From Lachnospiraceae bacterium P6A3 (GTDB lineage: Bacteria > Bacillota > Clostridia > Lachnospirales > Lachnospiraceae), in the NCBI GenBank assembly GCA_000702085.1, contig JNKP01000001.1, positions 806,001-870,000 on the forward strand: a stretch of DNA of 64,000 nucleotides. The letters are read 5' to 3'. Positions within the stretch are counted from its first letter, which is position 1. Each line of letters opens with the position of its first letter. Below, one piece after another: positions 1 through 64,000 of this stretch. A program made the translations under genes and the position numbers. The notes beneath the pieces are model-generated. The model worked only from the letters and a program-made list of their open reading frames with translations, searched no databases and was not told the DNA's origin.

Positions 1-74
1 TACTCAGCGAGATCCGCACATAATGTTCCAGTACTAGTCACGCCACATACTTCATTAATTATCAAAAGTTTCAT
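1..74 (-). CDS. Glycosyltransferase, N-terminal fragment (cut by window edge)
   Basis: An ATG at 74 on the minus strand opens a frame that stays open to base 1 and begins MKLLIINEVCGVTSTGT. A beta strand followed by a small-residue turn of this kind is how GT-B (family 4) glycosyltransferases usually begin, where the loop contacts the nucleotide sugar. It is the last gene seen of the polysaccharide locus that continues rightward to 4847. No clear Shine-Dalgarno site precedes it, and the 131 bases separating it from the upstream gene show no terminator. Only about 24 residues are visible, so the family is a judgement from the N-terminus alone. Confidence 0.5.
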   Translation of the reverse strand, partial: MKLLIINEVCGVTSTGTLCADLAE

Positions 75-205
75 ATGTATATCTAACGCTTTTTATGAAT
101 GTCTTAGAAATCAAGCATAAATCCAACACATATAGTCATTCTGTTGTCACTCCTCAAAACTATCCCCTAGTTTCTCTTCAGACAGAACAACCTTGTTCTT
201 CTTCA

Positions 206-1096
206 TTACACTTCTTCTGTTTTTTCAATAGACTTCTTTAAATCAACTTTACTGTATTCAAAATCATATTCACTTAAGCTATGATCAATCGTAACGCTTC
301 CAAAAGCCTTGTTTGTCAGTTTACCTATCCTCCCACCAAAATGGCTCAGCACAATCACCGCAGGATTTAAAGCACGTGTTATCATTATTCTGCGTCCGAC
401 AGTGCAGCTTATCAAATGTACCAAATCCGAGGTTGCAACATATTCTTTATTCTGTGGCCAGAACGCTCCTCTACGTCCCTTTATCATAACCTGTGCTAAA
501 AATTCGCAAAGATTTTCTATATACAACATAGATCTTTCATTTTTTACCGCTGGGAAAAACGGAACTATCTTGGCTAATTTGGAAATATTAACATAATTTC
601 CCTTGCATCCCTTTCCATAAACAAACGGTGGTCTTATAACCGTCACATAAAAGCTCTCATCCTCCAGCTCTCTTACTCCGACATCCGCCCTCCACTTACT
701 GTCACCATAAAAATTCGACGGAGAAGGTTTTGTGTCAACAGTTATAATCTTCGACTTTCCATAGGGTGCTGAATCTCCATAAATTATTATAGAAGACATG
801 AACACAAATTGTCCCACGCCTTGTTCTTTGCATTTCTTTGCAGTTTCAATAGCAAGATCCGTATTTACTGCATAATACTTTGCCTTATCTTCTTCACTTA
901 CTTTTCCTATATCTGCATGTGCTATACCTGCCACATGAAAACAGATATCATACTCCGAAAAATCCTTATCCCGCCATGCATCATTCATCATATCCACTGT
1001 ATCGACGGATAATTCATCCGGGTACCTCTCCGAAACATATCTTTCAAAGCTGGTACCTATATATGAGTTTGCGCCGGTTATAAGAACTCTTTTCAT
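206..1096 (-). CDS. NAD(P)-dependent sugar epimerase/reductase (extended SDR)
   Basis: Rossmann-fold nucleotide-sugar enzyme of the extended SDR group. The N-terminus MKRVLITGANSYIG carries the GxxxxIG dinucleotide loop, and SNFYGDSKW supplies the YxxxK catalytic pair preceded by the MSS segment. Length (about 296 aa) suits WbpV/WcaG-like 4-ketosugar reductases and epimerases. The frame extends 7 codons further to a TTG at 1117, but the ATG at 1096 places the Rossmann strand at the normal N-terminus, so I use it. It lies 21 bases after the CapD/WbpM-type 4,6-dehydratase. In UDP-N-acetylquinovosamine synthesis a WbpM-type dehydratase is followed by a WbpV-type 4-reductase, so this pair could make UDP-QuiNAc; that is inference, and a C4 epimerase is equally possible. 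Confidence 0.75.
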   Translation of the reverse strand: MKRVLITGANSYIGTSFERYVSERYPDELSVDTVDMMNDAWRDKDFSEYDICFHVAGIAHADIGKVSEEDKAKYYAVNTDLAIETAKKCKEQGVGQFVFMSSIIIYGDSAPYGKSKIITVDTKPSPSNFYGDSKWRADVGVRELEDESFYVTVIRPPFVYGKGCKGNYVNISKLAKIVPFFPAVKNERSMLYIENLCEFLAQVMIKGRRGAFWPQNKEYVATSDLVHLISCTVGRRIMITRALNPAVIVLSHFGGRIGKLTNKAFGSVTIDHSLSEYDFEYSKVDLKKSIEKTEEV

Positions 1097-1117
1097 TCTA
1101 AAATATTTAATAGCCAA

Positions 1118-3088
1118 TCATTTTTCTTCAATCTGAGGCTTGTATGTAACTACAGTTTTTTGGGTCAGCTTGATCAATTCATCTACATCATCGTTATACG
1201 CAGCTTCATTCAACAGTTTAAGATGTTCAAGAAATTCTTCTCTATCAAATTCAATAGGCATACCTATATGTATCAGGTGATTCTGGGTAGTTTTTAAACC
1301 CTCGCCCTCCATAAGTTTCTCTTCGAAAAGTTTCTCACCCGGTCTAAGTCCTGTATACACAATCTTTATATCAACATCAGGTTTAAAACCGGATAATTTG
1401 ATTAAATTTCTGGCCAGTGTGTCAATCTTTACAGGCGATCCCATATCAAGAACAAATATTTCAGAGCCATCTCCCATGACACCTGCACGAAGGACCAAGC
1501 TCACTGCTTCCGGAATTGTCATAAAGTATCTGACTATATCAGGGTGAGTTACTGTTACCGGACCGCCATCTGCAATTTGTTTTCTGAAAAGCGGAACGAC
1601 CGATCCATTGCTTCCAAGGACGTTCCCAAAACGAACTGCAACATAGCGTGTTTTAGCCCTAAAGTCATCAGGCAATTTTTCAGATACAGTATTTTTATCC
1701 AAATGAGCCGATAACTGGACCAGTTCAGCTTCTCGGTGTTTTTTGACCATGTAGTCAAATGTCTGAATGACCATTTCACAGAGTCTTTTACTGGCGCCCA
1801 TTATATTGGTAGGATTTATTGCCTTATCCGTACTGATAAGAATAAATCTCTCACAACCGTTCCTCATTGCAGCAAACGCTGTTTTATATGTTCCGATTGC
1901 ATTATTTTTGATTGACTCACAGGGACTGTCCTCCATAAGAGGAACATGTTTATGAGCCGCAGCATGATAAACCACATTTGGTCTGTACTTAGAGAACACA
2001 GCCTGTAATCTTCTGCTGTCTCTTACAGAGCCTATGAGTACTTTAAGATCCAGATTGGGGTATTTTTTCTTTAACTCATTCTGGATATCGTAAGCATTGT
2101 TCTCGTATATATCGAAAATGATCAGTCTGCCGGGAGAATGACTGGCAATCTGTCTGCAAAGCTCACTTCCTATTGATCCTCCTCCGCCGGTTACCATAAC
2201 AGTCTTTCCGTGAAGGAACTCAAAAACAGGCTCAAGATCGAGTTTAACCTGCTCCCTTCCAAGAAGATCCTCAATGGCGACATCCCTCATGTCCTTAACA
2301 GATACATCACCATTAACTAGCTGGAACATTCCCGGAAGATTCTTCAGTTCACAACCTGTTTCCTTACAAATGTTTATGATGTCTCTTCTGTTTTCGGCGG
2401 TAGCAGTCGGTATAGCAATATAAATCTTCTTAATGTCATATTTCTCGACATTATAAAGAATCTCATCCCTTCCCCCGACAACAGGAACTCCTTCAATATA
2501 ACGATTCCACTTATTGGAATTATCGTCTATAATGCAGCATACTTTCTCATTAATTTCCCTCGAAGCTCTGATATCCCTAAGGATCATCTGACCTGCATTG
2601 CCTGCACCGATAAGCATACATCTCTTATCAGGTTCGTCAGATATATCTCTCCTGACTCTCAGCAGCAGAACAAAACGATAAGAGAATCTGATTCCAACAG
2701 TCAATCCGAACTGAAGGACCATTCCGGTAAAATAATAGGTTATAGGCATCCTCAGCACGAATACTGTAATACCCACAATCTGTATCAGTGAAGTCAGAAT
2801 CGATGCGAAAATGCACCTGATCAATTCATAATAACTTGCAAAGCGCCATATACTGTTATATAAACGCATACGCCAAAAAACGATGATACATATAACCGTA
2901 TAAAAAGGTGCAAAAGTAAGAAACGCATTAAGATAATGACTCGGAATTGCAGAAAATTTAGTATCAAATCTTAGCCATAATGCAAAAAAATATGAAAGAT
3001 TAACTACTAACATGTCATATACAACCAGGCATGCAGCTATTATCTTCCAATGTTCGATTTTATATAAAAAAGTTTTAAGTTTATTCAC
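1118..3088 (-). CDS. CapD/WbpM/PglF-type nucleotide-sugar 4,6-dehydratase, membrane bound
   Basis: 656 aa. The first ~150 residues hold four hydrophobic segments; a CoA-binding-like Rossmann domain follows (CMLIGAGNAGQMI near 160) and then the catalytic SDR domain (MVTGGGGSIGSELCRQ near 295). The segment LISTDKAINPTNIMGASKR contains the Thr-Asp-Lys active-site set typical of membrane 4,6-dehydratases, which use Met/Thr-Asp-Lys rather than the usual YxxxK. These enzymes convert UDP-GlcNAc to UDP-4-keto-6-deoxy-GlcNAc at the inner membrane face, the first step towards QuiNAc, bacillosamine or FucNAc. Its start overlaps the stop of the upstream membrane protein by 8 bases and the reductase follows, so the three are one transcript. 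Confidence 0.88.
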   Translation of the reverse strand: MNKLKTFLYKIEHWKIIAACLVVYDMLVVNLSYFFALWLRFDTKFSAIPSHYLNAFLTFAPFYTVICIIVFWRMRLYNSIWRFASYYELIRCIFASILTSLIQIVGITVFVLRMPITYYFTGMVLQFGLTVGIRFSYRFVLLLRVRRDISDEPDKRCMLIGAGNAGQMILRDIRASREINEKVCCIIDDNSNKWNRYIEGVPVVGGRDEILYNVEKYDIKKIYIAIPTATAENRRDIINICKETGCELKNLPGMFQLVNGDVSVKDMRDVAIEDLLGREQVKLDLEPVFEFLHGKTVMVTGGGGSIGSELCRQIASHSPGRLIIFDIYENNAYDIQNELKKKYPNLDLKVLIGSVRDSRRLQAVFSKYRPNVVYHAAAHKHVPLMEDSPCESIKNNAIGTYKTAFAAMRNGCERFILISTDKAINPTNIMGASKRLCEMVIQTFDYMVKKHREAELVQLSAHLDKNTVSEKLPDDFRAKTRYVAVRFGNVLGSNGSVVPLFRKQIADGGPVTVTHPDIVRYFMTIPEAVSLVLRAGVMGDGSEIFVLDMGSPVKIDTLARNLIKLSGFKPDVDIKIVYTGLRPGEKLFEEKLMEGEGLKTTQNHLIHIGMPIEFDREEFLEHLKLLNEAAYNDDVDELIKLTQKTVVTYKPQIEEK

Positions 3089-4847
3089 AGTTCATCCTTA
3101 CAACGGGAAGCAATGATACAAAAAACAAGGTCATTCCCATTTCACCTGGGAATGCTATGCACTCGGTAAAACCGGCAAGCATATAAGCGGTAATTGCCAG
3201 CAAGGCAATAAGGCTCGAAAAATTTCTGTTTTCGATATCGGTATTTTTACCAACGCTCAATCTTATAAATGTCTTTATTGAGGAGACTAACAAAAGCCCA
3301 AAAAACAGCAGTCCGGATATCCCGCCGAACCAATACGCTATCTGCAGTACCGAATTATGCACATGATAAAGAGCAAAATCAGTAAAAATCCATACAGCAC
3401 CATGATTCTCACTTCCCAAAAAATGTATATTCTTCAGAGCATATAAATATATATAATATCTGGATTTCAGCAGTTTTTTTAACAAATTTCCCGAAAAGTC
3501 CCTGACCACATAAACCGGATGATCTTCGTCGGCACCAGGTGCAATTCCGTCCGCATACCTTAGTACTTCTTCACCATCATCGGAATAGATGTTTTGATCA
3601 AATATTTCATCTGATAGCGACGCTACAGCATGATATGAGGTACTATTACCGGTTTCATTCTCAATAGTCAGATACACTCTTCCAAAATCGGATCCGACTA
3701 TATATTCAAGATCCATGTACTTAGGAGAATCAATCGGATCCCATGACATAACACTGTTTTCACAGTACTCACCGCCATACCATATAGGGTGATGCCTAAG
3801 AGGCGGAATATATCTCATACACCAATACACAGGCATAAATGATATTGCTGCGCAGAACAGCATAATAGCTCCCCATCTGAAAAAGGATAATACTCTGTTC
3901 CGTCCGATATACCGTGATTCTATAAACCAGTAAACAAGCGTTGCTCCTGCAAATCCCATCATTGCACTTCTGCAGTTCGTGAAGAACACGAAGCACCACA
4001 TTGCTGATGCCATAAAAATTGTAAAGGCATATAGCTTTCGAGCTTTTCGCATTCTGTATATGGTCAGCTTCCCAAGCCAAGCTATATATGTGGTCATATA
4101 AAACATGGCATTTACGTTCGGATTGGTATAATGACCTCTGTATCTGGGATCAAGATCGTAAGGCCTGTACAGAAATGCTCTGCTCTGTATCCAGAAGAAT
4201 CCGATAATCATTCCATTTACAAGTCCCTCGAAAATCTCTTCCATGTCCCCTTTCTTAAGAGGTGCAAGGTAGAATGATCCGAACATAACAAGAAACCATA
4301 AAGGCCATACAGCTTCATTTACAGAGATAATGGCAAAAACAATAAACGCCAGCCATAACCAGAATATCCATATTACTTTATATTCGTTTTTATAAGATTC
4401 CCCGCTTTCCTTTCTCTCGTAAAAGAGATAGAAATACATTCTGACTACGATTGCGCCATATAGTCCTACATTTGCAACAGCCGTCGCTATCTGAGCATCA
4501 TAATCGGTTCCAGGAGCAAAATACCTAAAAGCAGGAAAAGCAAGAATTGCAAACAAGATTAACCAGCCATAAAATACTGCCCTGAACAATTTATGCCATT
4601 TAACGGTATCTTCCCTGCCCAGAGAAAGCATTCTCCAATCGAGCCTGAAGATAATAAGTGGCAGGATGCAGAATCCGGTACAATTTACCGCAAGAGACCA
4701 CTGCGCTCCGTTACCTATACCACGCCAAAGATCTATCCAGCAAAGGCCAAGTCCGCATAGAGTATAAATACATATGCGCCAATTTCCGGAAAGAAAGGAC
4801 TTTATTCTCTCAGAAACAGGTATTTTTTTATCCGAATTAATCCTCAA
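3081..4847 (-). CDS. Polytopic membrane protein, O-antigen ligase/polymerase-like
   Basis: 588 aa with about ten hydrophobic segments and one long outside loop (about residues 330-480) between late membrane helices. That is the topology of Wzy polymerases and WaaL/TuaE-type O-antigen ligases, in which the big loop carries catalytic Arg/His residues. Sequence identity in this family is low, so polymerase and ligase cannot be separated by reading. An in-frame TAG lies just before the TTG at 4847 and a GAGG about 9 bases upstream of it supports that start; the next Met is deep inside the protein. It is the most upstream gene of the left-end locus visible here. Confidence 0.65.
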   Translation of the reverse strand: MRINSDKKIPVSERIKSFLSGNWRICIYTLCGLGLCWIDLWRGIGNGAQWSLAVNCTGFCILPLIIFRLDWRMLSLGREDTVKWHKLFRAVFYGWLILFAILAFPAFRYFAPGTDYDAQIATAVANVGLYGAIVVRMYFYLFYERKESGESYKNEYKVIWIFWLWLAFIVFAIISVNEAVWPLWFLVMFGSFYLAPLKKGDMEEIFEGLVNGMIIGFFWIQSRAFLYRPYDLDPRYRGHYTNPNVNAMFYMTTYIAWLGKLTIYRMRKARKLYAFTIFMASAMWCFVFFTNCRSAMMGFAGATLVYWFIESRYIGRNRVLSFFRWGAIMLFCAAISFMPVYWCMRYIPPLRHHPIWYGGEYCENSVMSWDPIDSPKYMDLEYIVGSDFGRVYLTIENETGNSTSYHAVASLSDEIFDQNIYSDDGEEVLRYADGIAPGADEDHPVYVVRDFSGNLLKKLLKSRYYIYLYALKNIHFLGSENHGAVWIFTDFALYHVHNSVLQIAYWFGGISGLLFFGLLLVSSIKTFIRLSVGKNTDIENRNFSSLIALLAITAYMLAGFTECIAFPGEMGMTLFFVSLLPVVRMNCE

Positions 4848-4940
4848 CTATATAGGCCTCGTTATTGCACACATAATCCATTGTATTTTACTACTTTTAA
4901 CCCCAAACAGCAAACTGTGCTTTAGCCAGCTAAAGCGAGA

Positions 4941-4968
4941 AAAAAGCCACTCCATAGAGCGGCTTTTT
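4941..4968 (-). terminator. Bidirectional intrinsic terminator
   Basis: The palindrome AAAAAGCC-a-CTC-cata-GAG-c-GGCTTTTT forms an 11-pair stem with one internal mismatch and a T run on either strand. It lies 28 bases beyond the stop of the ECF gene on the minus strand and closes that transcript. It also separates the AT-rich polysaccharide locus on the left from the rest of the window. Confidence 0.85.
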
Positions 4969-4996
4969 GTAATATATGCATAATGAGATTTTGCGG

Positions 4997-5536
4997 TTAT
5001 TCCTCGTTAAACGCTTTCTTGAGAGCAGTCCATATTACGACTGCATAAGCCACTCCGATAAGAGCTGTGATGAGCTGGGTTACAGAGTAAGTCGTTCTGA
5101 AAACCGGGAGTTTAGCCTGCATTGCCTCGGGGAGGGTGACTACGGAAAGTACGCCATATGAAATGGTAAGAGCCATGACAGCCGCCTTGGCAACGCTTCC
5201 TACTATACCGCCGATGAGAACGCTCAGGTGTTTCTTATTTTTCCTGACAAATGCCCAGAATGCAAATACGATAACGAGGTTTCCGAGCATAACAAGGGGC
5301 ATTATCGCAGGAACGACCTTCATAATTGGTGCACCGGTTATCAGGAATGCGGTAACAGGGGTTACGATCGCAAGGACTGCCGCCCAGAAGATTCCGCAGG
5401 TCAGTACGGCGATAAGTAGGCAGGCATTGATAATGGGACCTGTGATGTATACACTGAAATTCTTAAAGAGCTGACTGACGATACAGATGGCCAGAAGTGC
5501 TCCGGCCGCAGTGATCTTTTTGGTTTTGGTATTCAT
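4997..5536 (-). CDS. ECF transporter S component, substrate unknown
   Basis: 179 aa with six hydrophobic segments, starting MNTKTKKITAAGALLA, the charged N-terminus and small-residue first helix usual for the substrate-binding S subunits of energy-coupling factor transporters. S components bind a vitamin or metal and share the EcfA/A'/T module with other S proteins; no module genes are here, so it must use one encoded elsewhere. GGGAG lies 9 bases before the ATG. It is a single-gene unit ended by the terminator at 4941-4968 and is divergent from the MATE gene. The substrate cannot be read from sequence and the neighbours give no hint. Confidence 0.75.
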   Translation of the reverse strand: MNTKTKKITAAGALLAICIVSQLFKNFSVYITGPIINACLLIAVLTCGIFWAAVLAIVTPVTAFLITGAPIMKVVPAIMPLVMLGNLVIVFAFWAFVRKNKKHLSVLIGGIVGSVAKAAVMALTISYGVLSVVTLPEAMQAKLPVFRTTYSVTQLITALIGVAYAVVIWTALKKAFNEE

Positions 5537-5623
5537 GAGCTTTATTCTCCCTTTTGTTAAATCAATTTACTATAAAATACCATATTTATAACCAATTTTA
5601 TACCAAATTTATAGGTTACTAAT

Positions 5624-5653
5624 TTGCAATCAAATCCGCTCGTAAGCTATAAT
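5624..5653 (+). promoter_or_regulatory. Sigma-A promoter of the MATE gene
   Basis: TTGCAA (5624-5629), 18-base spacer, TATAAT (5648-5653). Transcription should begin near 5660, practically on the ATG at 5662, which argues that the ATG at 5689, with AGAGAGG upstream, is the true start. The intergenic stretch 5537-5620 is AT-rich with several TTGGTATAAA-like near-repeats and presumably holds the divergent promoter of the ECF gene. Confidence 0.6.
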
Positions 5654-5688
5654 ACGAAGGCATGTTTTATAGAGAGGATTATAAACAG

Positions 5689-7068
5689 ATGGATAATAAT
5701 ATGCCCAAAGAAAATAAAATGGGAGTTATGCCTGTTCCAAGGCTTATCGTAAGCATGTCGCTTCCGATGATGTTTTCGATGCTGGTACAGGCTCTTTACA
5801 ATATTGTAGATGCTTATTTCGTAGCTAAGATCGAGGAAGCGGCTCTTACCGCGGTATCCCTTGCTCTTCCGCTTCAGATGCTTATGATTGCGGTGGGATC
5901 GGGTACCGGAGTCGGTATCAACGCCATGCTTTCGACCTCTCTGGGTGAAAAGCGATATGATAAGTCCAATGCAGCGGCAAATACGGGAATTTTCCTGGCT
6001 TTTTGCTCGTTTATAGTATTCCTTTTCCTGGGACTGTTTATAGCAAAGCCTTTCATTGCAAGTCAGACCGACAGTGCGGCCATTACAGAATACGGAACCA
6101 CCTATCTGATGATCGTAATGGTATGTTCGCTTGGCCTTTTCTTCCAGATGACCTTTGAACGTCTCCTTCAGTCCACGGGACTTACATTCTATTCGATGAT
6201 CTCGCAGCTTACGGGCGCCATCGTCAACATGATCCTGGATCCCATTATGATCTTCGGTCTTATAGGCTTCCCCGCAATGGGAATGGCAGGTGCAGCGGTT
6301 GCAACCGTAGTGGGCCAGACCATCGCTGCCATTGTTTCGATCATACTTAACCTGAAGAAGAATAAAGAGCTTTCATTCGAGTGGAAGAAGATCCTTCATC
6401 CTGATGTCGAGGCAATCGCACGTATATACAGGGTCGGTGTTCCTTCGATCCTGATGATGTCCATAGGTTCCGTCATGAGTTATCTTATGAATATGATCCT
6501 GGGATTCTTTGCGGATATTGCAGAAACCGCCCGTGCGGTATACGGATCCTATTTCAGGCTTCAGAGCTTCTTCTTCATGCCGGTCTTCGGAATGAACAAT
6601 GGTATCATCCCCGTACTTGCTTATAACTACGGAGCAAAGAAGAGAAAGCGTATCGATGAAGCGCTCAGATTCGGTGTCATTGCCGCAGTTGTGATAATGC
6701 TGTTCGGAACACTTGTCTTCGAGCTGATTCCGGATAAGCTTCTTGATATATTCGAAGCAGATGCAAACATGAAGGCAATCGGTGTTCCCGCACTGAGGAT
6801 CATAGCGGTTCACTTCCCCATCGCAGCGGTTGCCATATCCCTTGGAAGCGTTTTTCAGGCATTTTCCAAGAGTATCTTCTCTCTTGTCATTTCCATCTGC
6901 AGACAGCTGGTGGTTCTTATTCCTGCGGCATGGATCCTTGCGGTTGTTACCGGTGATGTGAACAAGGTATGGTTCAGCTTCATAATTGCCGAACTGGTAT
7001 CGGGAATGTTATCGGTGATATTCTTCAAATATGTATATAAGACAACAATAGGTCCGATAGAATACTAA
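5689..7068 (+). CDS. MATE family multidrug/cation efflux transporter
   Basis: 459 aa with twelve membrane segments in two homologous halves. The opening MGVMPVPRLIVSMSLPMMFSMLVQALYNIVDAYFVAK region, and its echo in the second half (VGVPSILMMSIGSVMSYLMN), is the pattern of Na+- or H+-coupled MATE/DinF efflux pumps. The frame could begin at 5662, but AGAGAGG sits about 10 bases before the ATG at 5689 and the promoter maps onto 5662. It is one of only three plus-strand genes here and is monocistronic: palindromic repeat copy 1 begins four bases after its stop and the next gene is convergent. The exported compound is unknown. Confidence 0.9.
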   Translation: MDNNMPKENKMGVMPVPRLIVSMSLPMMFSMLVQALYNIVDAYFVAKIEEAALTAVSLALPLQMLMIAVGSGTGVGINAMLSTSLGEKRYDKSNAAANTGIFLAFCSFIVFLFLGLFIAKPFIASQTDSAAITEYGTTYLMIVMVCSLGLFFQMTFERLLQSTGLTFYSMISQLTGAIVNMILDPIMIFGLIGFPAMGMAGAAVATVVGQTIAAIVSIILNLKKNKELSFEWKKILHPDVEAIARIYRVGVPSILMMSIGSVMSYLMNMILGFFADIAETARAVYGSYFRLQSFFFMPVFGMNNGIIPVLAYNYGAKKRKRIDEALRFGVIAAVVIMLFGTLVFELIPDKLLDIFEADANMKAIGVPALRIIAVHFPIAAVAISLGSVFQAFSKSIFSLVISICRQLVVLIPAAWILAVVTGDVNKVWFSFIIAELVSGMLSVIFFKYVYKTTIGPIEY

Positions 7069-7071
7069 AGT

Positions 7072-7143
7072 AGTGACAGTGGGGACGCTTCAGTTTTGTC
7101 ATCAAGTTTTTGATGACAAAACTGAAGCGTCCCCACTGTCACT
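7072..7143. repeat. Palindromic repeat, copy 1
   Basis: A 72-nt near-perfect palindrome with a stem of about 33 pairs and a 4-6 nt loop. Each arm reads GTGACAGTGGGGACGCT, then the variable TCAG, then TTTTGTCATC, with the exact complement in the other arm. It fills the whole gap between the convergent MATE and diguanylate cyclase genes, four bases from one stop and two from the other, so it may act as a two-way terminator or mRNA end-stabiliser. It is the first of six copies in the window. No transposase is encoded in it or near it. Confidence 0.92.
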
Positions 7144-7145
7144 TA

Positions 7146-8291
7146 TTATTGATTGTTAACTGTTGAGATTACCTGGGGCTTGAGGGCGACCACCTGGTTA
7201 CGGCCGTGTTCTTTGCCGTAGTAGAGGTTCTCATCCGCCTGGTTGACGAGAGCGTCAAGCGAATAACCGGGGGCGTAGGTTGATACACCGAGGGTCATGG
7301 TGAACTTTATCTGATTACCGCCGAATTCGACGACATTGTTTTCTATTCTGGATCTGATACGTTCTGCGACTGTGGTGGCTACACCTCTGTTTCCGGATAC
7401 GAGGAGGAGGAATTCCTCACCGCCCCATCTGCAGACGATATCTCCGTCTCTTACGCATGCTTTTAATATCTCTGCCACGGATACGAGTGCGACGTCGCCG
7501 CAGTCATGTCCGTAGGTATCATTGATCTTCTTGAAGAAATCTATATCTCCCATTACAAGGCTGAAGATGGTTCCATTCTTCTTGGCAGCTTCAAGAGCAA
7601 TATCCAGTCTCTCTTCCATGGTACGTCTGTTGAATAGCTTGGTAAGAGGATCCTGACCGGCTGCTTCATCGAGAGAAGCATTTCTTTCAGCCATGGCGTT
7701 CAATGTCTTCTTATAACCCAGTACCAGGAAATGGGACATCCATATAATGAGCTGGAATGCGAAGAAGGTATTGAAGATGAAGATGGTAACCTTCTGAGGC
7801 ATCTCCAACGTAGTGACGGGGGATACGATAAGGCTCAGGACAAATGTTCCGAGGAAAACCGCAAAGGTGATCATAGCCCACAGGAACGGAGTAAAGGGAT
7901 GGTCACTTCCTCTTCCGAGGAACATGTTTATGTAATAGTAAAGGGGAATCAGGGCGATAACATATGCGTAGAAGCCTACGCTCCACCCGATGATGAGTGT
8001 TGTGAAGATCATCTGAACGATGATCTCTATGAATGTCAGAATATATCCCTGCCTGACCTTGCCCTCGCGGACTGTGGTGTAGCAGTATGAATAATAGGCG
8101 GTAACGATGATGTTATAAAGAGACAGCTGCCACACACCCATGATATGGAAAAGGAAAACCATCATGACGTGGACGACAATTACGGCAATCGAAAGAATCT
8201 CCAGGATTTCCTGATGATTGACACTATCCTGTCCGGTTATGATACGGACAAAGGTACTTGTGCTTGTTTTCTTTTCAGATCCGTCCGCCAA
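7146..8291 (-). CDS. Membrane-anchored diguanylate cyclase (GGDEF)
   Basis: 381 aa. About six hydrophobic segments occupy residues 20-200, followed by a complete GGDEF domain. DPLTKLFNRRTMEERL opens the domain, RWGGEEFLLL carries the active-site loop as GGEEF, and RDGD lies five residues before it, which is the RxxD inhibitory site that binds c-di-GMP. It should therefore convert two GTP to c-di-GMP at the membrane with product inhibition. The start is a TTG at 8291 placed five bases after a strong GGAGG. A promoter at 8318-8347 makes it monocistronic. The input signal for the membrane domain is unknown. Confidence 0.9.
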   Translation of the reverse strand: MADGSEKKTSTSTFVRIITGQDSVNHQEILEILSIAVIVVHVMMVFLFHIMGVWQLSLYNIIVTAYYSYCYTTVREGKVRQGYILTFIEIIVQMIFTTLIIGWSVGFYAYVIALIPLYYYINMFLGRGSDHPFTPFLWAMITFAVFLGTFVLSLIVSPVTTLEMPQKVTIFIFNTFFAFQLIIWMSHFLVLGYKKTLNAMAERNASLDEAAGQDPLTKLFNRRTMEERLDIALEAAKKNGTIFSLVMGDIDFFKKINDTYGHDCGDVALVSVAEILKACVRDGDIVCRWGGEEFLLLVSGNRGVATTVAERIRSRIENNVVEFGGNQIKFTMTLGVSTYAPGYSLDALVNQADENLYYGKEHGRNQVVALKPQVISTVNNQ

Positions 8292-8317
8292 TTTTGCCTC
8301 CGAGAATCATTTGAGTA

Positions 8318-8347
8318 ATTCTACCATACAAAATGCCGAGAAAACAA
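8318..8347 (-). promoter_or_regulatory. Promoter of the diguanylate cyclase gene
   Basis: Read on the minus strand: TTGTTT, 18-base spacer ending TGG, then TAGAAT. The TGG directly before the -10 gives an extended -10 element. It lies in the 87-base gap between this gene and the GNAT-EPSP synthase gene. Confidence 0.5.
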
Positions 8348-8378
8348 GGTTTTAAGGGCATTTAAGGAACTGTTGACT

Positions 8379-10163
8379 TTATGTCATTTCATAAAAATAG
8401 GCGAAATAATCGGGAAAAGTCTTTCCGCAGCATGAGGGGTTAAGGATCGCAGTTCCGGGAGCCTTTAATCCCATGAGGGAAAATCCCATTGCCATTCTAT
8501 GGTCATTGTAAGTTTCTATATCAGCCGCCTGAGGGCATGATGCCTCTATTATTATATCGTCTCCGATTTCTTCACACTTTACCCCAAGGCGTTTAAGCTC
8601 ATTTACGATTGCGGAGATTCTGTCGCTCTCCTGGACTCTGATGTGTGAAATTCCGGTGATGCGGATAGTCCTGCCAAGGAATGGTGCGATTGCTGCCAGG
8701 GTAATGGTCTGATCGGAGCAGGAGGACATGTTGATGGTTATGGGAGTGCCGGTGGCGGTTCCTTCGGGAAGCGGCGTCACTTTGATTCCCTCTGGAGTAT
8801 CCCCGCTCTTAACCCAGCCTATGTTTTCAAGGATCTTCACAAATCCCGTATCCCCCTGCATGGAGTTCTCATGAAGACCTGCTATGGTAACGGACTTTCC
8901 GATGAGCGGTGCCATCGCATAGAAATATGCCGCAGCCGAGGCATCAGGTTCTATCGAATAGGTGCTGGTTCCGCCGGGCATGGTCTCAAGCATCTTCTTA
9001 GTCATTTCAACATAAGACATGCCGTGATTACCGGTTACATTAATCTGCAGATCCGGTTTGATGAATGTGGAAGCAATCATAAGAGCGCTGAGGAATTGTG
9101 AGCTCTTATCTATATCAACCGTGGTTTCGGATTTATTGATGCCATGAGGGATAAGGGTAAAGGGAAAGAATCCCTCTTCTCCTTCATACTTAACTTCGCA
9201 TCCCAGTTCCATGAGTGAATTAAGAAGAGGCGCCATGGGACGCTTTTTCATCTGGTCCGAAGAATCCATGTGATAGGTTCCGGTATTTACCAGTCCGAGC
9301 ACTGCGGTAAGGAATCTGGCCGCAGTTCCGGCAGAGCCCACATTAAGAAATGCTTCTTTCTCAGGGATTACTCCGCCGCATCCCGTTACGGTCACGGTGC
9401 AGGCATCACGGTCAACCACTGTCTCGATTCTGAGACTGTCCATGCATGACAGGAAGCTTTCGGTATCATCGGAGAACAAAACTCCCTCAAGAGTGGTTTT
9501 CCCTTCAGCGAGCATAGCAATAAGAAGAGCCCTGTTTGTGATGCTCTTCGAACCGGGAACTTTGATCAAGTATCCGTCTTCTGTTTCGGTGATCTTACCT
9601 GTATGAGGTTTTATCAGTGCCTTTCGGGGGATTACGGTTTTATCCGCATCTTTGATGAAATAAAGAGAGTTAACGATCTCACCGTCGGTGCAGGCTTCTC
9701 CATGAACTGTTTTAACAAGCCGGTATCCTGCTTTTTCATGAACCCGCCTGCTTGCGGTATTTTTCTCCATGACCTTGGCGGTCAGGTGGAGAAGCCCCAG
9801 CATTTCGAATCCGACTTTTTCTCCGATAAGCTTAACGGCTTCAGTAGCAAGTCCCTTACCTGCGGGGGCATCTTCGGAGAAGAACACGCCCGTTTCACCG
9901 GTGAGAGTTTTCTCGTCAATATGCTGGAGATAAACACAGCCCACGGGAGTATCGCCTTCTATGGTACAGACTATATACTGATAGACTTCACCCTTATTTA
10001 CTTTGTTACGGATCCAGTTAAGGTGATCTTCTGTGGAAATCGGAGTGCGGTAATAGAAATTACTGACAGTTCTGTCACAATTTCTCCATGCAAGCACCAT
10101 ATCGGTATCGTCTTCAGTGATGGGACGAAGGTATATATTTGTACCGCGGATAAGGTCACTCAT
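8379..10163 (-). CDS. aroA: GNAT acetyltransferase-EPSP synthase fusion
   Basis: 594 aa in two parts. Residues 1-172 are a GNAT N-acetyltransferase of the RimJ/PseH kind: WRN near the start, an acetyl-CoA loop in APAGKGLATEA, and the late segment NTASRRVHEKAGY. Residues ~185-594 are a full 3-phosphoshikimate 1-carboxyvinyltransferase, with KVPGSKSITNRAL, GSAGTAARFLTA, SSQFLSALM, EPDASAAAYF, ESDRISA and NDHRMAM. EPSP synthase joins shikimate-3-phosphate and PEP in aromatic amino acid synthesis. The residue matching Pro101 of the E. coli enzyme is Phe, placing it with the RFLTA-type sequences. It overlaps the clpX stop by 4 bases, so it is translationally coupled, and no other aro gene is nearby. 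No frameshift separates the halves. Confidence 0.88.
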   Translation of the reverse strand: MSDLIRGTNIYLRPITEDDTDMVLAWRNCDRTVSNFYYRTPISTEDHLNWIRNKVNKGEVYQYIVCTIEGDTPVGCVYLQHIDEKTLTGETGVFFSEDAPAGKGLATEAVKLIGEKVGFEMLGLLHLTAKVMEKNTASRRVHEKAGYRLVKTVHGEACTDGEIVNSLYFIKDADKTVIPRKALIKPHTGKITETEDGYLIKVPGSKSITNRALLIAMLAEGKTTLEGVLFSDDTESFLSCMDSLRIETVVDRDACTVTVTGCGGVIPEKEAFLNVGSAGTAARFLTAVLGLVNTGTYHMDSSDQMKKRPMAPLLNSLMELGCEVKYEGEEGFFPFTLIPHGINKSETTVDIDKSSQFLSALMIASTFIKPDLQINVTGNHGMSYVEMTKKMLETMPGGTSTYSIEPDASAAAYFYAMAPLIGKSVTIAGLHENSMQGDTGFVKILENIGWVKSGDTPEGIKVTPLPEGTATGTPITINMSSCSDQTITLAAIAPFLGRTIRITGISHIRVQESDRISAIVNELKRLGVKCEEIGDDIIIEASCPQAADIETYNDHRMAMGFSLMGLKAPGTAILNPSCCGKTFPDYFAYFYEMT

Positions 10164-11707
10164 TCGATTCCTCTCATTCCGATGACGGGGGCACCCTTAC
10201 CTCTGAGATAATCACCTGTAATGGTTACTGTGCCGATGTTGTCATCCTTGGGAATCTCGTACATGATATCCAGCATGTAGTCTTCTATGATACTGCGAAG
10301 TCCTCTGGCTCCGGTCTTAAGTTCCATTGCTTTATCCGCAATCTCTTCAAGAGCATCATCGGAAAATTCAAGCTTAACCTCATCCAGTTCAAGAAGCTTC
10401 TGATACTGCTTGAGGATTGCGTTCTTGGGCTCCGTCATGATCTTGATGAGCATTTCCTTCGTAAGCATCTGAAGGGTTGTGATGATAGGGAGACGGCCGA
10501 TAAATTCGGGGATCATTCCGTATTTTCTGATATCCTCCGTTGTTACTTTGGAGAGGATATCGGGATCGTTTTCGTAAGAATCTTTGAGAGTTCCTCCGAA
10601 TCCTATGGAGTTGGACTTGGAAAGTCTCTGTTTGATGATATCCTCAAGTCCGGGGAAAGCACCGCCGCAGATAAACAGTATGTTTCTGGTATTTACGGTG
10701 GCAAGAGGAACCATGGCTCCCTTGCTGGATGCACCTACGGGAACTTCTACCTCGGATCCTTCAAGGAGCTTAAGCATTCCCTGCTGTACGGATTCACCGG
10801 ATACATCACGGTGGTTGGAGTTTTCTTTTTTCGCGATCTTATCGATCTCGTCGATAAAGACGATACCGTTCTCGGCTTTTTCCACATCATTGTCTGCCGC
10901 AGCAAGGAGCTTGGAGATTACGCTTTCGATATCATCTCCGATATATCCCGCTTCGGTAAGGGATGTGGCATCCGCGATGGCAAGAGGCACATCAAGGAGC
11001 TTGGCAAGTGTTCTTACCATGTATGTCTTGCCACAGCCTGTGGGTCCGATGAGAAGGACATTGGATTTTTCTATTTCAATAGAATCCATGGAATCCGTGG
11101 CAACTCTCTTATAGTGGTTATATACGGCAACGGACATAACCTTCTTGGCATGTTCCTGGCCCACCACATATTTATCAAGGCTCTCCTTGATCTTGTGAGG
11201 TGCGGGAAGATTCTTGATATCGATTAAAGGCTTTGCGTTGGGATCTTTTTTCTTAAGCTTCTGCTTATTGGGGATTCCTCCCATTCCCTGAAGATTTGCA
11301 AGGTTAATGAATCCGAAGTTAGGGAAGGGATTCGCATTTCGTGACTTCTTGGAATCGTCAGAAGAATCATCACCGGATGCTTTATCCGCGGCTTCCACCA
11401 TCTTACGGAGTTCTTCGTCCGTGGGGATCGGCTGACCTGTCAGCATTCCCTGGTAGTCAAACTGGGATACGGTATCCATGGTCTTCTGCATGCAGTCGGG
11501 GCACACGCATATACCGCCGGGAAGACGGAACATCTTACCGGTTTTGCTCTCGGGCCTGCGGCACACGAAGCACACATCCTCATAAGCCGAATTGTCGGAT
11601 TTTCCGGCATCGCCGGTTTTGGATGCATCTTTATCTTCACTCAAAGAACCCTCGGTATTTTCCGAGGGTTCTTCTATATTTTCAATATCTTTATTCTCGT
11701 TATCCAT
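10160..11707 (-). CDS. clpX: ATP-dependent Clp protease ATP-binding subunit ClpX
   Basis: AAA+ unfoldase that feeds tagged proteins to ClpP. Seen in order: an acidic leader of ~45 residues, a four-Cys zinc-binding domain (CFVCRRPES and CVCPDC), an Asp/Ser-rich linker, Walker A GPTGCGKT near 225, pore loop AGYIGDD, Walker B IVFIDEIDK, and the ClpP-docking IGF tripeptide in KSNSIGFGG. At ~515 aa it is about 90 residues longer than E. coli ClpX because of the leader and linker. AGG lies 9 bases before the ATG at 11707 but too close to the ATG at 11713, so the second is preferred. No clpP or tig is adjacent, which is unusual for clpX; instead the GNAT-EPSP synthase gene is coupled to it. Confidence 0.9.
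   Translation of the reverse strand: MDNENKDIENIEEPSENTEGSLSEDKDASKTGDAGKSDNSAYEDVCFVCRRPESKTGKMFRLPGGICVCPDCMQKTMDTVSQFDYQGMLTGQPIPTDEELRKMVEAADKASGDDSSDDSKKSRNANPFPNFGFINLANLQGMGGIPNKQKLKKKDPNAKPLIDIKNLPAPHKIKESLDKYVVGQEHAKKVMSVAVYNHYKRVATDSMDSIEIEKSNVLLIGPTGCGKTYMVRTLAKLLDVPLAIADATSLTEAGYIGDDIESVISKLLAAADNDVEKAENGIVFIDEIDKIAKKENSNHRDVSGESVQQGMLKLLEGSEVEVPVGASSKGAMVPLATVNTRNILFICGGAFPGLEDIIKQRLSKSNSIGFGGTLKDSYENDPDILSKVTTEDIRKYGMIPEFIGRLPIITTLQMLTKEMLIKIMTEPKNAILKQYQKLLELDEVKLEFSDDALEEIADKAMELKTGARGLRSIIEDYMLDIMYEIPKDDNIGTVTITGDYLRGKGAPVIGMRGIE
11644..11673 (-). promoter_or_regulatory. 12-bp hairpin inside the 5' coding region of clpX
   Basis: A perfect inverted repeat, AAGAACCCTCGG / CCGAGGGTTCTT, with a six-base AT loop, lies 35-64 bases into the clpX reading frame. 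On the coding strand it is followed by TGAG rather than a U tract, so it is not a standard terminator. It could slow early translation or mark an RNA-processing site. The stretch encodes the acidic EEPSENTEG leader, so codon coincidence is possible. Confidence 0.45.
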
Positions 11708-11736
11708 TACCATAATCCTTTCGGTTCGATGCTCTA

Positions 11737-11742
11737 ATTATA
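11737..11742 (-). promoter_or_regulatory. Probable -10 box of clpX
   Basis: TATAAT on the minus strand about 30 bases before the clpX start, in the 75-base gap after the P-type ATPase stop. The -35 region is weak by eye (TAGCCA-like). The clpX-aroA pair probably starts here and not from ATPase read-through. Confidence 0.45.
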
Positions 11743-11782
11743 AAGCATGGGCAAGGGCTGTGGCTATGGATTTTGGAGTTTT

Positions 11783-13702
11783 TTAAGCATTTTTCGGGAT
11801 TTTTAAGCATCTTACCGCGTTAAGAACCGCGATGATCATAACGCCTACATCAGCAAAGATTGCCATCCACATATTTGCGATTCCGAGAGCTCCGAGAAGG
11901 AGGCACAGAACCTTGATGCCGATTGCAAATACGATGTTTTGATGCACTATGGTAAGACACTTCTTGGATATCTTCATGGCAAGTGCGATCTTGGCGGGAT
12001 CATCATCCATAAGCACCACATCGGCACTTTCTATAGCGGCATCGGACCCCATTGCGCCCATGGCAATTCCGATATCGGCTCTTGATAGAACGGGAGCATC
12101 GTTGATACCGTCACCTACGAATGCAAGTTTTTCCTTAGGTTTCTTCTCACTGATAAGCTTTTCTACTTCATCGACTTTATCTCCGGGAAGAAGTCCTGCT
12201 CTGTATTCGGTAAGACCAAGTTCAGAAGCGATGTGCTTTGCACTCTCTTCTCTGTCACCGGTGAGCATAACAAGTCTTCTGATACCGGAAGATTTAAGTG
12301 ATGTTACTGCTTTATGAGAAGTGGGTTTTACCACGTCGGAGATCATGATACATCCGGTGTACTTGCCGTTACTTGCTACATGGATTACGGTTCCGGGATA
12401 GTCGATACCTGATATAGGTTTGAATCCGATGCTTTCCATGAGAGCATCATTTCCGGCATATATCTCATTGGAGATTGTCTTAACGCGTACTCCTTTTCCG
12501 GGAATGTTTTCGTCTTCGATGATCTCGGTTTCGGTAAGGAGATCATTTTCGGACGCGTACTTTTTTACGGAAAGTGCAATGGGATGGTCTGAATATTTCT
12601 CCGCAAGGGCAGCATATTTGATCAGGGTATTTGAATCAAAGCCTTCCGCGGGAAGGATCTTTGCAACCTCAAATGTTCCCTTGGTAAGTGTTCCGGTTTT
12701 ATCGAATGCTATGATACCGGTTTCGGAAAGTGCTTCAAGGTAGTTGGAGCCTTTTACGAGGATTCCGTTTGATGAAGCAGCTCCGATTCCTCCAAAGAAG
12801 CTTAAGGGAATTGATATAACAAGTGCGCAGGGGCAGCTGATTACAAGGAATGTCAGGGCTCTGATAACCCAGGTTCCCCACATGGGAGCATTTCCCATAA
12901 TGAGGAGAATTATGGGAGGAAGGAGAGCCAGAGCAAGGGCAAGGTAGCATACGATGGGAGTATAGTATCTTGCAAACTTTGATATAAAGTTCTCCGACTT
13001 ACTCTTCTTCATGGAAGAATTCTCTACCATGTCGAGTATCTTGGATACGGTGGATTCTCCGAATTCTCTGGTGGTTTCGATCTTCAGAAGGCCGGTCAGG
13101 TTAACGCATCCGCTGATTACTTCATCTCCGGGCTCTTTGGGAACGGGAAGGGACTCGCCGGTGAGCGCTGAGGTATCAAGGGTTGCGCTTCCTTCGCGCA
13201 CGATTCCGTCGATGGGGATTTTTTCACCTGCTTTAACTACGATGATGGTTCCTATCTCTATTTCATCGGGATCTGTCTGTACCAGATCTCCGTTTTCATC
13301 ATAGATATTTGCATAATCGGGACGGATGTCCATAAGATCCGTGATGTTCTTCCTGCTCTTTCCCACGGCAACGCTCTGGAAGAGCTCTCCTGTCTGATAG
13401 AAGAGCATTACGGCTACACCCTCTAAGAAGCCCCCTTCTTCACCGCTTGTAACAAGTCCCAGGACAATGGCGCCGATTGTGGCAACGGTCATAAGGAAGC
13501 ACTCGTCGAAGATCTGCTTATGGGTGATCCCGTGGAATGCCTTTTTGAGGATGTCTCCTCCGATGACGATGTAGGGCACCATGTAGAGGACGAACTGCAC
13601 GATAACGGGAATCTCCACAAAGTGCAGAAGAATCTGAAGCGCGATGAGGAGCACCGAGCTTATGATTATGCGATATAAAACTTTTTTCTGTTTCTTATTC
13701 AT
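11783..13702 (-). CDS. P1B-type heavy-metal ATPase, Zn/Cd/Pb exporter-like
   Basis: 639 aa. Hydrophobic N-terminal segments, the intramembrane metal site SCPCALVIS (CPC), phosphorylation motif DKTGTLT, the SDHPIAL motif of the nucleotide domain, and GDGINDAP are all present. The set and the C-terminal ESADVVLMDDDPAK segment match the ZntA/CadA branch that pumps Zn2+, Cd2+ or Pb2+ out of the cell. It has no N-terminal CxxC metal-binding domain; that domain is a separate small gene just upstream (13769-13987). A terminator-like hairpin lies between the two, so the pump is probably made at lower levels than the metal-binding protein. No strong ribosome site is visible. Confidence 0.9.
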   Translation of the reverse strand: MNKKQKKVLYRIIISSVLLIALQILLHFVEIPVIVQFVLYMVPYIVIGGDILKKAFHGITHKQIFDECFLMTVATIGAIVLGLVTSGEEGGFLEGVAVMLFYQTGELFQSVAVGKSRKNITDLMDIRPDYANIYDENGDLVQTDPDEIEIGTIIVVKAGEKIPIDGIVREGSATLDTSALTGESLPVPKEPGDEVISGCVNLTGLLKIETTREFGESTVSKILDMVENSSMKKSKSENFISKFARYYTPIVCYLALALALLPPIILLIMGNAPMWGTWVIRALTFLVISCPCALVISIPLSFFGGIGAASSNGILVKGSNYLEALSETGIIAFDKTGTLTKGTFEVAKILPAEGFDSNTLIKYAALAEKYSDHPIALSVKKYASENDLLTETEIIEDENIPGKGVRVKTISNEIYAGNDALMESIGFKPISGIDYPGTVIHVASNGKYTGCIMISDVVKPTSHKAVTSLKSSGIRRLVMLTGDREESAKHIASELGLTEYRAGLLPGDKVDEVEKLISEKKPKEKLAFVGDGINDAPVLSRADIGIAMGAMGSDAAIESADVVLMDDDPAKIALAMKISKKCLTIVHQNIVFAIGIKVLCLLLGALGIANMWMAIFADVGVMIIAVLNAVRCLKIPKNA

Positions 13703-13741
13703 ATCTTTATCTCTTAAAGTATCTTCGAATATTATAAAACT

Positions 13742-13762
13742 GCTCCCGCAGTAAGCGGGAGC
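13742..13762 (-). terminator. Terminator/attenuator between HMA gene and metal ATPase
   Basis: GCTCCCGC, five-base loop, GCGGGAGC: an eight-pair GC-rich stem followed on the minus strand by AGTTTTAT. It starts six bases after the HMA-protein stop. The short T run suggests partial termination, which would set the ratio between the small metal-binding protein and the ATPase. Confidence 0.6.
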
Positions 13763-13768
13763 CTGATC

Positions 13769-13987
13769 TTAAAACTTGATCTCGCAGTCGCTTTCTACGG
13801 CCTTGCACGCTTTGAGAACTTCGGGCATTACCGCTGCAGGCTCCTGACCCTCGGAAAATTCGACCTTCATCTTCTGAGTCATGAAGTTAACGATTGCATC
13901 CGCAACTCCTGCAACCTTCTTGGCCGCATCTTCCATCTTCTGAGCACACGCTGCGCAGTCTACTTCGATCTCGTATGTTTTCTTCAT
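13769..13987 (-). CDS. Stand-alone heavy-metal-associated (HMA) domain protein
   Basis: 72 aa. MKKTYEIEVDCAACAQKMED holds the CxxC metal-binding loop of an HMA ferredoxin-like domain; Asp before the first Cys is typical of the Zn/Cd type. The rest fits the beta-alpha-beta-beta-alpha-beta fold. It replaces the N-terminal domain missing from the ATPase downstream and could deliver metal to it or buffer it. The frame runs 15 codons upstream, but GAGGT lies eight bases before the ATG at 13987. Its promoter (14065-14092) carries an ArsR/SmtB-type operator, so it should be metal induced. Confidence 0.85.
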   Translation of the reverse strand: MKKTYEIEVDCAACAQKMEDAAKKVAGVADAIVNFMTQKMKVEFSEGQEPAAVMPEVLKACKAVESDCEIKF

Positions 13988-14038
13988 ATTTATACCTCTT
14001 CTTTTCCTGAATCCGGAGGAGTTTGTACTCATCCGTTT

Positions 14039-14062
14039 ACATATGAATATCTGTTCATATGT
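14039..14062 (-). promoter_or_regulatory. ArsR/SmtB-type metalloregulator operator
   Basis: A perfect interrupted palindrome, ACATATGAA, six bases, TTCATATGT. Its core (ATATGAA-6-TTCATAT) matches the imperfect 12-2-12 operators bound by SmtB, CzrA and CadC. It overlaps the predicted start site of the HMA gene, where a bound repressor would block transcription until metal releases it. No ArsR-family gene lies in the window, so the repressor would act from elsewhere. Confidence 0.65.
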
Positions 14063-14064
14063 TC

Positions 14065-14092
14065 ATTATACATGAAATTATGAGGTTGTCAA
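14065..14092 (-). promoter_or_regulatory. Promoter of the HMA/metal-ATPase operon
   Basis: On the minus strand: TTGACA (14092-14087), 16-base spacer, TATAAT (14070-14065). Both hexamers match the sigma-A consensus exactly. Its -35 box overlaps that of the divergent plus-strand promoter by six bases, so the two may compete for polymerase. Confidence 0.75.
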
Positions 14093-14114
14093 CAGGTGAG
14101 GAACGGAATATAAT
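14086..14114 (+). promoter_or_regulatory. Promoter of the toxin-antitoxin-like pair
   Basis: TTGTCA (14086-14091), 17-base spacer, TATAAT (14109-14114). The seven bases TTGTCAA serve as -35 on both strands. Confidence 0.7.
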
Positions 14115-14117
14115 AAC

Positions 14118-14146
14118 AGTACTTTAAACCGTACTCTTTTTAGTAC
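14118..14146 (+). repeat. Three AGTAC/GTACT half-sites (possible autoregulatory operator)
   Basis: AGTAC (14118-14122), GTACT (14131-14135) and AGTAC (14142-14146) alternate in orientation and form two nested inverted repeats immediately downstream of the -10 box. Phd/YefM antitoxins usually repress their own operon from such sites, so these are candidate operators of the gene that follows. Confidence 0.45.
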
Positions 14147-14161
14147 ATACGAGGTAATAAT

Positions 14162-14719
14162 ATGATAGCCAAGCAAATGGACATACGTGCAAATATAAAA
14201 AAATATTTTGATATGGCCTATTCGGGAGATGTGATATTTGTACCAAGAAAAGGGAATAAGAACGTTGTCATCATTTCAGAGGATGAATACAACAAGATAA
14301 CACGATCCGATATATTCAGCACCTATGCGACTTCGGTCATCTCACACGCATCCGCTAAGAGAGAAAGAGCCGTATCAACCGGAAGTTTAAAGACAGATAA
14401 TCTCAAGAAGCTGGAAGTCATTCATGATCTTAAGGATGGATGGAACGGAAATGGTGCACCTGCTTTTTCAAAATCACTTATAGTCAAGGCCGGCGAGATA
14501 ATAAAAGGATTATCTATTCAGCCGGAGATTTTCCCTACTGCACTGGGTTCCATTCAGCTTGAATACGACAATTCCAGACACGATCACATGGAAATAGAAA
14601 TCGGAGATGGCTCGGAAGCCGAGGTTTTCATTTCCACATACGACGGAAAAGAATTCTTCGGTACTGTCTCTGCAAATTCGGATGATATAAACAGAAAGGC
14701 AATTGAATTCTATGGATAA
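14162..14719 (+). CDS. Phd/YefM-like antitoxin domain fused to a WNGNGAP-type domain
   Basis: 185 aa. Residues 1-48 resemble a Phd/YefM antitoxin: IRANIKKYFDMAYSGDVIFV, then VVIISEDEYNKI. After a linker, residues ~85-180 form a second domain with DLKDGWNGNGAPAFSKSLI, IQPEIFPTALGSIQLEY and HMEIEIGD. I know this domain from many uncharacterised Clostridial proteins but not a proven function for it. GAGGT lies seven bases before the ATG. The stop overlaps the next gene's ATG by eight bases, so the two are coupled as antitoxin and toxin genes often are. The promoter region holds inverted repeats that could be its operator. Calling it an antitoxin is inference from the N-domain and gene order. Confidence 0.55.
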   Translation: MIAKQMDIRANIKKYFDMAYSGDVIFVPRKGNKNVVIISEDEYNKITRSDIFSTYATSVISHASAKRERAVSTGSLKTDNLKKLEVIHDLKDGWNGNGAPAFSKSLIVKAGEIIKGLSIQPEIFPTALGSIQLEYDNSRHDHMEIEIGDGSEAEVFISTYDGKEFFGTVSANSDDINRKAIEFYG

Positions 14720-15077
14720 AACATTTAAAAGCGATGAAAAACTCTATAGGGCAGTTTATCCGCCGGAACTGGTCGCCATGTATTGGAAGAGGGACGGTTC
14801 GCTGTCTTCTGCAGCCTTTGCCGATCCTAAAGGATTATCCGTAGACAGAGGTAATTACAGATCCGATGACGAAGTTGCATCCGATATGAGTAAACGTTTT
14901 ACAGGCAGGATCATCAGATTATATGTAAAGAACTGTACAGATATAGGTGCCAAAGTAAAATATCTTCCTTCGTCAAATAATAAATATCATTCAGAAATAC
15001 ACGGAAGCGAAGAAACCGTATTATTGTCTAAACAACAAAGATTATTTCTTTCTCACAAAGCAGCAGTTGTTCTGTAA
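14712..15077 (+). CDS. Small partner protein of the Phd-like gene, possible toxin
   Basis: 121 aa, no membrane segment or signal. Notable stretches are KLYRAVYPPELVAMYWKRDG, SSAAFADPKGLSVDRG and NKYHSEIHG; the conserved-looking Arg, Asp and His positions could be catalytic, but I do not recognise a named domain, and it only faintly recalls RES-type toxins. The ATG at 14712 lies inside the upstream stop region, giving an eight-base overlap; a TTG three codons earlier is possible but weaker. Its stop runs into a terminator on the opposite strand. The toxin role is inferred from size, coupling and partner only. Confidence 0.5.
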   Translation: MDKTFKSDEKLYRAVYPPELVAMYWKRDGSLSSAAFADPKGLSVDRGNYRSDDEVASDMSKRFTGRIIRLYVKNCTDIGAKVKYLPSSNNKYHSEIHGSEETVLLSKQQRLFLSHKAAVVL

Positions 15078-15082
15078 AAAAA

Positions 15083-15110
15083 GGGCCTCAGCCATATGCG
15101 GCTGAGGCCC
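15083..15110 (-). terminator. Intrinsic terminator of htrA (also closes the plus-strand pair)
   Basis: GGGCCTCAGCC / GGCTGAGGCCC with a six-base loop. On the minus strand the 11-pair stem is followed by seven Ts, 40 bases after the htrA stop. On plus the stem lies directly after the 14712-15077 stop but lacks a T run, so it mainly serves htrA. Confidence 0.85.
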
Positions 15111-15150
15111 TGTGAAAAGGAAGAAAAAAGATATTGGATAATGTCTTGTT

Positions 15151-16488
15151 TTATCTGACGCCCTCAGGCTTTTCGACCAGGGTGACTTCTACGGTGTGCT
15201 CTGTGTATTCACCGCCTTCATTTCTCATGAAAGTAACTTCTATGGTATCTCCCACAGCGTAGTATTTCATAAGTTTCTTAAGACCGTCGATGGATTTTAC
15301 GGTATTTCCGTTAATTCTTACTATTACATCTCCTGCCTGAATGCCTGCCTCTTCAGCACCGGTATCATCTATTACTTCTGATACATATATTCCTACGGGG
15401 AGTCCGTAGTATTCCGATATCTCTTCGGTTACTTCCTGCATATAGATGCCTATATACCCGATATCATCTTCATCGACTTCGATGAGGGTATCTCTGCCCA
15501 TGAATTCTTCGATAGTCTCTCTTACTGCGGTGATGGGGATTGCATAACCCATTCCTTCCACGGAAGAACCGCCGATCTTATTGGAATTGATCCCAACGAC
15601 CTGACCTGCCATGTTAAGGAGCGCACCGCCCGAATTTCCGGGATTGATTGCCGCATCGGTCTGGATATAGCTTTGGGTATTTCCGTCTGATGTGGTGATC
15701 TCACGGTTAAGTGCGGATACTATTCCCGTTGTTACGGATTGTCCGTATCCCAGTGCATTTCCTATGGCTATGACATTCTGTCCGAGAACAAGGCTGTCAC
15801 TGTCACCCAATTCAGCTACCTTGATCTTAGCGATGGTGGAATCATCAAGATCACTTTTAAGAACCGCGATCACGGCAACATCGGTACTCGCATCAAGTCC
15901 CTTGAGGTATGCGGGGGCATTTGTATCATCGATGAAGGTTATTTCCAGTTCATCCGCATCCGCTACCACATGGTTATTGGTAACGATGATGTATTCATCA
16001 TCTGTTTCACCTATGATTATTCCTGAACCGGAAGCCTCACCGTCCTGAGTATAGGTCTGTCCCCAATAAGTCGTAGAGACGGTATAATGCTCGGTTATGG
16101 ATACCATGGAAGGCATAACATCTGCTACAACCGAGGTAAGATCCGTTTCTTCTTTGGTCAGGATCGTAACCTGCGTCTCACCGCCAGAAAGGAGGTTTTC
16201 GATTCCTTCTTTCTCGGGCTGAGTTGTAAATGCGGAAGAAGCATTTGCGGAAGTTACCGGTGCAACATCCTGAGAAGTGTTAACGCCTCCTGTTGTCAGC
16301 ATTACGGTTTCGAATCCCGCGCCTGCGAAGATTCCGAAGAGAAGTCCCATGCAGATTGCCATCATAACCTTGGTTCCGACACCCGTTTTCTTCGGAGCAG
16401 GCTGAGGTGCCGGCTGTGGTGCGGCCTGTGGCATTGGATTTGGTGCAGCCTGAGGCTGAGAATAGCTTTGATATGAATTTTCGTACAT
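15151..16488 (-). CDS. htrA: HtrA/DegP-like membrane-anchored serine protease with PDZ domain
   Basis: 445 aa. A Pro/Ala/Gln-rich cytoplasmic N-terminus (PQAAPQPAPQPAP), one membrane helix near residues 38-60, a trypsin-like domain and a C-terminal PDZ domain (near 345-435). The catalytic triad is visible as His in TNNHVVADA, Asp in ASTDVAVI and Ser in NPGNSGGALL. Such proteases degrade or refold damaged exported proteins at the outer face of the membrane. AGGAGG sits eight bases before the ATG, and a six-pair hairpin (16502-16517) lies in the leader. It is monocistronic, ended by the terminator at 15083-15110. Confidence 0.92.
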   Translation of the reverse strand: MYENSYQSYSQPQAAPNPMPQAAPQPAPQPAPKKTGVGTKVMMAICMGLLFGIFAGAGFETVMLTTGGVNTSQDVAPVTSANASSAFTTQPEKEGIENLLSGGETQVTILTKEETDLTSVVADVMPSMVSITEHYTVSTTYWGQTYTQDGEASGSGIIIGETDDEYIIVTNNHVVADADELEITFIDDTNAPAYLKGLDASTDVAVIAVLKSDLDDSTIAKIKVAELGDSDSLVLGQNVIAIGNALGYGQSVTTGIVSALNREITTSDGNTQSYIQTDAAINPGNSGGALLNMAGQVVGINSNKIGGSSVEGMGYAIPITAVRETIEEFMGRDTLIEVDEDDIGYIGIYMQEVTEEISEYYGLPVGIYVSEVIDDTGAEEAGIQAGDVIVRINGNTVKSIDGLKKLMKYYAVGDTIEVTFMRNEGGEYTEHTVEVTLVEKPEGVR

Positions 16489-16593
16489 TTCTATACCTCC
16501 TAAGCACGAATGTGCTTTGAATATGTAAGGAAGTATAGAAGAGAATTGTGTTTATTCTGTGACGATTCTGTATTAATTCTATGAAATAAAAAG

Positions 16594-16665
16594 TGTGACA
16601 ATGGGGACGCTTCTGTTTTGTCATCAAGTTCTTGATGACAAAACAGAAGCGTCCCCATTGTCACA
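16594..16665. repeat. Palindromic repeat, copy 2
   Basis: 72 nt with arms GTGACAATGGGGACGCT, variable TCTG, then TTTTGTCATCAAG, matched in the other arm. It differs from the family at one arm position (A for G) and the change is compensated (T in the other arm). ATTGTCAC is duplicated in tandem at its right edge (16657-16672). It lies 24 bases after the glmS stop, in the 200-base gap before htrA. Confidence 0.9.
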
Positions 16666-16688
16666 TTGTCACACGTATTTTCGGTCAA

Positions 16689-18557
16689 TTATTCTACTGT
16701 TACGGATTTTGCAAGGTTTCTGGGTTTGTCCACATCAAGTCCCTTGGCAACGGATACATAGTATCCCAGGAGCTGAAGAGGAATAACCGCAAGGCTCGCT
16801 GCAAAGTGAGGATCAACCTTGGGAATATATGTAACAAAGTCACATGTATCCTCGGTCTTGTAATTACCTACGGATGTAAGTCCGAAGAGGTAAGCGCCTC
16901 TTGACTTACACTCGACCATGTTGCTGATGGTCTTCTCATAGAGATCGGGCTGTGTGAGGGATCCGACTACAAGAGTTCCTTCCTCGATAAGGGAAATGGT
17001 TCCGTGCTTGAGTTCTCCCGCAGCATATGCCTCGGAATGGATGTAGCTGATTTCCTTGAGCTTAAGGCTTCCTTCGAGAGTTACGGCGTAATCGATTCCT
17101 CTTCCTATAAAGAAGATATCGTGAGCATTTGCATACTTGGCCGCAAACCACTGGATCCTCTCTTTGTCGATCAGGATGTTTCCGATCTTGTCGGGTATGG
17201 TCATCATCTCTTCGATGAGGGTTTTATATTTTTCGTCGTCAATCGTTCCTCGAACCTTTGCAAATTCAACCGCAAGGCAGTACATTGCGATAAGCTGTGC
17301 GGAATATGCCTTGGTGGTTGCTACGGAAATCTCGGGTCCTGCCAGGGTATAGAAGACATTGTCAGCTTCTCTTGCAATGGATGAACCCATTACATTCACG
17401 ATTCCAAGGGTATTGATGCCGTGAGCCTTGGCTTCCCTGAGTGCCGCAAGGGAATCTGCGGTCTCGCCGGACTGGCTTATTACGATAACCAGCTGGTTTT
17501 TATCAAGGATGGGCTTTCTGTATCTGAATTCACTTGCAAGCTCGACTCTTACTGGGATTCTTGCAAGATCCTCCATAACATACTGTCCTACCATTCCCGC
17601 ATGCCAAGCGGATCCGCATGCAACTATGGTGATCTGTGAAGTATTCTTTATCTCTTCTTCGGTAAGTCCAACATTAGTAAGATCAATCTTGCCGTTCTTA
17701 ACCACGCTGGCAAGAGTATCCTCAACCGCCTTGGGCTGCTCGTGGATCTCTTTTATCATGAAATGCTCGAATCCGCCCTTTTCGGCAGCTTCCGCATCCC
17801 ATTTGATCTCGGTAAGTTCCTTCTGAACTTCGTCTCCGTCCAGGTTATAGAAGGTAGCCTTGCCGTCAGCGAGCTTAGCCATCTCCATGTTTCCGATATA
17901 GTAAACCTGTCTTGTGTACTTAAGTATCGCAGGTACATCGGATGCGATATAGCAGTCTCCGTCAGCGATACCGATGATCATGGGACTTTCTTTTCTCGCA
18001 GCCCAGATCTCATTGGGATGATCTTTGAACATGACCTCAAGAGCGTATGAGCCTCTTACCCTGACCATGGTCTTGGCAATGGCATCTACGGGACCGATCT
18101 TATATTTCTTATAGTAGTAATCGATAAGTTTGATAACAACTTCGGTATCGGTTTCGGAATAGAACTGATATCCGTGTTTCAAAAGCTTATCCTTAAGTTC
18201 CTGATAGTTTTCGATGATCCCGTTATGAACACCCACGACATCACTTTCAACAGGGCCGGATCCGGATCTGGAGCAGTTACCGCTGACATGGGGATGTGCA
18301 TTGATCTGGCTGGGAGCTCCGTGGGTTGCCCATCTGGTATGTCCGATACCGCAGTTACCCTTAAGGGCTCTTCCGCCGTCAACCTTATCGGAAAGCTCTT
18401 TGAGTTTTCCTTTTTCCTTAACAACCTCAGCAAGGGCATCGCCGTCCCTTACGGCAAGTCCCGCTGAGTCATATCCTCTGTATTCAAGCTTTGAAAGTCC
18501 GTCCAAAAGAATCGGCGCAGCCTGTTTTTTTCCTACATATCCGACTATTCCGCACAT
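16689..18557 (-). CDS. glmS: Glutamine-fructose-6-phosphate aminotransferase (isomerizing)
   Basis: 622 aa. It begins MCGIVGYVG, so Cys2 is the N-terminal nucleophile of the glutaminase domain. Two SIS sugar-isomerase domains follow (VACGSAWHAG, SQSGETADS, and HSEAYAAGELKHGTISLIE in the second). The enzyme makes glucosamine-6-phosphate, the entry to UDP-GlcNAc for peptidoglycan and wall glycans, which fits the operon upstream. The gap to the upstream gene is only 69 bases, too small for a glmS ribozyme, so the usual Firmicute feedback control is absent at this copy. AGAGAG about ten bases before the ATG is the ribosome site. Confidence 0.97.
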   Translation of the reverse strand: MCGIVGYVGKKQAAPILLDGLSKLEYRGYDSAGLAVRDGDALAEVVKEKGKLKELSDKVDGGRALKGNCGIGHTRWATHGAPSQINAHPHVSGNCSRSGSGPVESDVVGVHNGIIENYQELKDKLLKHGYQFYSETDTEVVIKLIDYYYKKYKIGPVDAIAKTMVRVRGSYALEVMFKDHPNEIWAARKESPMIIGIADGDCYIASDVPAILKYTRQVYYIGNMEMAKLADGKATFYNLDGDEVQKELTEIKWDAEAAEKGGFEHFMIKEIHEQPKAVEDTLASVVKNGKIDLTNVGLTEEEIKNTSQITIVACGSAWHAGMVGQYVMEDLARIPVRVELASEFRYRKPILDKNQLVIVISQSGETADSLAALREAKAHGINTLGIVNVMGSSIAREADNVFYTLAGPEISVATTKAYSAQLIAMYCLAVEFAKVRGTIDDEKYKTLIEEMMTIPDKIGNILIDKERIQWFAAKYANAHDIFFIGRGIDYAVTLEGSLKLKEISYIHSEAYAAGELKHGTISLIEEGTLVVGSLTQPDLYEKTISNMVECKSRGAYLFGLTSVGNYKTEDTCDFVTYIPKVDPHFAASLAVIPLQLLGYYVSVAKGLDVDKPRNLAKSVTVE

Positions 18558-18590
18558 ATGTATGTCTCTCTTTCAAAATAATGATGCTTT

Positions 18591-18596
18591 ATTATA
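18591..18596 (-). promoter_or_regulatory. Probable -10 box of glmS
   Basis: TATAAT on the minus strand 34 bases before the glmS ATG, preceded 17 bases upstream by a weak TAGCAT. It lies in the 69-base gap after the LCP gene, so glmS can be transcribed apart from the operon upstream. Confidence 0.45.
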
Positions 18597-18626
18597 CTCT
18601 GTTTGACTTAAGAATGCTAATCCGGT

Positions 18627-19766
18627 CTAATCCCTCAAATAGCTCCCCGTATCCAGGGCAATGGTTTCGGAGAAGGTCCTTACGTTCTCGCTTACCTGAT
18701 AGTGGTCGTCTCCGAACAGGAATCTGTGAAGCTCGATGACGTTAGCCTCAAGGCTTAAGGGGATTACACAGTCTCCCTTTGCCGGAAGATTTGCTCCTCC
18801 CATCATCTCCATGGCGGGGAAGCCGCCTTCCCTTACGATCCTGTAATCCGATATGTTAAGGATCATATTAAGGAAGGTCTTTTCATCGATACTTGTATAT
18901 GTATAATTCATTACATCCGTGAAAACATTGGTCAGGGTCGCAGGATCCTGTTCTTTTGCTTTTTCCAGAATGGCCTTAATTACTTCCTGCTGTCTCTTGG
19001 TTCTGGCAAAATCATTTCCCGCGGTATATCTGATCCTGCAATAGGCGGATACCTGCATTCCGTTTAAGAGCTGGTAGCCGGTCTCGCGGACGGGAACGAT
19101 CTCATCCTCGCTGACACCGATTGCCTGGGCAACTGCTATCTGGTAGTTATTCAGATGGTCGATCTCATCGGATTCCACATTTATCATGATACCGCCCAGG
19201 TCATCAACCACCGTGGCAAGAGCCTTATAGCTGACGGTGACCCAGTAAGTAATGTTGAGATCCAGATTGGCATTAAGCATTGTGACGGCCTGAGTTGCTC
19301 CGCCCTTGGCATAAGCTGCATTACATTTATTGTAGGAATCATTTCCGAGATTAAGATAGGTGTCACGGTAAACGGATACCAGGGAGACTTCGCCGGTGGC
19401 ATTATTGATGCTGGCGATCATCAGGCAGTCGCTTCTGTAACCCTTCAGAAGATCAGAGCCCTTTGTACTGAGTGCATCGACGCCGAAAAGAGCGATATTG
19501 GTATACCCTTCCATGGAGCCGCCCGCTTCCGATTCCCTGACCACTGATTCGGAAATTCCGATACTGGCGGGATCGATGTTCTGGGCATCGGCATAAATGG
19601 GCCCTTTATCATACTCGTTTTCGGTATGCTTCATTACATAGTACAAAACACCGATCATAGCGATTATGATCAGTATCTCTATGACAAAGACGGCCATCTT
19701 TCTTCTCGTACGTACCTGGGAAGAATTACCGCCGGGCTTTTTGATATTTTGAGATTCTTTAGTCAT
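18627..19766 (-). CDS. LytR-CpsA-Psr (LCP) family wall-polymer ligase
   Basis: About 379 aa: cytoplasmic tail, one membrane helix (AVFVIEILIIIAMIGVLYYV) and an extracellular LCP domain with YRSDCLMIASINN, VSVYRDTYL and FARTKRQQEVI, which provide the Arg/Asp residues that bind the polyprenyl-pyrophosphate head group. LCP enzymes attach secondary wall polymers to peptidoglycan, so this is the likely final step for the polysaccharide made and exported by the genes upstream. The ORF runs to a TTG at 19808, but a promoter (19776-19804) lies inside that extension, so the ATG at 19766 is used. No Shine-Dalgarno precedes it and the leader would be only 2-4 bases. Confidence 0.9.
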   Translation of the reverse strand: MTKESQNIKKPGGNSSQVRTRRKMAVFVIEILIIIAMIGVLYYVMKHTENEYDKGPIYADAQNIDPASIGISESVVRESEAGGSMEGYTNIALFGVDALSTKGSDLLKGYRSDCLMIASINNATGEVSLVSVYRDTYLNLGNDSYNKCNAAYAKGGATQAVTMLNANLDLNITYWVTVSYKALATVVDDLGGIMINVESDEIDHLNNYQIAVAQAIGVSEDEIVPVRETGYQLLNGMQVSAYCRIRYTAGNDFARTKRQQEVIKAILEKAKEQDPATLTNVFTDVMNYTYTSIDEKTFLNMILNISDYRIVREGGFPAMEMMGGANLPAKGDCVIPLSLEANVIELHRFLFGDDHYQVSENVRTFSETIALDTGSYLRD

Positions 19767-19775
19767 GCAAGGACG

Positions 19776-19804
19776 ATTGTACCGCGAAAGAGAGCACAGA
19801 ACAA
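19776..19804 (-). promoter_or_regulatory. Promoter of the LCP gene, leaderless geometry
   Basis: Minus strand TTGTTC, 17-base spacer, TACAAT. The -10 box ends nine bases before the ATG at 19766, so the start site would fall within about 2-4 bases of the initiation codon. Confidence 0.5.
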
Positions 19805-19833
19805 TCAAATAATCTTAATTTTTCTTAAATAAA

Positions 19834-19902
19834 GTGACAGTGGGGACGCTACTTTTTTGTCATCAGAATTCTATGACAAAAAAGTAGCGTCCCCACTGTC
19901 AC
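19834..19902. repeat. Palindromic repeat, copy 3
   Basis: 69 nt. Arms GTGACAGTGGGGACGCT, variable ACTT, then TTTTGTCAT, complemented in the other arm; the loop contains GAATTC. It starts four bases after the stop of the GT2 gene on the minus strand and lies before the LCP promoter. Confidence 0.92.
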
Positions 19903-19906
19903 ACTG

Positions 19907-20869
19907 TTACCATATGAACATGTTCTTTATAAGAAGAAGCTCGATCATAAAAAGGCGTGGGATTATCCCGGTAAAGCCCTTATATCTCTTGCCGCTGCCC
20001 TGCTTAATACACTTGGCAAAGCCCTGACCCAGTCCCTTTAAGTAATCCCTTCCCAGGCCTTTCTTAATGAAGAAAAGAGTCTTTATGGTAAAGCCCGCAA
20101 GAAGGAGGGGGAAGTTAAATAACAGCTGTAACAATGACATGTTCTTATAAAGGACATATATGTTATTTGAGGCCGAATAAATTACCTTACGACTGTTATA
20201 TTTAGCTCCGGTGGACGCACTTCCGAAATGTCTGACCACCGACATAGGATCATAGGTGTTATGGTATCCGGCAAGCATTGCTCTCCAGCATACGTCCAGG
20301 TCCTCCAGGTACATGAAGTGGACAGGGTCAAAATAACCTATGCTATCAAATATATCTCTGCGGTAGATTGCAGCACCGGCGCAGGATGAGAAGACTTTGC
20401 ATTTCTTTTGGAAGCCGGCTGCGGACTTCCCTCTTCCCCTTGCTCTGGACCATCCCAGGGCACAATAAATGTCCCCGGCGCTGTCAATTATGTTCTCATC
20501 ATCCCAGGTTCTCATGGATGCGGAAACCGAGAAACACTTGTTATCTTTCTTGATGGCATTATAGAGATTCTGGACGAATCCGGGCTTGGCTATGGTGTCA
20601 TTATTAAGTAAGATAACATACGGTGTTTCACTTGCTTTGATTCCTGCATTTACGGAAGCACTAAAGCCTCCGTTTTCTTTCTGTTCTATCAGCTTTACAC
20701 CGGGATAGGACTTTACGATCTCCCTGCTGCTGTCTGTGGATGCATCATCCACGACTATAATATCATATGTTATCGCTGCATTCTGAACGGAAGGGGCTAT
20801 GGAATCAAGGCACCCCTTCAGATATTTCTCTCCGTTATAATTTGGAATAACAACAGTAACTTTATTCAT
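19907..20869 (-). CDS. GT2 glycosyltransferase, rhamnosyltransferase-like
   Basis: 320 aa GT-A enzyme. VVIPNYNGEKYLKGCLDSI is the donor-binding start, VVDDASTDSS follows, ILLNNDTIAKPG carries the DxD-equivalent, and YLEDLDVCWRAMLAGY is the ExD/W acceptor motif of the WbbL/RfbF-like group, many of which add rhamnose from dTDP-rhamnose. The C-terminus has a hydrophobic stretch near 240-265 that may lie on the membrane. It overlaps the upstream GT2 gene by eight bases. Rhamnose transfer would fit rfbA/B/C in the same operon, but donor and linkage are not readable. Confidence 0.85.
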   Translation of the reverse strand: MNKVTVVIPNYNGEKYLKGCLDSIAPSVQNAAITYDIIVVDDASTDSSREIVKSYPGVKLIEQKENGGFSASVNAGIKASETPYVILLNNDTIAKPGFVQNLYNAIKKDNKCFSVSASMRTWDDENIIDSAGDIYCALGWSRARGRGKSAAGFQKKCKVFSSCAGAAIYRRDIFDSIGYFDPVHFMYLEDLDVCWRAMLAGYHNTYDPMSVVRHFGSASTGAKYNSRKVIYSASNNIYVLYKNMSLLQLLFNFPLLLAGFTIKTLFFIKKGLGRDYLKGLGQGFAKCIKQGSGKRYKGFTGIIPRLFMIELLLIKNMFIW

Positions 20870-22271
20870 ATGACCTTACCTGCCAGCTCGGGTAATAGAG
20901 CATACCGTAACCAAGCTCTCTTATCCTGCGCGAAAGCTCGAGGCTCATCTTTTTGATATCCGCATCCTCGGGAAGAGTCTGTGCATCGAATATCTTCTCT
21001 CCCTCCTGAGGAGGTCTTCCGTTTTCGTGAGGTCTCATTGAAACCATTCCGGGAGTTCTGTGTTCGGAATATTTAACTCCGGTGATCTTATAGAACTCCT
21101 CCTCAAGCTCGGGATTAAGCTTTATGCATCTGATATCAAGAGCGGGAGCAGACTGCTGACAAACCGCTCTGTGGAAATATCCTGTATATCCCACAGGCAG
21201 TCCTTCATAGAGAACCTTGCCGTCGGCATCCATAATACCACCCGTTATCTTACCCCTGCGAGGTTCTGAGACTATGCGTCCTCCTACAGCTCCCAGGTCT
21301 TTTCTCTGTTCAAAGATATCTCCACTGTAGCGGAATTCATAATATCCCACATTTCTGAGATTATAAACGTCAGCCTTAAGACCGAGTGCTCCGGCATGAT
21401 CGGTCAGAGCCTTTACTCCTGCTTCATATGCATAGAGCTTGGCCTCGGTATTGGATGCACTGGATCCGGGACTTGTTCTCCAATGATAAAGGATCTGGGG
21501 AACGTGGCTGAAGGTTGCCCCCTCCCTCACTGCCCTGAGGAGCAGGTCGAAATCCTGGGCACCGTCATACTCGGATCTGAAACGAAGCTTCTTTAAGAGT
21601 TCTGCCTTCATCACGCATAAATGACATATGTAATTATTATTCAGAAGAAGCTCGGGATCGAAGTCAGGCTTTGAATTTCTCTCGGTAAAGGACTTGCCGT
21701 CCCAGCCTGTTTTATCCTCATCGGAATAAATAACATCAGGTTCTTTTTTGCATCTTTTCTTAAAACTGATGATGTTTTCAATGATACGAAGAAAGGCATC
21801 CGGAGTCAGCAGATCGTCATGATCAAGAAGTGCTATGTAGTCACCCTCTGCATCATCCAGAGCCGCATTGGTATTATCCGAGATACCTTTATTGTCAGAT
21901 AACTCACGATATTTAATTCTGCTGTCGGATTTGGAGTCGCATATTGCCCTGAGCACAGCCTTATCATCCGACGCATCGGCTATGATGATCTCCAGATTGT
22001 CATAGGCCTGGGTCAGAACCGAATCCAGCATTCCCTCGAATCCGAAAGGATCGGTATTATATGCGGGAACCACAACGGATATAAGGGGACGGATTGACAG
22101 GTTTGCCGCCAGCTTCTTAAAAACCTCTATATCGTGCTCACTAGGCAGCACATAATCAGACCCCCTCAGCTTTCTTATCGAAAAGCTCTCGGAGATCTCA
22201 TTGATGCCGGCACGGATGCCGTTCCTTTTCATGAAGCCAAGGCTTCTTGATGCTACCGATACTATATCCAT
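20862..22271 (-). CDS. GT2 glycosyltransferase
   Basis: 469 aa. The GT-A core is clear: ISVVVPAYNTDPFGFEGML, IIIADASDD, and YIALLDHDDLLTPDAFL with the catalytic-metal Asp cluster; the WRTSPGSSAS region matches GT2 enzymes that build wall or capsule glycans. The frame continues upstream to a GTG at 22373, but those 34 residues are only the translated palindromic repeat (copy 4), so the ATG at 22271 is the sensible start. It has no good ribosome site, and the repeat occupies the positions where one would lie. Confidence 0.85.
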   Translation of the reverse strand: MDIVSVASRSLGFMKRNGIRAGINEISESFSIRKLRGSDYVLPSEHDIEVFKKLAANLSIRPLISVVVPAYNTDPFGFEGMLDSVLTQAYDNLEIIIADASDDKAVLRAICDSKSDSRIKYRELSDNKGISDNTNAALDDAEGDYIALLDHDDLLTPDAFLRIIENIISFKKRCKKEPDVIYSDEDKTGWDGKSFTERNSKPDFDPELLLNNNYICHLCVMKAELLKKLRFRSEYDGAQDFDLLLRAVREGATFSHVPQILYHWRTSPGSSASNTEAKLYAYEAGVKALTDHAGALGLKADVYNLRNVGYYEFRYSGDIFEQRKDLGAVGGRIVSEPRRGKITGGIMDADGKVLYEGLPVGYTGYFHRAVCQQSAPALDIRCIKLNPELEEEFYKITGVKYSEHRTPGMVSMRPHENGRPPQEGEKIFDAQTLPEDADIKKMSLELSRRIRELGYGMLYYPSWQVRSYE

Positions 22272-22283
22272 ATATTTTTTAGG

Positions 22284-22374
22284 GGTGACAGCCGGGGACG
22301 CTACTATTTTGTCATCTGAGCGGTTGCAACTGCAGCCACTCAGATGACAAAATAGTAGCGTCCCCTCTGTCACC
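22284..22374. repeat. Palindromic repeat, copy 4 (extended loop)
   Basis: About 91 nt, the most divergent copy. Outer arms GTGACAGCCGGGGACGCT against a partner with one base missing and one mismatch; variable ACTA, then TTTTGTCATCTGAG, compensated. Where other copies have a 4-7 nt loop this one has an 18-base insert that itself folds (GGTTGCA / TGCAGCC with one G-T pair). It lies two bases after the phosphoglucomutase stop and 12 bases before the next start, and gives that ORF a spurious 34-residue upstream extension. Confidence 0.88.
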
Positions 22375-22376
22375 TA

Positions 22377-24104
22377 TTATGCGAATGCTTTAACTGCTTC
22401 TGTAAGAGCCTTGCTCATGCGCTCGGCATCTTCAATGCTCTTTCCCTTAACTCCCATGTAGAACTTAATCTTGGGCTCGGTACCGGAAGGTCTTACGCAG
22501 CACCAGTTGTCATCGGGAAGCTCGAAATACAGAACATTTGATGAAGGAAGTCCGGTGGTGGTCTTCTCTCCCGACTTCATGTCCAGGATCACATCCTTCT
22601 TATAATCTCTGAACTTCAGAACCTCGAACTCACCGAAAGCCTTGGGAGGATTGTTTCTGAGCTTATCCATAAGAGCTGCGATCTGGGTTGCGCCCTCTGC
22701 ACCCTTCATGGTGATGGTGAACTGGGTTTCCTTGAAATATCCATACTTTTCATAAACTTCGATCATGAAGTCCCAAAGGGTCTTGCCCTGCTTCTTAAGC
22801 CAGGAAGCAACCTCACAGAGCATCTCAACCGCAACGATCGCGTCCTTGTCGCGGGCGTGGGTTCCGACGAGGCATCCGTAGGACTCCTCAAGTCCGAATA
22901 CATAGTTATTGTCCTTATTTCCGTTCTGCTCGAAGATCTTGATCTGCTCTCCGATATACTTAAATCCCGTAAGAACCTCAATGAGCTTAACACCATATGC
23001 CTTGGTCATGGGGAAGGTCATGTTGGTGGTAACAATGGTGGTTACGAGAGTAGGATTTGAAGGCATTGTGCCAAGAGCTGTCTTTTCTCTGAGAACATAC
23101 TCTGCGATGAGCATTCCGGACATATTGCCGGTAAATGCAACATATTCTCCGGTCTTTGTATCCTTAGCATAAACGCCGAGACGATCCGCATCGGGGTCGG
23201 TAGCAAGTACGATATCGGCGTCCTTTTCCTTAGCCAGTTTAAGAGCATATTCGAAAGCTGCGGGATCTTCGGGATTGGGGTAAGCCAGTGTGGTGAACTC
23301 GGGGTCGGGTCCGACCTGCTCGGGAACTACATATACATTCTTATAGCCCAGCTCTTCAAGAATACGTCTTACGGGCTTGTTTCCTGTTCCGCAGAAGGGA
23401 GTGTAGACGATCTTGATGTCGCCGGCAACTTCCTTAATGATCTCGGGATGAATGCTCTGCTTTTTGAGCTCGACCATGTACTTGTCGTCGATTTCTTTTC
23501 CGATGGAGATATAAAGGCCTGCAGCGATTGCGGCATCCTTATCCATGGTCTTGCATGCGGAATATTCCTTAATGGCAAATACTTCGCCGATGATTCCGGT
23601 GTCGTGAGGAGGGGTTACCTGTGCGCCGTCTTCCCAGTAAACCTTATATCCGTTGTACTCGGGGGGATTGTGGCTTGCGGTGATATTGATTCCCGCGGTG
23701 CAACCCAGCTCTCTGAGTGCGAATGAAAGCTCGGGAGTAGGTCTGAGCTCATCAAATACATAAGCCTTGATTCCGTTTGCCGCAAGGCAAAGAGCTGCAA
23801 CATCTGCAAATTCAGGGCTCATACGTCTGCAGTCAAAAGAAATTGCTACGCCCTTAGCCTGGGTTCCTGCCTTGATAATGTAATTGGCAAGTCCCTGAGT
23901 TGCCTTTCTTACGGTATATACGTTCATACGGTTGGATCCTGCGCCGATAACGCCGCGAAGTCCGCCGGTTCCGAATTCCAGTTCTCTGTAGAAACGGTCT
24001 TCTACCTCTTTTTCATCATTTTCGATTGCACGAAGTTCCGCTTTGGTGGCTTCGTCAAAATAATCGTCGCTAAGCCACTTGTTAAACTCTTCTCTGTAAC
24101 CCAT
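22377..24104 (-). CDS. Phosphoglucomutase/phosphomannomutase
   Basis: 575 aa, the length of the PgcA-type alpha-phosphoglucomutases of Firmicutes. Seen in order: the phosphoserine loop ITASHNPPEYNGYKVYW, the Mg-binding loop DPDADRLG, the sugar-binding loop GLEESYGCL and the phosphate-binding RPSGTEPKIKFYM. It interconverts glucose-6-phosphate and glucose-1-phosphate; the latter is the substrate of RfbA in the same operon, so its job here is probably to feed dTDP-glucose synthesis. AGGAGG lies six bases before the ATG. Repeat copy 4 follows the stop almost directly. Confidence 0.93.
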   Translation of the reverse strand: MGYREEFNKWLSDDYFDEATKAELRAIENDEKEVEDRFYRELEFGTGGLRGVIGAGSNRMNVYTVRKATQGLANYIIKAGTQAKGVAISFDCRRMSPEFADVAALCLAANGIKAYVFDELRPTPELSFALRELGCTAGINITASHNPPEYNGYKVYWEDGAQVTPPHDTGIIGEVFAIKEYSACKTMDKDAAIAAGLYISIGKEIDDKYMVELKKQSIHPEIIKEVAGDIKIVYTPFCGTGNKPVRRILEELGYKNVYVVPEQVGPDPEFTTLAYPNPEDPAAFEYALKLAKEKDADIVLATDPDADRLGVYAKDTKTGEYVAFTGNMSGMLIAEYVLREKTALGTMPSNPTLVTTIVTTNMTFPMTKAYGVKLIEVLTGFKYIGEQIKIFEQNGNKDNNYVFGLEESYGCLVGTHARDKDAIVAVEMLCEVASWLKKQGKTLWDFMIEVYEKYGYFKETQFTITMKGAEGATQIAALMDKLRNNPPKAFGEFEVLKFRDYKKDVILDMKSGEKTTTGLPSSNVLYFELPDDNWCCVRPSGTEPKIKFYMGVKGKSIEDAERMSKALTEAVKAFA

Positions 24105-24161
24105 GCTGTCCTCCTCTTATATAACATGCAAAAACTGCTTTTATGATACAACTTTTGCTTT

Positions 24162-25382
24162 TTATTTTCTACTTACCGAAATCCTGTAATCACTGTCAAA
24201 GAATCCGACGGTATCGGAATCCGAGATGACATTGATACTCAGAATATCATAGAGTCTGTGATAGACGGTAAATTCACCGTTTTCAAAACCGGTGCATCCC
24301 AGGGATACCAGATACTCGCCTCCCTGAAGCATCATCTTCTGCGCAAATTCCAGTTCAATCACATCACCCTTTTTAACGCTCTCGTCAAAGGTCTTGCTGA
24401 CCAGGGTGTTGGTTCCGGTTATTTCAACTCCTCTTACATTCTTCAATGAACATGCAAAAATCGGAGCATCGATATCTTCGTTAATCTCCACTTTCATACG
24501 AACCGAGTATTCGGTTCCCTTTTCAACGGCATTTGTGACATTTCCGTTTTTATCAACGACCTTGTATTCACTTATGGTCGCTTTTCCGTTTCCGTATTCG
24601 AGAACGTCGTTGTCTCTTGTCTCAACGATGTGAACGTCACGTCCGCCTGCAAGGATCTGCTTATATTTATCGATCATCTCCTTGGGAGATCCGTTGCCGA
24701 TCATCTCGCCCTGATTAAGGAGATATACTCTGTCGCAGTATCTGGAGATGGAGCTGAGATCGTGGCTTACGAAGAGGATGGTCTTTCCCTTCTTCTTAAA
24801 CTCTTCAAATTTTCTGTAGCATTTAGCCTGGAAGAAAACATCTCCGACGCTGAGAGCTTCGTCTACGATAAGTATCTCGGGGTCGATGTTTATTGAAACC
24901 GCAAATGCAAGTCTTACGAACATACCACTGGAATAAGTCTTGCAGGGCTGATATACGTAATCTCCGATATCGGCAAACGCCAGGATATCATCAAGCTTCT
25001 TATCTATCTCTTCCTTGGAAAAGCCCATCATGGTTCCGTTGAGATAAATATTCTCGATACCGTTGTAATCCATGTTGAAGCCGGCGCCCAGTTCAAGAAG
25101 CGCCGAGATCCTTCCGTTTACGGAAACCTCTCCCGAAGTGGGAGTGAGGACTCCGGTAAGGATCTTGAGAAGAGTGGATTTACCGGATCCGTTTGTTCCG
25201 ATGATTCCTACAGTCTCGCCCTTCTTAACTTCAAAATCAACCCCCTTAAGGGCATAGTGATATTTGAAGCGCTGCTTTTTACCGGTAAGACCGAAGGCAT
25301 CCAGAACGCGGTCGCGGTTTCTTTCGTAAAGCTTGTACTTTTTTTCAATTTTCGAAGCACTGATGGCAAATTCTTCGGCCAT
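24162..25382 (-). CDS. Polysaccharide ABC exporter ATPase, Wzt/TagH-like
   Basis: 406 aa. Residues 1-~245 are the nucleotide-binding domain: Walker A GTNGSGKSTLLK, signature YSSGMFVRLAF, Walker B ILIVDEALSVGD and the His switch in FVSHDLSS. Residues ~255-406 form a beta-rich domain (YKVVDKNGNVTN, YLVSLGCTGFENG) like the C-terminal carbohydrate-binding domain of Wzt, which recognises a chain-terminating modification and licenses export. The partner permease is directly upstream. Together they move lipid-linked polysaccharide made in the cytoplasm across the membrane. Confidence 0.92.
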   Translation of the reverse strand: MAEEFAISASKIEKKYKLYERNRDRVLDAFGLTGKKQRFKYHYALKGVDFEVKKGETVGIIGTNGSGKSTLLKILTGVLTPTSGEVSVNGRISALLELGAGFNMDYNGIENIYLNGTMMGFSKEEIDKKLDDILAFADIGDYVYQPCKTYSSGMFVRLAFAVSINIDPEILIVDEALSVGDVFFQAKCYRKFEEFKKKGKTILFVSHDLSSISRYCDRVYLLNQGEMIGNGSPKEMIDKYKQILAGGRDVHIVETRDNDVLEYGNGKATISEYKVVDKNGNVTNAVEKGTEYSVRMKVEINEDIDAPIFACSLKNVRGVEITGTNTLVSKTFDESVKKGDVIELEFAQKMMLQGGEYLVSLGCTGFENGEFTVYHRLYDILSINVISDSDTVGFFDSDYRISVSRK

Positions 25383-25390
25383 TGTTTCTC

Positions 25391-26386
25391 CTACAATACA
25401 TCCGCAAAGTGCGGCTTAAGTCTCTTATAAACTATTGCACCAAGTCCGAAAAGGATCGCTGTAATGACCCAGAAATAGACTGTGGAGAAGAATCTTTCGA
25501 AGAACCAGATCCTTCCGTATATGGAATCCCTGTATCCGGTTACGATATAGATAACGGGATTTAATTTCATTATTGATACCAGCATGGGGTGGTTCTGAAG
25601 CTGGTCTATGCTCCACATGATGGGAGTTGCCCAGACAAGTATCTGAAGTGCAACGGCAATGAGCTGACCCAAGTCTCTGATAAAGACGATGACACTGCAG
25701 GTGGTATAGCATATTGCAAGCACCAGTACGAAGGTACAGAAAGTATAATAGATCATCTGGATCCAATAAATGTTGGGGTAATAGCCGCTTAATATGGCGG
25801 TGATCATCAACAGTACGATGAAGAACACGTGAGTCATGAATGCAGCAACGACTTTAATGATGGGAAGAATGCTTATCTTAAATACGACCTTTTTGACCAG
25901 GTATGAATATTCGAGAAGCGCGCTTGTACCCGTGGAAAGCGCCTCACTGAAGAAGAACCAGGGAACCATTCCGCAGGTAAGAAAAAGTACAAAGGGCACA
26001 TCCGATCCGCTGCTCCTTGCGCCCTTCATGATTGTTCCGAATACAAAGTTGTAAAGAGCTATGGTAACCAGGGGCTGAATGAATGCCCAGATTGCGCCCA
26101 TGTATGAGCCCGCATAACGTCTCTTAAAATCATTTCCCGCAAGCTTAAGTATCAGCCTTCTGTTCTGCCAAATCTCTACGGGCAAAGTGACGATCTTGTC
26201 ATATTTTAATGCAAAGAATATGGCAGCACATACAATGACACATACGGAGATTGTTTTCTTGATATTTTCATAATGTCTGTCCGCATCGGGATTGACATGA
26301 AGAACAACCACCGCGGCAAGTACGGTAAGAAGCAGTACCACCACGGTGACGATGATTTTTTTCTTTTTTAAAACGACATCAAGCAT
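25391..26386 (-). CDS. ABC-2 type polysaccharide export permease with extra N-terminal helices
   Basis: 331 aa. From about residue 75 the sequence follows TagG/Wzm permeases: an amphipathic start (LAGNDFKRRYAGSYMGAIWA), six membrane segments and FFSEAL. The first ~65 residues are an addition with two further membrane helices (IIVTVVVLLLTVLAAVVVL and ISVCVIVCAAIFFALK). The gene sits eight bases before the ATPase gene and one base after rfbC. The extra helices could anchor a partner such as a glycosyltransferase; that is a guess. Confidence 0.9.
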   Translation of the reverse strand: MLDVVLKKKKIIVTVVVLLLTVLAAVVVLHVNPDADRHYENIKKTISVCVIVCAAIFFALKYDKIVTLPVEIWQNRRLILKLAGNDFKRRYAGSYMGAIWAFIQPLVTIALYNFVFGTIMKGARSSGSDVPFVLFLTCGMVPWFFFSEALSTGTSALLEYSYLVKKVVFKISILPIIKVVAAFMTHVFFIVLLMITAILSGYYPNIYWIQMIYYTFCTFVLVLAICYTTCSVIVFIRDLGQLIAVALQILVWATPIMWSIDQLQNHPMLVSIMKLNPVIYIVTGYRDSIYGRIWFFERFFSTVYFWVITAILFGLGAIVYKRLKPHFADVL

Positions 26387-26387
26387 A

Positions 26388-26945
26388 TTATTTGTTCAAG
26401 AAAGTTTCTTTGAAAGGAGGCCATACTTTATCGCGCTCCGAGAAGATAAGTTCCATGTCTGCGGGGATGGGCCACTCAACGGCGATATCGGGATCGTTGT
26501 ACATGATTCCGCCCTCGTCTCCGGGAGTATAGAAATCACTTACCTTATAGCAGAACTCCGCATAATCGGAAAGTACTACAAAGCCGTGTGCAAATCCCTT
26601 GGGTACAAAGAACTGCTTTTTATTATCTTCGGACAGGAGAACTCCGAACCACTTTCCAAATGTTTTGGAACCCTTTCTGAGGTCTACCGCAACATCGAAA
26701 ACCTCTCCCTTTATAACTCTGACGAGTTTGTCCTGGGGATGATTTATCTGATAGTGAAGTCCTCTCAATACGCCTTTAGTGGATGCGGACTGATTGTCCT
26801 GAACGAAGGTTACATCAACACCTGCTTCGGTGAAATCCTTCTGCTGATATGTCTCCATGAAATACCCGCGATTGTCCCCGTGAACCTGGGGAGTAAGGAC
26901 CAAAAGTCCCTCGATATCACATTTTTCAACGGTAAGTTTTCCCAT
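26388..26945 (-). CDS. rfbC: dTDP-4-dehydrorhamnose 3,5-epimerase
   Basis: 185 aa cupin of normal length. The QVHGDNRGYFMETYQ start, the catalytic-His segment GVLRGLHYQ and FVPKGFAHGFVVLSD are the family signatures. It epimerises dTDP-4-keto-6-deoxy-glucose at C3 and C5, step three of dTDP-L-rhamnose synthesis. rfbA and rfbB lie upstream, split off by a muramidase gene, while rfbD (the final reductase) is not in the window. Only one base separates its stop from the permease gene. Confidence 0.95.
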   Translation of the reverse strand: MGKLTVEKCDIEGLLVLTPQVHGDNRGYFMETYQQKDFTEAGVDVTFVQDNQSASTKGVLRGLHYQINHPQDKLVRVIKGEVFDVAVDLRKGSKTFGKWFGVLLSEDNKKQFFVPKGFAHGFVVLSDYAEFCYKVSDFYTPGDEGGIMYNDPDIAVEWPIPADMELIFSERDKVWPPFKETFLNK

Positions 26946-26959
26946 TTCAAAACCTCACT

Positions 26960-28246
26960 TTAATAATACAGAATATCGAAATCAACATTTCCTTCAATAC
27001 CGTCTATGCGGCCCTTTGAAGTGTATTGCCACATTGAATAATATCCGCCGTAGAGCGGTGTGCTCCTGTACTCTGCAAGCCATACATTGAATCTGTCGAG
27101 ACGTGAAGCATCGATATTGTTATTGAGCCAGTACCTGCAGGCATATACGCCGCCCTGCACTCCCGCATTTTCAAGAGTTCTGCAAAACGCCTCGCATACA
27201 AGAGTTCTGGTCTCTGCATCTATCTGATCGCCTCTTCCGCCGTTTGAGCCTTCCACGTCGAGATATATGGGAAGATCAAGATCATACCCCTCGCACATCT
27301 CCATTACCGCGGATGCTTCTTCCACGGCTTCGGCTTCGTTTACGGCCTGTGTTACGAAATACACTCCCACGGAGAGTCCCGCATTAAGCGCCCCCGAAAC
27401 ATTGGCATCAAAGTTCTTATCCTTAACTATTGCGCCGGTTACGGAACCTCTGTATCCGGCTCTTACTATTACAAACTCGATTCCCGATTCCCTGACTTTA
27501 TCCCAGTCGATATCTCCCTGCCAGCTTGATACATCAATTCCGGCCTTGTGGTCGTTTCCACCGGGCTGAAGGGTTATGATCTCGGAATTATCCGAATCCT
27601 CGATGGCATCTTCTTTATCTGCGGTATCTTCAAGCTCCGCATTTATCTCGTCTTCCGTTTTGATCAGAACCGAAATGTCCTGAATCGGTATATATTCGAT
27701 CTTTTCCTTAACGGTTACCCTTGTCGAATGAAGAGGAACTCTGTAGCCTTCCACCGGATCCAGGCTCACATCGTAATCACCCGCCGCAAGCGTTCCCGCA
27801 TAAATGATCCCGTCCTGATCCAGGTCTTTATATCTGGTGGTAACATCTGCGGAATCCGTAAGCTTTATGTTGAAAGGAACTCCCGTAACAAGCTCACCGG
27901 AATCATCAAGTATCAGAACTCTCAGATCCTTCTCGACGCTTGTAACCATAAGTGACAGGTTACCCGACATATCCATAGCCGCATCAAGTACCGCATTGGG
28001 CTCCGTATCGAAAAAAGTCGGATCGTTTAAGAATGCTCTCGGGTCTCCTCCGATCAGATGTCCCTCAAGAGGAGTTCTTGCATCTGACGTGACAGTAACA
28101 GGTTCCTGAACTGTAGTGGCAGGCTGCTGTCCCTGCTGAGCAGGCTTGTTCCAATCGTCATAAGTGCACAAAAGAACTATCAGTACTATTAAAAGTACTG
28201 CTCCCATACTTCCCAGGATTGTTAATATCCGGGACCTAGAGTCCAT
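26960..28246 (-). CDS. GH25 muramidase with membrane anchor and prealbumin-like domain
   Basis: 428 aa. Residues 8-27 are an uncleaved anchor ([18 protein letters not shown]). Residues ~95-195 resemble a Cna-B/prealbumin-like beta domain ([38 protein letters not shown]). Residues ~228-428 are a GH25 lysozyme-type domain: [13 protein letters not shown] with the catalytic Asp, [10 protein letters not shown] with Asp and Glu, and a terminal [11 protein letters not shown]25 enzymes cut the MurNAc-GlcNAc bond. Its start overlaps rfbA by 11 bases, so it is part of the rhamnose operon; the paralogue at 30225-32363 has the same core layout. Local opening of peptidoglycan for polymer insertion is a plausible role. 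Confidence 0.88.
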
Positions 28247-29114
28247 TTGCCACCTCTACAAGATACTGACCGTAAGCTGTTTTGATAAGAGGCTCGGAGA
28301 GCTTAAGGAGCTGCTCTTTATCGATGAATCCTCTCTTATATGCGATCTCTTCAATGCAGGAGATGTAAAGACCCTGACGCTTCTGGAACGCTGCTACGAA
28401 GTCTGCAGCATCAAGAAGGCTGTCGTGATTGCCGGTATCAAGCCATGCAAATCCTCTTCCCAGAGTCTCAACATGGAGATTTCCTCTGCTGAGATATTCG
28501 TTGTTAACGGAAGTAATCTCAATCTCTCCTCTTGCGGAGGGCTTAACATTAGCCGCGATATTAACGACATCATTGTCATAAAAGTAAAGTCCGGGAACCG
28601 CGTAATTGCTCTTGGGATTGGCGGGCTTTTCTTCGATTGAGATTGCCTTGCCATTCGCATCGAATTCTACAACGCCGTACTCCCTGGGATCTCTTACATA
28701 ATATCCGAAGATAGTTGCGCCGGGCTCCGATTCTGTTCTCTCCGCAGCAGCTTTAAGCACTTTGGAGAAACTCTGTCCGTAGAAGATATTGTCTCCGAGA
28801 ACAAGAGCTACCGCATCGTTTCCGATGAACTCTTTTCCCACGATGAAAGCATCCGCAAGTCCTCTGGGAGTCTCCTGAACCGCATAGGTAAAGTTCATTC
28901 CCAGCTGCTCACCGGTTCCGAATAGCTCTTCGAATACGGGAAGGTCTCTTGGAGTGGAGATGATAAGTACCTCTCTTATACCCGCAAGCATGAGGGTTGA
29001 AAGAGGATAGTAGATCATGGGCTTGTCATAAACGGGCATGATCTGCTTTGAAATAGCCTTGGTAAGAGGATAAAGTCTTGTGCCGCTTCCGCCGGCAAGT
29101 ATTATTCCCTTCAT
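28236..29114 (-). CDS. rfbA: Glucose-1-phosphate thymidylyltransferase
   Basis: 292 aa. [18 protein letters not shown] is the nucleotide-binding signature; [29 protein letters not shown] and the EEKP loop complete the RmlA pattern. It makes dTDP-glucose from dTTP and glucose-1-phosphate, the first step towards dTDP-rhamnose or dTDP-Fuc4N. One base separates it from rfbB upstream and it overlaps the muramidase downstream. Confidence 0.97.
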
Positions 29115-29115
29115 A

Positions 29116-30210
29116 TCAGATCTCCTTCCTTGAGCCGTACATGTTCTCGTAATATTTCTGATAATCTCCGCTGGTTACATTCTCCATCCAGTCCTGGTTC
29201 TCGAAATACCACTTGATGGTCTTTCTGATACCTTCCTTGAACATGGTCTCGGGCTCCCAGCCTACCTCTGCCTTGATCTTATCGGGAGCGATGGCATATC
29301 TTCTGTCGTGTCCCTTTCTGTCCTCGACATAGGTGATGAGGTCTTCGTTAATGTGAGCCTTTCTTTCATCGGAATCGGGAAGCTCTTCTCTGAGAACATC
29401 GAGGATGGTGTGAATGATCTCGATATTCTGCTTCTCGTTATGTCCGCCGATGTTATAGGTCTCAAACAGTCTACCTTTTTCCTGAACCATATCAATGGCC
29501 TTGGCATGGTCCTCAACATAGAGCCAGTCACGGACATTCTTACCGTCACCGTATACGGGAAGCTTCTTTCCCTTAAGCGCATTGTTGATCATAAGAGGGA
29601 TGAGCTTTTCGGGGAACTGATAAGGGCCGTAGTTATTGGAGCAGTTGGTGATGTTTGCGGGGAAATGATATGTATCCATATATGCCCTTACAAGCATATC
29701 CGAACTTGCCTTACTTGCGGAGTAAGGGCTGTGAGGGCTGTAAGGAGTGGTCTCATAGAAGAATGCGTTCTCGTCCTCGGGAAGAGATCCGTATACCTCG
29801 TCGGTTGATACGTGAAGGAACTTCTTTCCCTCGGGATAGGTTCCGTCTTCTTTTTCCCAGGCATCTCTGGCGCATGCAAGCATGATTCCGGTTCCAAGCA
29901 CATTGGTTCTGATGAAGGTCTCGGGATCCTTGATGCTTCTGTCTACGTGAGACTCTGCAGCGAAGTGTACAACGCGGTCTATATCATTCTCGTCAAAGAT
30001 CTTCTTGATGGCATCCTTGTCGGTGATATCCGCTCTGATGAAGGAGTAATTGCTCTTACCTTCGAGGTCCTTGAGGTTCTCAAGGTTTCCCGCATAAGTA
30101 AGCACATCCACATTGATGATACGGATGTCATCGCCGTACTTTTTAAACATGTAATGAATGTAGTTGGAGCCGATGAATCCGGCGCCTCCGGTTACAAGAT
30201 AAGTTTTCAT
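29116..30210 (-). CDS. rfbB: dTDP-glucose 4,6-dehydratase
   Basis: About 364 aa. [20 protein letters not shown] is the NAD-binding start, [12 protein letters not shown] and [11 protein letters not shown] carry the Thr-Asp-Glu dehydration set, and YSASKAS gives the YxxxK pair. It makes dTDP-4-keto-6-deoxyglucose, the branch point used by RfbC here and by the RffA aminotransferase at 35674-36804. The open frame continues nine codons to 30237, but GGAG eight bases before the ATG at 30210 and the normal Rossmann N-terminus fix the start there. Confidence 0.97.
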
Positions 30211-30224
30211 ATTCTGTCTCCTTT

Positions 30225-32363
30225 TTATGAATACCATAGATTCAGGTCGACGCTTCCGTTTACTCCGGGAAGTGTACCCTTGTCAGTGTATTGCCAAACT
30301 GTGTATCTGCCGGTATATCCGCAGACCGATGAATAATGTGCGACCCATATTACGTAATTTCCGAAAGCGGATGTATCCATTTTGGAACCGAGCCATGTTT
30401 TGTTGGCATAGATTCCGGCGGTATATCCCGCATTTCTGATGGTTTCGCAAAACGCGGTGATGACCGCCGTTCTGGTCGCTTTATCTATCGTATCACCTCT
30501 TCCGCCGCTGGCTTCCACATCGAGGAAGACCGGCATGTCGAGGGAATAACCTTTAATCCTTTCGAGAACCATTGAGGCTTCGTAGACGGCTTCAACGTCG
30601 TTGATGGCCTGTGTTACGAAGTAGACTCCCACTTTGAGTCCCGCAGCCTTTGCTCCCTGGATGTTTGTTGTAAACATCGCATCGTCAATGAGAGCTCCCG
30701 CACTTGATCCTCTGTATCCTACTCTTATTATTACGAACTCTACGCCTGCTGCCTTGACCGCATTCCAGTCGATGGCACCGTTCCATTTCGAAACATCGAT
30801 TCCCAAAGTTCCTGACGCAGATGTCAGTTTTCCGTCAGCCGCAAACTGATAAGTTACTCCGTTTATGACCTGGGTTCCGGTGACGGGCTTTCCGTCTTTG
30901 TCATAGTAATAGGTACTTCCGCCTATTTCCTGCCATCCGGTATATTTCGTGCCGCTTATGATGTAGAACTTATCGAACTTTGCATAGTCGGCATTGGTGG
31001 CTTTTCTGTACGCATCGTTTTCAAATACGTATACTTCGTTGCCCGATTTATCCTTGAGCTGGGCGTTCATATCCACGGACGAACCGTTCCCCGATACATC
31101 CGTGCCGGTTCCGGGATCTGCAATGGTGTCTTTGCCTATTTCCGAATAATCGGTGGATTCGGAGGATGCAACGGCCTCTGTGGTATCCGTCATATCCTGC
31201 TGATCGGTATTGCCGCGGCTGGCGGTATCCTCAGCATTTTCATTGACCTGGGCTGCTTCCTTGACTTCGCCCTGTACGTCAACAACCGCATACTCGATGG
31301 TACTCTTAACAGTTACGCTCTTATCACCCGGCCATGTATAGCCCTGATAAGCATCTCCCTCGATGTGTTCGACATGCACGGTGTACTTGCCTTCCGATAT
31401 CGAGGTTTTATATATGATCCCGTCCAGATCGTCATCGGTCCAGGTCAGCGCCTTTCCCGAAGGATCCGTTACGGTAACCTTAAATGCAACATTAGCTATC
31501 AGCTTGCCTGTTTCGTTATTGATGAACCTGATCTTAAGATCTGACTTAACCGTGATCAGTTCAATGGATACACTGGTGCGGGTTATGATCTCTGCCTCTC
31601 CGTAATCATGAGATTCACCAGGTTCCGGCGATGCATCCGCTATAGCATTTTTCCTGGCATTAAGCGCGGAATTCAGACCTATACTGCCTATCATCTCGAT
31701 ACCGGAGAGCTGTGAACCCGAACCTGCCATCTGTTCCGAGTAGGGAAGCCTTAAACCGTCCGGTGTCGTTATATATTCGATGTCCGATACAGCGGGGCCG
31801 GGTTTAAAGAGCTTGTCCTTCAGTACCAGCGCTCCCACCGCAAGCAGTGCCAGGCACGCCGCAGCGATAAGGATTATCTTTACGATGTTGCCTTTCTTAC
31901 GGACACTTTCAAACTTCTGATCATAAGACTTATCAAGGTCTATATATTCGTCTTCTTCCAGCTTTTCGCTTTTTACGGGAGACTCTTCTTCGTAGTCGTC
32001 GTAGGACTCGGAGTCTTCGTAATCGGTCACATCTTCCGAGTAGCTTTCGGAGTCTTCGTCGTAGGATTCTTCCGTATACTCCCTGACCGCTTCGTAATCA
32101 ATGGAAGCCGTGTCGTAGTCAAGATGACTTAAGGTCTCCAGAGAGGCTGTATCGAAGGATGCGGTGTTGTACTCTGAGTCATAATCCTCATCCGCATCGA
32201 AATAGTCCCGGTCATCCTCGTATTCCGAATACTCATCATCGGAATAGTCCTCGTCGTAATACTCATCATCCAAGGACACCATATCTTCCGTAAACGCAGC
32301 AAGTTCGGAGTCTGCAGACTCCGCCCTGTGACTGTTATTTCTGTTCCTAAACTTAAAACCCAT
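30225..32363 (-). CDS. GH25 muramidase with long acidic cytoplasmic tail and wall-binding repeats
   Basis: About 712 aa. Residues 1-160 are very rich in Asp, Glu, Ser and Tyr (repeats such as YDEDSESYSEDVTDYED); one membrane helix follows (VKIILIAAACLALLAVGALV). Outside are a prealbumin-like domain, a Ser/Thr/Asp linker, choline-binding-like repeats (TGWQEIGGSTYYYDKDGKP) and a C-terminal GH25 domain (LGIDVSKWNGAIDW, PVFLDVEASGGRG). It is a larger paralogue of the enzyme at 26960-28246 and is first in the operon. The GTG at 32393 lies upstream of a consensus promoter whose -10 is at 32374-32379, so the ATG at 32363 is preferred. No Shine-Dalgarno is present. What the acidic tail binds inside the cell is unknown. 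Confidence 0.87.
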   Translation of the reverse strand: MGFKFRNRNNSHRAESADSELAAFTEDMVSLDDEYYDEDYSDDEYSEYEDDRDYFDADEDYDSEYNTASFDTASLETLSHLDYDTASIDYEAVREYTEESYDEDSESYSEDVTDYEDSESYDDYEEESPVKSEKLEEDEYIDLDKSYDQKFESVRKKGNIVKIILIAAACLALLAVGALVLKDKLFKPGPAVSDIEYITTPDGLRLPYSEQMAGSGSQLSGIEMIGSIGLNSALNARKNAIADASPEPGESHDYGEAEIITRTSVSIELITVKSDLKIRFINNETGKLIANVAFKVTVTDPSGKALTWTDDDLDGIIYKTSISEGKYTVHVEHIEGDAYQGYTWPGDKSVTVKSTIEYAVVDVQGEVKEAAQVNENAEDTASRGNTDQQDMTDTTEAVASSESTDYSEIGKDTIADPGTGTDVSGNGSSVDMNAQLKDKSGNEVYVFENDAYRKATNADYAKFDKFYIISGTKYTGWQEIGGSTYYYDKDGKPVTGTQVINGVTYQFAADGKLTSASGTLGIDVSKWNGAIDWNAVKAAGVEFVIIRVGYRGSSAGALIDDAMFTTNIQGAKAAGLKVGVYFVTQAINDVEAVYEASMVLERIKGYSLDMPVFLDVEASGGRGDTIDKATRTAVITAFCETIRNAGYTAGIYANKTWLGSKMDTSAFGNYVIWVAHYSSVCGYTGRYTVWQYTDKGTLPGVNGSVDLNLWYS

Positions 32364-32373
32364 AATCTGTAAA

Positions 32374-32402
32374 ATTATACCATTTTTCCGCACATTTCAC
32401 AA
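32374..32402 (-). promoter_or_regulatory. Promoter of the muramidase-rhamnose-export operon, leaderless geometry
   Basis: Minus strand TTGTGA, 17-base spacer ending TGG, TATAAT (extended -10). The -10 ends ten bases before the ATG at 32363, leaving a leader of about four bases. The next potential terminators downstream are the palindromic repeats at 22284 and 19834. Confidence 0.65.
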
Positions 32403-32439
32403 CAAAACCGCAATTTTTGAGGCATATTTGACAATAAGC

Positions 32440-33192
32440 CTATACTTCTGTGCTCACAACGGTATTTTTATAGATGATAAATCCGTCAATTCTCATATAT
32501 TCCTCGTAATTTACGGGCAATTCCTCAAATTCCTCACCCGGTCTTACGATTATGTAATGGACCTCTCTGACGGTACCAAGCGTACCTATCAGATAAGTAT
32601 CCCTTGCTATCATTGCATCCCTGAAATCATTTTCTTCCTGATAGACAGCCATCAGATATTGTCTTCCGTAGGCAAGACAGATGCAGGGGTCGTACTGTCT
32701 CACAAACTGCATCAGCTCCTCGGGCATGGCCGCTCTCACTTCCCTGCCGTCCACATGAATGGCATCACAGATATCAACCACTGCCTGAGGCATGTGATAT
32801 ACATTCTCAGCCTTCACCATATGTACGCTGGTGTACATGAGCTTTCCGGCAAATGCTACAAAAAGTGCCAGAGCCAATGTGACCGCGGTTTTCTTTGCTC
32901 CCTCTTTTATGTCCGAAAGATACGTTACCGCCGCATATGCGATGACGGGAGTTACGGGGATCAGCCACAGCAACCTGTAGTAAGTCACATCCTCCGAAAC
33001 CTTTCCGTAGAAGATGTAGGTCAGGGGGCACAGGAAAACTATGATGACAACAAGAGGCATGTAGATAAAGACGCACCTCTTAACTCTGTCACGTTCCGTG
33101 AAAACAAGGTAAACAAGGCACAGCAGGAAGATAACTGTGACAAAGCCGGTACCCATATACGCTTTTATTACAGACATTATGGTTCCAAGCAT
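32440..33192 (-). CDS. Membrane protein, C-terminal half of an interrupted gene
   Basis: 250 aa. Four to five membrane segments (TGFVTVIFLLCLVYLVF; YMPLVVIIVFLCPLTYIFYG; further helices to residue 110) are followed by a soluble C-terminal domain of about 135 residues. It is in the same frame as the gene upstream, separated only by TAA and one GAA codon, so both may be one ~605-aa protein broken by a nonsense codon. GAGGT lies seven bases before this ATG, so a second polypeptide could still be made. No function is recognised; the neighbours suggest glycan assembly. Confidence 0.6.
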   Translation of the reverse strand: MLGTIMSVIKAYMGTGFVTVIFLLCLVYLVFTERDRVKRCVFIYMPLVVIIVFLCPLTYIFYGKVSEDVTYYRLLWLIPVTPVIAYAAVTYLSDIKEGAKKTAVTLALALFVAFAGKLMYTSVHMVKAENVYHMPQAVVDICDAIHVDGREVRAAMPEELMQFVRQYDPCICLAYGRQYLMAVYQEENDFRDAMIARDTYLIGTLGTVREVHYIIVRPGEEFEELPVNYEEYMRIDGFIIYKNTVVSTEV

Positions 33193-33195
33193 TTC

Positions 33196-34257
33196 TTACC
33201 TCATTACAAAATAAAGTACCGGGAAGATCAGGCACGGCATACTGCAAATTGCCATCACAAATGGATACTTAAATTTCCTGTATGTAAGGAGCATGCAAAG
33301 TGCTCCGGTCAGCGTCAGGCTCACGCATAATACTCCGCCCAGCGTCGAGCAAAGCGCACCCGCAAATCCCGTGAGCAGAATAAGTACAAATCTTACGGGG
33401 TTTACTTTTTTACGATCTTCGAATTCTCTTATGATCCCGTAGATAAGGAAGACCATAAAGGGAAGGATGAAGGAAGCAAGTGCGGCTTTTCCCTGCCTGG
33501 ATCTTGCCAGCAGGAAATTCTCCGGAGTATGGATGGAGTAATCCCCAAACATGATGAGAACGGATACGAAGAACATGAACAGTCCGCGTTTTTTTGAATC
33601 ATCTTTAAAAAGGTACCCGGACATTATATACATCACTGCAAAAACAAAAAGGATCATGCACCAGGGGATCATGGTATGGGCAACGGCCGCAACCTTTATT
33701 CCCGAAAGTTTGGATAAAAATGCGATCCACATAGGGAAGGGTGCAAACAGGTATCTGTAGGGAGAAAGGATTGCATCTCCGGTGTAGGGCTCCTTCTTAT
33801 ACATGGAGTCGGAGTTTATTCCCTCTGCTGCAGCCGCAACGTAATAGGAATCGTCTCCGTCGTAATATGCCTTCAAAAATGACATCACTATCATAATTCC
33901 GAGAATGACAAGAGCAGCGATGCCCCATATTCCGGGATTCATGTTTTTAAGTTTGAGAGTTTTTACCAGATCTTTTCTGTACCCGGTAAATGTAACGACG
34001 ATAAGAGTGAGGAGAACTACGGCCAGGACCGCACCGAACAGCGCAGCCCCTTTACTGAATCTGTAATCTTTAAGGATTGCAAAAACAAATATCGGCTGGA
34101 AAAGTGCAAAGATAATTATCTGCCCGTACACAAAAGACTGTGCAAGCAGATCAAGCTTCGATCTGATCTCGCCCAGTGCAAGTGACACTGCTAGTCCCAT
34201 CAGTACAGGGAGTAGGAGTTCTATACAAATTGTGATAAGTATTCCGGTTATCATCAT
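33196..34257 (-). CDS. Polytopic membrane protein (DUF6077-like), N-terminal half
   Basis: 353 aa, nearly all membrane helices (about nine). A loop reading DGDDSYYVAAAAEGINSDS, then EPYTGDAILSPYRY, then PMWIAFLSKLSGI, recalls DUF6077-type proteins and GT-C glycosyltransferases, where acidic residues in an early outside loop bind the lipid-linked sugar. It ends at a TAA right after a membrane helix, and the continuing frame (32440-33192) carries more helices and a soluble domain. It overlaps the upstream gene by four bases. Role in surface-glycan synthesis is inferred from the operon. Confidence 0.55.
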   Translation of the reverse strand: MMITGILITICIELLLPVLMGLAVSLALGEIRSKLDLLAQSFVYGQIIIFALFQPIFVFAILKDYRFSKGAALFGAVLAVVLLTLIVVTFTGYRKDLVKTLKLKNMNPGIWGIAALVILGIMIVMSFLKAYYDGDDSYYVAAAAEGINSDSMYKKEPYTGDAILSPYRYLFAPFPMWIAFLSKLSGIKVAAVAHTMIPWCMILFVFAVMYIMSGYLFKDDSKKRGLFMFFVSVLIMFGDYSIHTPENFLLARSRQGKAALASFILPFMVFLIYGIIREFEDRKKVNPVRFVLILLTGFAGALCSTLGGVLCVSLTLTGALCMLLTYRKFKYPFVMAICSMPCLIFPVLYFVMR

Positions 34258-35681
34258 TTATTCAACGAGTCCGAAGCAGACGCTTCTTTTTGAGCAGCTG
34301 TCAGGCCGGTGCCTCCCAGCATAAACGCTGCCCACAGGCAGGTAGTAAATACGACCTTCCTGTGATCGAAAACATTGCATCCCAGGAAGGAATAATAAAC
34401 TGCACAAGAGATGGCGATAATCCCGGCAGGCAGGATCAGGGTTATATTCCTTACATATCTCTTAGCGCTTGTAAGAGCCGCTGCCAAGACGGCAATCGCC
34501 GACATACTTATGTAAAGCACGCTGAAATAACGCAAATAGATTTTGGTTAAAAGCGGATTATGCTGCTTCATCACATCGTAATTGCCTGCGGCAAATCCGG
34601 GGTACTCGCATCCCCTGAGAGCATGCTCAGTCTTAATCGGAACAAATAAATATCCGAAAATATCCGACAGGGTTTCTTTTACAATGGCTTTCTTATTGCG
34701 TGAGAACGCTTCTTTTCCCCACTCATAAAACCTGTCCGTGGTTTCCCTGCTTCCGAAACGTTCCGTTACATATTCCGTATATTCTGTCCTTACAAGCCCC
34801 GGATCATTCATGATGTGGGTCATCATTCCTTCATCGGTAAAATCCGTCAGATATGAAGGCCAGTGATATCTGTCCCTGAAATCCTCGCTCCATGCGACTC
34901 TGTAGAAAATGCTTCTCTTTATGCCATCAAGCGCTGAGATCTTCTCTCCGCTTCTGAAAAGAGAATCGCCCATGCATATGATTCCCGCAAAAGCCAGCAC
35001 AACAACGATGCACATAGCAACGCCCGATGCTTTTACTTTACCCTTACGAGAGCTTTTTATTATAGTGATCAGAAGCGCAAGAATCGGAACCGCCCCGATC
35101 AGCGTGAATTCTTTTCTCGTAAGAGCCGTCGCAAGCCAGAAGAGTGATGTGACACTGATATCTCTGAGAGCTCTCTCGAGTCCCAGTCCCTTCTCCGATT
35201 TCTTCCAATCGCGCATAAACCTGATCTGAAAAGAGATCAAAAGAGCCGCAAAGGAAGACACAAAAGAATATTCCAAAACCGCAAGATGAACCTGCATTGC
35301 AAAAGGGTTCGTAACAATGGCAAGAGCAAAGAAGATTTTCTTATATACGGAATCCGTGCCGAATACATTCTTTGCGAATACGAACCACGCGGCAAATGCA
35401 AGCGCAATCTGCAGCAGATACATCACATGATAAAAAAGTACCGGACCGTTTGCGGTAAGTGCTCTTACAACTATCAATAGTGCGGGATAGATTATCCCCG
35501 TTTCTCCGGTAAGCTTAAGTGTTCCCGATAGCCTGACAAGTTCAACCGTATCCGGAAACTGCTGAAGCGAGCCGAAGTTAAGAAAGCCCCACAGGCATCC
35601 CACAAGGATCTGTGCGGACAGCAGGATCAAAACCGCAGGTTTTAATACGCGGTTTATTTTGTCTCCGGCTTTATTAAGCAT
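34254..35681 (-). CDS. Polytopic membrane protein, possible GT-C glycosyltransferase
   Basis: 475 aa with about eleven hydrophobic segments. A soluble loop (about residues 225-360, with GEKISALDGIKRSIFYRVAW and WPSYLTDFTDEGMM) separates two helix groups. The layout, with an acidic residue in the first outside loop and the TALTRKEFTLIG segment, suggests a lipid-linked-sugar-dependent transferase or a polymerase, but I recognise no diagnostic motif. It overlaps the RffA gene by eight bases and the next gene by four. Confidence 0.5.
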   Translation of the reverse strand: MLNKAGDKINRVLKPAVLILLSAQILVGCLWGFLNFGSLQQFPDTVELVRLSGTLKLTGETGIIYPALLIVVRALTANGPVLFYHVMYLLQIALAFAAWFVFAKNVFGTDSVYKKIFFALAIVTNPFAMQVHLAVLEYSFVSSFAALLISFQIRFMRDWKKSEKGLGLERALRDISVTSLFWLATALTRKEFTLIGAVPILALLITIIKSSRKGKVKASGVAMCIVVVLAFAGIICMGDSLFRSGEKISALDGIKRSIFYRVAWSEDFRDRYHWPSYLTDFTDEGMMTHIMNDPGLVRTEYTEYVTERFGSRETTDRFYEWGKEAFSRNKKAIVKETLSDIFGYLFVPIKTEHALRGCEYPGFAAGNYDVMKQHNPLLTKIYLRYFSVLYISMSAIAVLAAALTSAKRYVRNITLILPAGIIAISCAVYYSFLGCNVFDHRKVVFTTCLWAAFMLGGTGLTAAQKEASASDSLNK

Positions 35682-36804
35682 AAAACTCAGTAATCTTATC
35701 GCAGATCAGATCAACCTGTTCGGGCTTCAAGCCGTAGAACATGGGAAGTCTGAGAAGTCTTTCACTTTCTTTCGTGGTGTATTCGTCTGCGCCGTTAAAT
35801 CTTCCGAGGCTCTTTCCCGCGGGAGCGGTGTGAAGAGGAATGTAATGGAATACAGCAAGGATGTCGTTTGCGGCAAGGTGCTTTATAAGAGCCTGTCTTT
35901 CGTCGATATCCTTACACTTGATGTAGAACATATGAGCATTGTGCTGACATTCTTCGGGAATGTAGGGAAGAGATATCTTCTCTTCATCGGAGAGCTTTGT
36001 CAGTCTCTCAAAATAATGATTCCAGCTTGCGAGTCTGTCTTCGTTAATCTGATCCGCAACTTCAAGCTGTGAATACAGATATGCAGCATTCATATCACTG
36101 GGAAGGTAGGAAGATCCCATATCAACCCAGGTATATTTATCGATCTGTCCGCGGAAGAACTTTGCTCTGTTTGTTCCCTTTTCACGGATGATCTCGGCAC
36201 GCTCCGCATCGGCGGGATTCTTAATAAGGATCGCACCGCCCTCTCCGGAAGAGTAGTTTTTGGTCTCATGGAATGAATATGCGCCGAAGTCACCGATGGC
36301 CCCCAGAGCCTTTCCCTTATAGGTTGCCATCACGCCTTGTGCAGCATCTTCAACTACCTTAAGATTATGACGCTTTGCGATATCCATGATGGTATCCATC
36401 TCGCATCCGACACCCGCATAGTGAACGGGAGCGATGACTTTGGTCTTATCGGTAATGGCAGCTTCGATTTTCTGCTCATCGATATTCATGGTATCGGGTC
36501 TGATATCAACGAACACGGGAACCGCACCTCTTAATACAAATGCGTTTGCGGTTGATACAAAGGTATATGAAGGCATGATGACTTCATCACCGGGCTTTAT
36601 ATCGCAAAGGATCGCTGCAAGCTCGGTAGCATGAGTACAGCTGGTGGCAAGAAGGCACTTTGCGGTTCCGGTCTTCTTTTCAATCCATTCGTTGCACTTC
36701 TTGGTATAAGGCCCGTCTCCGCAGATCTTCTGATTGCGCACGCATTCTGCGATGTAATCCATTGCGCTGTCGATATAGGGAGGTACGTTAAAATTGATCT
36801 TCAT
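35674..36804 (-). CDS. rffA: dTDP-4-amino-4,6-dideoxygalactose transaminase (RffA/WecE)
   Basis: 376 aa PLP aminotransferase. It follows enterobacterial RffA/WecE closely: GDEVIMPSYTFVSTANAFVL, VFVDIRPDTMNIDE, VPVHYAGVGCEMDTIM, the PLP-lysine segment FGAYSFHETKNYSSGEGGA, and REKGTNRAKFFRGQIDKY. The enzyme aminates dTDP-4-keto-6-deoxyglucose (the RfbB product) with glutamate to dTDP-Fuc4N. In enterics this serves common antigen; here it must serve another surface glycan. RfbA and RfbB, five kilobases downstream, supply its substrate. No WecF or WecD homologue is evident. Confidence 0.93.
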   Translation of the reverse strand: MKINFNVPPYIDSAMDYIAECVRNQKICGDGPYTKKCNEWIEKKTGTAKCLLATSCTHATELAAILCDIKPGDEVIMPSYTFVSTANAFVLRGAVPVFVDIRPDTMNIDEQKIEAAITDKTKVIAPVHYAGVGCEMDTIMDIAKRHNLKVVEDAAQGVMATYKGKALGAIGDFGAYSFHETKNYSSGEGGAILIKNPADAERAEIIREKGTNRAKFFRGQIDKYTWVDMGSSYLPSDMNAAYLYSQLEVADQINEDRLASWNHYFERLTKLSDEEKISLPYIPEECQHNAHMFYIKCKDIDERQALIKHLAANDILAVFHYIPLHTAPAGKSLGRFNGADEYTTKESERLLRLPMFYGLKPEQVDLICDKITEFYA

Positions 36805-37749
36805 TTATTTCCACTGTCCTTTCAAATTACCGATTAGGCCTTCCGTAGTATCCCTGATGATGAATCTGGGTCTTCCTTTGACCTCTTCGTATATTCTTGC
36901 TATATAATGACCGGCTATTCCGATGCTGAGCATCATAAATCCGCCGACTATTAACTGTAACAATATGACCGTCGTAAATCCGTCATCCGCAGTATGGGAA
37001 AAGAATCTGTACAGAGTCTGGATTCCCAGCACGACGGCAAACAGGATAAATATCCATCCCATCCAAGTGACTATCTTGAGAGGAAGTGTTGAGAAGGATG
37101 TTGCGTTCCTGATGGCATATCTTATAAGGCCGCCCAGGGACCACTTGCTCTTTCCGCTTCTTCTTTCCTCCACATCGTAGTAAACCTTCTCGGACTTAAA
37201 CCCGATCCAGAAAGAGAGCGCTCTGAAAAACGTATTGCTCTCGGGAAGTTCCAAAAGTGCATCCACAGCTTTTCTGTCCAGCAGTTTGAAATCCGACGAA
37301 CTGGACATATCAATCTTGATAAGGCTGCTCATTATTCCGTAGAAAACACCTGCACAAAGCTTATGGAAAAATCCTTCCTTACCTCTGCTGTTTTTGATGC
37401 CTTCCACAACCTCTGCTCCTTCTTTCCACTTGGCGATCATCTCGGGGATCGCACTTACGGGATGCTGAAGGTCGCAGTCCATTACGATGACTGCATCTCC
37501 GGAAGCTATGGAAAGCCCTGCAAAGATTGCAGCCTCCTTGCCGAAGTTTCTGGAAAACTCCGCGCCCTTTACATGCGCATCAACAGATGCCTGCTCTTTG
37601 ATCACATCATATGTTCCGTCGGAAGATCCGTCGCTGATAAAGACCAGTTCGTAATCCTCTCCCGTTCCGGCGATTGCATTTGATATCTCGGAAATTGCGG
37701 GAATGATGTTTTCTTTTTCATTGTATGCGGGAAGTACTACGGATATCAT
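36805..37749 (-). CDS. Polyprenyl-phosphate glycosyltransferase, GtrB/DPM1-like GT2
   Basis: 314 aa. A GT-A domain (SVVLPAYNEKENIIPAI; FISDGSSDGTYD; VIVMDCDLQHP with the metal-binding Asp pair) is followed by two C-terminal membrane helices (MGWIFILFAVVLGIQTLYRF; VILLQLIVGGFMMLSIGIAG), the GtrB/ArnC layout. These enzymes load a sugar onto undecaprenyl phosphate on the cytoplasmic side. The next gene is a GtrII-like transferase that would use the flipped lipid-sugar outside. A GtrA flippase is not seen. Confidence 0.9.
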   Translation of the reverse strand: MISVVLPAYNEKENIIPAISEISNAIAGTGEDYELVFISDGSSDGTYDVIKEQASVDAHVKGAEFSRNFGKEAAIFAGLSIASGDAVIVMDCDLQHPVSAIPEMIAKWKEGAEVVEGIKNSRGKEGFFHKLCAGVFYGIMSSLIKIDMSSSSDFKLLDRKAVDALLELPESNTFFRALSFWIGFKSEKVYYDVEERRSGKSKWSLGGLIRYAIRNATSFSTLPLKIVTWMGWIFILFAVVLGIQTLYRFFSHTADDGFTTVILLQLIVGGFMMLSIGIAGHYIARIYEEVKGRPRFIIRDTTEGLIGNLKGQWK

Positions 37750-37775
37750 GGCATTCCTTTCTTCGCATTTAATGT

Positions 37776-39317
37776 TTAATCTCTTAATGCATCCTCTGTC
37801 TTAACACAGATGATTCCGTCGATCATCTTAACACTTGTATCGCCGGGGAAGCTTTCCATGGCTATATATTCGTCGGAATAATAAATCTCGGCTTCTTTTT
37901 CTTCGGATACGAAGTTAAGAGTCGCACCCATGTAGTATTTGATGAATGCTTCGTAATTGTCCGAGGTGTAGATCAGGTAATCTCCGTTTAATCCGATCAT
38001 CTCGCTTGTTGCGGGAGCGGTGATTTCGGTGGTTGGGAACTCGTCATCTCCGATGACTCCCATAATAGCAATCGGAACTCCCTGATAATAACCATCGGTC
38101 TGTTCTATACGGTCGAGAAGTCTGAGTGCATAAGCATAAGTCTTCTCGTATTTTCTCTGCAGGTTTGTATATCCGATATTGTCCGTAACAGCGTAGGCTA
38201 TAACGATGGCAAATGCGGCAGCGAAGCCGGCCCATGAAAGAAGAGTCTTATATTTATCCTTATCGAGCCTGCCGACACACTTGTCGCAAATCACAACACT
38301 CACTATGAGGAAAAGCACCCACTGGTATCTCATTATGAGATGGTACTTGACATCGGGGGTGATCATCAAAACCACATTTGCGGAGAAGGGAACAAGCACT
38401 GCAGTTATCAGAAGCACGAAATAGAACCATGCTTTCTTATAAAGTGCATTTTTGATGACAAGATATATGGCGGATACCGCAGCACATACCGCAAGGATTC
38501 CTCCCGCCGCAGCACACACATCTCCGGTTAAAAATCCCTTTGAAAAAGTAAAACTTACAAAGTCTTTATACAGTGAAGGAAGTGCGGAAATTCTGTTTGA
38601 GAGTCCGGCATTTTCCAGGTTGTCGATTCCCTGGTACGTATCGAGAACCTTACCTTCTATCACAAGAAGAATCTTAAGAAGCACTATGTAAAGTACCGCA
38701 CCGATCATTCCCATGTAGATGTATTCGAGGCATTTCTTGATGGCATTCTTTTCACCGGATGCCATCTTTTCCCATACAAGGCAGACCGAAAGGAGCATTG
38801 CAAAGGGAAGATATGCCTGATAGGTTCCGAGGCTGAATGCAAGTGATATTCCGCCCAGGACGAAGTGGCCCTTCTTGGCGGCATATACGGCAAGTACGGC
38901 CAGGAGAAGTCCCGCCATATAACCGTCCAGTGTAAAGACATACGCAAAGGTTGAAGCAAGTGAAGGGAATGCAACGAGAAGTGCGGAGATAACGAAAATC
39001 GTAATCCCGTTTTCAATCTCGAAGATTCTCTTTATAAGCACCGCCGTTACAGCCAGTTCCAGAAGTCCGATCAGTCCGATGATCCAGGGCACCGTATAAA
39101 AAGACGATGCTGCACAAACCACCGCAAGGAACCACCTTCCGGACGTGATCATATTCTGTGAAAAATACATGCTGGATAATCCGTCATGATTGGGAACATC
39201 CATCAGCATGGCGGGCATGTGGATCAAAAGTCCGCAGATAAATGCAGATAAGAAAGCGATTTTATCCGACGCAGAGATTTTTCCGTATATTTTTTTCAAA
39301 GATTCGTTTGCAGTCAT
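37776..39317 (-). CDS. GtrII-like membrane glucosyltransferase
   Basis: 513 aa, about eleven membrane helices and a soluble C-terminal tail of ~110 residues. The N-terminal loop LMDVPNHDGLSSMYF followed by SGRWFLAVVCAASSFYTVPW is characteristic of the glucosyltransferase-II family that transfers a polyprenyl-linked sugar onto surface glycans outside the cell. Directly downstream is the GtrB-like enzyme that makes the donor. In enterics the set modifies O-antigen; here the acceptor is presumably the glycan made by this operon. Confidence 0.8.
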   Translation of the reverse strand: MTANESLKKIYGKISASDKIAFLSAFICGLLIHMPAMLMDVPNHDGLSSMYFSQNMITSGRWFLAVVCAASSFYTVPWIIGLIGLLELAVTAVLIKRIFEIENGITIFVISALLVAFPSLASTFAYVFTLDGYMAGLLLAVLAVYAAKKGHFVLGGISLAFSLGTYQAYLPFAMLLSVCLVWEKMASGEKNAIKKCLEYIYMGMIGAVLYIVLLKILLVIEGKVLDTYQGIDNLENAGLSNRISALPSLYKDFVSFTFSKGFLTGDVCAAAGGILAVCAAVSAIYLVIKNALYKKAWFYFVLLITAVLVPFSANVVLMITPDVKYHLIMRYQWVLFLIVSVVICDKCVGRLDKDKYKTLLSWAGFAAAFAIVIAYAVTDNIGYTNLQRKYEKTYAYALRLLDRIEQTDGYYQGVPIAIMGVIGDDEFPTTEITAPATSEMIGLNGDYLIYTSDNYEAFIKYYMGATLNFVSEEKEAEIYYSDEYIAMESFPGDTSVKMIDGIICVKTEDALRD

Positions 39318-39330
39318 TTATGAAATACCT

Positions 39331-40179
39331 TTACAGATAATCCGCTATCGCTTTTGCGATAAGTTCTCTTCCGTAGTAGTTCGGATGTGTTCCGTCCACG
39401 GTATATTCCGTTCCCGAAATAGGATTTCCTTCGTAGTCGTATCCGGCAGTGTCATACAGATCGTAGAGATATATGTATTCGACTCCCAGCTCTTCGGCAG
39501 CTTCTCTCTGTGCCCTGACATAATCATCAAGCACCCCACCGCCGTAATCATACTCGCTTGCATTTACTCCGTCGGGCATCCACTTTTCCGTAGGCGATAC
39601 AAGGATGATCCTTATATCCGGATTGATGTCCCTGATCTTATCGACAACGGTCCTGAGTGCACCCAGGTATGTATAGATGGAATCGGAATTCAAATCCCCT
39701 ATGGGGACCGCACAGTGATAATCATTTAAGCAGTGCTCTATTATCACCACATCGGTTTTACTGAGATCAAGGGCTTCAAGTTCACGTTCTCTTTCTTCAA
39801 AATATTCCGTAGCCGGCGCCTTGGTATCGTGGTTTCTCGGAAGAGCAAAATCCCCGGCCGAATACGCCAGTGCTATTGATGCCATTGAAAGGAAATTCCT
39901 GTCAGAGGCTAATGTGGAATCCTCCGCGGTATATGCCATGGTGGTTCCTCCGAAAGAAAGATCCTTAACATCCAGTCCCGTTTCTCTTGCCAGGAAAGAT
40001 GCAACACTTGTGTCATCCTGAGCATAGGCAATCACGCTGTCTCCGAAGATTACTACGGAAGTCCCTTCTTTTTCCGGAAGGTTTCTGTTCTCATACCATA
40101 CGTCCGTCATGACCATGGTGATTTCGAAGATAACCGCGCAGACCGCATATATCAAATTGGGGATGATCTTTTTCTTCAT
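39331..40179 (-). CDS. SGNH/GDSL hydrolase, membrane anchored
   Basis: 282 aa. One N-terminal hydrophobic segment (IPNLIYAVCAVIFEITMVM), then an SGNH esterase fold: block I VVIFGDSVIAYA with the Ser, block II glycine in LSFGGTTMAY, block III HCLNDYHC with the Asn, and block V DGTHPNYYG with Asp and His. Such enzymes add or remove acyl groups on sugars; with the catalytic part outside, O-acetyl trimming or transfer on the operon's glycan is likely. It overlaps the ABC transporter gene by four bases. Confidence 0.85.
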   Translation of the reverse strand: MKKKIIPNLIYAVCAVIFEITMVMTDVWYENRNLPEKEGTSVVIFGDSVIAYAQDDTSVASFLARETGLDVKDLSFGGTTMAYTAEDSTLASDRNFLSMASIALAYSAGDFALPRNHDTKAPATEYFEERERELEALDLSKTDVVIIEHCLNDYHCAVPIGDLNSDSIYTYLGALRTVVDKIRDINPDIRIILVSPTEKWMPDGVNASEYDYGGGVLDDYVRAQREAAEELGVEYIYLYDLYDTAGYDYEGNPISGTEYTVDGTHPNYYGRELIAKAIADYL

Positions 40180-41921
40180 CTTTCTCTTACAATGCGTCCG
40201 TCACCGACTCTGAATACCATGTCACACTTTTCGATGGTCTGAAGTCTGTGAGCGATTATCACGAGAGTTTTTCTGCCCATGAATCTGTTAATGGATTCCA
40301 TGATCAGGCTCTCGGTTTCATTATCAAGCGCAGAGGTTGCTTCATCCAGTATCAGAACTTCGGGATCCGAATAAAGTGCTCTTGCGATACCGATCCTCTG
40401 GCGCTGCCCGCCTGATATTCTGATACCGCGCTCGCCTATTCCCGTATCAAGTCCGTCGGGAAGTCCTCTTACGAAATCATCCAGTGCGGCTTCTTTTAGC
40501 GCTTCCCATATGCGCTCTTCGCTCTGCTCCGATGCGGGGATTCCGAATGCCACATTGTTTCTGATGGTGTCGTCCAGCATGAAGATCATCTGGGGAATGT
40601 AACCCACATTTTTAAGAAAGCTTCTGTAGTTATCCCTGATGTCGATTCCGTCGGCTTTTATGATTCCTTCCTGCGGCTTTAAGAGTCCGAGAAGGATATC
40701 GACGAGTGTACTCTTGCCGGCGCCTGTTGCTCCCACGATACCGATGCTGGATCCGATGGGGATTTCAAAGTCCGCTTTGTCCAGGATCTTAACCTCGGAA
40801 TTGGGATAAGAATATGTAATGCCTTCAAAGGTGATTGACTTATCAAGGGTAAGCTTCTCAACATTTTCCGCAAAAGTCATATCCGTGTTCTTATCGTCGA
40901 TATCGTCCTGAAGATTATCGCTGACATTCATCAGGAAGGGCTCGAAATAAGCCATGGAATTGATCTGATTGTTAATGCGGTTTACGGCAGGGAGAAGAAC
41001 AAGTGCCGCAGCCGCAAGTGTTGCAAAGTCTGTCATCAGATCTTCGGGCGCTTTGCCGATTGCGATCATGACGATCATGTAGATCATCATTACGCCTACG
41101 CACACCGCTTCGATGAGGAGCTTGGGAATGCTGTTGTAAAGCGAATACTTCTGCACGGCATTTACATATCCGTTACCGCATTCGTTATAGCTGTCCACAA
41201 AATATTTCTCGCGTCCGAATATCTTAACTTCCTTGATACCCATAACGCTCTGTGAGATCCATTTGAAAAGTCCGCTGTAGAAATCCTGGTTATCCTTGCC
41301 TGCTTTATACATGATGGGTTTTAAGACTTTCTTGATGATCCAGAGAAGTATGATGAGTACCGCAGCAAGGATCACCGTCATAAGCCCGCTCTGCGCAAGA
41401 CAGAATACGCACACGCACAGGGATACGAATCCGTCTGAGATAAGCTGAAGGATCGCAAGTATAAGGGCGTACATATTGTTAACGTCCGAGGTAATGGATC
41501 TTTGGACAACCGCTGTGTCTGCATTTAGATAATACTCATAATCCTTGCGTACGAAATTTCTCATCATGCGTTCGGATGTGGAGAACTGATTTCTGTAGAC
41601 GAAAGCATACATTGCTTTCTGCTGAATATAGAGATACAGATTCTTTACTATGAAAACAAAGATCATAAGTGACATCACGAAATACTGGAATATCCTGTAT
41701 CCGTCTTCGGGTGTTTTGCCGATGATATCATAGAAAAGAAGAGCTACGGATGAGTTCGCACTCTTTTCCTGATCGATGACGATGTTAACGACGGATACCA
41801 GCATTCCGACACCGGCTGTCTGAATGAGTGCGCCGATGATCATCATGACGGTAAGAAGCGCCATGTGCTTTTTTTGTTTTCCGGAAAGGATCTTATTTAA
41901 TTTGCTTAAGGTCTTTCGCAT
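40176..41921 (-). CDS. ABC exporter, lipid-linked oligosaccharide flippase-like (PglK/MsbA type)
   Basis: 581 aa fused permease-ATPase. Six membrane helices occupy ~20-320; the ATPase has Walker A GATGAGKSTLVD, signature ISGGQRQRIGIARAL, Walker B VLILDEATSALD and the switch His in IIAHRLQT. The RKTLSKLNKILSGKQKK start resembles PglK, which flips undecaprenyl-linked oligosaccharide. In a glycan operon without Wzx it is the obvious flippase candidate. Overlaps of 16 bases upstream and four downstream show tight coupling. Confidence 0.85.
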   Translation of the reverse strand: MRKTLSKLNKILSGKQKKHMALLTVMMIIGALIQTAGVGMLVSVVNIVIDQEKSANSSVALLFYDIIGKTPEDGYRIFQYFVMSLMIFVFIVKNLYLYIQQKAMYAFVYRNQFSTSERMMRNFVRKDYEYYLNADTAVVQRSITSDVNNMYALILAILQLISDGFVSLCVCVFCLAQSGLMTVILAAVLIILLWIIKKVLKPIMYKAGKDNQDFYSGLFKWISQSVMGIKEVKIFGREKYFVDSYNECGNGYVNAVQKYSLYNSIPKLLIEAVCVGVMMIYMIVMIAIGKAPEDLMTDFATLAAAALVLLPAVNRINNQINSMAYFEPFLMNVSDNLQDDIDDKNTDMTFAENVEKLTLDKSITFEGITYSYPNSEVKILDKADFEIPIGSSIGIVGATGAGKSTLVDILLGLLKPQEGIIKADGIDIRDNYRSFLKNVGYIPQMIFMLDDTIRNNVAFGIPASEQSEERIWEALKEAALDDFVRGLPDGLDTGIGERGIRISGGQRQRIGIARALYSDPEVLILDEATSALDNETESLIMESINRFMGRKTLVIIAHRLQTIEKCDMVFRVGDGRIVRER

Positions 41922-42925
41922 AATACATCCACCATTCGGTCTGCACCGTGTCCGTCTATAAGTCTCTGCAGTCTTCTCGAGTTTTCATTTCTGACAGCTG
42001 CGTCATCCATTTCTTCAAGAAGCTTTGCAACACGGCCCGGGACGTTTCCGCCTCTTGCGTCTCCCGCATAAGGCATCATCCCGTCAAGATCGAACGCCCT
42101 GACATTGGGTATCTGATTATCTACAAAAGAATACGTTATCGTGGGAACTCCCATCGATGACAATTCATAAAGTGTACTTCCGCCTGCGGATATGGCAACA
42201 TCCGCTTCTTCGTAATAACGCCATATCCTCTCCACTCTGGGAAGGATATGTACGGAAGGATGGGCGGCAAATTTTACTTTCAAGCTATCAAGCCTGTCGT
42301 TGAAATTGCCGCATATTGCATTTACGGTCTCGTACTTATCGAGAGGTATTGCTTCAAGTATCTTGGGAAGCATATCGAAGGGATCCGAACCGCCCGACAT
42401 GACAAGTATGTTTTTGACCGTACGGTTTATTTTCTTCTGATGAGGATTCTTGAACGCTTCTCTTAAAGGCGCATATCCGCATCCGAGGTAGAACTTTGTC
42501 CCGGGATATCTTACCGGGTAGGTTGATTCATCGGCGTGATTCGAATAATTGATCACGGCATACACGGGATAGGGAAAAGCATTGACGTCATCCAGATAAA
42601 AAACCTTAGCCAGTTCGTTTACTCTTCTCAAATACGCATCCGTAACCTGATAGGAATCTATTAAGATCCTGTCGATCTTATTATCTTCAATGATCTTCTC
42701 CAGCGCCGGAAGCTCCGACTCCATATTCCGCCAGTCGGTTCCCAGCACGATGAGTTCGTGTCCTCTTTCTTTTATCAGAGATGCGGGCTCATCATCCGCG
42801 GCAATGAAAATAGTTTTAACGCCGCGTGCTTTGGCGGAGTCCGCGACCGACAGGCACCTCATCACATGTCCCACGGAGATCTGCGGGTTCATATCTGCTC
42901 TTATGTACAATACCTTTTCAGACAT
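41906..42925 (-). CDS. PseG-like UDP-sugar hydrolase/glycosyltransferase (GT-B fold)
   Basis: 339 aa. VLYIRADMNPQISVGHVMRCLSVA is the PseG start (GxGHxMRCLxLA, with Val-Gly-His here), IDSYQVTDAYL follows, and the C-terminal half has the MSGGSDPFDMLPKIL and ISAGGSTLYELSSMGVPTI nucleotide-binding pattern. PseG removes UDP from UDP-2,4-diacetamido-trideoxy-altrose in pseudaminic acid synthesis, but no PseB, C, F or I is in the window. It may act on another nucleotide sugar or be a transferase of the same fold. Confidence 0.7.
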   Translation of the reverse strand: MSEKVLYIRADMNPQISVGHVMRCLSVADSAKARGVKTIFIAADDEPASLIKERGHELIVLGTDWRNMESELPALEKIIEDNKIDRILIDSYQVTDAYLRRVNELAKVFYLDDVNAFPYPVYAVINYSNHADESTYPVRYPGTKFYLGCGYAPLREAFKNPHQKKINRTVKNILVMSGGSDPFDMLPKILEAIPLDKYETVNAICGNFNDRLDSLKVKFAAHPSVHILPRVERIWRYYEEADVAISAGGSTLYELSSMGVPTITYSFVDNQIPNVRAFDLDGMMPYAGDARGGNVPGRVAKLLEEMDDAAVRNENSRRLQRLIDGHGADRMVDVLCERP

Positions 42926-42942
42926 AAAGTACCTTCCGAAGA

Positions 42943-43728
42943 TCAGTAATCAACCTTTACAAGTGCCAGGCCCCTTGCGGGTGCCGTAAAACCTGCCTTA
43001 CTTCTGTCCAAGGTCTCAAAAAGCTCTGCAACGGATTCGGGAGTTCTCTTACCCTGTCCCACTTCGAGAAGGGTTCCGGTCATGATCCTTACCATGTACT
43101 GGAGGAAGCCGTTTCCGTGATAGGTAAATGTCAGATATTCATCCTTGTATTCGATCTCTATCGAATCCACGTTTCTGACACAGGATTTCTTCATTCGCGG
43201 GTTCCCGCAAAAAGAAGTAAAGTCGTGCTCTCCGATAATGTAAGAAGCCGCTTTCTTCATGGCCTCGATATCGGGAACCTTTCCAAGCTCATAACAAAAT
43301 CTTCTGTCAAATACAGGCTTAAGCTCTCCGGCATAGCAGGTATATCTGTAGGTCTTGCCTTTGGCGTTATACCTGGCGTGGAATCTGTCGCCCGCTACGG
43401 TCACATCAGTGACACAGATGTCATCGGGAAGATTTCTGTTGATACCGTCTCTAATCTCAGTGCAGGAAAGAGTCGTTTCAAGTCTTACATTGGCGCACAT
43501 GGCAAGAGCGTGAACGCCGCCGTCCGTTCTTCCCGCAGAGATGATATCCGGGATATCTCCTTCGAAGGATCCCAGGCTGTCGCCGTTTCCTTCTCCCGAG
43601 GGGTTCAGCATCCTGATAACCGCGGTCTCCATCTTGCCCTGGATAGTCTTCTCTTCTCCCGGCTGATGCTCCCAGCCGCGGTATGCGGTGCCGTCATATC
43701 TTATTATCAGCTTGTAATTGGTCATCAA
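42943..43728 (-). CDS. truA: tRNA pseudouridine synthase A
   Basis: 261 aa. RYDGTAYRGWEHQPGEEKTIQG and ISAGRTDGGVHAL, with the catalytic Asp in RTD, are the TruA signatures; GNGFLQYMVRIMTGTLLEVG is the conserved C-terminal segment. It converts uridines 38-40 in tRNA anticodon arms to pseudouridine. A housekeeping gene, it overlaps thrH by four bases and sits at the head of a glycan operon, where it may simply share the promoter. Confidence 0.97.
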   Translation of the reverse strand: MMTNYKLIIRYDGTAYRGWEHQPGEEKTIQGKMETAVIRMLNPSGEGNGDSLGSFEGDIPDIISAGRTDGGVHALAMCANVRLETTLSCTEIRDGINRNLPDDICVTDVTVAGDRFHARYNAKGKTYRYTCYAGELKPVFDRRFCYELGKVPDIEAMKKAASYIIGEHDFTSFCGNPRMKKSCVRNVDSIEIEYKDEYLTFTYHGNGFLQYMVRIMTGTLLEVGQGKRTPESVAELFETLDRSKAGFTAPARGLALVKVDY

Positions 43729-44330
43729 TCCTTCATTACGTCGGTAATTGCATTGAGAAGCTCGTCGTACTCTTCGAATGCGGGATACTGAGGATAGTCT
43801 TTCTTAAGCTGCTCGGTGGTCCTGAAAAGGAAACCTGCCTTGGAAGCTTCGATCATTCCCAGATCGTTGAAAGAGTCTCCGCTTGCGATGGTCTCATAAC
43901 CGATTGACTGAAGTGCCTTAACGGTTGTGAGCTTGGACTTGTCGCATCTCATCTGATATCCGGTGATCTCACCGTTATCCGCAACCTCAAGGGTGTTGCA
44001 CATGATGGTGGGCATTCCCAGCTTCTTCATAAGAGGAGCTGCAAACTGCTCAAACGTATCGCTGAGGATCAGGACCTGGGTCCTGCTTCTGAGTTCGTCG
44101 AGGAACTCCTTAGCGCCGGGAAGAGGATCGAGGGTAGCGATGGTCTCCTGGATCTCCTTAAGTCCCAGTCCGTGCTCTTTTAAGATTCCGATTCTGAAGT
44201 TCATGAGCTTATCATAATCAGGCTCATCCCTTGTGGTCCTCCTGAGCTCCGGAATACCGGTCTTTTCGGAAAATGCGATCCAGATTTCGGGTACGAGGAC
44301 TCCCTCAAGGTCAAGACATGTAATGTACAT
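43725..44330 (-). CDS. thrH: ThrH-type phosphoserine phosphatase/homoserine phosphotransferase
   Basis: 201 aa HAD enzyme. MYITCLDLEGVLVPEIWIAF, the motif I variant DLEG, matches Pseudomonas ThrH closely, as do TRDEPDYDKLMNFRI and ILSDTFEQFA. GDSFNDLGMI is the Mg-binding motif. ThrH dephosphorylates phosphoserine and can move the phosphate to homoserine. AGGG lies about nine bases before the ATG. It is the first gene of the run down to 32440 and its promoter (weak TCGACT-17-TATTCT with extended -10) lies at about 44383-44411. Confidence 0.92.
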   Translation of the reverse strand: MYITCLDLEGVLVPEIWIAFSEKTGIPELRRTTRDEPDYDKLMNFRIGILKEHGLGLKEIQETIATLDPLPGAKEFLDELRSRTQVLILSDTFEQFAAPLMKKLGMPTIMCNTLEVADNGEITGYQMRCDKSKLTTVKALQSIGYETIASGDSFNDLGMIEASKAGFLFRTTEQLKKDYPQYPAFEEYDELLNAITDVMKD

Positions 44331-44433
44331 TTTTTAATTCCCTTTCACTTAAAAATCTTCATTAAAACCCAACCATAAGAATAACAGAAAATGCCGTAAA
44401 AGTCGACATTTTTAGGGGGTTTTGAGGCCGCGC

Positions 44434-44506
44434 GGGTGACAGTGGGGACGCTACAGTTTTGTCACCGAATTCTGATGACAAAACTGTAGCGTCCCCACTG
44501 TCACCC
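44434..44506. repeat. Palindromic repeat, copy 5
   Basis: 73 nt. Arms GTGACAGTGGGGACGCT, variable ACAG, then TTTTGTCA, compensated; the loop contains GAATTC. One internal mismatch (C for T in the left arm) breaks a pair. Flanking CGC and GCG could lengthen the stem past a one-base bulge. It is the only copy not next to a stop codon: it lies about 100 bases upstream of thrH and 100 bases upstream of the RNA promoter at 44603. Confidence 0.9.
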
Positions 44507-44602
44507 TGCGTTTTCCGACTTGAATTGTCAGAATATTTTATCAATTACTTAAACGTTATCGAAATTATTTAGGGATTTTAAAAATATTTTTAGAAAAAGG
44601 TG

Positions 44603-44631
44603 TTGACAAGGTGAAATATTTAGATTATTAT
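44603..44631 (+). promoter_or_regulatory. Consensus sigma-A promoter with no protein gene downstream
   Basis: TTGACA (44603-44608), 17-base spacer, TATTAT (44626-44631). It is among the best promoters in the window, yet the next plus-strand sequence for 400 bases holds no ORF longer than eight codons. It is the main reason for calling a noncoding transcript here. Confidence 0.75.
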
Positions 44632-44636
44632 AGGCA

Positions 44637-45045
44637 CATAAAACAAAAGCGGATGAAAACAAAAACAAAATCTCATCTGACTTTTAGAAAAGGAGGACGG
44701 TCCGATGGGACACTGAGAAGTAACCCGTAAACAGTCTTTGGAGGGTGGACCAATGTACTAGCTGATATATAAACCACTAAAACCCGGAGCAACCGGATAA
44801 GATCTCGGAAAGAGTGAAAACACGACACAAGCATATATGCATATCGTCCTATGAACGCAGACTGCACCGTTTATATATGCATTCGGACGAACAGGTCGTA
44901 CGAAGAATGAAGCGATTTCAGAAGAGACGATACCGGGAGCCGATGGAGAAAATATAATACAGGAGGTATCCGCCAATGGATATTGAGGAACCCATCTACT
45001 AGGGGCGCCATTCGATGAAAGTTTTATCGGGTGGCGCCTATTAAC
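44637..45045 (+). ncRNA. Candidate structured noncoding RNA, about 400 nt, with three SD/micro-ORF units
   Basis: Transcript predicted from the promoter at 44603-44631. Pairings readable by eye: GATGA/TCATC near 44652 and 44674; GGTCC (44699-44703) with GGACC (44747-44751) enclosing ACTG (44712-44715) with CAGT (44732-44735); a CCGG-agcaa-CCGG hairpin near 44784; self-complementary GCATATATGC (44831-44840); and a strong 3' stem GGCGCCA / TGGCGCC (45004-45010, 45032-45038). Three units repeat the order GGAGG, a GG/CC-rich stretch, ATG, stop: ATG at 44705 (3 codons plus stop pattern MGH), at 44753 (MY) and at 44976 (MDIEEPIY). Repeat copy 6 begins six bases after its end and could terminate it. 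I cannot assign an RNA family. Confidence 0.45.
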
Positions 45046-45050
45046 ATGCT

Positions 45051-45125
45051 TAGGTGACAGTGGGGACGCTACGGTTTTGTCATCGAATTCTGATGACAAA
45101 ACCGTAGCGTCCCCACTGTCACCTA
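45051..45125. repeat. Palindromic repeat, copy 6
   Basis: 75 nt. Arms TAGGTGACAGTGGGGACGCT, variable ACGG, then TTTTGTCATC, fully complemented; the loop contains GAATTC. The outermost bases include the TAG stop of the zincin gene on the minus strand, so the gene ends inside the repeat. On plus it follows the candidate RNA directly and is the likeliest terminator for it. Confidence 0.93.
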
Positions 45126-45791
45126 CTCCATCAGATACCCGTGGTCATCCAGCCACTTTTTATGCTTCTTATAATCCGGCATCATGCTTTCAACTTCTGC
45201 CCAGAACGCCTTTGAATGATCCATATGAATTCTGTGACACAGCTCATGGATCAGAACATACTCAATTGATTCGGGAGGACACATCATAAGTCTCCAGGAT
45301 AAAGTGATCTTACCCGTCTCGGAGCAAGATCCCCACTTCGACTTTGCACCCGATATCCTGAGTTCCCTGTAGGTGATTCCCATTTCATAAGCCCTGTAAG
45401 TAAGCCTTACGGGAAGATATTCCTTAGCCCTTGCTTTCAGCCATCTTTCGTAAGATGCTTCATCTGCGCCTTCCGGAAAAATAAACTCATCCTGCCCCTT
45501 AACAATTCTTCCTCTTCCGGAAATTCTGATCCCGTATTCTTTTCCCAGATACAGCAGTTTTCCGCCGCCTTTGAACTCATGGGCTTTCAGATTCTCCGCC
45601 ATATTCAGAGCCTTCACGTAATTAAGCCTGATCCATCTTGTATGCTCTCGCATAAAAGAACGCACCTCCCCCTCCGATACGTGGGTCGGTGCGTTCACTA
45701 TAAGTGTACCCGTCTTGTCAAACTTCATGGACAGGCTCTTCCTGCGAGAATATATAACTTTTACCGGAATCCCGTCCATTATGGTATCCAT
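45123..45791 (-). CDS. YgjP/SprT-like zinc metallopeptidase domain protein (DUF45)
   Basis: 222 aa. The zincin motif is HELCHRIHMDHSKAFW (HExxH plus a downstream His), preceded by SKWGSCSETGKITLSWRLM, the invariant segment of the YgjP/DUF45 family. These small cytoplasmic proteins are predicted metal-dependent hydrolases of uncertain substrate. It follows coaX after one base, so it is in the panT-coaX transcript. Its stop codon is part of palindromic repeat copy 6. Confidence 0.88.
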   Translation of the reverse strand: MDTIMDGIPVKVIYSRRKSLSMKFDKTGTLIVNAPTHVSEGEVRSFMREHTRWIRLNYVKALNMAENLKAHEFKGGGKLLYLGKEYGIRISGRGRIVKGQDEFIFPEGADEASYERWLKARAKEYLPVRLTYRAYEMGITYRELRISGAKSKWGSCSETGKITLSWRLMMCPPESIEYVLIHELCHRIHMDHSKAFWAEVESMMPDYKKHKKWLDDHGYLME

Positions 45792-45792
45792 A

Positions 45793-46572
45793 TTATTTTT
45801 TCTTACCCTTAACGTTCTTGTAGTAAATGATCCTCAGTCCGTCGATCAGAAGATCGTCATCGAAAATAATATCATGGGTGCAGTAAGGTGTGATCCTGGA
45901 TGAAAGTCCGCCGGTCGCAATGAGTGACTTGACTCCTCCCATCTCCTTCTCGCATCTGTCGATCAGTCCGTCCAGCATGGCCGCATTTCCGTAGATAAGT
46001 CCGGACTGCATACAGTCTCTGGTGTTGGTTCCGATAACCTTCTCGGGAACATCATAGGAAATGCTGGAAAGGAGTGCGGTTCTTCCAACCAGTGCATCAT
46101 AAGAGACCTTAACGCCGGGGTAAATGATAACGCCCAGGAACTCTTTGTTTTTGCCGATGGCGGTTATGGTGGTTGCGGTTCCGAGATCCATGATCAGCAT
46201 GGGAGCTTCGTATTTTGCGATAGCTGCGACTGCTCCGACCACAAGATCGGCACCTACTTCCGAAGGATCGCCCACGGCTATGTTAAGACCTGTCTTAAGT
46301 CCGGGCCCTACGATAAGTGCATTGTGACCCGTAAGAAGTCTGATCACCGCACCCAGTATGTCATTCATGGGAGGAACAACGGAAGATATGATTCCGCCTT
46401 TGATCTCATCAAGAGCAACTCCCTTGATCTCGAGAATGTTCTTTACGAGAACCGCATATTCCGCTTCGGTCTTGGCATGATCTGTTGCAAATCTCGTGAG
46501 AAAATAAGTCTTCTCCTCATCCAGAACACCCATGACGATATTTGTATTTCCTACATCAAACGCAAGTATCAT
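45793..46572 (-). CDS. coaX: Type III pantothenate kinase
   Basis: 259 aa. MILAFDVGNTNIVMGV is the phosphate-1 loop of the ASKHA fold, ISSVVPPMN follows, and MDLGTATTITAIG with PGVKVSYDAL is the CoaX-specific core. It phosphorylates pantothenate, the first step of CoA synthesis, and is insensitive to CoA. GGGAGG lies eight bases before the ATG. The ECF S component upstream is the likely pantothenate importer; a terminator-like hairpin lies between them. Confidence 0.96.
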   Translation of the reverse strand: MILAFDVGNTNIVMGVLDEEKTYFLTRFATDHAKTEAEYAVLVKNILEIKGVALDEIKGGIISSVVPPMNDILGAVIRLLTGHNALIVGPGLKTGLNIAVGDPSEVGADLVVGAVAAIAKYEAPMLIMDLGTATTITAIGKNKEFLGVIIYPGVKVSYDALVGRTALLSSISYDVPEKVIGTNTRDCMQSGLIYGNAAMLDGLIDRCEKEMGGVKSLIATGGLSSRITPYCTHDIIFDDDLLIDGLRIIYYKNVKGKKK

Positions 46573-46597
46573 GTAGTTTACCTCCCGTAAATAAAAA

Positions 46598-46621
46598 GGG
46601 CACGGCTATAAAGCCATGCCC
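46598..46621 (-). terminator. Terminator/attenuator between panT and coaX
   Basis: GGGCA-c-GGCT, four-base loop, AGCC-a-TGCCC: nine pairs with one mismatch, followed on the minus strand by TTTTTATTT. It starts six bases after the panT stop and ends 25 bases before the coaX start, so coaX is reached only by read-through or from a promoter I cannot see. Confidence 0.75.
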
Positions 46622-46627
46622 GCATAG

Positions 46628-47209
46628 TTATGCTACATTGGATTTCTTCGCGATTCCGATGATTTGAACGATTGCGGTGGAGAGCGCAAGATTGATGATG
46701 AGCTCTACGAAGAAGTTTGCTCCGACCATTCCGAAGATCAGGAAATTTCCTGCACTGGGGAAGCCCGATGCAACTGCCCACTCATTGATGGTATCCATGA
46801 AAAAGAGTACACATCCGAGAAGGAAAAGTCCGGTGTTGGTAACAGGTGCAGCGATTCCGGCAAGTATTACAGCAATGAATCTGTTCTTGGAAGAAACCAG
46901 ATTGTAGATGATTCCCGCTGCGATTCCGGCACACATACCCTTCATGATACAGGTGATGACTGTTCCGGGAACGTTAACCGCAAGGAACGCCTGAGCATCA
47001 GTACACAATACAACTACGCCGAATACGAATCCGAGCCATGCTCCTGCCCACCAGCCGTAAAGCGCAGCGCCTACGATGATTGGTGCAAGTACAAGCGTGA
47101 TAGTGAACACTCCGAAACGAACCGTAAGTGCAAGTGCCTGAAGTACGATGACGATCGCAGTTAAAAGTCCGAGTCCGACGATAGTGTTGGTCTTTTTTTG
47201 TGTATTCAT
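46628..47209 (-). CDS. panT: ECF transporter S component, probable pantothenate importer
   Basis: 193 aa, six membrane segments. MNTQKKTNTIVGLGLLTAI is the usual charged start of S components, and the LTVRFGVFTITLVLAPIIVGAALYG segment recalls the PanT/FolT group. Adjacent coaX makes pantothenate the best substrate guess. The frame extends 25 codons further upstream, but AAAGGAGG lies just before the ATG at 47209. An extended -10 promoter (TGATACAAT on the minus strand, about 47284-47292) and the palindrome at 47260-47275 lie upstream. Confidence 0.75.
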   Translation of the reverse strand: MNTQKKTNTIVGLGLLTAIVIVLQALALTVRFGVFTITLVLAPIIVGAALYGWWAGAWLGFVFGVVVLCTDAQAFLAVNVPGTVITCIMKGMCAGIAAGIIYNLVSSKNRFIAVILAGIAAPVTNTGLFLLGCVLFFMDTINEWAVASGFPSAGNFLIFGMVGANFFVELIINLALSTAIVQIIGIAKKSNVA

Positions 47210-47259
47210 ATTGCCTCCTTTGCTGCCGCTCTCTTTTCGCATGAGATGCGACGCAACCC

Positions 47260-47275
47260 GATGCACTATTGCATC
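47260..47275 (-). promoter_or_regulatory. Perfect palindrome in the panT leader (possible operator)
   Basis: GATGCA-ctat-TGCATC lies just downstream of the panT -10 box (TGATACAAT) and about 50 bases before the start codon. It could be a repressor site overlapping the start of transcription or a short leader hairpin. A second small inverted repeat (CGCAT-ctc-ATGCG) follows at about 47239-47251. Confidence 0.4.
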
Positions 47276-47329
47276 CGAGGACATTGTATCACATTAAGGG
47301 TTTTTGTAATGCATTTTTTCCCATACAAA

Positions 47330-47357
47330 AAGAGGGCTCCTTTGCGAGAACCCTCTT
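47330..47357 (-). terminator. Intrinsic terminator of the M6 protease gene
   Basis: AAGAGGG / CCCTCTT with an inner CTC/GAG, then TTTTTGT on the minus strand, starting eight bases after the lipoprotein gene's stop. The stem is seven pairs plus three across a two-base bulge. Confidence 0.85.
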
Positions 47358-47364
47358 AAGCAAA

Positions 47365-49860
47365 TTATAATCTTGTGATCCTGATGACCGCCTTTGCATC
47401 CGCGCCCGAGCCGGTAATGCTGACAACCTCTATGGAATAGCCGAAGTCACTGCCGTCATCGAAATTACCTTCAAAGAAAAACGCCTTGTATTTATCGGTC
47501 GTAAATACATCTCCCGCCTTGAAGAAATCTTCATCCGTCACATATGTTCGCGGGCTGCCGAGCGTGGTGAAGGTATTGACCGCACCTCTTTGTATCAGTT
47601 CGATATTATAAAAACCATTCTCGCTGTATGCATTGGGGAAATGGATCGTTCCTATGGGACAAGGCTCCAGATCAGGTGCTTCATAGGATACGTAATCTCT
47701 GTATTCCATTCTTGCATCAACGTGATATATGCGGACTCCGGGTTCACCGCCGATGTCGTATACCCCGTCATGAGCGCTGTAGGAATTAACTCCGGAATCG
47801 TCGAACAGATCCACCATGATATATTCCGAAAAAGGATCATCCATTGTACTTCCGGCCGCAGGTATGGCGATCATATCACCGGTCTCTCCCATGACACCGA
47901 TCTCAACATCCACGGCTTCACCGGTACCCAGTCCCTGAATTATGGTCGGTTCGATCCAGCCTACGGAATATTTTGAATATGCATTCCAATCGCCGCAATT
48001 GGAGTCCTGCATATCATATCCGCCCACAGCATCTATTCCCGAATATGTAACATCATAATAATCTATAAGTCCGAGCATATGACCGAACTCGTGAATCAGT
48101 GTATTATCCTCGAACAGATAACTGTTGATCGTAACGGCACCGTTGACGGACGGCCTTTCGACAGTTCCGGCATATTCGCTTCCGTAAGTTGTCCTGTAAC
48201 AGATCGCACCTTCAAAGGATATGATGAAAAACGATCCATCCGCATTGGGCGAACCTGAATTCAGAAATACAACCGCATCAAAATATCCGTTATCGTCTTT
48301 GTCGAAGGATCCGAAATCCATGTCCGGGTAAGTTTCATACATCCAGTCCAGAACTTCATTAAAGAATTCCGTATCCACATTTTGTTCTCTGTGCTCCGCA
48401 AAATCATAAGGAGCTCTGTACCAGTCGGTCATGAAGGTAGTGATCGAAAGATTGCCGTATGAAACCCGGTCAAAATAATCGCTCAGTGAGAACAGTCCTT
48501 CGGAAAGACCCGATGTATAATCCGTAACGTTTCCGCTTTCATCCTCAACTCTTCCGAGATACGACCTGTACTCGTCCAGATCATCATCCGTGGAATTCTG
48601 AGGTTCATCCTGCCATGCAATGGGAATTGCCAGTACCTTAAGGTCCCCATTAGCTTCAGGGAATGCATAGGGTACGAGATCGTGCATGGTCCGGGCGGTA
48701 GTATACAGAGGAACTATCTCGGGCTTTACGTCAAAGGTCTGCTCCCCGAGTGAAACAACGATGGCATCACCTGCGTTAAGGTTAGTGTTAAACCTGTCTC
48801 TGATGGTGTTATCGCTTCCTCTGATGCCTTCAATCTCAAAAAGATTGCCTTCGGAAATATTGCAGATATAAGCAGCAGTCCCGGCCATTGCGGAATTCAT
48901 CATCTGCTCTACGGTGAAGGGATACTTTTCGTGCTTAAGATCGGGCATAGCCCACAGATAAAAGTCATAAATATGATTGTTCGGGTCATAGGTTTCGCGG
49001 CCCGCATCATATCTTTCGCCTTCAAGGTAGTATCCGTAAAAATCCGGATCCAGAAAAACCTCTCTGAATCTTGTAGGTTCATCGTCCTCCTCATATATCA
49101 CGTATATATCCGAGAGAACGACATCGTCCTTAAATGCAGACCCCTGAGAACCGTCACAGGGCACATCACATCCCACGCCTACAAAATTAGGCTGAAAGTC
49201 CAATAAAGCATAATCCGGAAATTCCGTAGGATCGATCATGTAATCTCTGGTGTAGCGTCCGTATCCGACAGTATAGACCATGTTTTCCGGAGAATCGGGA
49301 TTCATGTTGAATTCCACATCATAACCACCGAAAGTAGTCAGCCAGTTCTCCTCATTTCCGGGAGAGGATACGATGGGGTCCGCACTGAAGATTCTGCCTA
49401 TGCTGTCAAGGCTGATAATAACTCCGTTTTCATGAAAAACTATCTCATCTTCACCGACGGTTATATCATATCCCCAGAATCTGACCGGGTTTCCGTCCGG
49501 ACCTTTGGTTTCAAATATAACAGTATTATCATCCCTGTACTCAGTGCTTGATTCATCGATATCCTCAAGTGCATTCCAGGTGAGCACATTATCATAATCG
49601 ATATCGTAATTGAAGAAGTTCTTAAAGCTCCTGTAGGCACCGTAATAATTTTCCCAGGACTCACTGAGGGTCCAGCCGAAAAGGCAATAATCATCCTCAG
49701 GGAGCTCCCCATCGGTAATCCCTGAATAAGCCGGATCGTTTCCGTTCCCATTGGATCCGCCCGAACCGGCTGCGTTTTCTCCGCCGCATCCCGTAAATGT
49801 CATAAGTGATGCGGTCACGATGCAGCTCATGATAAATGCCGTAATCTTACTTTTCTTCAA
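47365..49860 (-). CDS. M6-family (immune inhibitor A-like) metalloprotease lipoprotein
   Basis: 831 aa. It begins with a lipoprotein signal (KKSKITAFIMSC, then SLMTFTGC with the lipobox Cys) and a Gly/Ser/Asn linker. The zinc site is TLIHEFGHMLGLIDYYD (HEFGH plus Asp), the M6 pattern, near residue 575. It should be anchored outside and cleave proteins; the ~400 residues before the peptidase domain are of unknown fold. The open frame runs 157 codons further upstream (to 50331), but that part is antisense to asnA and past a terminator. AGAGGTGG about seven bases before the TTG at 49860 and the signal sequence fix the start. Confidence 0.87.
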   Translation of the reverse strand: MKKSKITAFIMSCIVTASLMTFTGCGGENAAGSGGSNGNGNDPAYSGITDGELPEDDYCLFGWTLSESWENYYGAYRSFKNFFNYDIDYDNVLTWNALEDIDESSTEYRDDNTVIFETKGPDGNPVRFWGYDITVGEDEIVFHENGVIISLDSIGRIFSADPIVSSPGNEENWLTTFGGYDVEFNMNPDSPENMVYTVGYGRYTRDYMIDPTEFPDYALLDFQPNFVGVGCDVPCDGSQGSAFKDDVVLSDIYVIYEEDDEPTRFREVFLDPDFYGYYLEGERYDAGRETYDPNNHIYDFYLWAMPDLKHEKYPFTVEQMMNSAMAGTAAYICNISEGNLFEIEGIRGSDNTIRDRFNTNLNAGDAIVVSLGEQTFDVKPEIVPLYTTARTMHDLVPYAFPEANGDLKVLAIPIAWQDEPQNSTDDDLDEYRSYLGRVEDESGNVTDYTSGLSEGLFSLSDYFDRVSYGNLSITTFMTDWYRAPYDFAEHREQNVDTEFFNEVLDWMYETYPDMDFGSFDKDDNGYFDAVVFLNSGSPNADGSFFIISFEGAICYRTTYGSEYAGTVERPSVNGAVTINSYLFEDNTLIHEFGHMLGLIDYYDVTYSGIDAVGGYDMQDSNCGDWNAYSKYSVGWIEPTIIQGLGTGEAVDVEIGVMGETGDMIAIPAAGSTMDDPFSEYIMVDLFDDSGVNSYSAHDGVYDIGGEPGVRIYHVDARMEYRDYVSYEAPDLEPCPIGTIHFPNAYSENGFYNIELIQRGAVNTFTTLGSPRTYVTDEDFFKAGDVFTTDKYKAFFFEGNFDDGSDFGYSIEVVSITGSGADAKAVIRITRL

Positions 49861-49891
49861 AATAACCCACCTCTCGCAGAAAAACACATAA

Positions 49892-49923
49892 AACAGGACC
49901 GGTTTGTTTTTACCGGTCCTGTT
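49892..49923 (-). terminator. Intrinsic terminator of asnA
   Basis: AACAGGACCGG / CCGGTCCTGTT with a ten-base AT loop, followed on the minus strand by TTTATGTGTTTTTC. It begins ten bases after the asnA stop and lies just upstream of the M6 protease ribosome site, whose gene therefore needs its own promoter in this short gap. Confidence 0.85.
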
Positions 49924-49933
49924 ACATTTCGTA

Positions 49934-50944
49934 TTAAAGAAGCTTAACGCCCGCTGCCGTTGCCTTTGCCACATCTTCTTCGGGCCAGATGGATGACTGA
50001 ACCTCTCCGATGTGAGCTTTTCTGAGGAAGAACATACAGATTCTTGACTGTCCGATTCCTCCTCCGATGGTGTAAGGAAGCTTGCCGTCAATGATCGCTT
50101 TCTGGAAAGGAAGCTGTGCTCTTTCGGGGCATCCTGCTTTATCGAGCTGAGTCTTGATGGAATCTTCGTCAACTCTGATACCCATGCTTGAAAGTTCAAG
50201 CGCGATATCGAGAACGGGATAGTATACGAAGATGTCACAGTTAAGTGCCCAGTCATCATAGTCGGGAGCTCTGAAATCGTGCTCTTTTCCGGACTTAAGC
50301 TTGTCGCCGATCTGCATGAGGCAGACAGCACCTTTTTCTTTGGTGATCAGATATTCTCTTTCCTTGGGAGTCTTGTCGGGATACATATCCTCAAGCTCCT
50401 GAGTGGTGATAAAGAAGATATCGTGAGGAAGGATTTCCTCGATGTAATCGTACTGGATTGCCATGTACTTCTCTGTTTTGCGGAGAGCCGCATATACATC
50501 AAGTACGGTATCTTTGAGAGTGGTGAAATTCCTGTCAGCCTTAAGGATGATCTTCTCCCAGTCCCACTGATCTACGAATACGGAGTGGATGTTGTCGGGA
50601 TCTTCATCGGCTCTGATGGCGTTCATGTCGGTATAGAGACCTTCATCAACTTCAAAGCCGTATTTTGCGAGTGCGTATCTCTTCCACTTAGCGAGTGACT
50701 GAACAACTTCAGCCTTTCTTCCGCCCTCGTTGCTGATGGTGAATTCTACGGGATGCTCGACACCGTTGAGATTATCATTCAAACCCGACTCAGGTGTTAC
50801 GAATAGGGGAGCGGATACTCTCTGGAGATTGAGTCTCTCGGAAAGTCTCGCCTGGAAATAATCCTTTACTGTTTTGATGGCTACCTGTGTGTCATGAAGG
50901 TTAAGCGGTGACTTATAACCCTCAGGAATGATAATTTGGCTCAT
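49934..50944 (-). CDS. asnA: Aspartate-ammonia ligase
   Basis: 336 aa, the usual length. QIIIPEGYKSPLNLHDTQVAIK, RLNLQRVSAPLFV and NDNLNGVEHPVEF are AsnA signatures, and SIWPEEDVAKA is near the C-terminus. It makes asparagine from aspartate, ammonia and ATP and shares the class II aminoacyl-tRNA synthetase fold. GGAG six bases before the ATG at 50944 fixes the start; an in-frame Met eight codons upstream is not supported. It is monocistronic, ended by the hairpin at 49892-49923. Confidence 0.97.
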   Translation of the reverse strand: MSQIIIPEGYKSPLNLHDTQVAIKTVKDYFQARLSERLNLQRVSAPLFVTPESGLNDNLNGVEHPVEFTISNEGGRKAEVVQSLAKWKRYALAKYGFEVDEGLYTDMNAIRADEDPDNIHSVFVDQWDWEKIILKADRNFTTLKDTVLDVYAALRKTEKYMAIQYDYIEEILPHDIFFITTQELEDMYPDKTPKEREYLITKEKGAVCLMQIGDKLKSGKEHDFRAPDYDDWALNCDIFVYYPVLDIALELSSMGIRVDEDSIKTQLDKAGCPERAQLPFQKAIIDGKLPYTIGGGIGQSRICMFFLRKAHIGEVQSSIWPEEDVAKATAAGVKLL

Positions 50945-51014
50945 GGAGTCCTCCGTGTAAATTAGCAAAAATAATAAAATACTTTATCACTAATCTTCGA
51001 AAAAATAAATACCC

Positions 51015-51920
51015 TTACTCTCCCGCCCTTGCGGTGATGATCCAGGGTGAGGGCTGGCTTTCGAACAGATTCTTGGAATTGAGCTTTGACACGCTAATCT
51101 GGATGATGCTGACATCGGTCATTCCGAATCTTCCCAGGATGTCGCGCATGGAAGCGGCAACCCTGAAATCAAGGGTATAGATGACGAATTCCATGTTGGG
51201 ATTAAGGCTTGTCAGATAGGTGATCTCCTGCTCCATGCTTGCAGATGCAACCAGCATGGTGGTATCGGGCACGGGAAGATCCTTGAAGGTCTTGGCATCC
51301 ACATGGTCTACGATGGTAATGTTCTTAAGGCCGAACTTTCCTACGTTATCCTCAAGGGTCTCTCTGTCGCTTTCTTTGTACTCAACCGCGATAACGGAAC
51401 CTTCTCCGCAGATCATTGCGGTCTCGACGGCGATAGACTCACCGGAGATAACGCAGAAGTTTTTATTTTCCGCAATCTGCATCTTGGACAGAATAACGGA
51501 ACGGATCTCGCTTCCTACGTATCTTACGGAACCCGATGCAAAGTTCTTGTTGTCCATACCGAACTTGATGGTGCTTCTTGCATTGGGATTAAGGACGACC
51601 ATTCCGGCGCTGGCATTGATGCCGCGGTCGATCATATCCGCAAGCTGCTTTCTCTTGATCTCGCCGGTAGGCTCGCTTCCTTCATTATAGATAACCTCGC
51701 ACTCGCCGAGGCCTACGCTCCACATGCGATAGAAAATATCGTTATCTCCCGCTTCGGTAAAAACAAGAGTGCAGCGATGTGCCTCTACGGTGGGGATGAG
51801 GTTTTTATTTTTTCTGGTGATATCGAGGATCTTTACATGCTCGAGATCGATATCAGTATTTTCGGAGAAATACTTAAGCCATGAAATAATATGATCGTTA
51901 CTGAATAATTGTTTCGACAT
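51015..51920 (-). CDS. CobL/CbiT-like methyltransferase, orphan
   Basis: 301 aa. The C-terminal ~170 residues look like a CbiT-type SAM methyltransferase: VRYVGSEIRSVILSKMQI parallels the start of that domain, and NFCVISGESIAVETAMICGEGSVIAVEYKE provides the SAM loop and acidic strand. The first ~120 residues (CTLVFTEAGDNDIFYRMWSVGLGECEVIYNEGS) recall a reduced CbiE half, so the whole resembles precorrin-6Y methylase CobL. GESIA replaces the usual GxGxG loop, so activity is uncertain. No other corrin gene is present; it follows porB in the same direction (56-base gap). GGAGGT lies seven bases before the ATG. A different substrate is likely. Confidence 0.55.
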   Translation of the reverse strand: MSKQLFSNDHIISWLKYFSENTDIDLEHVKILDITRKNKNLIPTVEAHRCTLVFTEAGDNDIFYRMWSVGLGECEVIYNEGSEPTGEIKRKQLADMIDRGINASAGMVVLNPNARSTIKFGMDNKNFASGSVRYVGSEIRSVILSKMQIAENKNFCVISGESIAVETAMICGEGSVIAVEYKESDRETLEDNVGKFGLKNITIVDHVDAKTFKDLPVPDTTMLVASASMEQEITYLTSLNPNMEFVIYTLDFRVAASMRDILGRFGMTDVSIIQISVSKLNSKNLFESQPSPWIITARAGE

Positions 51921-51976
51921 ATATGTACCTCCATAAGCCGGGTCCGCTCGGGGCGGTTCCTTTGGGCAATTGCACT

Positions 51977-52912
51977 TTACTTACACTTTGCGAGAAGATC
52001 TTCCCACTTCTTATCTACATACTTCTGAGCAGCTTCGATGGTCCACTCGTTGCCCTGCTTGAAGCAGTGTGCGAATCTGCCCTGAAGCTTCATGAACTCC
52101 TCAACGGGAAGTTTCTTCTTAGGCTCATATGTAAGTCTGTACTCTCCGTCAACAACTTCATAGATGGGCCATACACATGTATCGATTGCTGCCTTGCAGA
52201 TGGCAAGGAGATCTTCGGTAGGATAATTCCATCCTCTGGGGCAGGGAGTAAGTACGTTTACAAAAGTAGGGCCTTCAGTGTAAATAGCCCTGTGTGCCTT
52301 CTCATGGAAATCCTTCATGTTTCCGAAAAGAGTTGTCTGAGCGGCATAGTGAACGCCGTGTGCCACAACGATCTGGGTAAGGTCTTTCTGCTCCTGCTTC
52401 TTACCTACGGATTCGACGCCTGCGGGAGTAGTGGTTGCAGCAGCGAATCTGGGAGTAGCGGAAGACCTCTGGGTTCCGGTATTCATATATGCATTATTGT
52501 CGTAGCAAAAATAGGTAAGATCGTGTCCTCTTTCGAGTGCACCGGAAAGTGACTGGAATCCGATATCATAGGTTCCGCCGTCTCCGCCGATTACAAGCAC
52601 CTTGTAATTGGTATCGGGATTTATCTTACCCTTTCTCTTCATTACTTCTACTGCAGCACATACGCCCGATGCGGTTGAAGAAGCATTTTCGAATGCGGTG
52701 TGGATGTATGAATCGTCCCATGCGGTATAGGGATACTGGAAGGATGAAACCTCAAGACATCCGGTAGCATTACAAATGACAGCCTTGTCATTTTCGTCCA
52801 CTGCCCTCATCATGGCTCTGCAGACGATTCCCGCTCCGCAGCCGGCACAGAGTCTGTGTCCTGCGTTGAAGCGTTCTTTTTTATTCATTTCCTCTTTAAG
52901 ATTATATGCCAT
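51977..52912 (-). CDS. porB: 2-oxoacid (pyruvate):ferredoxin oxidoreductase, beta subunit
   Basis: 311 aa. The TPP-binding segment is VIGGDGGTYDIGFQSLSGAL with YFCYDNNAYMNTGTQRSS; AGHRLCAGCGAGIVCR holds the Cys cluster that binds [4Fe-4S], as in PorB. With the alpha, delta and gamma genes upstream it forms a four-subunit enzyme that oxidises pyruvate (or another 2-oxoacid) to acetyl-CoA, CO2 and reduced ferredoxin. NTGTQRSS and the Cys pattern favour pyruvate over branched-chain acids. Five bases separate it from porA. Confidence 0.93.
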   Translation of the reverse strand: MAYNLKEEMNKKERFNAGHRLCAGCGAGIVCRAMMRAVDENDKAVICNATGCLEVSSFQYPYTAWDDSYIHTAFENASSTASGVCAAVEVMKRKGKINPDTNYKVLVIGGDGGTYDIGFQSLSGALERGHDLTYFCYDNNAYMNTGTQRSSATPRFAAATTTPAGVESVGKKQEQKDLTQIVVAHGVHYAAQTTLFGNMKDFHEKAHRAIYTEGPTFVNVLTPCPRGWNYPTEDLLAICKAAIDTCVWPIYEVVDGEYRLTYEPKKKLPVEEFMKLQGRFAHCFKQGNEWTIEAAQKYVDKKWEDLLAKCK

Positions 52913-52917
52913 TTCGA

Positions 52918-54102
52918 TTACCTCTCACGCTGACCCATGTGTGTATAAATAGCTCCCGTTTCGCCGGTTTCGGCAATCTTCGAAAGTCTGTCATACACAC
53001 TCTTAGCGGATTCCACGGTAAAATCTCTTCCGCCGAGACCGAATACTATATCAACCATAAGAGGTCTGGTTTTCAAATTGTAGCAGGCACCGGAAACCTC
53101 CGCATAAAGAGGACCGCCGCATCCGGAGAAGCCCTCCGACTTATCCATGATGGCAACTGCCTTGCAGTTCTTAAGAGCGTTTGCAATCTCTTCGCCGGGG
53201 AAAGGTCTGAAGACTCTTACCTTGATAAGTCCGGCCTTTACGCCTGCGTTTCTGAGTTCATCAACAGCAGCCTTTGCGGTTCCGGCAGAAGATCCCATGA
53301 TGACCATGGCAAGCTCGGCATCTTCCATCTTGTACTCTTCGATAAGTCCGTACTTTCTTCCGAAAGTCTTCTCGAAGTCTGCAGCAACATCCAAGATGAC
53401 CTGTTTTGCATTCATCATTGCGTGAGCCTGTGCAACACGCGCTTCCATATAGTAAGCACTGATACCGTAAGGGCCTACGGCAAGAGGATTCTCTTCCTTA
53501 AGAAGATAGTTCTCGGGATGATATTCTCCTACGAATGCCTTAACCTTATCGTCCTCTTCAAGCTCGATGTTCTCGATTGCATGCGAAGTAATGAATCCGT
53601 CCTCACAGATCATGAGGGGAAGTCTTACATCGGGATGCTCCGCAATGCGGTGTGCCTGAAGATAGTTATCATATACTTCCTGGTTGTTCTCTGCGTAGAT
53701 CTGGATGAATCCGGAATCACGCTCTGCCATGGAATCGGAATAGTCGTGGTTGATGTTGATGGGGCCGGTAAGTGCACGGCACGCAACGGCTAAGACTACG
53801 GGAAGTCTTGAAGAAGCCGCAACATACAAAACCTCGTTCATGAATGAAAGACCGGCTGAAGAAGTTGCGGTAACCGCTCTGCAGCCTGCAGCCTCTGCGC
53901 CCAGACATGCGGAAAGTGATGAATGCTCACTCTCAACGCAGATGAACTCGGTATCAACCTTGCCGTCAGCAACATACTGTGCAAAATACTGAGGAATCTC
54001 GGTTGAAGGAGTTATGGGGAACATTGCAAATACATCGGGATTGATCTGTCTCATCGCGGTTGCGATAGCTTCGTTACCCGATAATCTCTCTCTGATGCTC
54101 AT
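52918..54102 (-). CDS. porA: 2-oxoacid (pyruvate):ferredoxin oxidoreductase, alpha subunit
   Basis: 394 aa. LSGNEAIATAMRQINPDVFAMFPITPSTEI is the pyrimidine-binding start; CVESEHSSLSACLGAEAAGCRAVTATSSAGL follows, and a transketolase-C domain (VIMGSSAGTAKAAVDEL, KVRVFRPFPGEEI) ends it. AGGAGG upstream and an ATG sharing one base with the porD stop (TGATG) place the start at 54102, not at the earlier Met 20 codons upstream inside porD. Confidence 0.94.
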   Translation of the reverse strand: MSIRERLSGNEAIATAMRQINPDVFAMFPITPSTEIPQYFAQYVADGKVDTEFICVESEHSSLSACLGAEAAGCRAVTATSSAGLSFMNEVLYVAASSRLPVVLAVACRALTGPININHDYSDSMAERDSGFIQIYAENNQEVYDNYLQAHRIAEHPDVRLPLMICEDGFITSHAIENIELEEDDKVKAFVGEYHPENYLLKEENPLAVGPYGISAYYMEARVAQAHAMMNAKQVILDVAADFEKTFGRKYGLIEEYKMEDAELAMVIMGSSAGTAKAAVDELRNAGVKAGLIKVRVFRPFPGEEIANALKNCKAVAIMDKSEGFSGCGGPLYAEVSGACYNLKTRPLMVDIVFGLGGRDFTVESAKSVYDRLSKIAETGETGAIYTHMGQRER

Positions 54103-54404
54103 CAGTTCTCCTCCTTCCAGCGGATAGCCTGGAAAGGACAAGCCTTTATGCAGATTCCGCATCCCTTGCAGTGATCGTAATCAAATTCTCCTCTTTTGCC
54201 CTCACATACGGGAATAGAGGCATCGGGACAGAAAGGTGCACACAGAAGGCACTGCTTGCACTTCTCTTCGATCCACTCCGGAGTCTTGCTTCTCCACTCT
54301 CCGGTCTTGGTCAGGCGGCTGGTACCGGGCTCATAGATCTCGCAGCCTACGGTCACATCCTGCCATGCTATATGTTCATTTATCTCTTCTGCTTTAAGTC
54401 CCAT
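54102..54404 (-). CDS. porD: 2-oxoacid:ferredoxin oxidoreductase, delta subunit (2[4Fe-4S] ferredoxin)
   Basis: 100 aa. Two [4Fe-4S] motifs are intact: CKQCLLCAPFCPDASIPVC and CKGCGICIKACPFQAI. It passes electrons from the TPP-bound intermediate to external ferredoxin. One base separates it from porC, and its stop overlaps the porA start by one base. Confidence 0.95.
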   Translation of the reverse strand: MGLKAEEINEHIAWQDVTVGCEIYEPGTSRLTKTGEWRSKTPEWIEEKCKQCLLCAPFCPDASIPVCEGKRGEFDYDHCKGCGICIKACPFQAIRWKEEN

Positions 54405-54405
54405 C

Positions 54406-54981
54406 TTATCCCCTCACTTCCTTCATGGCAGCTCTGAGGCACTGAAGGTTACCTTCGACGAGCTGGGGTTTTTTCGCGAATTTATGTCTGTAAGAGCTCT
54501 CCATATCCTTAAGAAACTGCTCTTTGTCCACGCATTTGCTTACTTCGACAACCGCTGCAAGCATGGGGGTGTTGGGGAAATATTTTCCGAGATAAGCAAG
54601 GGAAATGGCTTTTGCATCGATGGTGCAGACTCTTCCCTTATATCCCTTAAGAAGAGGTATTAATTCCTCGGGGCTTTTTGCGGAATTGATTATAATGGCT
54701 CCGCTTTCGGATAATCCCGCAGTTACGTCAACGCTTTCGAGAAGTGTCTCGTCAACAACCGCAACGTAATCCGGGTCATAGATATTGGAATGAATGGGGC
54801 ATCTTTCCTCCGAGATTCTGTTGTAAGCCGTAATGGGGGCTCCTGATCTCTCGGGACCGTACTCCGGGAAAGACTGTACGTACTTTCCGGACATGAAAGC
54901 CGCATCAGCAAGGAGCTGGCTTGCGGTTTTGGCACCCTGACCTCCGCGGCCGTGCCATCTGATTTCGATCATATCGTTCAT
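54406..54981 (-). CDS. porC: 2-oxoacid:ferredoxin oxidoreductase, gamma subunit
   Basis: 191 aa. MIEIRWHGRGGQGAKTASQLLA is the gamma-domain start, with SFPEYGPERSGAPITAY characteristic of the family. GGAGT about seven bases before the ATG at 54981 fixes the start six codons into the open frame. It is first in porCDAB. The 68 bases upstream, after the response regulator stop, contain the palindrome ATTTTAT-g-ATAAAAT and a small TGCGC/GCGCA hairpin (55013-55027), which may be its promoter or leader. Confidence 0.93.
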   Translation of the reverse strand: MNDMIEIRWHGRGGQGAKTASQLLADAAFMSGKYVQSFPEYGPERSGAPITAYNRISEERCPIHSNIYDPDYVAVVDETLLESVDVTAGLSESGAIIINSAKSPEELIPLLKGYKGRVCTIDAKAISLAYLGKYFPNTPMLAAVVEVSKCVDKEQFLKDMESSYRHKFAKKPQLVEGNLQCLRAAMKEVRG

Positions 54982-55049
54982 TTTTTTACTCCGTTTCAAC
55001 CCTTACACTCGGTGCGCCGTGTGCGCATCCTTTGCATTTTATCATAAAA

Positions 55050-55793
55050 TCAGTTTTCGGACGAACCCTGGGCATATTCCGAATAGCTTTTGCCCGTATA
55101 TTTCTTGAAGCATCTTCCGAAATAATTGGGATCGGGAATGCCCACCTTAGCTGATATAGTGAACATCTTAACATCAGGACCCGCAAGTTTCATCGCATTT
55201 TCCATCCTGACCTGTGTCAGATATTGCGCAAATCCCTTGCCGGTTTCCGATTTAAACTTTCTGCTTAAGTAGCTGGACGAAAAACCGAAGGCCTGAGCCA
55301 CGGATGTCAGGTTAAGCGTTGAATCCGTATAATTTTCCTGAATATACTTCATAACAGCTTCGGTTGCGGAGAGCTGTTCCTCCGAGCTTTCCGATGCTCC
55401 CCACTGCACGGGGCCTCTTTCGTCGAGGCGTGCCTTTGCTTTCTTAAGAGTTTCCATGACCTCGGACCTTACCATGGGTTTCAGCATATATTCAAAAATA
55501 GAGAGGCTTACGCACTTTCTTGCATATTCGAACTTGTCGAAGGCGGTCATGATAATAATGATCAGATCCGGATATCTTTCGGTTGCGATTTCCGAAAATT
55601 TGATACCGTCCATGAAGGGCATAGATATGTCGACGAAGGCGATATCGGGCTTTATGTCATCGATGGTATTGATGGCCTCGATGCCGCTTTCCGCTTCGCC
55701 CGCAACGCACATGTCAAGGCTCTCCCAGTCGATGGAGTCTTTCATGAGCTTCCTTGCGGAGGCTTCGTCATCAATCAGCATTACATTGTACAT
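55050..55793 (-). CDS. YesN-type response regulator with AraC HTH
   Basis: 247 aa. A receiver domain (VMLIDDEASARKLMKDSI; phospho-Asp in DIAFVDISMPFMDG; Lys in MLKPMV) is joined to a C-terminal AraC/XylS double helix-turn-helix (LNLTSVAQAFGFSSSYLSRKFK and ISAKVGIPDPNYFGRCFKKYTG). It shares one base with the sensor kinase gene (start and stop overlap) and lies behind the sugar ABC transporter genes, so it most likely activates that transporter's promoter upon carbohydrate sensing. Confidence 0.93.
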   Translation of the reverse strand: MYNVMLIDDEASARKLMKDSIDWESLDMCVAGEAESGIEAINTIDDIKPDIAFVDISMPFMDGIKFSEIATERYPDLIIIIMTAFDKFEYARKCVSLSIFEYMLKPMVRSEVMETLKKAKARLDERGPVQWGASESSEEQLSATEAVMKYIQENYTDSTLNLTSVAQAFGFSSSYLSRKFKSETGKGFAQYLTQVRMENAMKLAGPDVKMFTISAKVGIPDPNYFGRCFKKYTGKSYSEYAQGSSEN

Positions 55794-57538
55794 TATCTAT
55801 CCTCCTCCGCTTTAGGTACGGTCATAGCAGGGACAATGAATTCAATTCTGGTAAATTCTCCCTCTTCACTATCAATCTTTACAACATTATCACGATTGAA
55901 GTAATATCTCAATCTTTCTATGGTTCCCCACAGTCCGAAACTCTCTTCATCGGGTGATACATTCTTCTTACCGGACATGATATTTTCGGCAATTTCTTTA
56001 TCCATGCCGACACCGGTGTCATATACAACCAGGTGAAGCATATTATCGTCTTCGATGGTTGCGGAAATCCTGATGATTCCCTCCTCTCCCTTAAGCCTGA
56101 TACCGTGATAAATACTGTTTTCGACAAGAGGCTGGAGGATCAGTTTGGGAATATAGCACTTTAAACACTCATCCTTGACGTCGTACTCATCCCGGATAAC
56201 CTCACCGTATCTGAGCTTCTGGAGCGCAAGATAGTCTCTTACTATAAGGACTTCTCTTTCAAGAGTAATTTCCCTGTCACCCTTACTAAGAAAGTTTCTG
56301 TAGAATCTTCCGAGAGTTTCCAGTGCGGAGCTCACATCACCTGCGCCGTTTCTGAGTGCCAGAGCACTTATCATGCCTATGGAATTATACAGGAAATGAG
56401 GTTTTATCTGCTCCTGAAGGACTCTCATCTCAGCTCTCTGAATGGTCTGTTCCTTCGTAATAAGTTCCTGTATCAGATCCCTGATCCTGATGACCATGGA
56501 ATTGTAGGAATCCTTGAGAAGTCCTATCTCATTATCAGGCATGCGGTCACTTATGGGGACAAGCTCTTTTTCGCTCTCTCCGATATTCATTGCCTTCGTA
56601 AGGCGGTTTATGGGTTTGGTGATATTTACGGATACGAATCTTCCCAGTGCGAAGAGTCCTGCGATCATTGCTGCCATGAGGAAGATAAGTACGCCAAGGG
56701 TTCTTCCCGGAAGCGACTTTCCTTCAAGAGGAATGCAGCTGATGATGATAATGGGAGTATCGCTTACTCTGACTCCGGAAACCATCACTCTCTGGCCGCG
56801 ATAGATATAAGGTTTATGGGTTACGGTTGAATTGGCAAGAGTCCTGTCATAAACCCTCGCAAGGTTTTTATCTCCGGACAGATATGTTCCGTCCAGACCC
56901 ACAACACAGATATCACTATCGGGAAGGGTATCAAGCGCCTGATCTATAACCTTACCGGATATAAGGAGCATCAGATAACCTGTCCGATCCTGGGTATTCA
57001 TATCATAAAAGGCACGTTCAATCGAGATAAACGGAGAATTGTTTATCTTTCTGACCGCGCCGTTTCCGTTTGCATATTCTATTGCTCTTCCGCCAAGTGA
57101 CAGAACTGCCTTGGGCCAAAGATCCTCTACGTAGTTTTCGTCATTAAGTACGAATACGCCTCTTTTGGTACAGGCATATATACCGTCGGTTCTGAATGCG
57201 TAAACCGCATCCACGCCATCGGTTACATTGAGGATTCTCTGGATGCTGTATTTTGCATCTATAACATGATTAAGAGCCTCTGCGCTGTCTTCCTCTTTGA
57301 GGAAGGCAGCGAGAGGCTCCTCCATAATCATAAGTTTGGATAATTCTTTATATCCCTCAATAGATGAAGAGATATTTCCGGATAAACCGATAAGCTTGCT
57401 CTCTGCTTCTCTGACCGCAGACTCCTGTTCCTCTCTTCTGATGATGAGAAGAGTGGATACCAGAAAAGCTATGGTCAATAACGCAACTACCAGGAAAAAT
57501 ACCCAGCGAAGTCTGCGTGACAGCGAGCCGATACGCAT
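55793..57538 (-). CDS. YesM-type sensor histidine kinase
   Basis: 581 aa. Two membrane helices (VFFLVVALLTIAFLVSTLLII; LGVLIFLMAAMIAGLFALG) flank a ~240-residue outside sensor; a HAMP segment, a His_kinase domain (EQIKPHFLYNSIGMISALAL, with the phospho-His in KPHFLYN) and an HATPase (LVENSIYHGIRLKGE; DTGVGM) follow. These kinases usually respond to an extracellular sugar or to its binding protein. The partner regulator follows directly and the transporter genes precede it. Confidence 0.93.
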   Translation of the reverse strand: MRIGSLSRRLRWVFFLVVALLTIAFLVSTLLIIRREEQESAVREAESKLIGLSGNISSSIEGYKELSKLMIMEEPLAAFLKEEDSAEALNHVIDAKYSIQRILNVTDGVDAVYAFRTDGIYACTKRGVFVLNDENYVEDLWPKAVLSLGGRAIEYANGNGAVRKINNSPFISIERAFYDMNTQDRTGYLMLLISGKVIDQALDTLPDSDICVVGLDGTYLSGDKNLARVYDRTLANSTVTHKPYIYRGQRVMVSGVRVSDTPIIIISCIPLEGKSLPGRTLGVLIFLMAAMIAGLFALGRFVSVNITKPINRLTKAMNIGESEKELVPISDRMPDNEIGLLKDSYNSMVIRIRDLIQELITKEQTIQRAEMRVLQEQIKPHFLYNSIGMISALALRNGAGDVSSALETLGRFYRNFLSKGDREITLEREVLIVRDYLALQKLRYGEVIRDEYDVKDECLKCYIPKLILQPLVENSIYHGIRLKGEEGIIRISATIEDDNMLHLVVYDTGVGMDKEIAENIMSGKKNVSPDEESFGLWGTIERLRYYFNRDNVVKIDSEEGEFTRIEFIVPAMTVPKAEEDR

Positions 57539-57563
57539 TGGTCAATACCGCCTTATAAGAGGA

Positions 57564-58430
57564 TCATCCCTTAACGGCACCAACAACGAAGCTTTCCTGA
57601 ATCTTTCCGCTCATGAAGATATAAACAATCAGCATAGGGAAGGTAGCAATAACAAGTGCCGCACCTATGGGACCCCACTCAGTCGTATACTGTCCGGACA
57701 GAGCCTGGATACCGACGGGGAGGGTTTTGAATTTACTGTCGCTTATGAAGACGTTAGCAAACATCAGCTCGTTCCAGCACTGAAGGAAGGTGTAGATGCT
57801 GATGGTAGCAAGCGCGGGCTTCATAAGAGGTACGATTACTACTCCGAATGTTCTGAAAGGTCCGCAACCATCGATGTATGCTGCTTCATCGATATCCTTG
57901 GGAATCTCTACCATGAATCCGGTACAGATCAGGATACCCATTGCAAGTGAGAATGCCGCATAAGGGAAGATCAGTGAGAAATGGCTGTTGAGAATACCCA
58001 TGTTTCTCAGAGTGATGAATACGGGAACGATGGATGCGTGAATGGGGATGGTAAGTCCGAGCATAAAGAACGCATTCGTCTGTCCGCTGAGTTTCCACTT
58101 AAGACGGGTGATCGCATATGTAGCCATCATCGAAGCGATGATAACAAGAGCGATTGCAGCTGCAGATACTATAACAGAGTTAACGAAGTATCTGGGCATG
58201 TTACCGGTCTTCCATGCAGATGCATAGTTAGACCATCTCCAATCCCAGGGAAGACCGATGAGGTTCTTACCGAAGATTTCCTCGTTAGTCTTGAGTGAGA
58301 AGGTGAACATCCAGTAAACCGGGAAAAGGTTTACCAGCGCCCATATAATTAATATAACATACATGAAAATGTTTTTAACATTAAACTTTGAGGATGATAC
58401 ATCCTTGTCAAACTTATTATAATTTGCCAT
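57564..58430 (-). CDS. Sugar ABC transporter permease, MalG-like
   Basis: 288 aa, six membrane segments. The EAA loop reads EIPKDIDEAAYIDGCGPFRTFGVVIVPLMKPAL, the contact site for the ATPase, and NLFPVYWMFTFSLKTNEE is the usual MalG-like start. CUT1 family. It follows its partner permease after one base. Confidence 0.93.
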   Translation of the reverse strand: MANYNKFDKDVSSSKFNVKNIFMYVILIIWALVNLFPVYWMFTFSLKTNEEIFGKNLIGLPWDWRWSNYASAWKTGNMPRYFVNSVIVSAAAIALVIIASMMATYAITRLKWKLSGQTNAFFMLGLTIPIHASIVPVFITLRNMGILNSHFSLIFPYAAFSLAMGILICTGFMVEIPKDIDEAAYIDGCGPFRTFGVVIVPLMKPALATISIYTFLQCWNELMFANVFISDSKFKTLPVGIQALSGQYTTEWGPIGAALVIATFPMLIVYIFMSGKIQESFVVGAVKG

Positions 58431-58431
58431 A

Positions 58432-59313
58432 TCAATCTTCCTCCTTAAACGCTCTGCTTATGAGAAGCGCGAACGCGAAGCAGAGGATGATCATCATTAC
58501 CGCAATAGCCGAACCCATACCGTAACGGTTACGCTGGAACAGCATCTCGATCATACGGGTTGAAGGAACTTCCGTAGCATGGAGAGGTCCGCCGTTGGTA
58601 AGGACGTAGATAAGGTCGAAGGATTTGAGTGATCCGGTTACCGCGAAGATAACGCTGACCTTGATAATAGGCTTGATAGAGGGAATAACGATATATCTGT
58701 TAACCTGTCTTTCGGTAGCACCGTCAATCCTTGCTGCCTCGCGGAGATCGGGTGAAACGCCCTTAACGCCGGCATACATAAGGAGCATGTGGTAACCTAC
58801 GTACTGCCACAGAGTGGGAACGAATACCGAAAGAAGTGCGGTCTTTTTATCTCCGAGCCAGATGTGGCAGAGATTCTCAAGTCCGAGCTTGGTGAGTGCG
58901 GAATTAAGAAGACCGTAATCGGGGTTATAAATCTTCAACCAGAGCTGACCGATAACAACAGTCGAAATCAGAACAGGCATGAAGTAAATTGAAAGGAAAG
59001 GTTTCTCTCCTTTGATGCCTCTTCCGAGTACAAGAGCAAGTCCGAGTGATACAGGGAGCTGTATAAAAACCGACAAAGCAGCCAGGATGCAGGCATTTCC
59101 GAGTGCCTTCATGAATCCGATGGCTTTGCTGGTGAATAATTCTTTGTAATTAGCAAGACCGAGGAATGTCATATCGCCCATTCCGTTCCAGTCAAAAAAG
59201 CTGTAGTACGCCGACTTCAAGATAGGCGCGATCAGTATTCCTATAAACAGCGCCAGCGCAGGTAATAGGAACAGGAATACCGCTAATCCGTTTACGATAT
59301 CTTTCTTCTTCAT
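58432..59313 (-). CDS. Sugar ABC transporter permease, MalF-like
   Basis: 293 aa, six membrane segments. The EAA loop is DLREAARIDGATERQVNRYIVIPSIKPI. FFLLPALALFIGILIAPILKSAYYSFFDWNG is the typical start of CUT1 permeases in Clostridia. No ATPase gene is in the operon, so a shared MsmK/UgpC-type ATPase elsewhere must drive it, as is common in Firmicutes. Confidence 0.93.
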   Translation of the reverse strand: MKKKDIVNGLAVFLFLLPALALFIGILIAPILKSAYYSFFDWNGMGDMTFLGLANYKELFTSKAIGFMKALGNACILAALSVFIQLPVSLGLALVLGRGIKGEKPFLSIYFMPVLISTVVIGQLWLKIYNPDYGLLNSALTKLGLENLCHIWLGDKKTALLSVFVPTLWQYVGYHMLLMYAGVKGVSPDLREAARIDGATERQVNRYIVIPSIKPIIKVSVIFAVTGSLKSFDLIYVLTNGGPLHATEVPSTRMIEMLFQRNRYGMGSAIAVMMIILCFAFALLISRAFKEED

Positions 59314-59377
59314 TGGCTAAGCCTTCCAAAATAATTCGGACCCTTTCGGATCCGTCTTCACATTAATATAGTATATC

Positions 59378-59429
59378 CGTGCGACCTCCGCTGGCGCGAG
59401 GGGGTTGTTGCAAGGCAGAAGGCCGCACG
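59378..59429 (-). promoter_or_regulatory. Intercistronic hairpin between binding-protein and permease genes
   Basis: CGTGCG-a-CCT / AGG-c-CGCACG: nine pairs with one mismatch around a long loop, 27 bases after the binding-protein stop and 64 bases before the permease start. Hairpins here usually stabilise the 5' mRNA segment or attenuate transcription so that binding protein exceeds permease. There is no T run, so stabilisation is more likely. Confidence 0.5.
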
Positions 59430-59456
59430 TCTATACAAGTAACAACAGGGATTAAA

Positions 59457-60800
59457 TTATCTTATGTCGTTGGCAAGTCCTTCGATGAATCCCTGACCAT
59501 CGACTTCACATCCGTAAACAAGGTCTACGTATGAAAGGTAGGTGTTAGCATCGTCTGCGTTCATAGCGGTGTCTCCGAAGAGAACGTATCCGGTAGCGTT
59601 TCCGCAGATCTCTGCAACAGACTGGGTAAGGCCGTTAACTGCTGAGGTATCGCCGTAAGGAGTCCAAGCGGGAAGTCCGCAGCCGTCAAGATAGCCGTAG
59701 TGGCAGATGAGCTTTCCAAGCTCGAAGCAGTACTTAGCAGCTACTTCTGCGTTCTCAGAAGATGCAGCAACTGCAAGAGTGTCGGAAGGTCCGCCGATGA
59801 GCTGTCCGAGAGTAGCCTTGTCAGCGTTGATGACAGGGAACTCAGCAACCTTTACCTTGGGGAAGAATGCTTCGTTGTTAGCGAAGTCAGCGCAGTTCCA
59901 GGTTCCGTTCATGTAGAAAGCATACTTTCCATCCATGAAGTTAGCCTTAACTTCGTCGTTTCCAAGAGCGATTCCGTTAGGATCGAAGTATCCGTTGTTT
60001 ACAAGGCCCTGGAAGGTATCAACTGCTGCAGCAACGTCAGCGTTGTCCCAAGTTGCTCTTCCGAGGAAGATGTCGTTAAGGGTCTCATAACCTACAGACT
60101 TCTCGATAACGGACTCAAGATACTCGGTTACACACCAAGTCTCTTTTCCTGCACATCCGAAGGGGATGATTCCTGCAGCCTTAAGAGCGTCGCAGCACTC
60201 GATGAACTCTTCGTAAGTTCCGGGAATCTCATCATAGCCAACTGACTTAAGGAGATCCATGTTAGCGAAGAGACCAACGATGTTCATGGTAAGAGGAACA
60301 CCGTAGTGCTTTCCACCGTAGGTGGAGTTTCCGAGCATAGACTCGGGAAGCTCATCCTTGAACTCCTGATATGCATTGTCAAGGCAATAAACCTTTCCTG
60401 CATCTACGAAGTCCTGAAGGAATGCGCATGACCAAGTGAAGAAGATGTCAGGCATCTCGTTTGCTGAAACAGCAGCCTTGATCTTAGTCTTGTAAGACTC
60501 GTTCTCAAATGCTTCCCAATCAAGCTTGATGTTGGGATACTTCTCAGCCATGTCAGCGATAGCTGCTTCATAAGAGTGACGGTTGGAGTCGCTCTCAGTA
60601 GCGATACACCACATCTTAAGAGTGATGTCCTGGCTAGCCATGTCCTCATCACTGGGGGTCTCGCCGGGCTCAACAGTGGTTCCGACAGGATCAGATCCGG
60701 TGCTTCCGGTGCTTCCGGTGCTTCCTGCGTTATTTCCGCAAGCAGCGAGAGAAAGTACCATTGCTCCTGCCATTACAAGTGACAACAGTTTTCTTTTCAT
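59457..60800 (-). CDS. Sugar ABC transporter substrate-binding lipoprotein
   Basis: 447 aa. The signal MKRKLLSLVMAGAMVLSLAAC ends in the lipobox Cys and is followed by a Gly/Ser/Thr spacer with TGS repeats. The body is a type 1 extracellular solute-binding protein (ITLKMWCIATESDS; FFTWSCAFLQDFVDAGK; YAFYMNGTWNCADF). AGGAGG lies before the ATG. Codon use looks more biased than in its neighbours, which fits high expression. The carbohydrate bound cannot be told from sequence. Confidence 0.92.
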   Translation of the reverse strand: MKRKLLSLVMAGAMVLSLAACGNNAGSTGSTGSTGSDPVGTTVEPGETPSDEDMASQDITLKMWCIATESDSNRHSYEAAIADMAEKYPNIKLDWEAFENESYKTKIKAAVSANEMPDIFFTWSCAFLQDFVDAGKVYCLDNAYQEFKDELPESMLGNSTYGGKHYGVPLTMNIVGLFANMDLLKSVGYDEIPGTYEEFIECCDALKAAGIIPFGCAGKETWCVTEYLESVIEKSVGYETLNDIFLGRATWDNADVAAAVDTFQGLVNNGYFDPNGIALGNDEVKANFMDGKYAFYMNGTWNCADFANNEAFFPKVKVAEFPVINADKATLGQLIGGPSDTLAVAASSENAEVAAKYCFELGKLICHYGYLDGCGLPAWTPYGDTSAVNGLTQSVAEICGNATGYVLFGDTAMNADDANTYLSYVDLVYGCEVDGQGFIEGLANDIR

Positions 60801-60882
60801 AATTTCCTCCTTTAATGATTATGAAAAAATAATTTATATCTCAGAGACTTATGTCCCGGAAATATCCGATTCAGATGACCGA

Positions 60883-61428
60883 TCATTTCTCGGTCGGAAC
60901 AAGGGGCCAGGGATACTCAACGGTAAGTATGTTGCCGTCCAGATGGTAATAAATGAAGGTATCGGGATACATATCATTGTAGATAAGCTGTATCACACCG
61001 TTCTCTTCGTCTACTACGTAATATCCGGGTGAGTAGTAGTCTTCCCTGAAAGTACCTTTGTCGGTAAATTCGAATGAGAGGTTTCCGTCAACTTCCTGCC
61101 AGAATCCGATGATGCCGTCAGGCTCTCCTTCTCCGGTGTACTGGTAGACGGCGGGCTCGTACAGGAACATCCTGTCGTCGTCCGGAACAAATCTCATTCC
61201 GAGTTCGTTTCCATCCTTATCAGTGAGGGTCAGATAATCGTTCTCGAGTGTGTAGGTGTATTTGGTTCCTTTGTATTCGGCTTTTCCGTTGTCGGAAAGT
61301 GAAAGGATCGTTACGCACGGCTCGTGTATATATGCCCACTCCTGCTTGGATGCCTTGGAACATCCGGCCAGCATCATAATTCCAAGCATAGTGATAAGTA
61401 CAAGTTTAAGAGTTTTAAGGCTTTTCAT
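60883..61428 (-). CDS. Lipoprotein of unknown function
   Basis: 181 aa. Signal peptide MKSLKTLKLVLITMLGIMML with the lipobox LAGC. The mature part is beta-rich and acidic (GTKYTYTLENDYLTLTDKDGNE; FWQEVDGNLSFEFTDKGTF), the look of lipocalin-like or DUF-type surface proteins in Clostridia whose strands report on how a field is computed, but I recognise no family. AGAGG precedes the ATG. It has a good promoter and lies 82 bases upstream of the sugar-binding protein, perhaps on the same transcript. Confidence 0.7.
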   Translation of the reverse strand: MKSLKTLKLVLITMLGIMMLAGCSKASKQEWAYIHEPCVTILSLSDNGKAEYKGTKYTYTLENDYLTLTDKDGNELGMRFVPDDDRMFLYEPAVYQYTGEGEPDGIIGFWQEVDGNLSFEFTDKGTFREDYYSPGYYVVDEENGVIQLIYNDMYPDTFIYYHLDGNILTVEYPWPLVPTEK

Positions 61429-61468
61429 AAAAGCAGACCTCTGTCGCCATTTCCCTTTTTATGAACAA

Positions 61469-61497
61469 ATTGTAAATAAACGACCGTTTTCTGTAAA
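61469..61497 (-). promoter_or_regulatory. Promoter of the lipoprotein/sugar-transport operon
   Basis: Minus strand TTTACA (61497-61492), 17-base spacer, TACAAT (61474-61469). The leader before the ATG at 61428 would be about 34 bases. Confidence 0.6.
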
Positions 61498-61698
61498 TGG
61501 AATAACTTTACCTTTTGAAAGCATTTTTTTTACATCTGCACATAAAAAATAAAACATGGTAAAAAAATTTTGTGCTTTTTGACTAAAATACCCACTATCC
61601 GGTATGTCTATGTAAGCACTTTCATACATGTTTTATTGTATTTTAATGTGCATATTGACAAAAAAGTGCTTGTAAGACGACTCTCTGCAGCACCACGT

Positions 61699-61725
61699 AA
61701 AAAGGACGCCCCCTTCGGCTCATCC
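61699..61725 (-). terminator. Probable terminator of the flavoprotein gene
   Basis: On the minus strand GGAT-ga-GCC pairs with GGC-GTCC around a short purine loop and is followed by TTTTT. It lies about 98 bases after the stop at 61823, further than usual. Confidence 0.5.
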
Positions 61726-61822
61726 TGCGGTAAATACTGATTTTTAAGCCATTCCGCAAAACAAACCGTCCCGAGACGTCCCTTTAATGTGTTTACATAA
61801 ATCACATGTAAAACTGATACTA

Positions 61823-62674
61823 TTATTTTTTACTCAAATATGATACTGCGCTGAGTGCCGCGGTAAGTCCTTCTCCGGATGCTTTGATAAGCTGATAGGG
61901 AGCTCCCGTGATATCGCCCGCTGCAAAAAGTCCGGGAATCGATGTGGACATATCACGTCCGCACTTTACCGCAGAGCCTTCGGTCTCAAGTCCGGGAACC
62001 ATGGATGAGGGGGCAATCTGATCTCGGAGTACGAAGATTCCGTCGGTCTGGATCTCGCCGTTATCCGTTACAAGCGTGTTTGCCTTCATGGCACCCTTGA
62101 TCTCAACAGGGTTTGCTTTCACGGTTTCAACTCCTTCGATTTTCAGGTCGCCGGCATCATAAACAGGAATATAGATAACTTCGGAAGCATATTTTCTGAG
62201 GAACTCAGCTTCCTCTTCAAATGCGGATGAGTATGATACCACAACCGCTTTCTTATCCTTATACATTGCGGCATCGCAGGTTGCACAATAGCTTACGCCC
62301 CTTCCGAGATAATCGCTCTCTCCGGGAATGGTCTTTGCGGGAGCAACGCCTGCGCAGAGAATGACTGAAGTTGCTTCAAGTATCTCCTCTCCGCACTGAA
62401 TCGCAAAATACTCTCCGTAAGGATAGATCATGCTTACTCTTCCTTCGGTGATCTCAACACCCATGGACTCCGCATGATCAAGCATCTTCTTTGCAAGATC
62501 GTCTCCGCTTACCGCAGGGATTCCGAGATAGTTATCTATTCTCTCTGCGCTGCGCACTTTGGAGCTTGCGTCTTTTTTTCCGATGACGATAATGTTCTTT
62601 TTTCTGATCTTAAGTGTTATTGCGGCTTCCAGTCCCGCAGGGCCTGTGCCGACTATCGCTACGTCGTATCTCAT
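61823..62674 (-). CDS. Thioredoxin reductase-like FAD/NAD(P)H oxidoreductase
   Basis: 283 aa. The FAD-binding start is YDVAIVGTGPAGLEAAITLK; the redox-active disulfide is SYCATCDAAMY (CATC); the second FAD motif is GLFAAGDITGAPYQLIKASGEG. It is about 25 residues shorter than typical TrxB, and the NADPH-domain loop reads VVVSYSSAFEEEAEF in place of the usual GxGxxA, so the cofactor may differ (ferredoxin- or flavin-dependent variants exist in Clostridia). It lies 13 bases after a small membrane protein gene and is probably co-transcribed with it. Confidence 0.83.
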   Translation of the reverse strand: MRYDVAIVGTGPAGLEAAITLKIRKKNIIVIGKKDASSKVRSAERIDNYLGIPAVSGDDLAKKMLDHAESMGVEITEGRVSMIYPYGEYFAIQCGEEILEATSVILCAGVAPAKTIPGESDYLGRGVSYCATCDAAMYKDKKAVVVSYSSAFEEEAEFLRKYASEVIYIPVYDAGDLKIEGVETVKANPVEIKGAMKANTLVTDNGEIQTDGIFVLRDQIAPSSMVPGLETEGSAVKCGRDMSTSIPGLFAAGDITGAPYQLIKASGEGLTAALSAVSYLSKK

Positions 62675-62687
62675 ATTTTTTCTCCCG

Positions 62688-63242
62688 TCAATTTCCGTAA
62701 TTAAGGTTTCCGGTAAATAGAAGAACAGTTAAAACAAAAGCAGGAACAATGGCCACTGCCGAGGCATAGACCGCAGCCTTGGTGACAAATATCTCTACTT
62801 CGGAATAAATACCCGATCTTTCAACCAGCTCAAGAAGTGAAGTAAGCCTGACCATTTTTATAATGGCATCCACCGTAAGAACCGCGCCACACCACATGGC
62901 TCTGTTTCTGGTGACATTGTTTCCGAAGATATAGAGAAATATTGCTGCATAGCACACAACGCTTACCAGGGTATTTACGATCAAAGTGGTTGTGTGTACA
63001 CCGGTGATAAGACCGATAACTTCCGCTGCAAGCACGGCTCCTACCGCACCGAGAATGATCTCTCTTTCCCTGTCATGCGCCACAAAGCAGATAAAAGCCA
63101 GCAATCCGTTACCCAATGCAATTACCAGATTCAGCCATCCGAATAAGAAGCTGAGCACTAGTCCCGCAATTGCCGCAAGTCCGCACAGTATACCCATTAC
63201 TTTGGTAACCATGCTGTCTCTGTCCAGACCTTCGTTAAACAT
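62688..63242 (-). CDS. Small membrane protein of unknown function
   Basis: 184 aa, five hydrophobic segments (VMGILCGLAAIAGLVLSFLFG; LVIALGNGLLAFICFVA; ILGAVGAVLAAEVIGLITG; TLVSVVCYAAIFLYIFG; AAVYASAVAIVPAFVLTVLLF). No motif recognised. GGAGGGTGG lies just before the ATG at 63242; an in-frame Met five codons earlier lies on top of that site and is rejected. The promoter is at 63278-63307. The flavoprotein follows, so a redox-linked membrane role is conceivable but unsupported. Confidence 0.65.
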   Translation of the reverse strand: MFNEGLDRDSMVTKVMGILCGLAAIAGLVLSFLFGWLNLVIALGNGLLAFICFVAHDREREIILGAVGAVLAAEVIGLITGVHTTTLIVNTLVSVVCYAAIFLYIFGNNVTRNRAMWCGAVLTVDAIIKMVRLTSLLELVERSGIYSEVEIFVTKAAVYASAVAIVPAFVLTVLLFTGNLNYGN

Positions 63243-63277
63243 CTCTCCACCCTCCAATGCATAATGAATTTGAACTC

Positions 63278-63307
63278 ATTATACTTTTTATGGAAGCGAT
63301 ATAACAA
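63278..63307 (-). promoter_or_regulatory. Promoter of the membrane protein-flavoprotein operon
   Basis: Minus strand TTGTTA (63307-63302), 18-base spacer, TATAAT (63283-63278). It lies about 40 bases from the edge of the hairpin array. Confidence 0.6.
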
Positions 63308-63349
63308 CTTAAAGATTTGTAAAAGATATGTACTGTTTATAAAGGCGGA

Positions 63350-63896
63350 GGCTTTACGTGCCTCCCGCTTCCTCGGCTTTAGCTCCATCTGCTTCACGGG
63401 CTTCGGGCCAATCCGCCTCCCGGGCTAATATTTCTTGCTTTTCCTCAGAATTATTAGCCTTTTATGATACTTTAGGCCGGCTTAAGTTTGTCGGGAGCTA
63501 ATAATTCCTCAGAAGCCTTTCCTTTATTAGCCTTTTCCCGCGTTTCAGTCCCGCTTCTGTATGTCCGGGGCTAATAACTCCTCAGAAACCTTTCCTTTAT
63601 TAGCCTTTTCTCGCGTTTCAGTCCCGCTTCCGTTCGTCCGGGGCTAATAATTCCTCAGAAACCTTTCCTTTATTAGCCTTTTCTCGAAATTAAAGCCCAG
63701 TTTTGCTTTCTTTCGGCTAATATTCTGTGCTTTTCCTCAGAATTATTAGCCCTTCGCCAGATCCAAGGTGTCTTCTGAAGGCGAAAGGCTATAATTCATT
63801 TTATTTCCTCGGAAATTATAGCCCCGAAGCCTGAATCCGGACCGCTTTCACCTACTCCGAGCTATAATTTACTTAGTTTCCTCGGAATTTATAGCC
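63350..63896. repeat. Tandem array of 73-bp units, each with a 37-nt imperfect hairpin
   Basis: Seven clear 37-nt units start at 63423, 63496, 63569, 63642, 63715, 63787 and 63860 (steps 73, 73, 73, 73, 72, 73); a decayed eighth starts at 63350, exactly one period earlier. Units 1-5 have arms GGCTAATA / TATTAGCC (first base A in unit 2); units 6-7 have GGCTATAA / TTATAGCC, a paired change that keeps the stem. All carry CCTCAGAA or CCTCGGAA inside, next to the right arm in units 1, 5, 6, 7 and next to the left arm in 2-4. The 35-36 nt between units also show weak similarity, and those after units 2 and 3 are nearly identical. The period is not a multiple of three and no ORF spans it, so it is noncoding. 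Confidence 0.85.
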
Positions 63897-63915
63897 CGCG
63901 GGGCTACATAGGCAC

Positions 63916-63953
63916 AAAAAATCCGCACCCTCGTAAGAGAGTGCGGATTTTGG
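63916..63953 (-). terminator. Intrinsic terminator of the gene entering from the right
   Basis: AAAATCCGCAC / GTGCGGATTTT, 11 pairs around a 12-base loop in which CTC and GAG may pair further; followed on the minus strand by TTTTTTGTG. It starts 26 bases after the stop at 63979. Confidence 0.85.
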
Positions 63954-63978
63954 TTTTGCTTATAAGCTGTGGCGGAAA

Positions 63979-64000
63979 TTATTTCTCAGCCATTGCCTTC
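63979..64000 (-). CDS. C-terminal end of an unidentified gene (cut by window edge)
   Basis: A minus-strand frame entering from the right reads KAMAEK then TAA at 63981-63979. Its stop followed 26 bases later by a strong terminator makes a real gene end likely. Seven codons are too few to name the product. Confidence 0.4.

Follow-up and report, generated by a model that had tools for sequence, protein, structure and literature searches.

The window, a 64,000-nucleotide stretch of the genome of the rumen organism Lachnospiraceae bacterium P6A3, carries on its forward strand a sigma-A promoter followed by a leader, two short ribosome-binding-like elements, a central structured domain, a last element and a terminal hairpin (Table 1). 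The promoter ranks best among seven promoter-like sites between 43500 and 46500, and the position of its −10 hexamer places the transcript start at about 44638. The transcribed stretch folds at −108.5 kcal/mol, compared with a mean of −87.75 kcal/mol for shuffled sequences (z = −3.74; none of 100 shuffles is as good). Each of the three elements consists of Shine-Dalgarno-like purines, a spacer of 8–9 nt, an ATG and an early stop. The next gene in the window is convergent to the RNA.

Table 1. Features of the RNA locus, in positions of the window
Feature	Position	Strand	Basis or conservation
Sigma-A promoter, TTGACA-17-TATTAT	44603..44631	+	11/12 consensus positions
5′ leader (CACATAAAACAAAAGC...GACTTTTAGAAA) with short local hairpin	44638..44689	+	sequence, predicted minimum free energy fold
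Element 1, AAGGAGG-ACGGTCCG-ATG GGA CAC TGA (M-G-H-stop)	44690..44716	+	13/13 copies
Element 2, GGAGG-GTGGACCA-ATG TAC TAG (M-Y-stop)	44740..44761	+	13/13 copies
Central structured domain (GTGAAAACACG...)	44811..44913	+	helices ACGAC/GTCGT, GCAT/ATGC, CGTCC/GGACG, GCA/TGC
Last element, GGAGGTATCCGCCA + 8-codon frame (MDIEEPIY)	44962..45002	+	start, length and in-frame stop in 13/13 copies
Terminal hairpin, intrinsic-terminator type	45003..45039	+	directly 3′ of the stop codon; covaries in relatives

A first-pass annotation of this DNA had described a strong promoter ahead of an unassigned structured RNA of about 400 nt with a GC-rich 3′ stem. The promoter, the structure and the stem are all confirmed by the ranking, the fold and the covarying homologues described below, and the RNA has no match in Rfam 15 at gathering thresholds. 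Its statement that no open reading frame exceeds eight codons was mistaken: the + strand holds ATG frames of 25 codons (44653–44730) and 19 codons (44851–44910) and a GTG frame of 47 codons (44814–44957), among others. The eight-codon frame at 44976–45002 nonetheless proved the most telling. The observation is largely right and its interpretation half right, and the RNA family is larger than the earlier finding.

Conservation of the RNA within the genus

A DNA search among 97 relatives, with a genus set of 31 genomes, recovered nearly complete copies of the RNA from 11 further members of the genus, with 72–89% identity; a twelfth homologue (L013) is very divergent and was first detected as short matches. 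Compensatory changes are present in these 12 further homologues, on whose existence the first-pass annotation had staked its reading. The genus alignment keeps the promoter, the three elements and the 3′ hairpin, with the promoter retained in all 13 copies and the leader motif CACATAAAACAAAAGC in 12 of the 13. An exact pattern search across 84,980 species returned 13 stretches, all in Lachnospiraceae, which are the 12 known ones and a partial copy (L042). Every one of the 13 full copies, window included, has the divergent gene thrH on its upstream side, and the other flank is ygjP in L001–L005 and coaX in L006, L007, L009 and L011. Nine congeners without a BLAST match (L086–L088, L090–L094, L098) carry no such RNA in the first 1000 bases upstream of thrH.

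Despite stop-codon swaps, none of the three mini-frames changes its length or loses its in-frame stop in any of the 13 copies. Element 1 reads ATG GGA, one further codon and a stop (TGA or TAA) throughout the genus, giving M-G-H/N, and element 2 stops at TAG in eight copies and at TGA in five. The eight-codon frame of the last element (ATG GAT ATT GAG GAA CCC ATC TAC TAG, 44976–45002) ends in TAG or TAA across the 13 copies, window included, and starts with TTG in L013. Overlapping matches to the Shine-Dalgarno-to-start spacing number 6 in the window compared with 0.6 in dinucleotide shuffles (0 of 300 reach this count); the signal in L013 is weaker (4 compared with 0.9; 10 of 300 shuffles reach it). 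The first Shine-Dalgarno sequence is weak (GGAAGUAC) in five congeners (L008–L012). Elements matching the last one were found in other genera.

Covariation is also seen inside the RNA. Double changes occur at 8 of the 17 pairs of the central domain compared with 4.1 in shuffles, and 0 of 500 shuffles reach 8. Its alignment cells are paired at 95.4%, compared with 88.9% in shuffles and 18–38% in slid controls; its 12 pair types, against 12.0 in shuffles, show no excess. The domain was seen in the window's genus only.

A REP-like palindrome of about 70 bp with GTGACAGTGGGGACGCTAC arms recurs in the window at 7073–7142, 16595–16664, 19834–19902, 44436–44504 and 45054–45122, with a half copy at 22355–22373. 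Its centre is GAATTC in the two copies read, and two copies flank the small RNA gene. The copy after the RNA (about 45051–45125) is one of five complete inverted pairs plus one half found in the window at two or fewer mismatches. Its 16-base arm is missing from all 12 congener homologue loci, and a looser search with a 10-base piece gives a single match, in L004, at a distance from the RNA. The palindrome, a repeat of the window that had been proposed as a possible terminator, is therefore neither part of the RNA nor its terminator. The RNA's own hairpin, with a poor U tract in the window's genome, is the conserved 3′ end.

A family with a common layout

Beyond the genus we used two covariance models. 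R2, which describes the last element and hairpin, matches 76 of 397 Lachnospiraceae genomes at E ≤ 0.05. We read 48 of its loci (L155 and L179 overlap), discarded L158, L163, L170, L172, L176 and L178, and found the layout in whole or part in the rest. R3, a broader model from 42 sequences, matches 177 of the 397 sampled genomes and 152 of 334 genera at E ≤ 1e−4, an upper figure because matches near 1e−5 to 1e−6 include gene starts, coding DNA and terminators (L183, L184, L188). At E ≤ 1e−7 the count, made by eye from the genome table, is about 148 genomes; one doubtful match (L181) reaches 5.3e−9. As R3 was trained on members of the sampled set, the census is partly circular.

In a class-wide sample of 391 genomes, 45 match at E ≤ 1e−3, many of them through generic terminators. 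Among 19 loci from this sample the layout is found in L180, L182, L190 and L204, all Lachnospiraceae, and in L199, from a second Clostridia family (f59), while L191, L196 and L203 are uncertain. In f59 itself 17 of 81 genomes match at E ≤ 1e−3, and of the seven loci read, L199, L222, L224 and L225 carry the layout; L223, L227 and L228 were unconvincing on reading and were thrown out. L203 has a lone GGAGGTACAAGCCAATG...TAG before a hairpin and may be a minimal or divergent relative in another family of the class, and L191 and L196, with GGAGGTAACCTCCATTG and a stop inside the hairpin, may be divergent relatives in other families. Several genomes, G210, G351 and G127 among them, have two or three model matches, some adjacent; L179 holds two RNAs in tandem, and L251 has two strong model matches.

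Of 100 loci, 13 of which belong to the window's genus, 87 have a promoter that matches the consensus at 10–12 of 12 positions, and 34 of these promoters are perfect; shuffled loci average 2.6 such promoters per 100, none perfect. The usual upstream unit, AGGUA-NNN-WCC, is complementary to the 16S rRNA 3′ tail and is present in one or more copies. A search expression located 218 element-like sites in 102 RNAs, some of which are noise, and gave one element in 22 of 100 loci, two in 56, and three to eight in 22. L242, L267 and L268 are among the RNAs with five or more upstream elements, which suggests that element copy number changes by duplication. We found no universal internal core between the elements, with no 9-mer commoner than in shuffles and sub-motifs in few loci: TGACGAGAAAG in 5 of 43 (L260, L266, L169, L173, L179; in the form GATATGACGAGAAAGTAT in L260, L169 and L173), and GTTACAGTAC or CTGAATA in smaller sets.

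The last element has the consensus GAGGUAUAGUCCA-(A/U)UG-GAY. The search expression parsed its frame in 53 of 54 sequences (13 belong to the window's genus); L141 failed, and for L137 and L152 it picked out an element other than the true last one. Start codons among the 53 are ATG (37), TTG (15) and GTG (1), second codons GAT (36), GAC (9) and others (8), and stops TAA (29), TAG (21) and TGA (3); the frame is five codons long in 26, six in 9, eight in 15 and of other length in 3.

The stop codon adjoins the terminal hairpin. When 50 bases after the stop were folded, pairing began at once in 57 of 68 loci, one nucleotide later in 10 and 8 nt later in one, a measure that leans to small distances; the stem base offers a better test. 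A stem of nine or more pairs follows 73 of the start-bearing elements, and in 56 of these the stop ends within −4 to +1 nt of the stem base, compared with 4 of 146 for the two other frames, a range chosen after −2 to +2 had given 38 of 73 compared with 10 of 146. The stop thus often belongs to the stem base itself. Across an alignment of 42 sequences of the family the hairpin has 232 double-change cells compared with 66.5 in shuffles, and 97.6% of its cells are paired compared with 57.4%, in an alignment fitted to the structure; double changes touch 14 of 14 pairs, a figure that does not discriminate alone (13.1 in shuffles). The end is U-rich in 58 of 68.

Upstream elements often have CCA, CCG or AAG at the start-codon position. 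Their first stop nevertheless falls after exactly two codons in the Shine-Dalgarno register in 65 of 121 start-less elements, where the remaining two registers give 5 and 14 of 121. Stops peak a second time four codons on in the −1 register (29 of 121). Outside the genus, 64 of the 77 upstream-type elements with a stop at two codons have no start codon. Whatever the function, two features call for explanation: the fusion of the last stop to the terminator, and the retention of stops where no start codon precedes them.

On comparison of sequences, the layout of promoter, elements, last start codon, stop at the hairpin and covarying terminator is well supported as that of a family to which the window RNA belongs. 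The evidence supports well a small RNA family, apparently uncatalogued and absent from Rfam 15, that is common across Lachnospiraceae and extends to at least one further family of Clostridia. Our search of the openly licensed literature found the RNA not described, which is weak evidence of absence, and the available portions of PMC8040213 and PMC8632094 do not describe it. A phage, plasmid or viral origin was rejected: six phage DNA records matched over about 37 bases with nothing relevant, viral contigs gave no match to three patterns, and plasmids gave none. That the family matches about two fifths of the sampled Lachnospiraceae genomes, with near-consensus promoters, and is nonetheless missing from Rfam 15 makes it worth attention.

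Predicted pairing with the 16S rRNA tail and candidate functions

The 16S tail from four relatives is GGCTGGATCACCTCCTTTCT; an exact pattern for it was not found in the window's own assembly. Elements picked by the search expression form predicted duplexes with this tail at medians of −15.1 kcal/mol (68 last elements) and −16.9 kcal/mol (83 upstream elements). Because the expression demands a purine core, the test was repeated without that selection. The 42 last elements located by the covariance model alone have a predicted median of −16.2 kcal/mol, compared with −9.8 kcal/mol for 50 gene ribosome-binding sites of the window (best of several starts) and −11.3 kcal/mol for the 22 of these 50 with a comparable purine core. 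For the composite string AGAAAGGAGGUACGGUCCA the predicted duplex extends over almost all of the tail, interrupted by a 2-nt bulge, and a change of the conserved CC weakens it by about 3.5 kcal/mol.

Measured against shuffles of the spacer alone, in which the purine core stays fixed, the natural sequences show a modest gain for the last elements (−15.1 compared with −13.05 kcal/mol) and a weak one for the upstream elements (−16.2 compared with −15.2 kcal/mol). Predicted duplex strength comes mainly from the purine core, with the second half of the complementarity supported rather than proved. As spacer-only shuffles lower the pairing little, the conserved GUA-NNN-WCC may serve something other than 16S pairing. 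Where the frame has five codons, the hairpin starts 18 nt downstream of the start codon's first base. An initiating ribosome reaches roughly that far, and the last unit would thus seem to be the smallest that allows initiation beside the terminator.

We propose that 44638–45039 encodes a free-standing, ribosome-binding RNA that serves as a decoy or reservoir, and we give this whole explanation an even chance of being right. Each element would bind the single-stranded 16S rRNA 3′ tail (UGGAUCACCUCCUUUCU), in a duplex more stable than that of an ordinary Shine-Dalgarno sequence. The start codon of the last element would permit initiation, and a ribosome would translate mostly five to eight codons before meeting a stop where the terminator stem begins. 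Most upstream elements have no start codon, but many keep an in-register stop, with which a chance initiation would end at once; with such built-in stops no ribosome would run off the 3′ end. With its near-consensus promoter, the RNA would serve 30S or 70S particles as a decoy or reservoir and so lower or buffer translation, in the way that 6S RNA acts on RNA polymerase. We infer the RNA's abundance, its ribosome binding in the cell and its decoy role; the family, promoters, elements, start and stop layout and covarying hairpins come from comparison, and the 16S pairing energies are computed values.

The RNA probably acts in trans because its neighbour genes are not conserved: the commonest Pfam families appear in only 4 of 113 flanking ORFs (126 ORFs listed, 41 loci). 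Counted against a decoy are the central domain, which is not common to other genera, the weak first Shine-Dalgarno sequence of L008–L012, the 22 of 100 loci with one element and the four-codon stop peak in the −1 register. The upstream elements may instead be protein- or RNA-binding motifs, as 64 of 77 outside the genus lack a start codon. Of the functions weighed, that of a ribosome decoy or reservoir is the most likely, with the chances for and against it about balanced, and a minigene or peptide comes next.

The RNA might instead be a very small mRNA, in which a peptide of 5–8 residues (M/L-D-x-x-V type) or the translation of a minigene itself matters, through peptidyl-tRNA drop-off, tRNA sequestration or an effect of the nascent peptide on the ribosome. 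The last frame does bear a signature of translation, its second residue is Asp through two codons (GAT 36 and GAC 9 of 53), and the M-Y and M-G-H/N frames are kept in 13 of 13 genus copies. The residues after Asp vary widely, however, as does the length, mostly 5–8; upstream-type elements outside the genus lack a start codon in 64 of 77, and five residues need no multi-element RNA of 400 nt. We consider this reading unlikely, and for the upstream elements universal translation of the mini-frames was rejected, start codons being mostly absent.

Repeated Shine-Dalgarno-like motifs, often with GGA, would also suit a sponge whose G-rich elements titrate C/U-rich small RNAs or a protein that, like CsrA, binds Shine-Dalgarno regions. 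A CsrA gene is present in 27 of the 31 congeners and in the RNA's own genome; RNA-bearing congeners have it in 10 of 13 cases, and those without a detected RNA in 17 of 18. Motif counts show a mild GGA excess in L002 (18 of 300 shuffles reach it) and L007 (13 of 300), but no clear excess in the window (15 compared with 12.0; 43 of 300 shuffles reach it) and none in L008–L012 (9–10 compared with 8.9–10.3). ANGGA is not enriched (3 in the window compared with 4.2), the shared core AGGUANNNWCC often lacks GGA, and the conservation of starts and stops would be left unexplained. A CsrB-like sponge was rejected on the motif counts and the CsrA distribution, and we regard titration in general as rather improbable.

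The good fold and the covarying central domain of the genus could point to an ornate structural RNA of the OLE, ROOL, GOLLD or HEARO sort, to which the first-pass annotation had likened it, with the fold as its function and the ribosome-binding-like elements incidental. Rfam gave no gathering match in the window or in 20 relatives and, in 16 relatives, sub-threshold, chance-like matches only. At E ≤ 10, 44560–45130 has seven matches, none to those four families: chance-like microRNA types to the palindrome, one match to the terminal hairpin and a weak rncO. Nor is there a cross-genus internal core, the shared parts being the short elements, the start and stop codons and the terminal hairpin, and we think such an RNA very unlikely. 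An equally slim chance attaches to a translation sensor, in which a ribosome translating the last frame would interfere with the adjacent terminator and translation capacity would set read-through: the stop does lie at the terminator base in most loci, but no downstream gene is conserved, the window's next gene is convergent, and ribosome loading is probably too slow for so close a terminator.

If the ribosome decoy or reservoir proves true, it would mean global control of translation by an RNA in a dominant bacterial family of gut and rumen.

Comparison with known systems

The large RNAs OLE, ROOL, GOLLD and HEARO share the size class and the setting in anaerobic Firmicutes; here the elements are modular and there is no large fold across genera. 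Leader-peptide attenuators resemble the last unit in that a short frame adjoins an intrinsic terminator, whereas this RNA is free-standing, has its stop at the terminator base and in most loci carries more elements upstream. For a cis element such as an attenuator or riboswitch, no conserved same-strand downstream gene was found at 41 loci (top Pfam 4 of 113 flanking ORFs). ARAGORN found no tmRNA in the window, nor did Rfam give a match to one.

Very short frames after a strong Shine-Dalgarno sequence are known from the lambda bar minigenes. The same arrangement appears in S. aureus uORFs (PMC13009471). Unlike these minigenes and short uORFs, the frames here lie in a separate, terminated RNA rather than in the leader of a gene.

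One possible lead concerns Clostridium phytofermentans, which we take to be a Lachnospiraceae-type host. PMC5171806 places a putative ncRNA, with no peptide detected, downstream of cphy2658, and gives its start site as the strongest of the genome on cellulose and corn stover. From that description alone the transcript could belong to the present family, and it is the sole possible lead from our search of the openly licensed literature.

The regulatory RNAs CsrB/CsrC and RsmY/RsmZ repeat a short motif over an SD-like sequence and have their own promoter and terminator, and CsrB is of similar size. In the present family, by contrast, the conserved unit continues into the spacer and the start and stop codons, and ANGGA is not enriched, nor GGA consistently.

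6S RNA mimics an open promoter and binds RNA polymerase. Its family (RF00013, a long rod with a central bubble) has no match in the window, nor at E ≤ 10 over 44560–45130, nor in 20 relatives. The likeness lies in the proposed principle, a free-standing mimic of a core machine's natural substrate that sequesters the machine, and the difference in the thing mimicked, here the ribosome-binding site. With somewhat less than even confidence, we suggest that an RNA class common in gut Clostridia parks or sequesters ribosomes through complements of the 16S tail and built-in stops. Such a class would do for translation what 6S RNA does for transcription, as a free-standing bacterial RNA regulator directed at the anti-Shine-Dalgarno end of the small ribosomal subunit.
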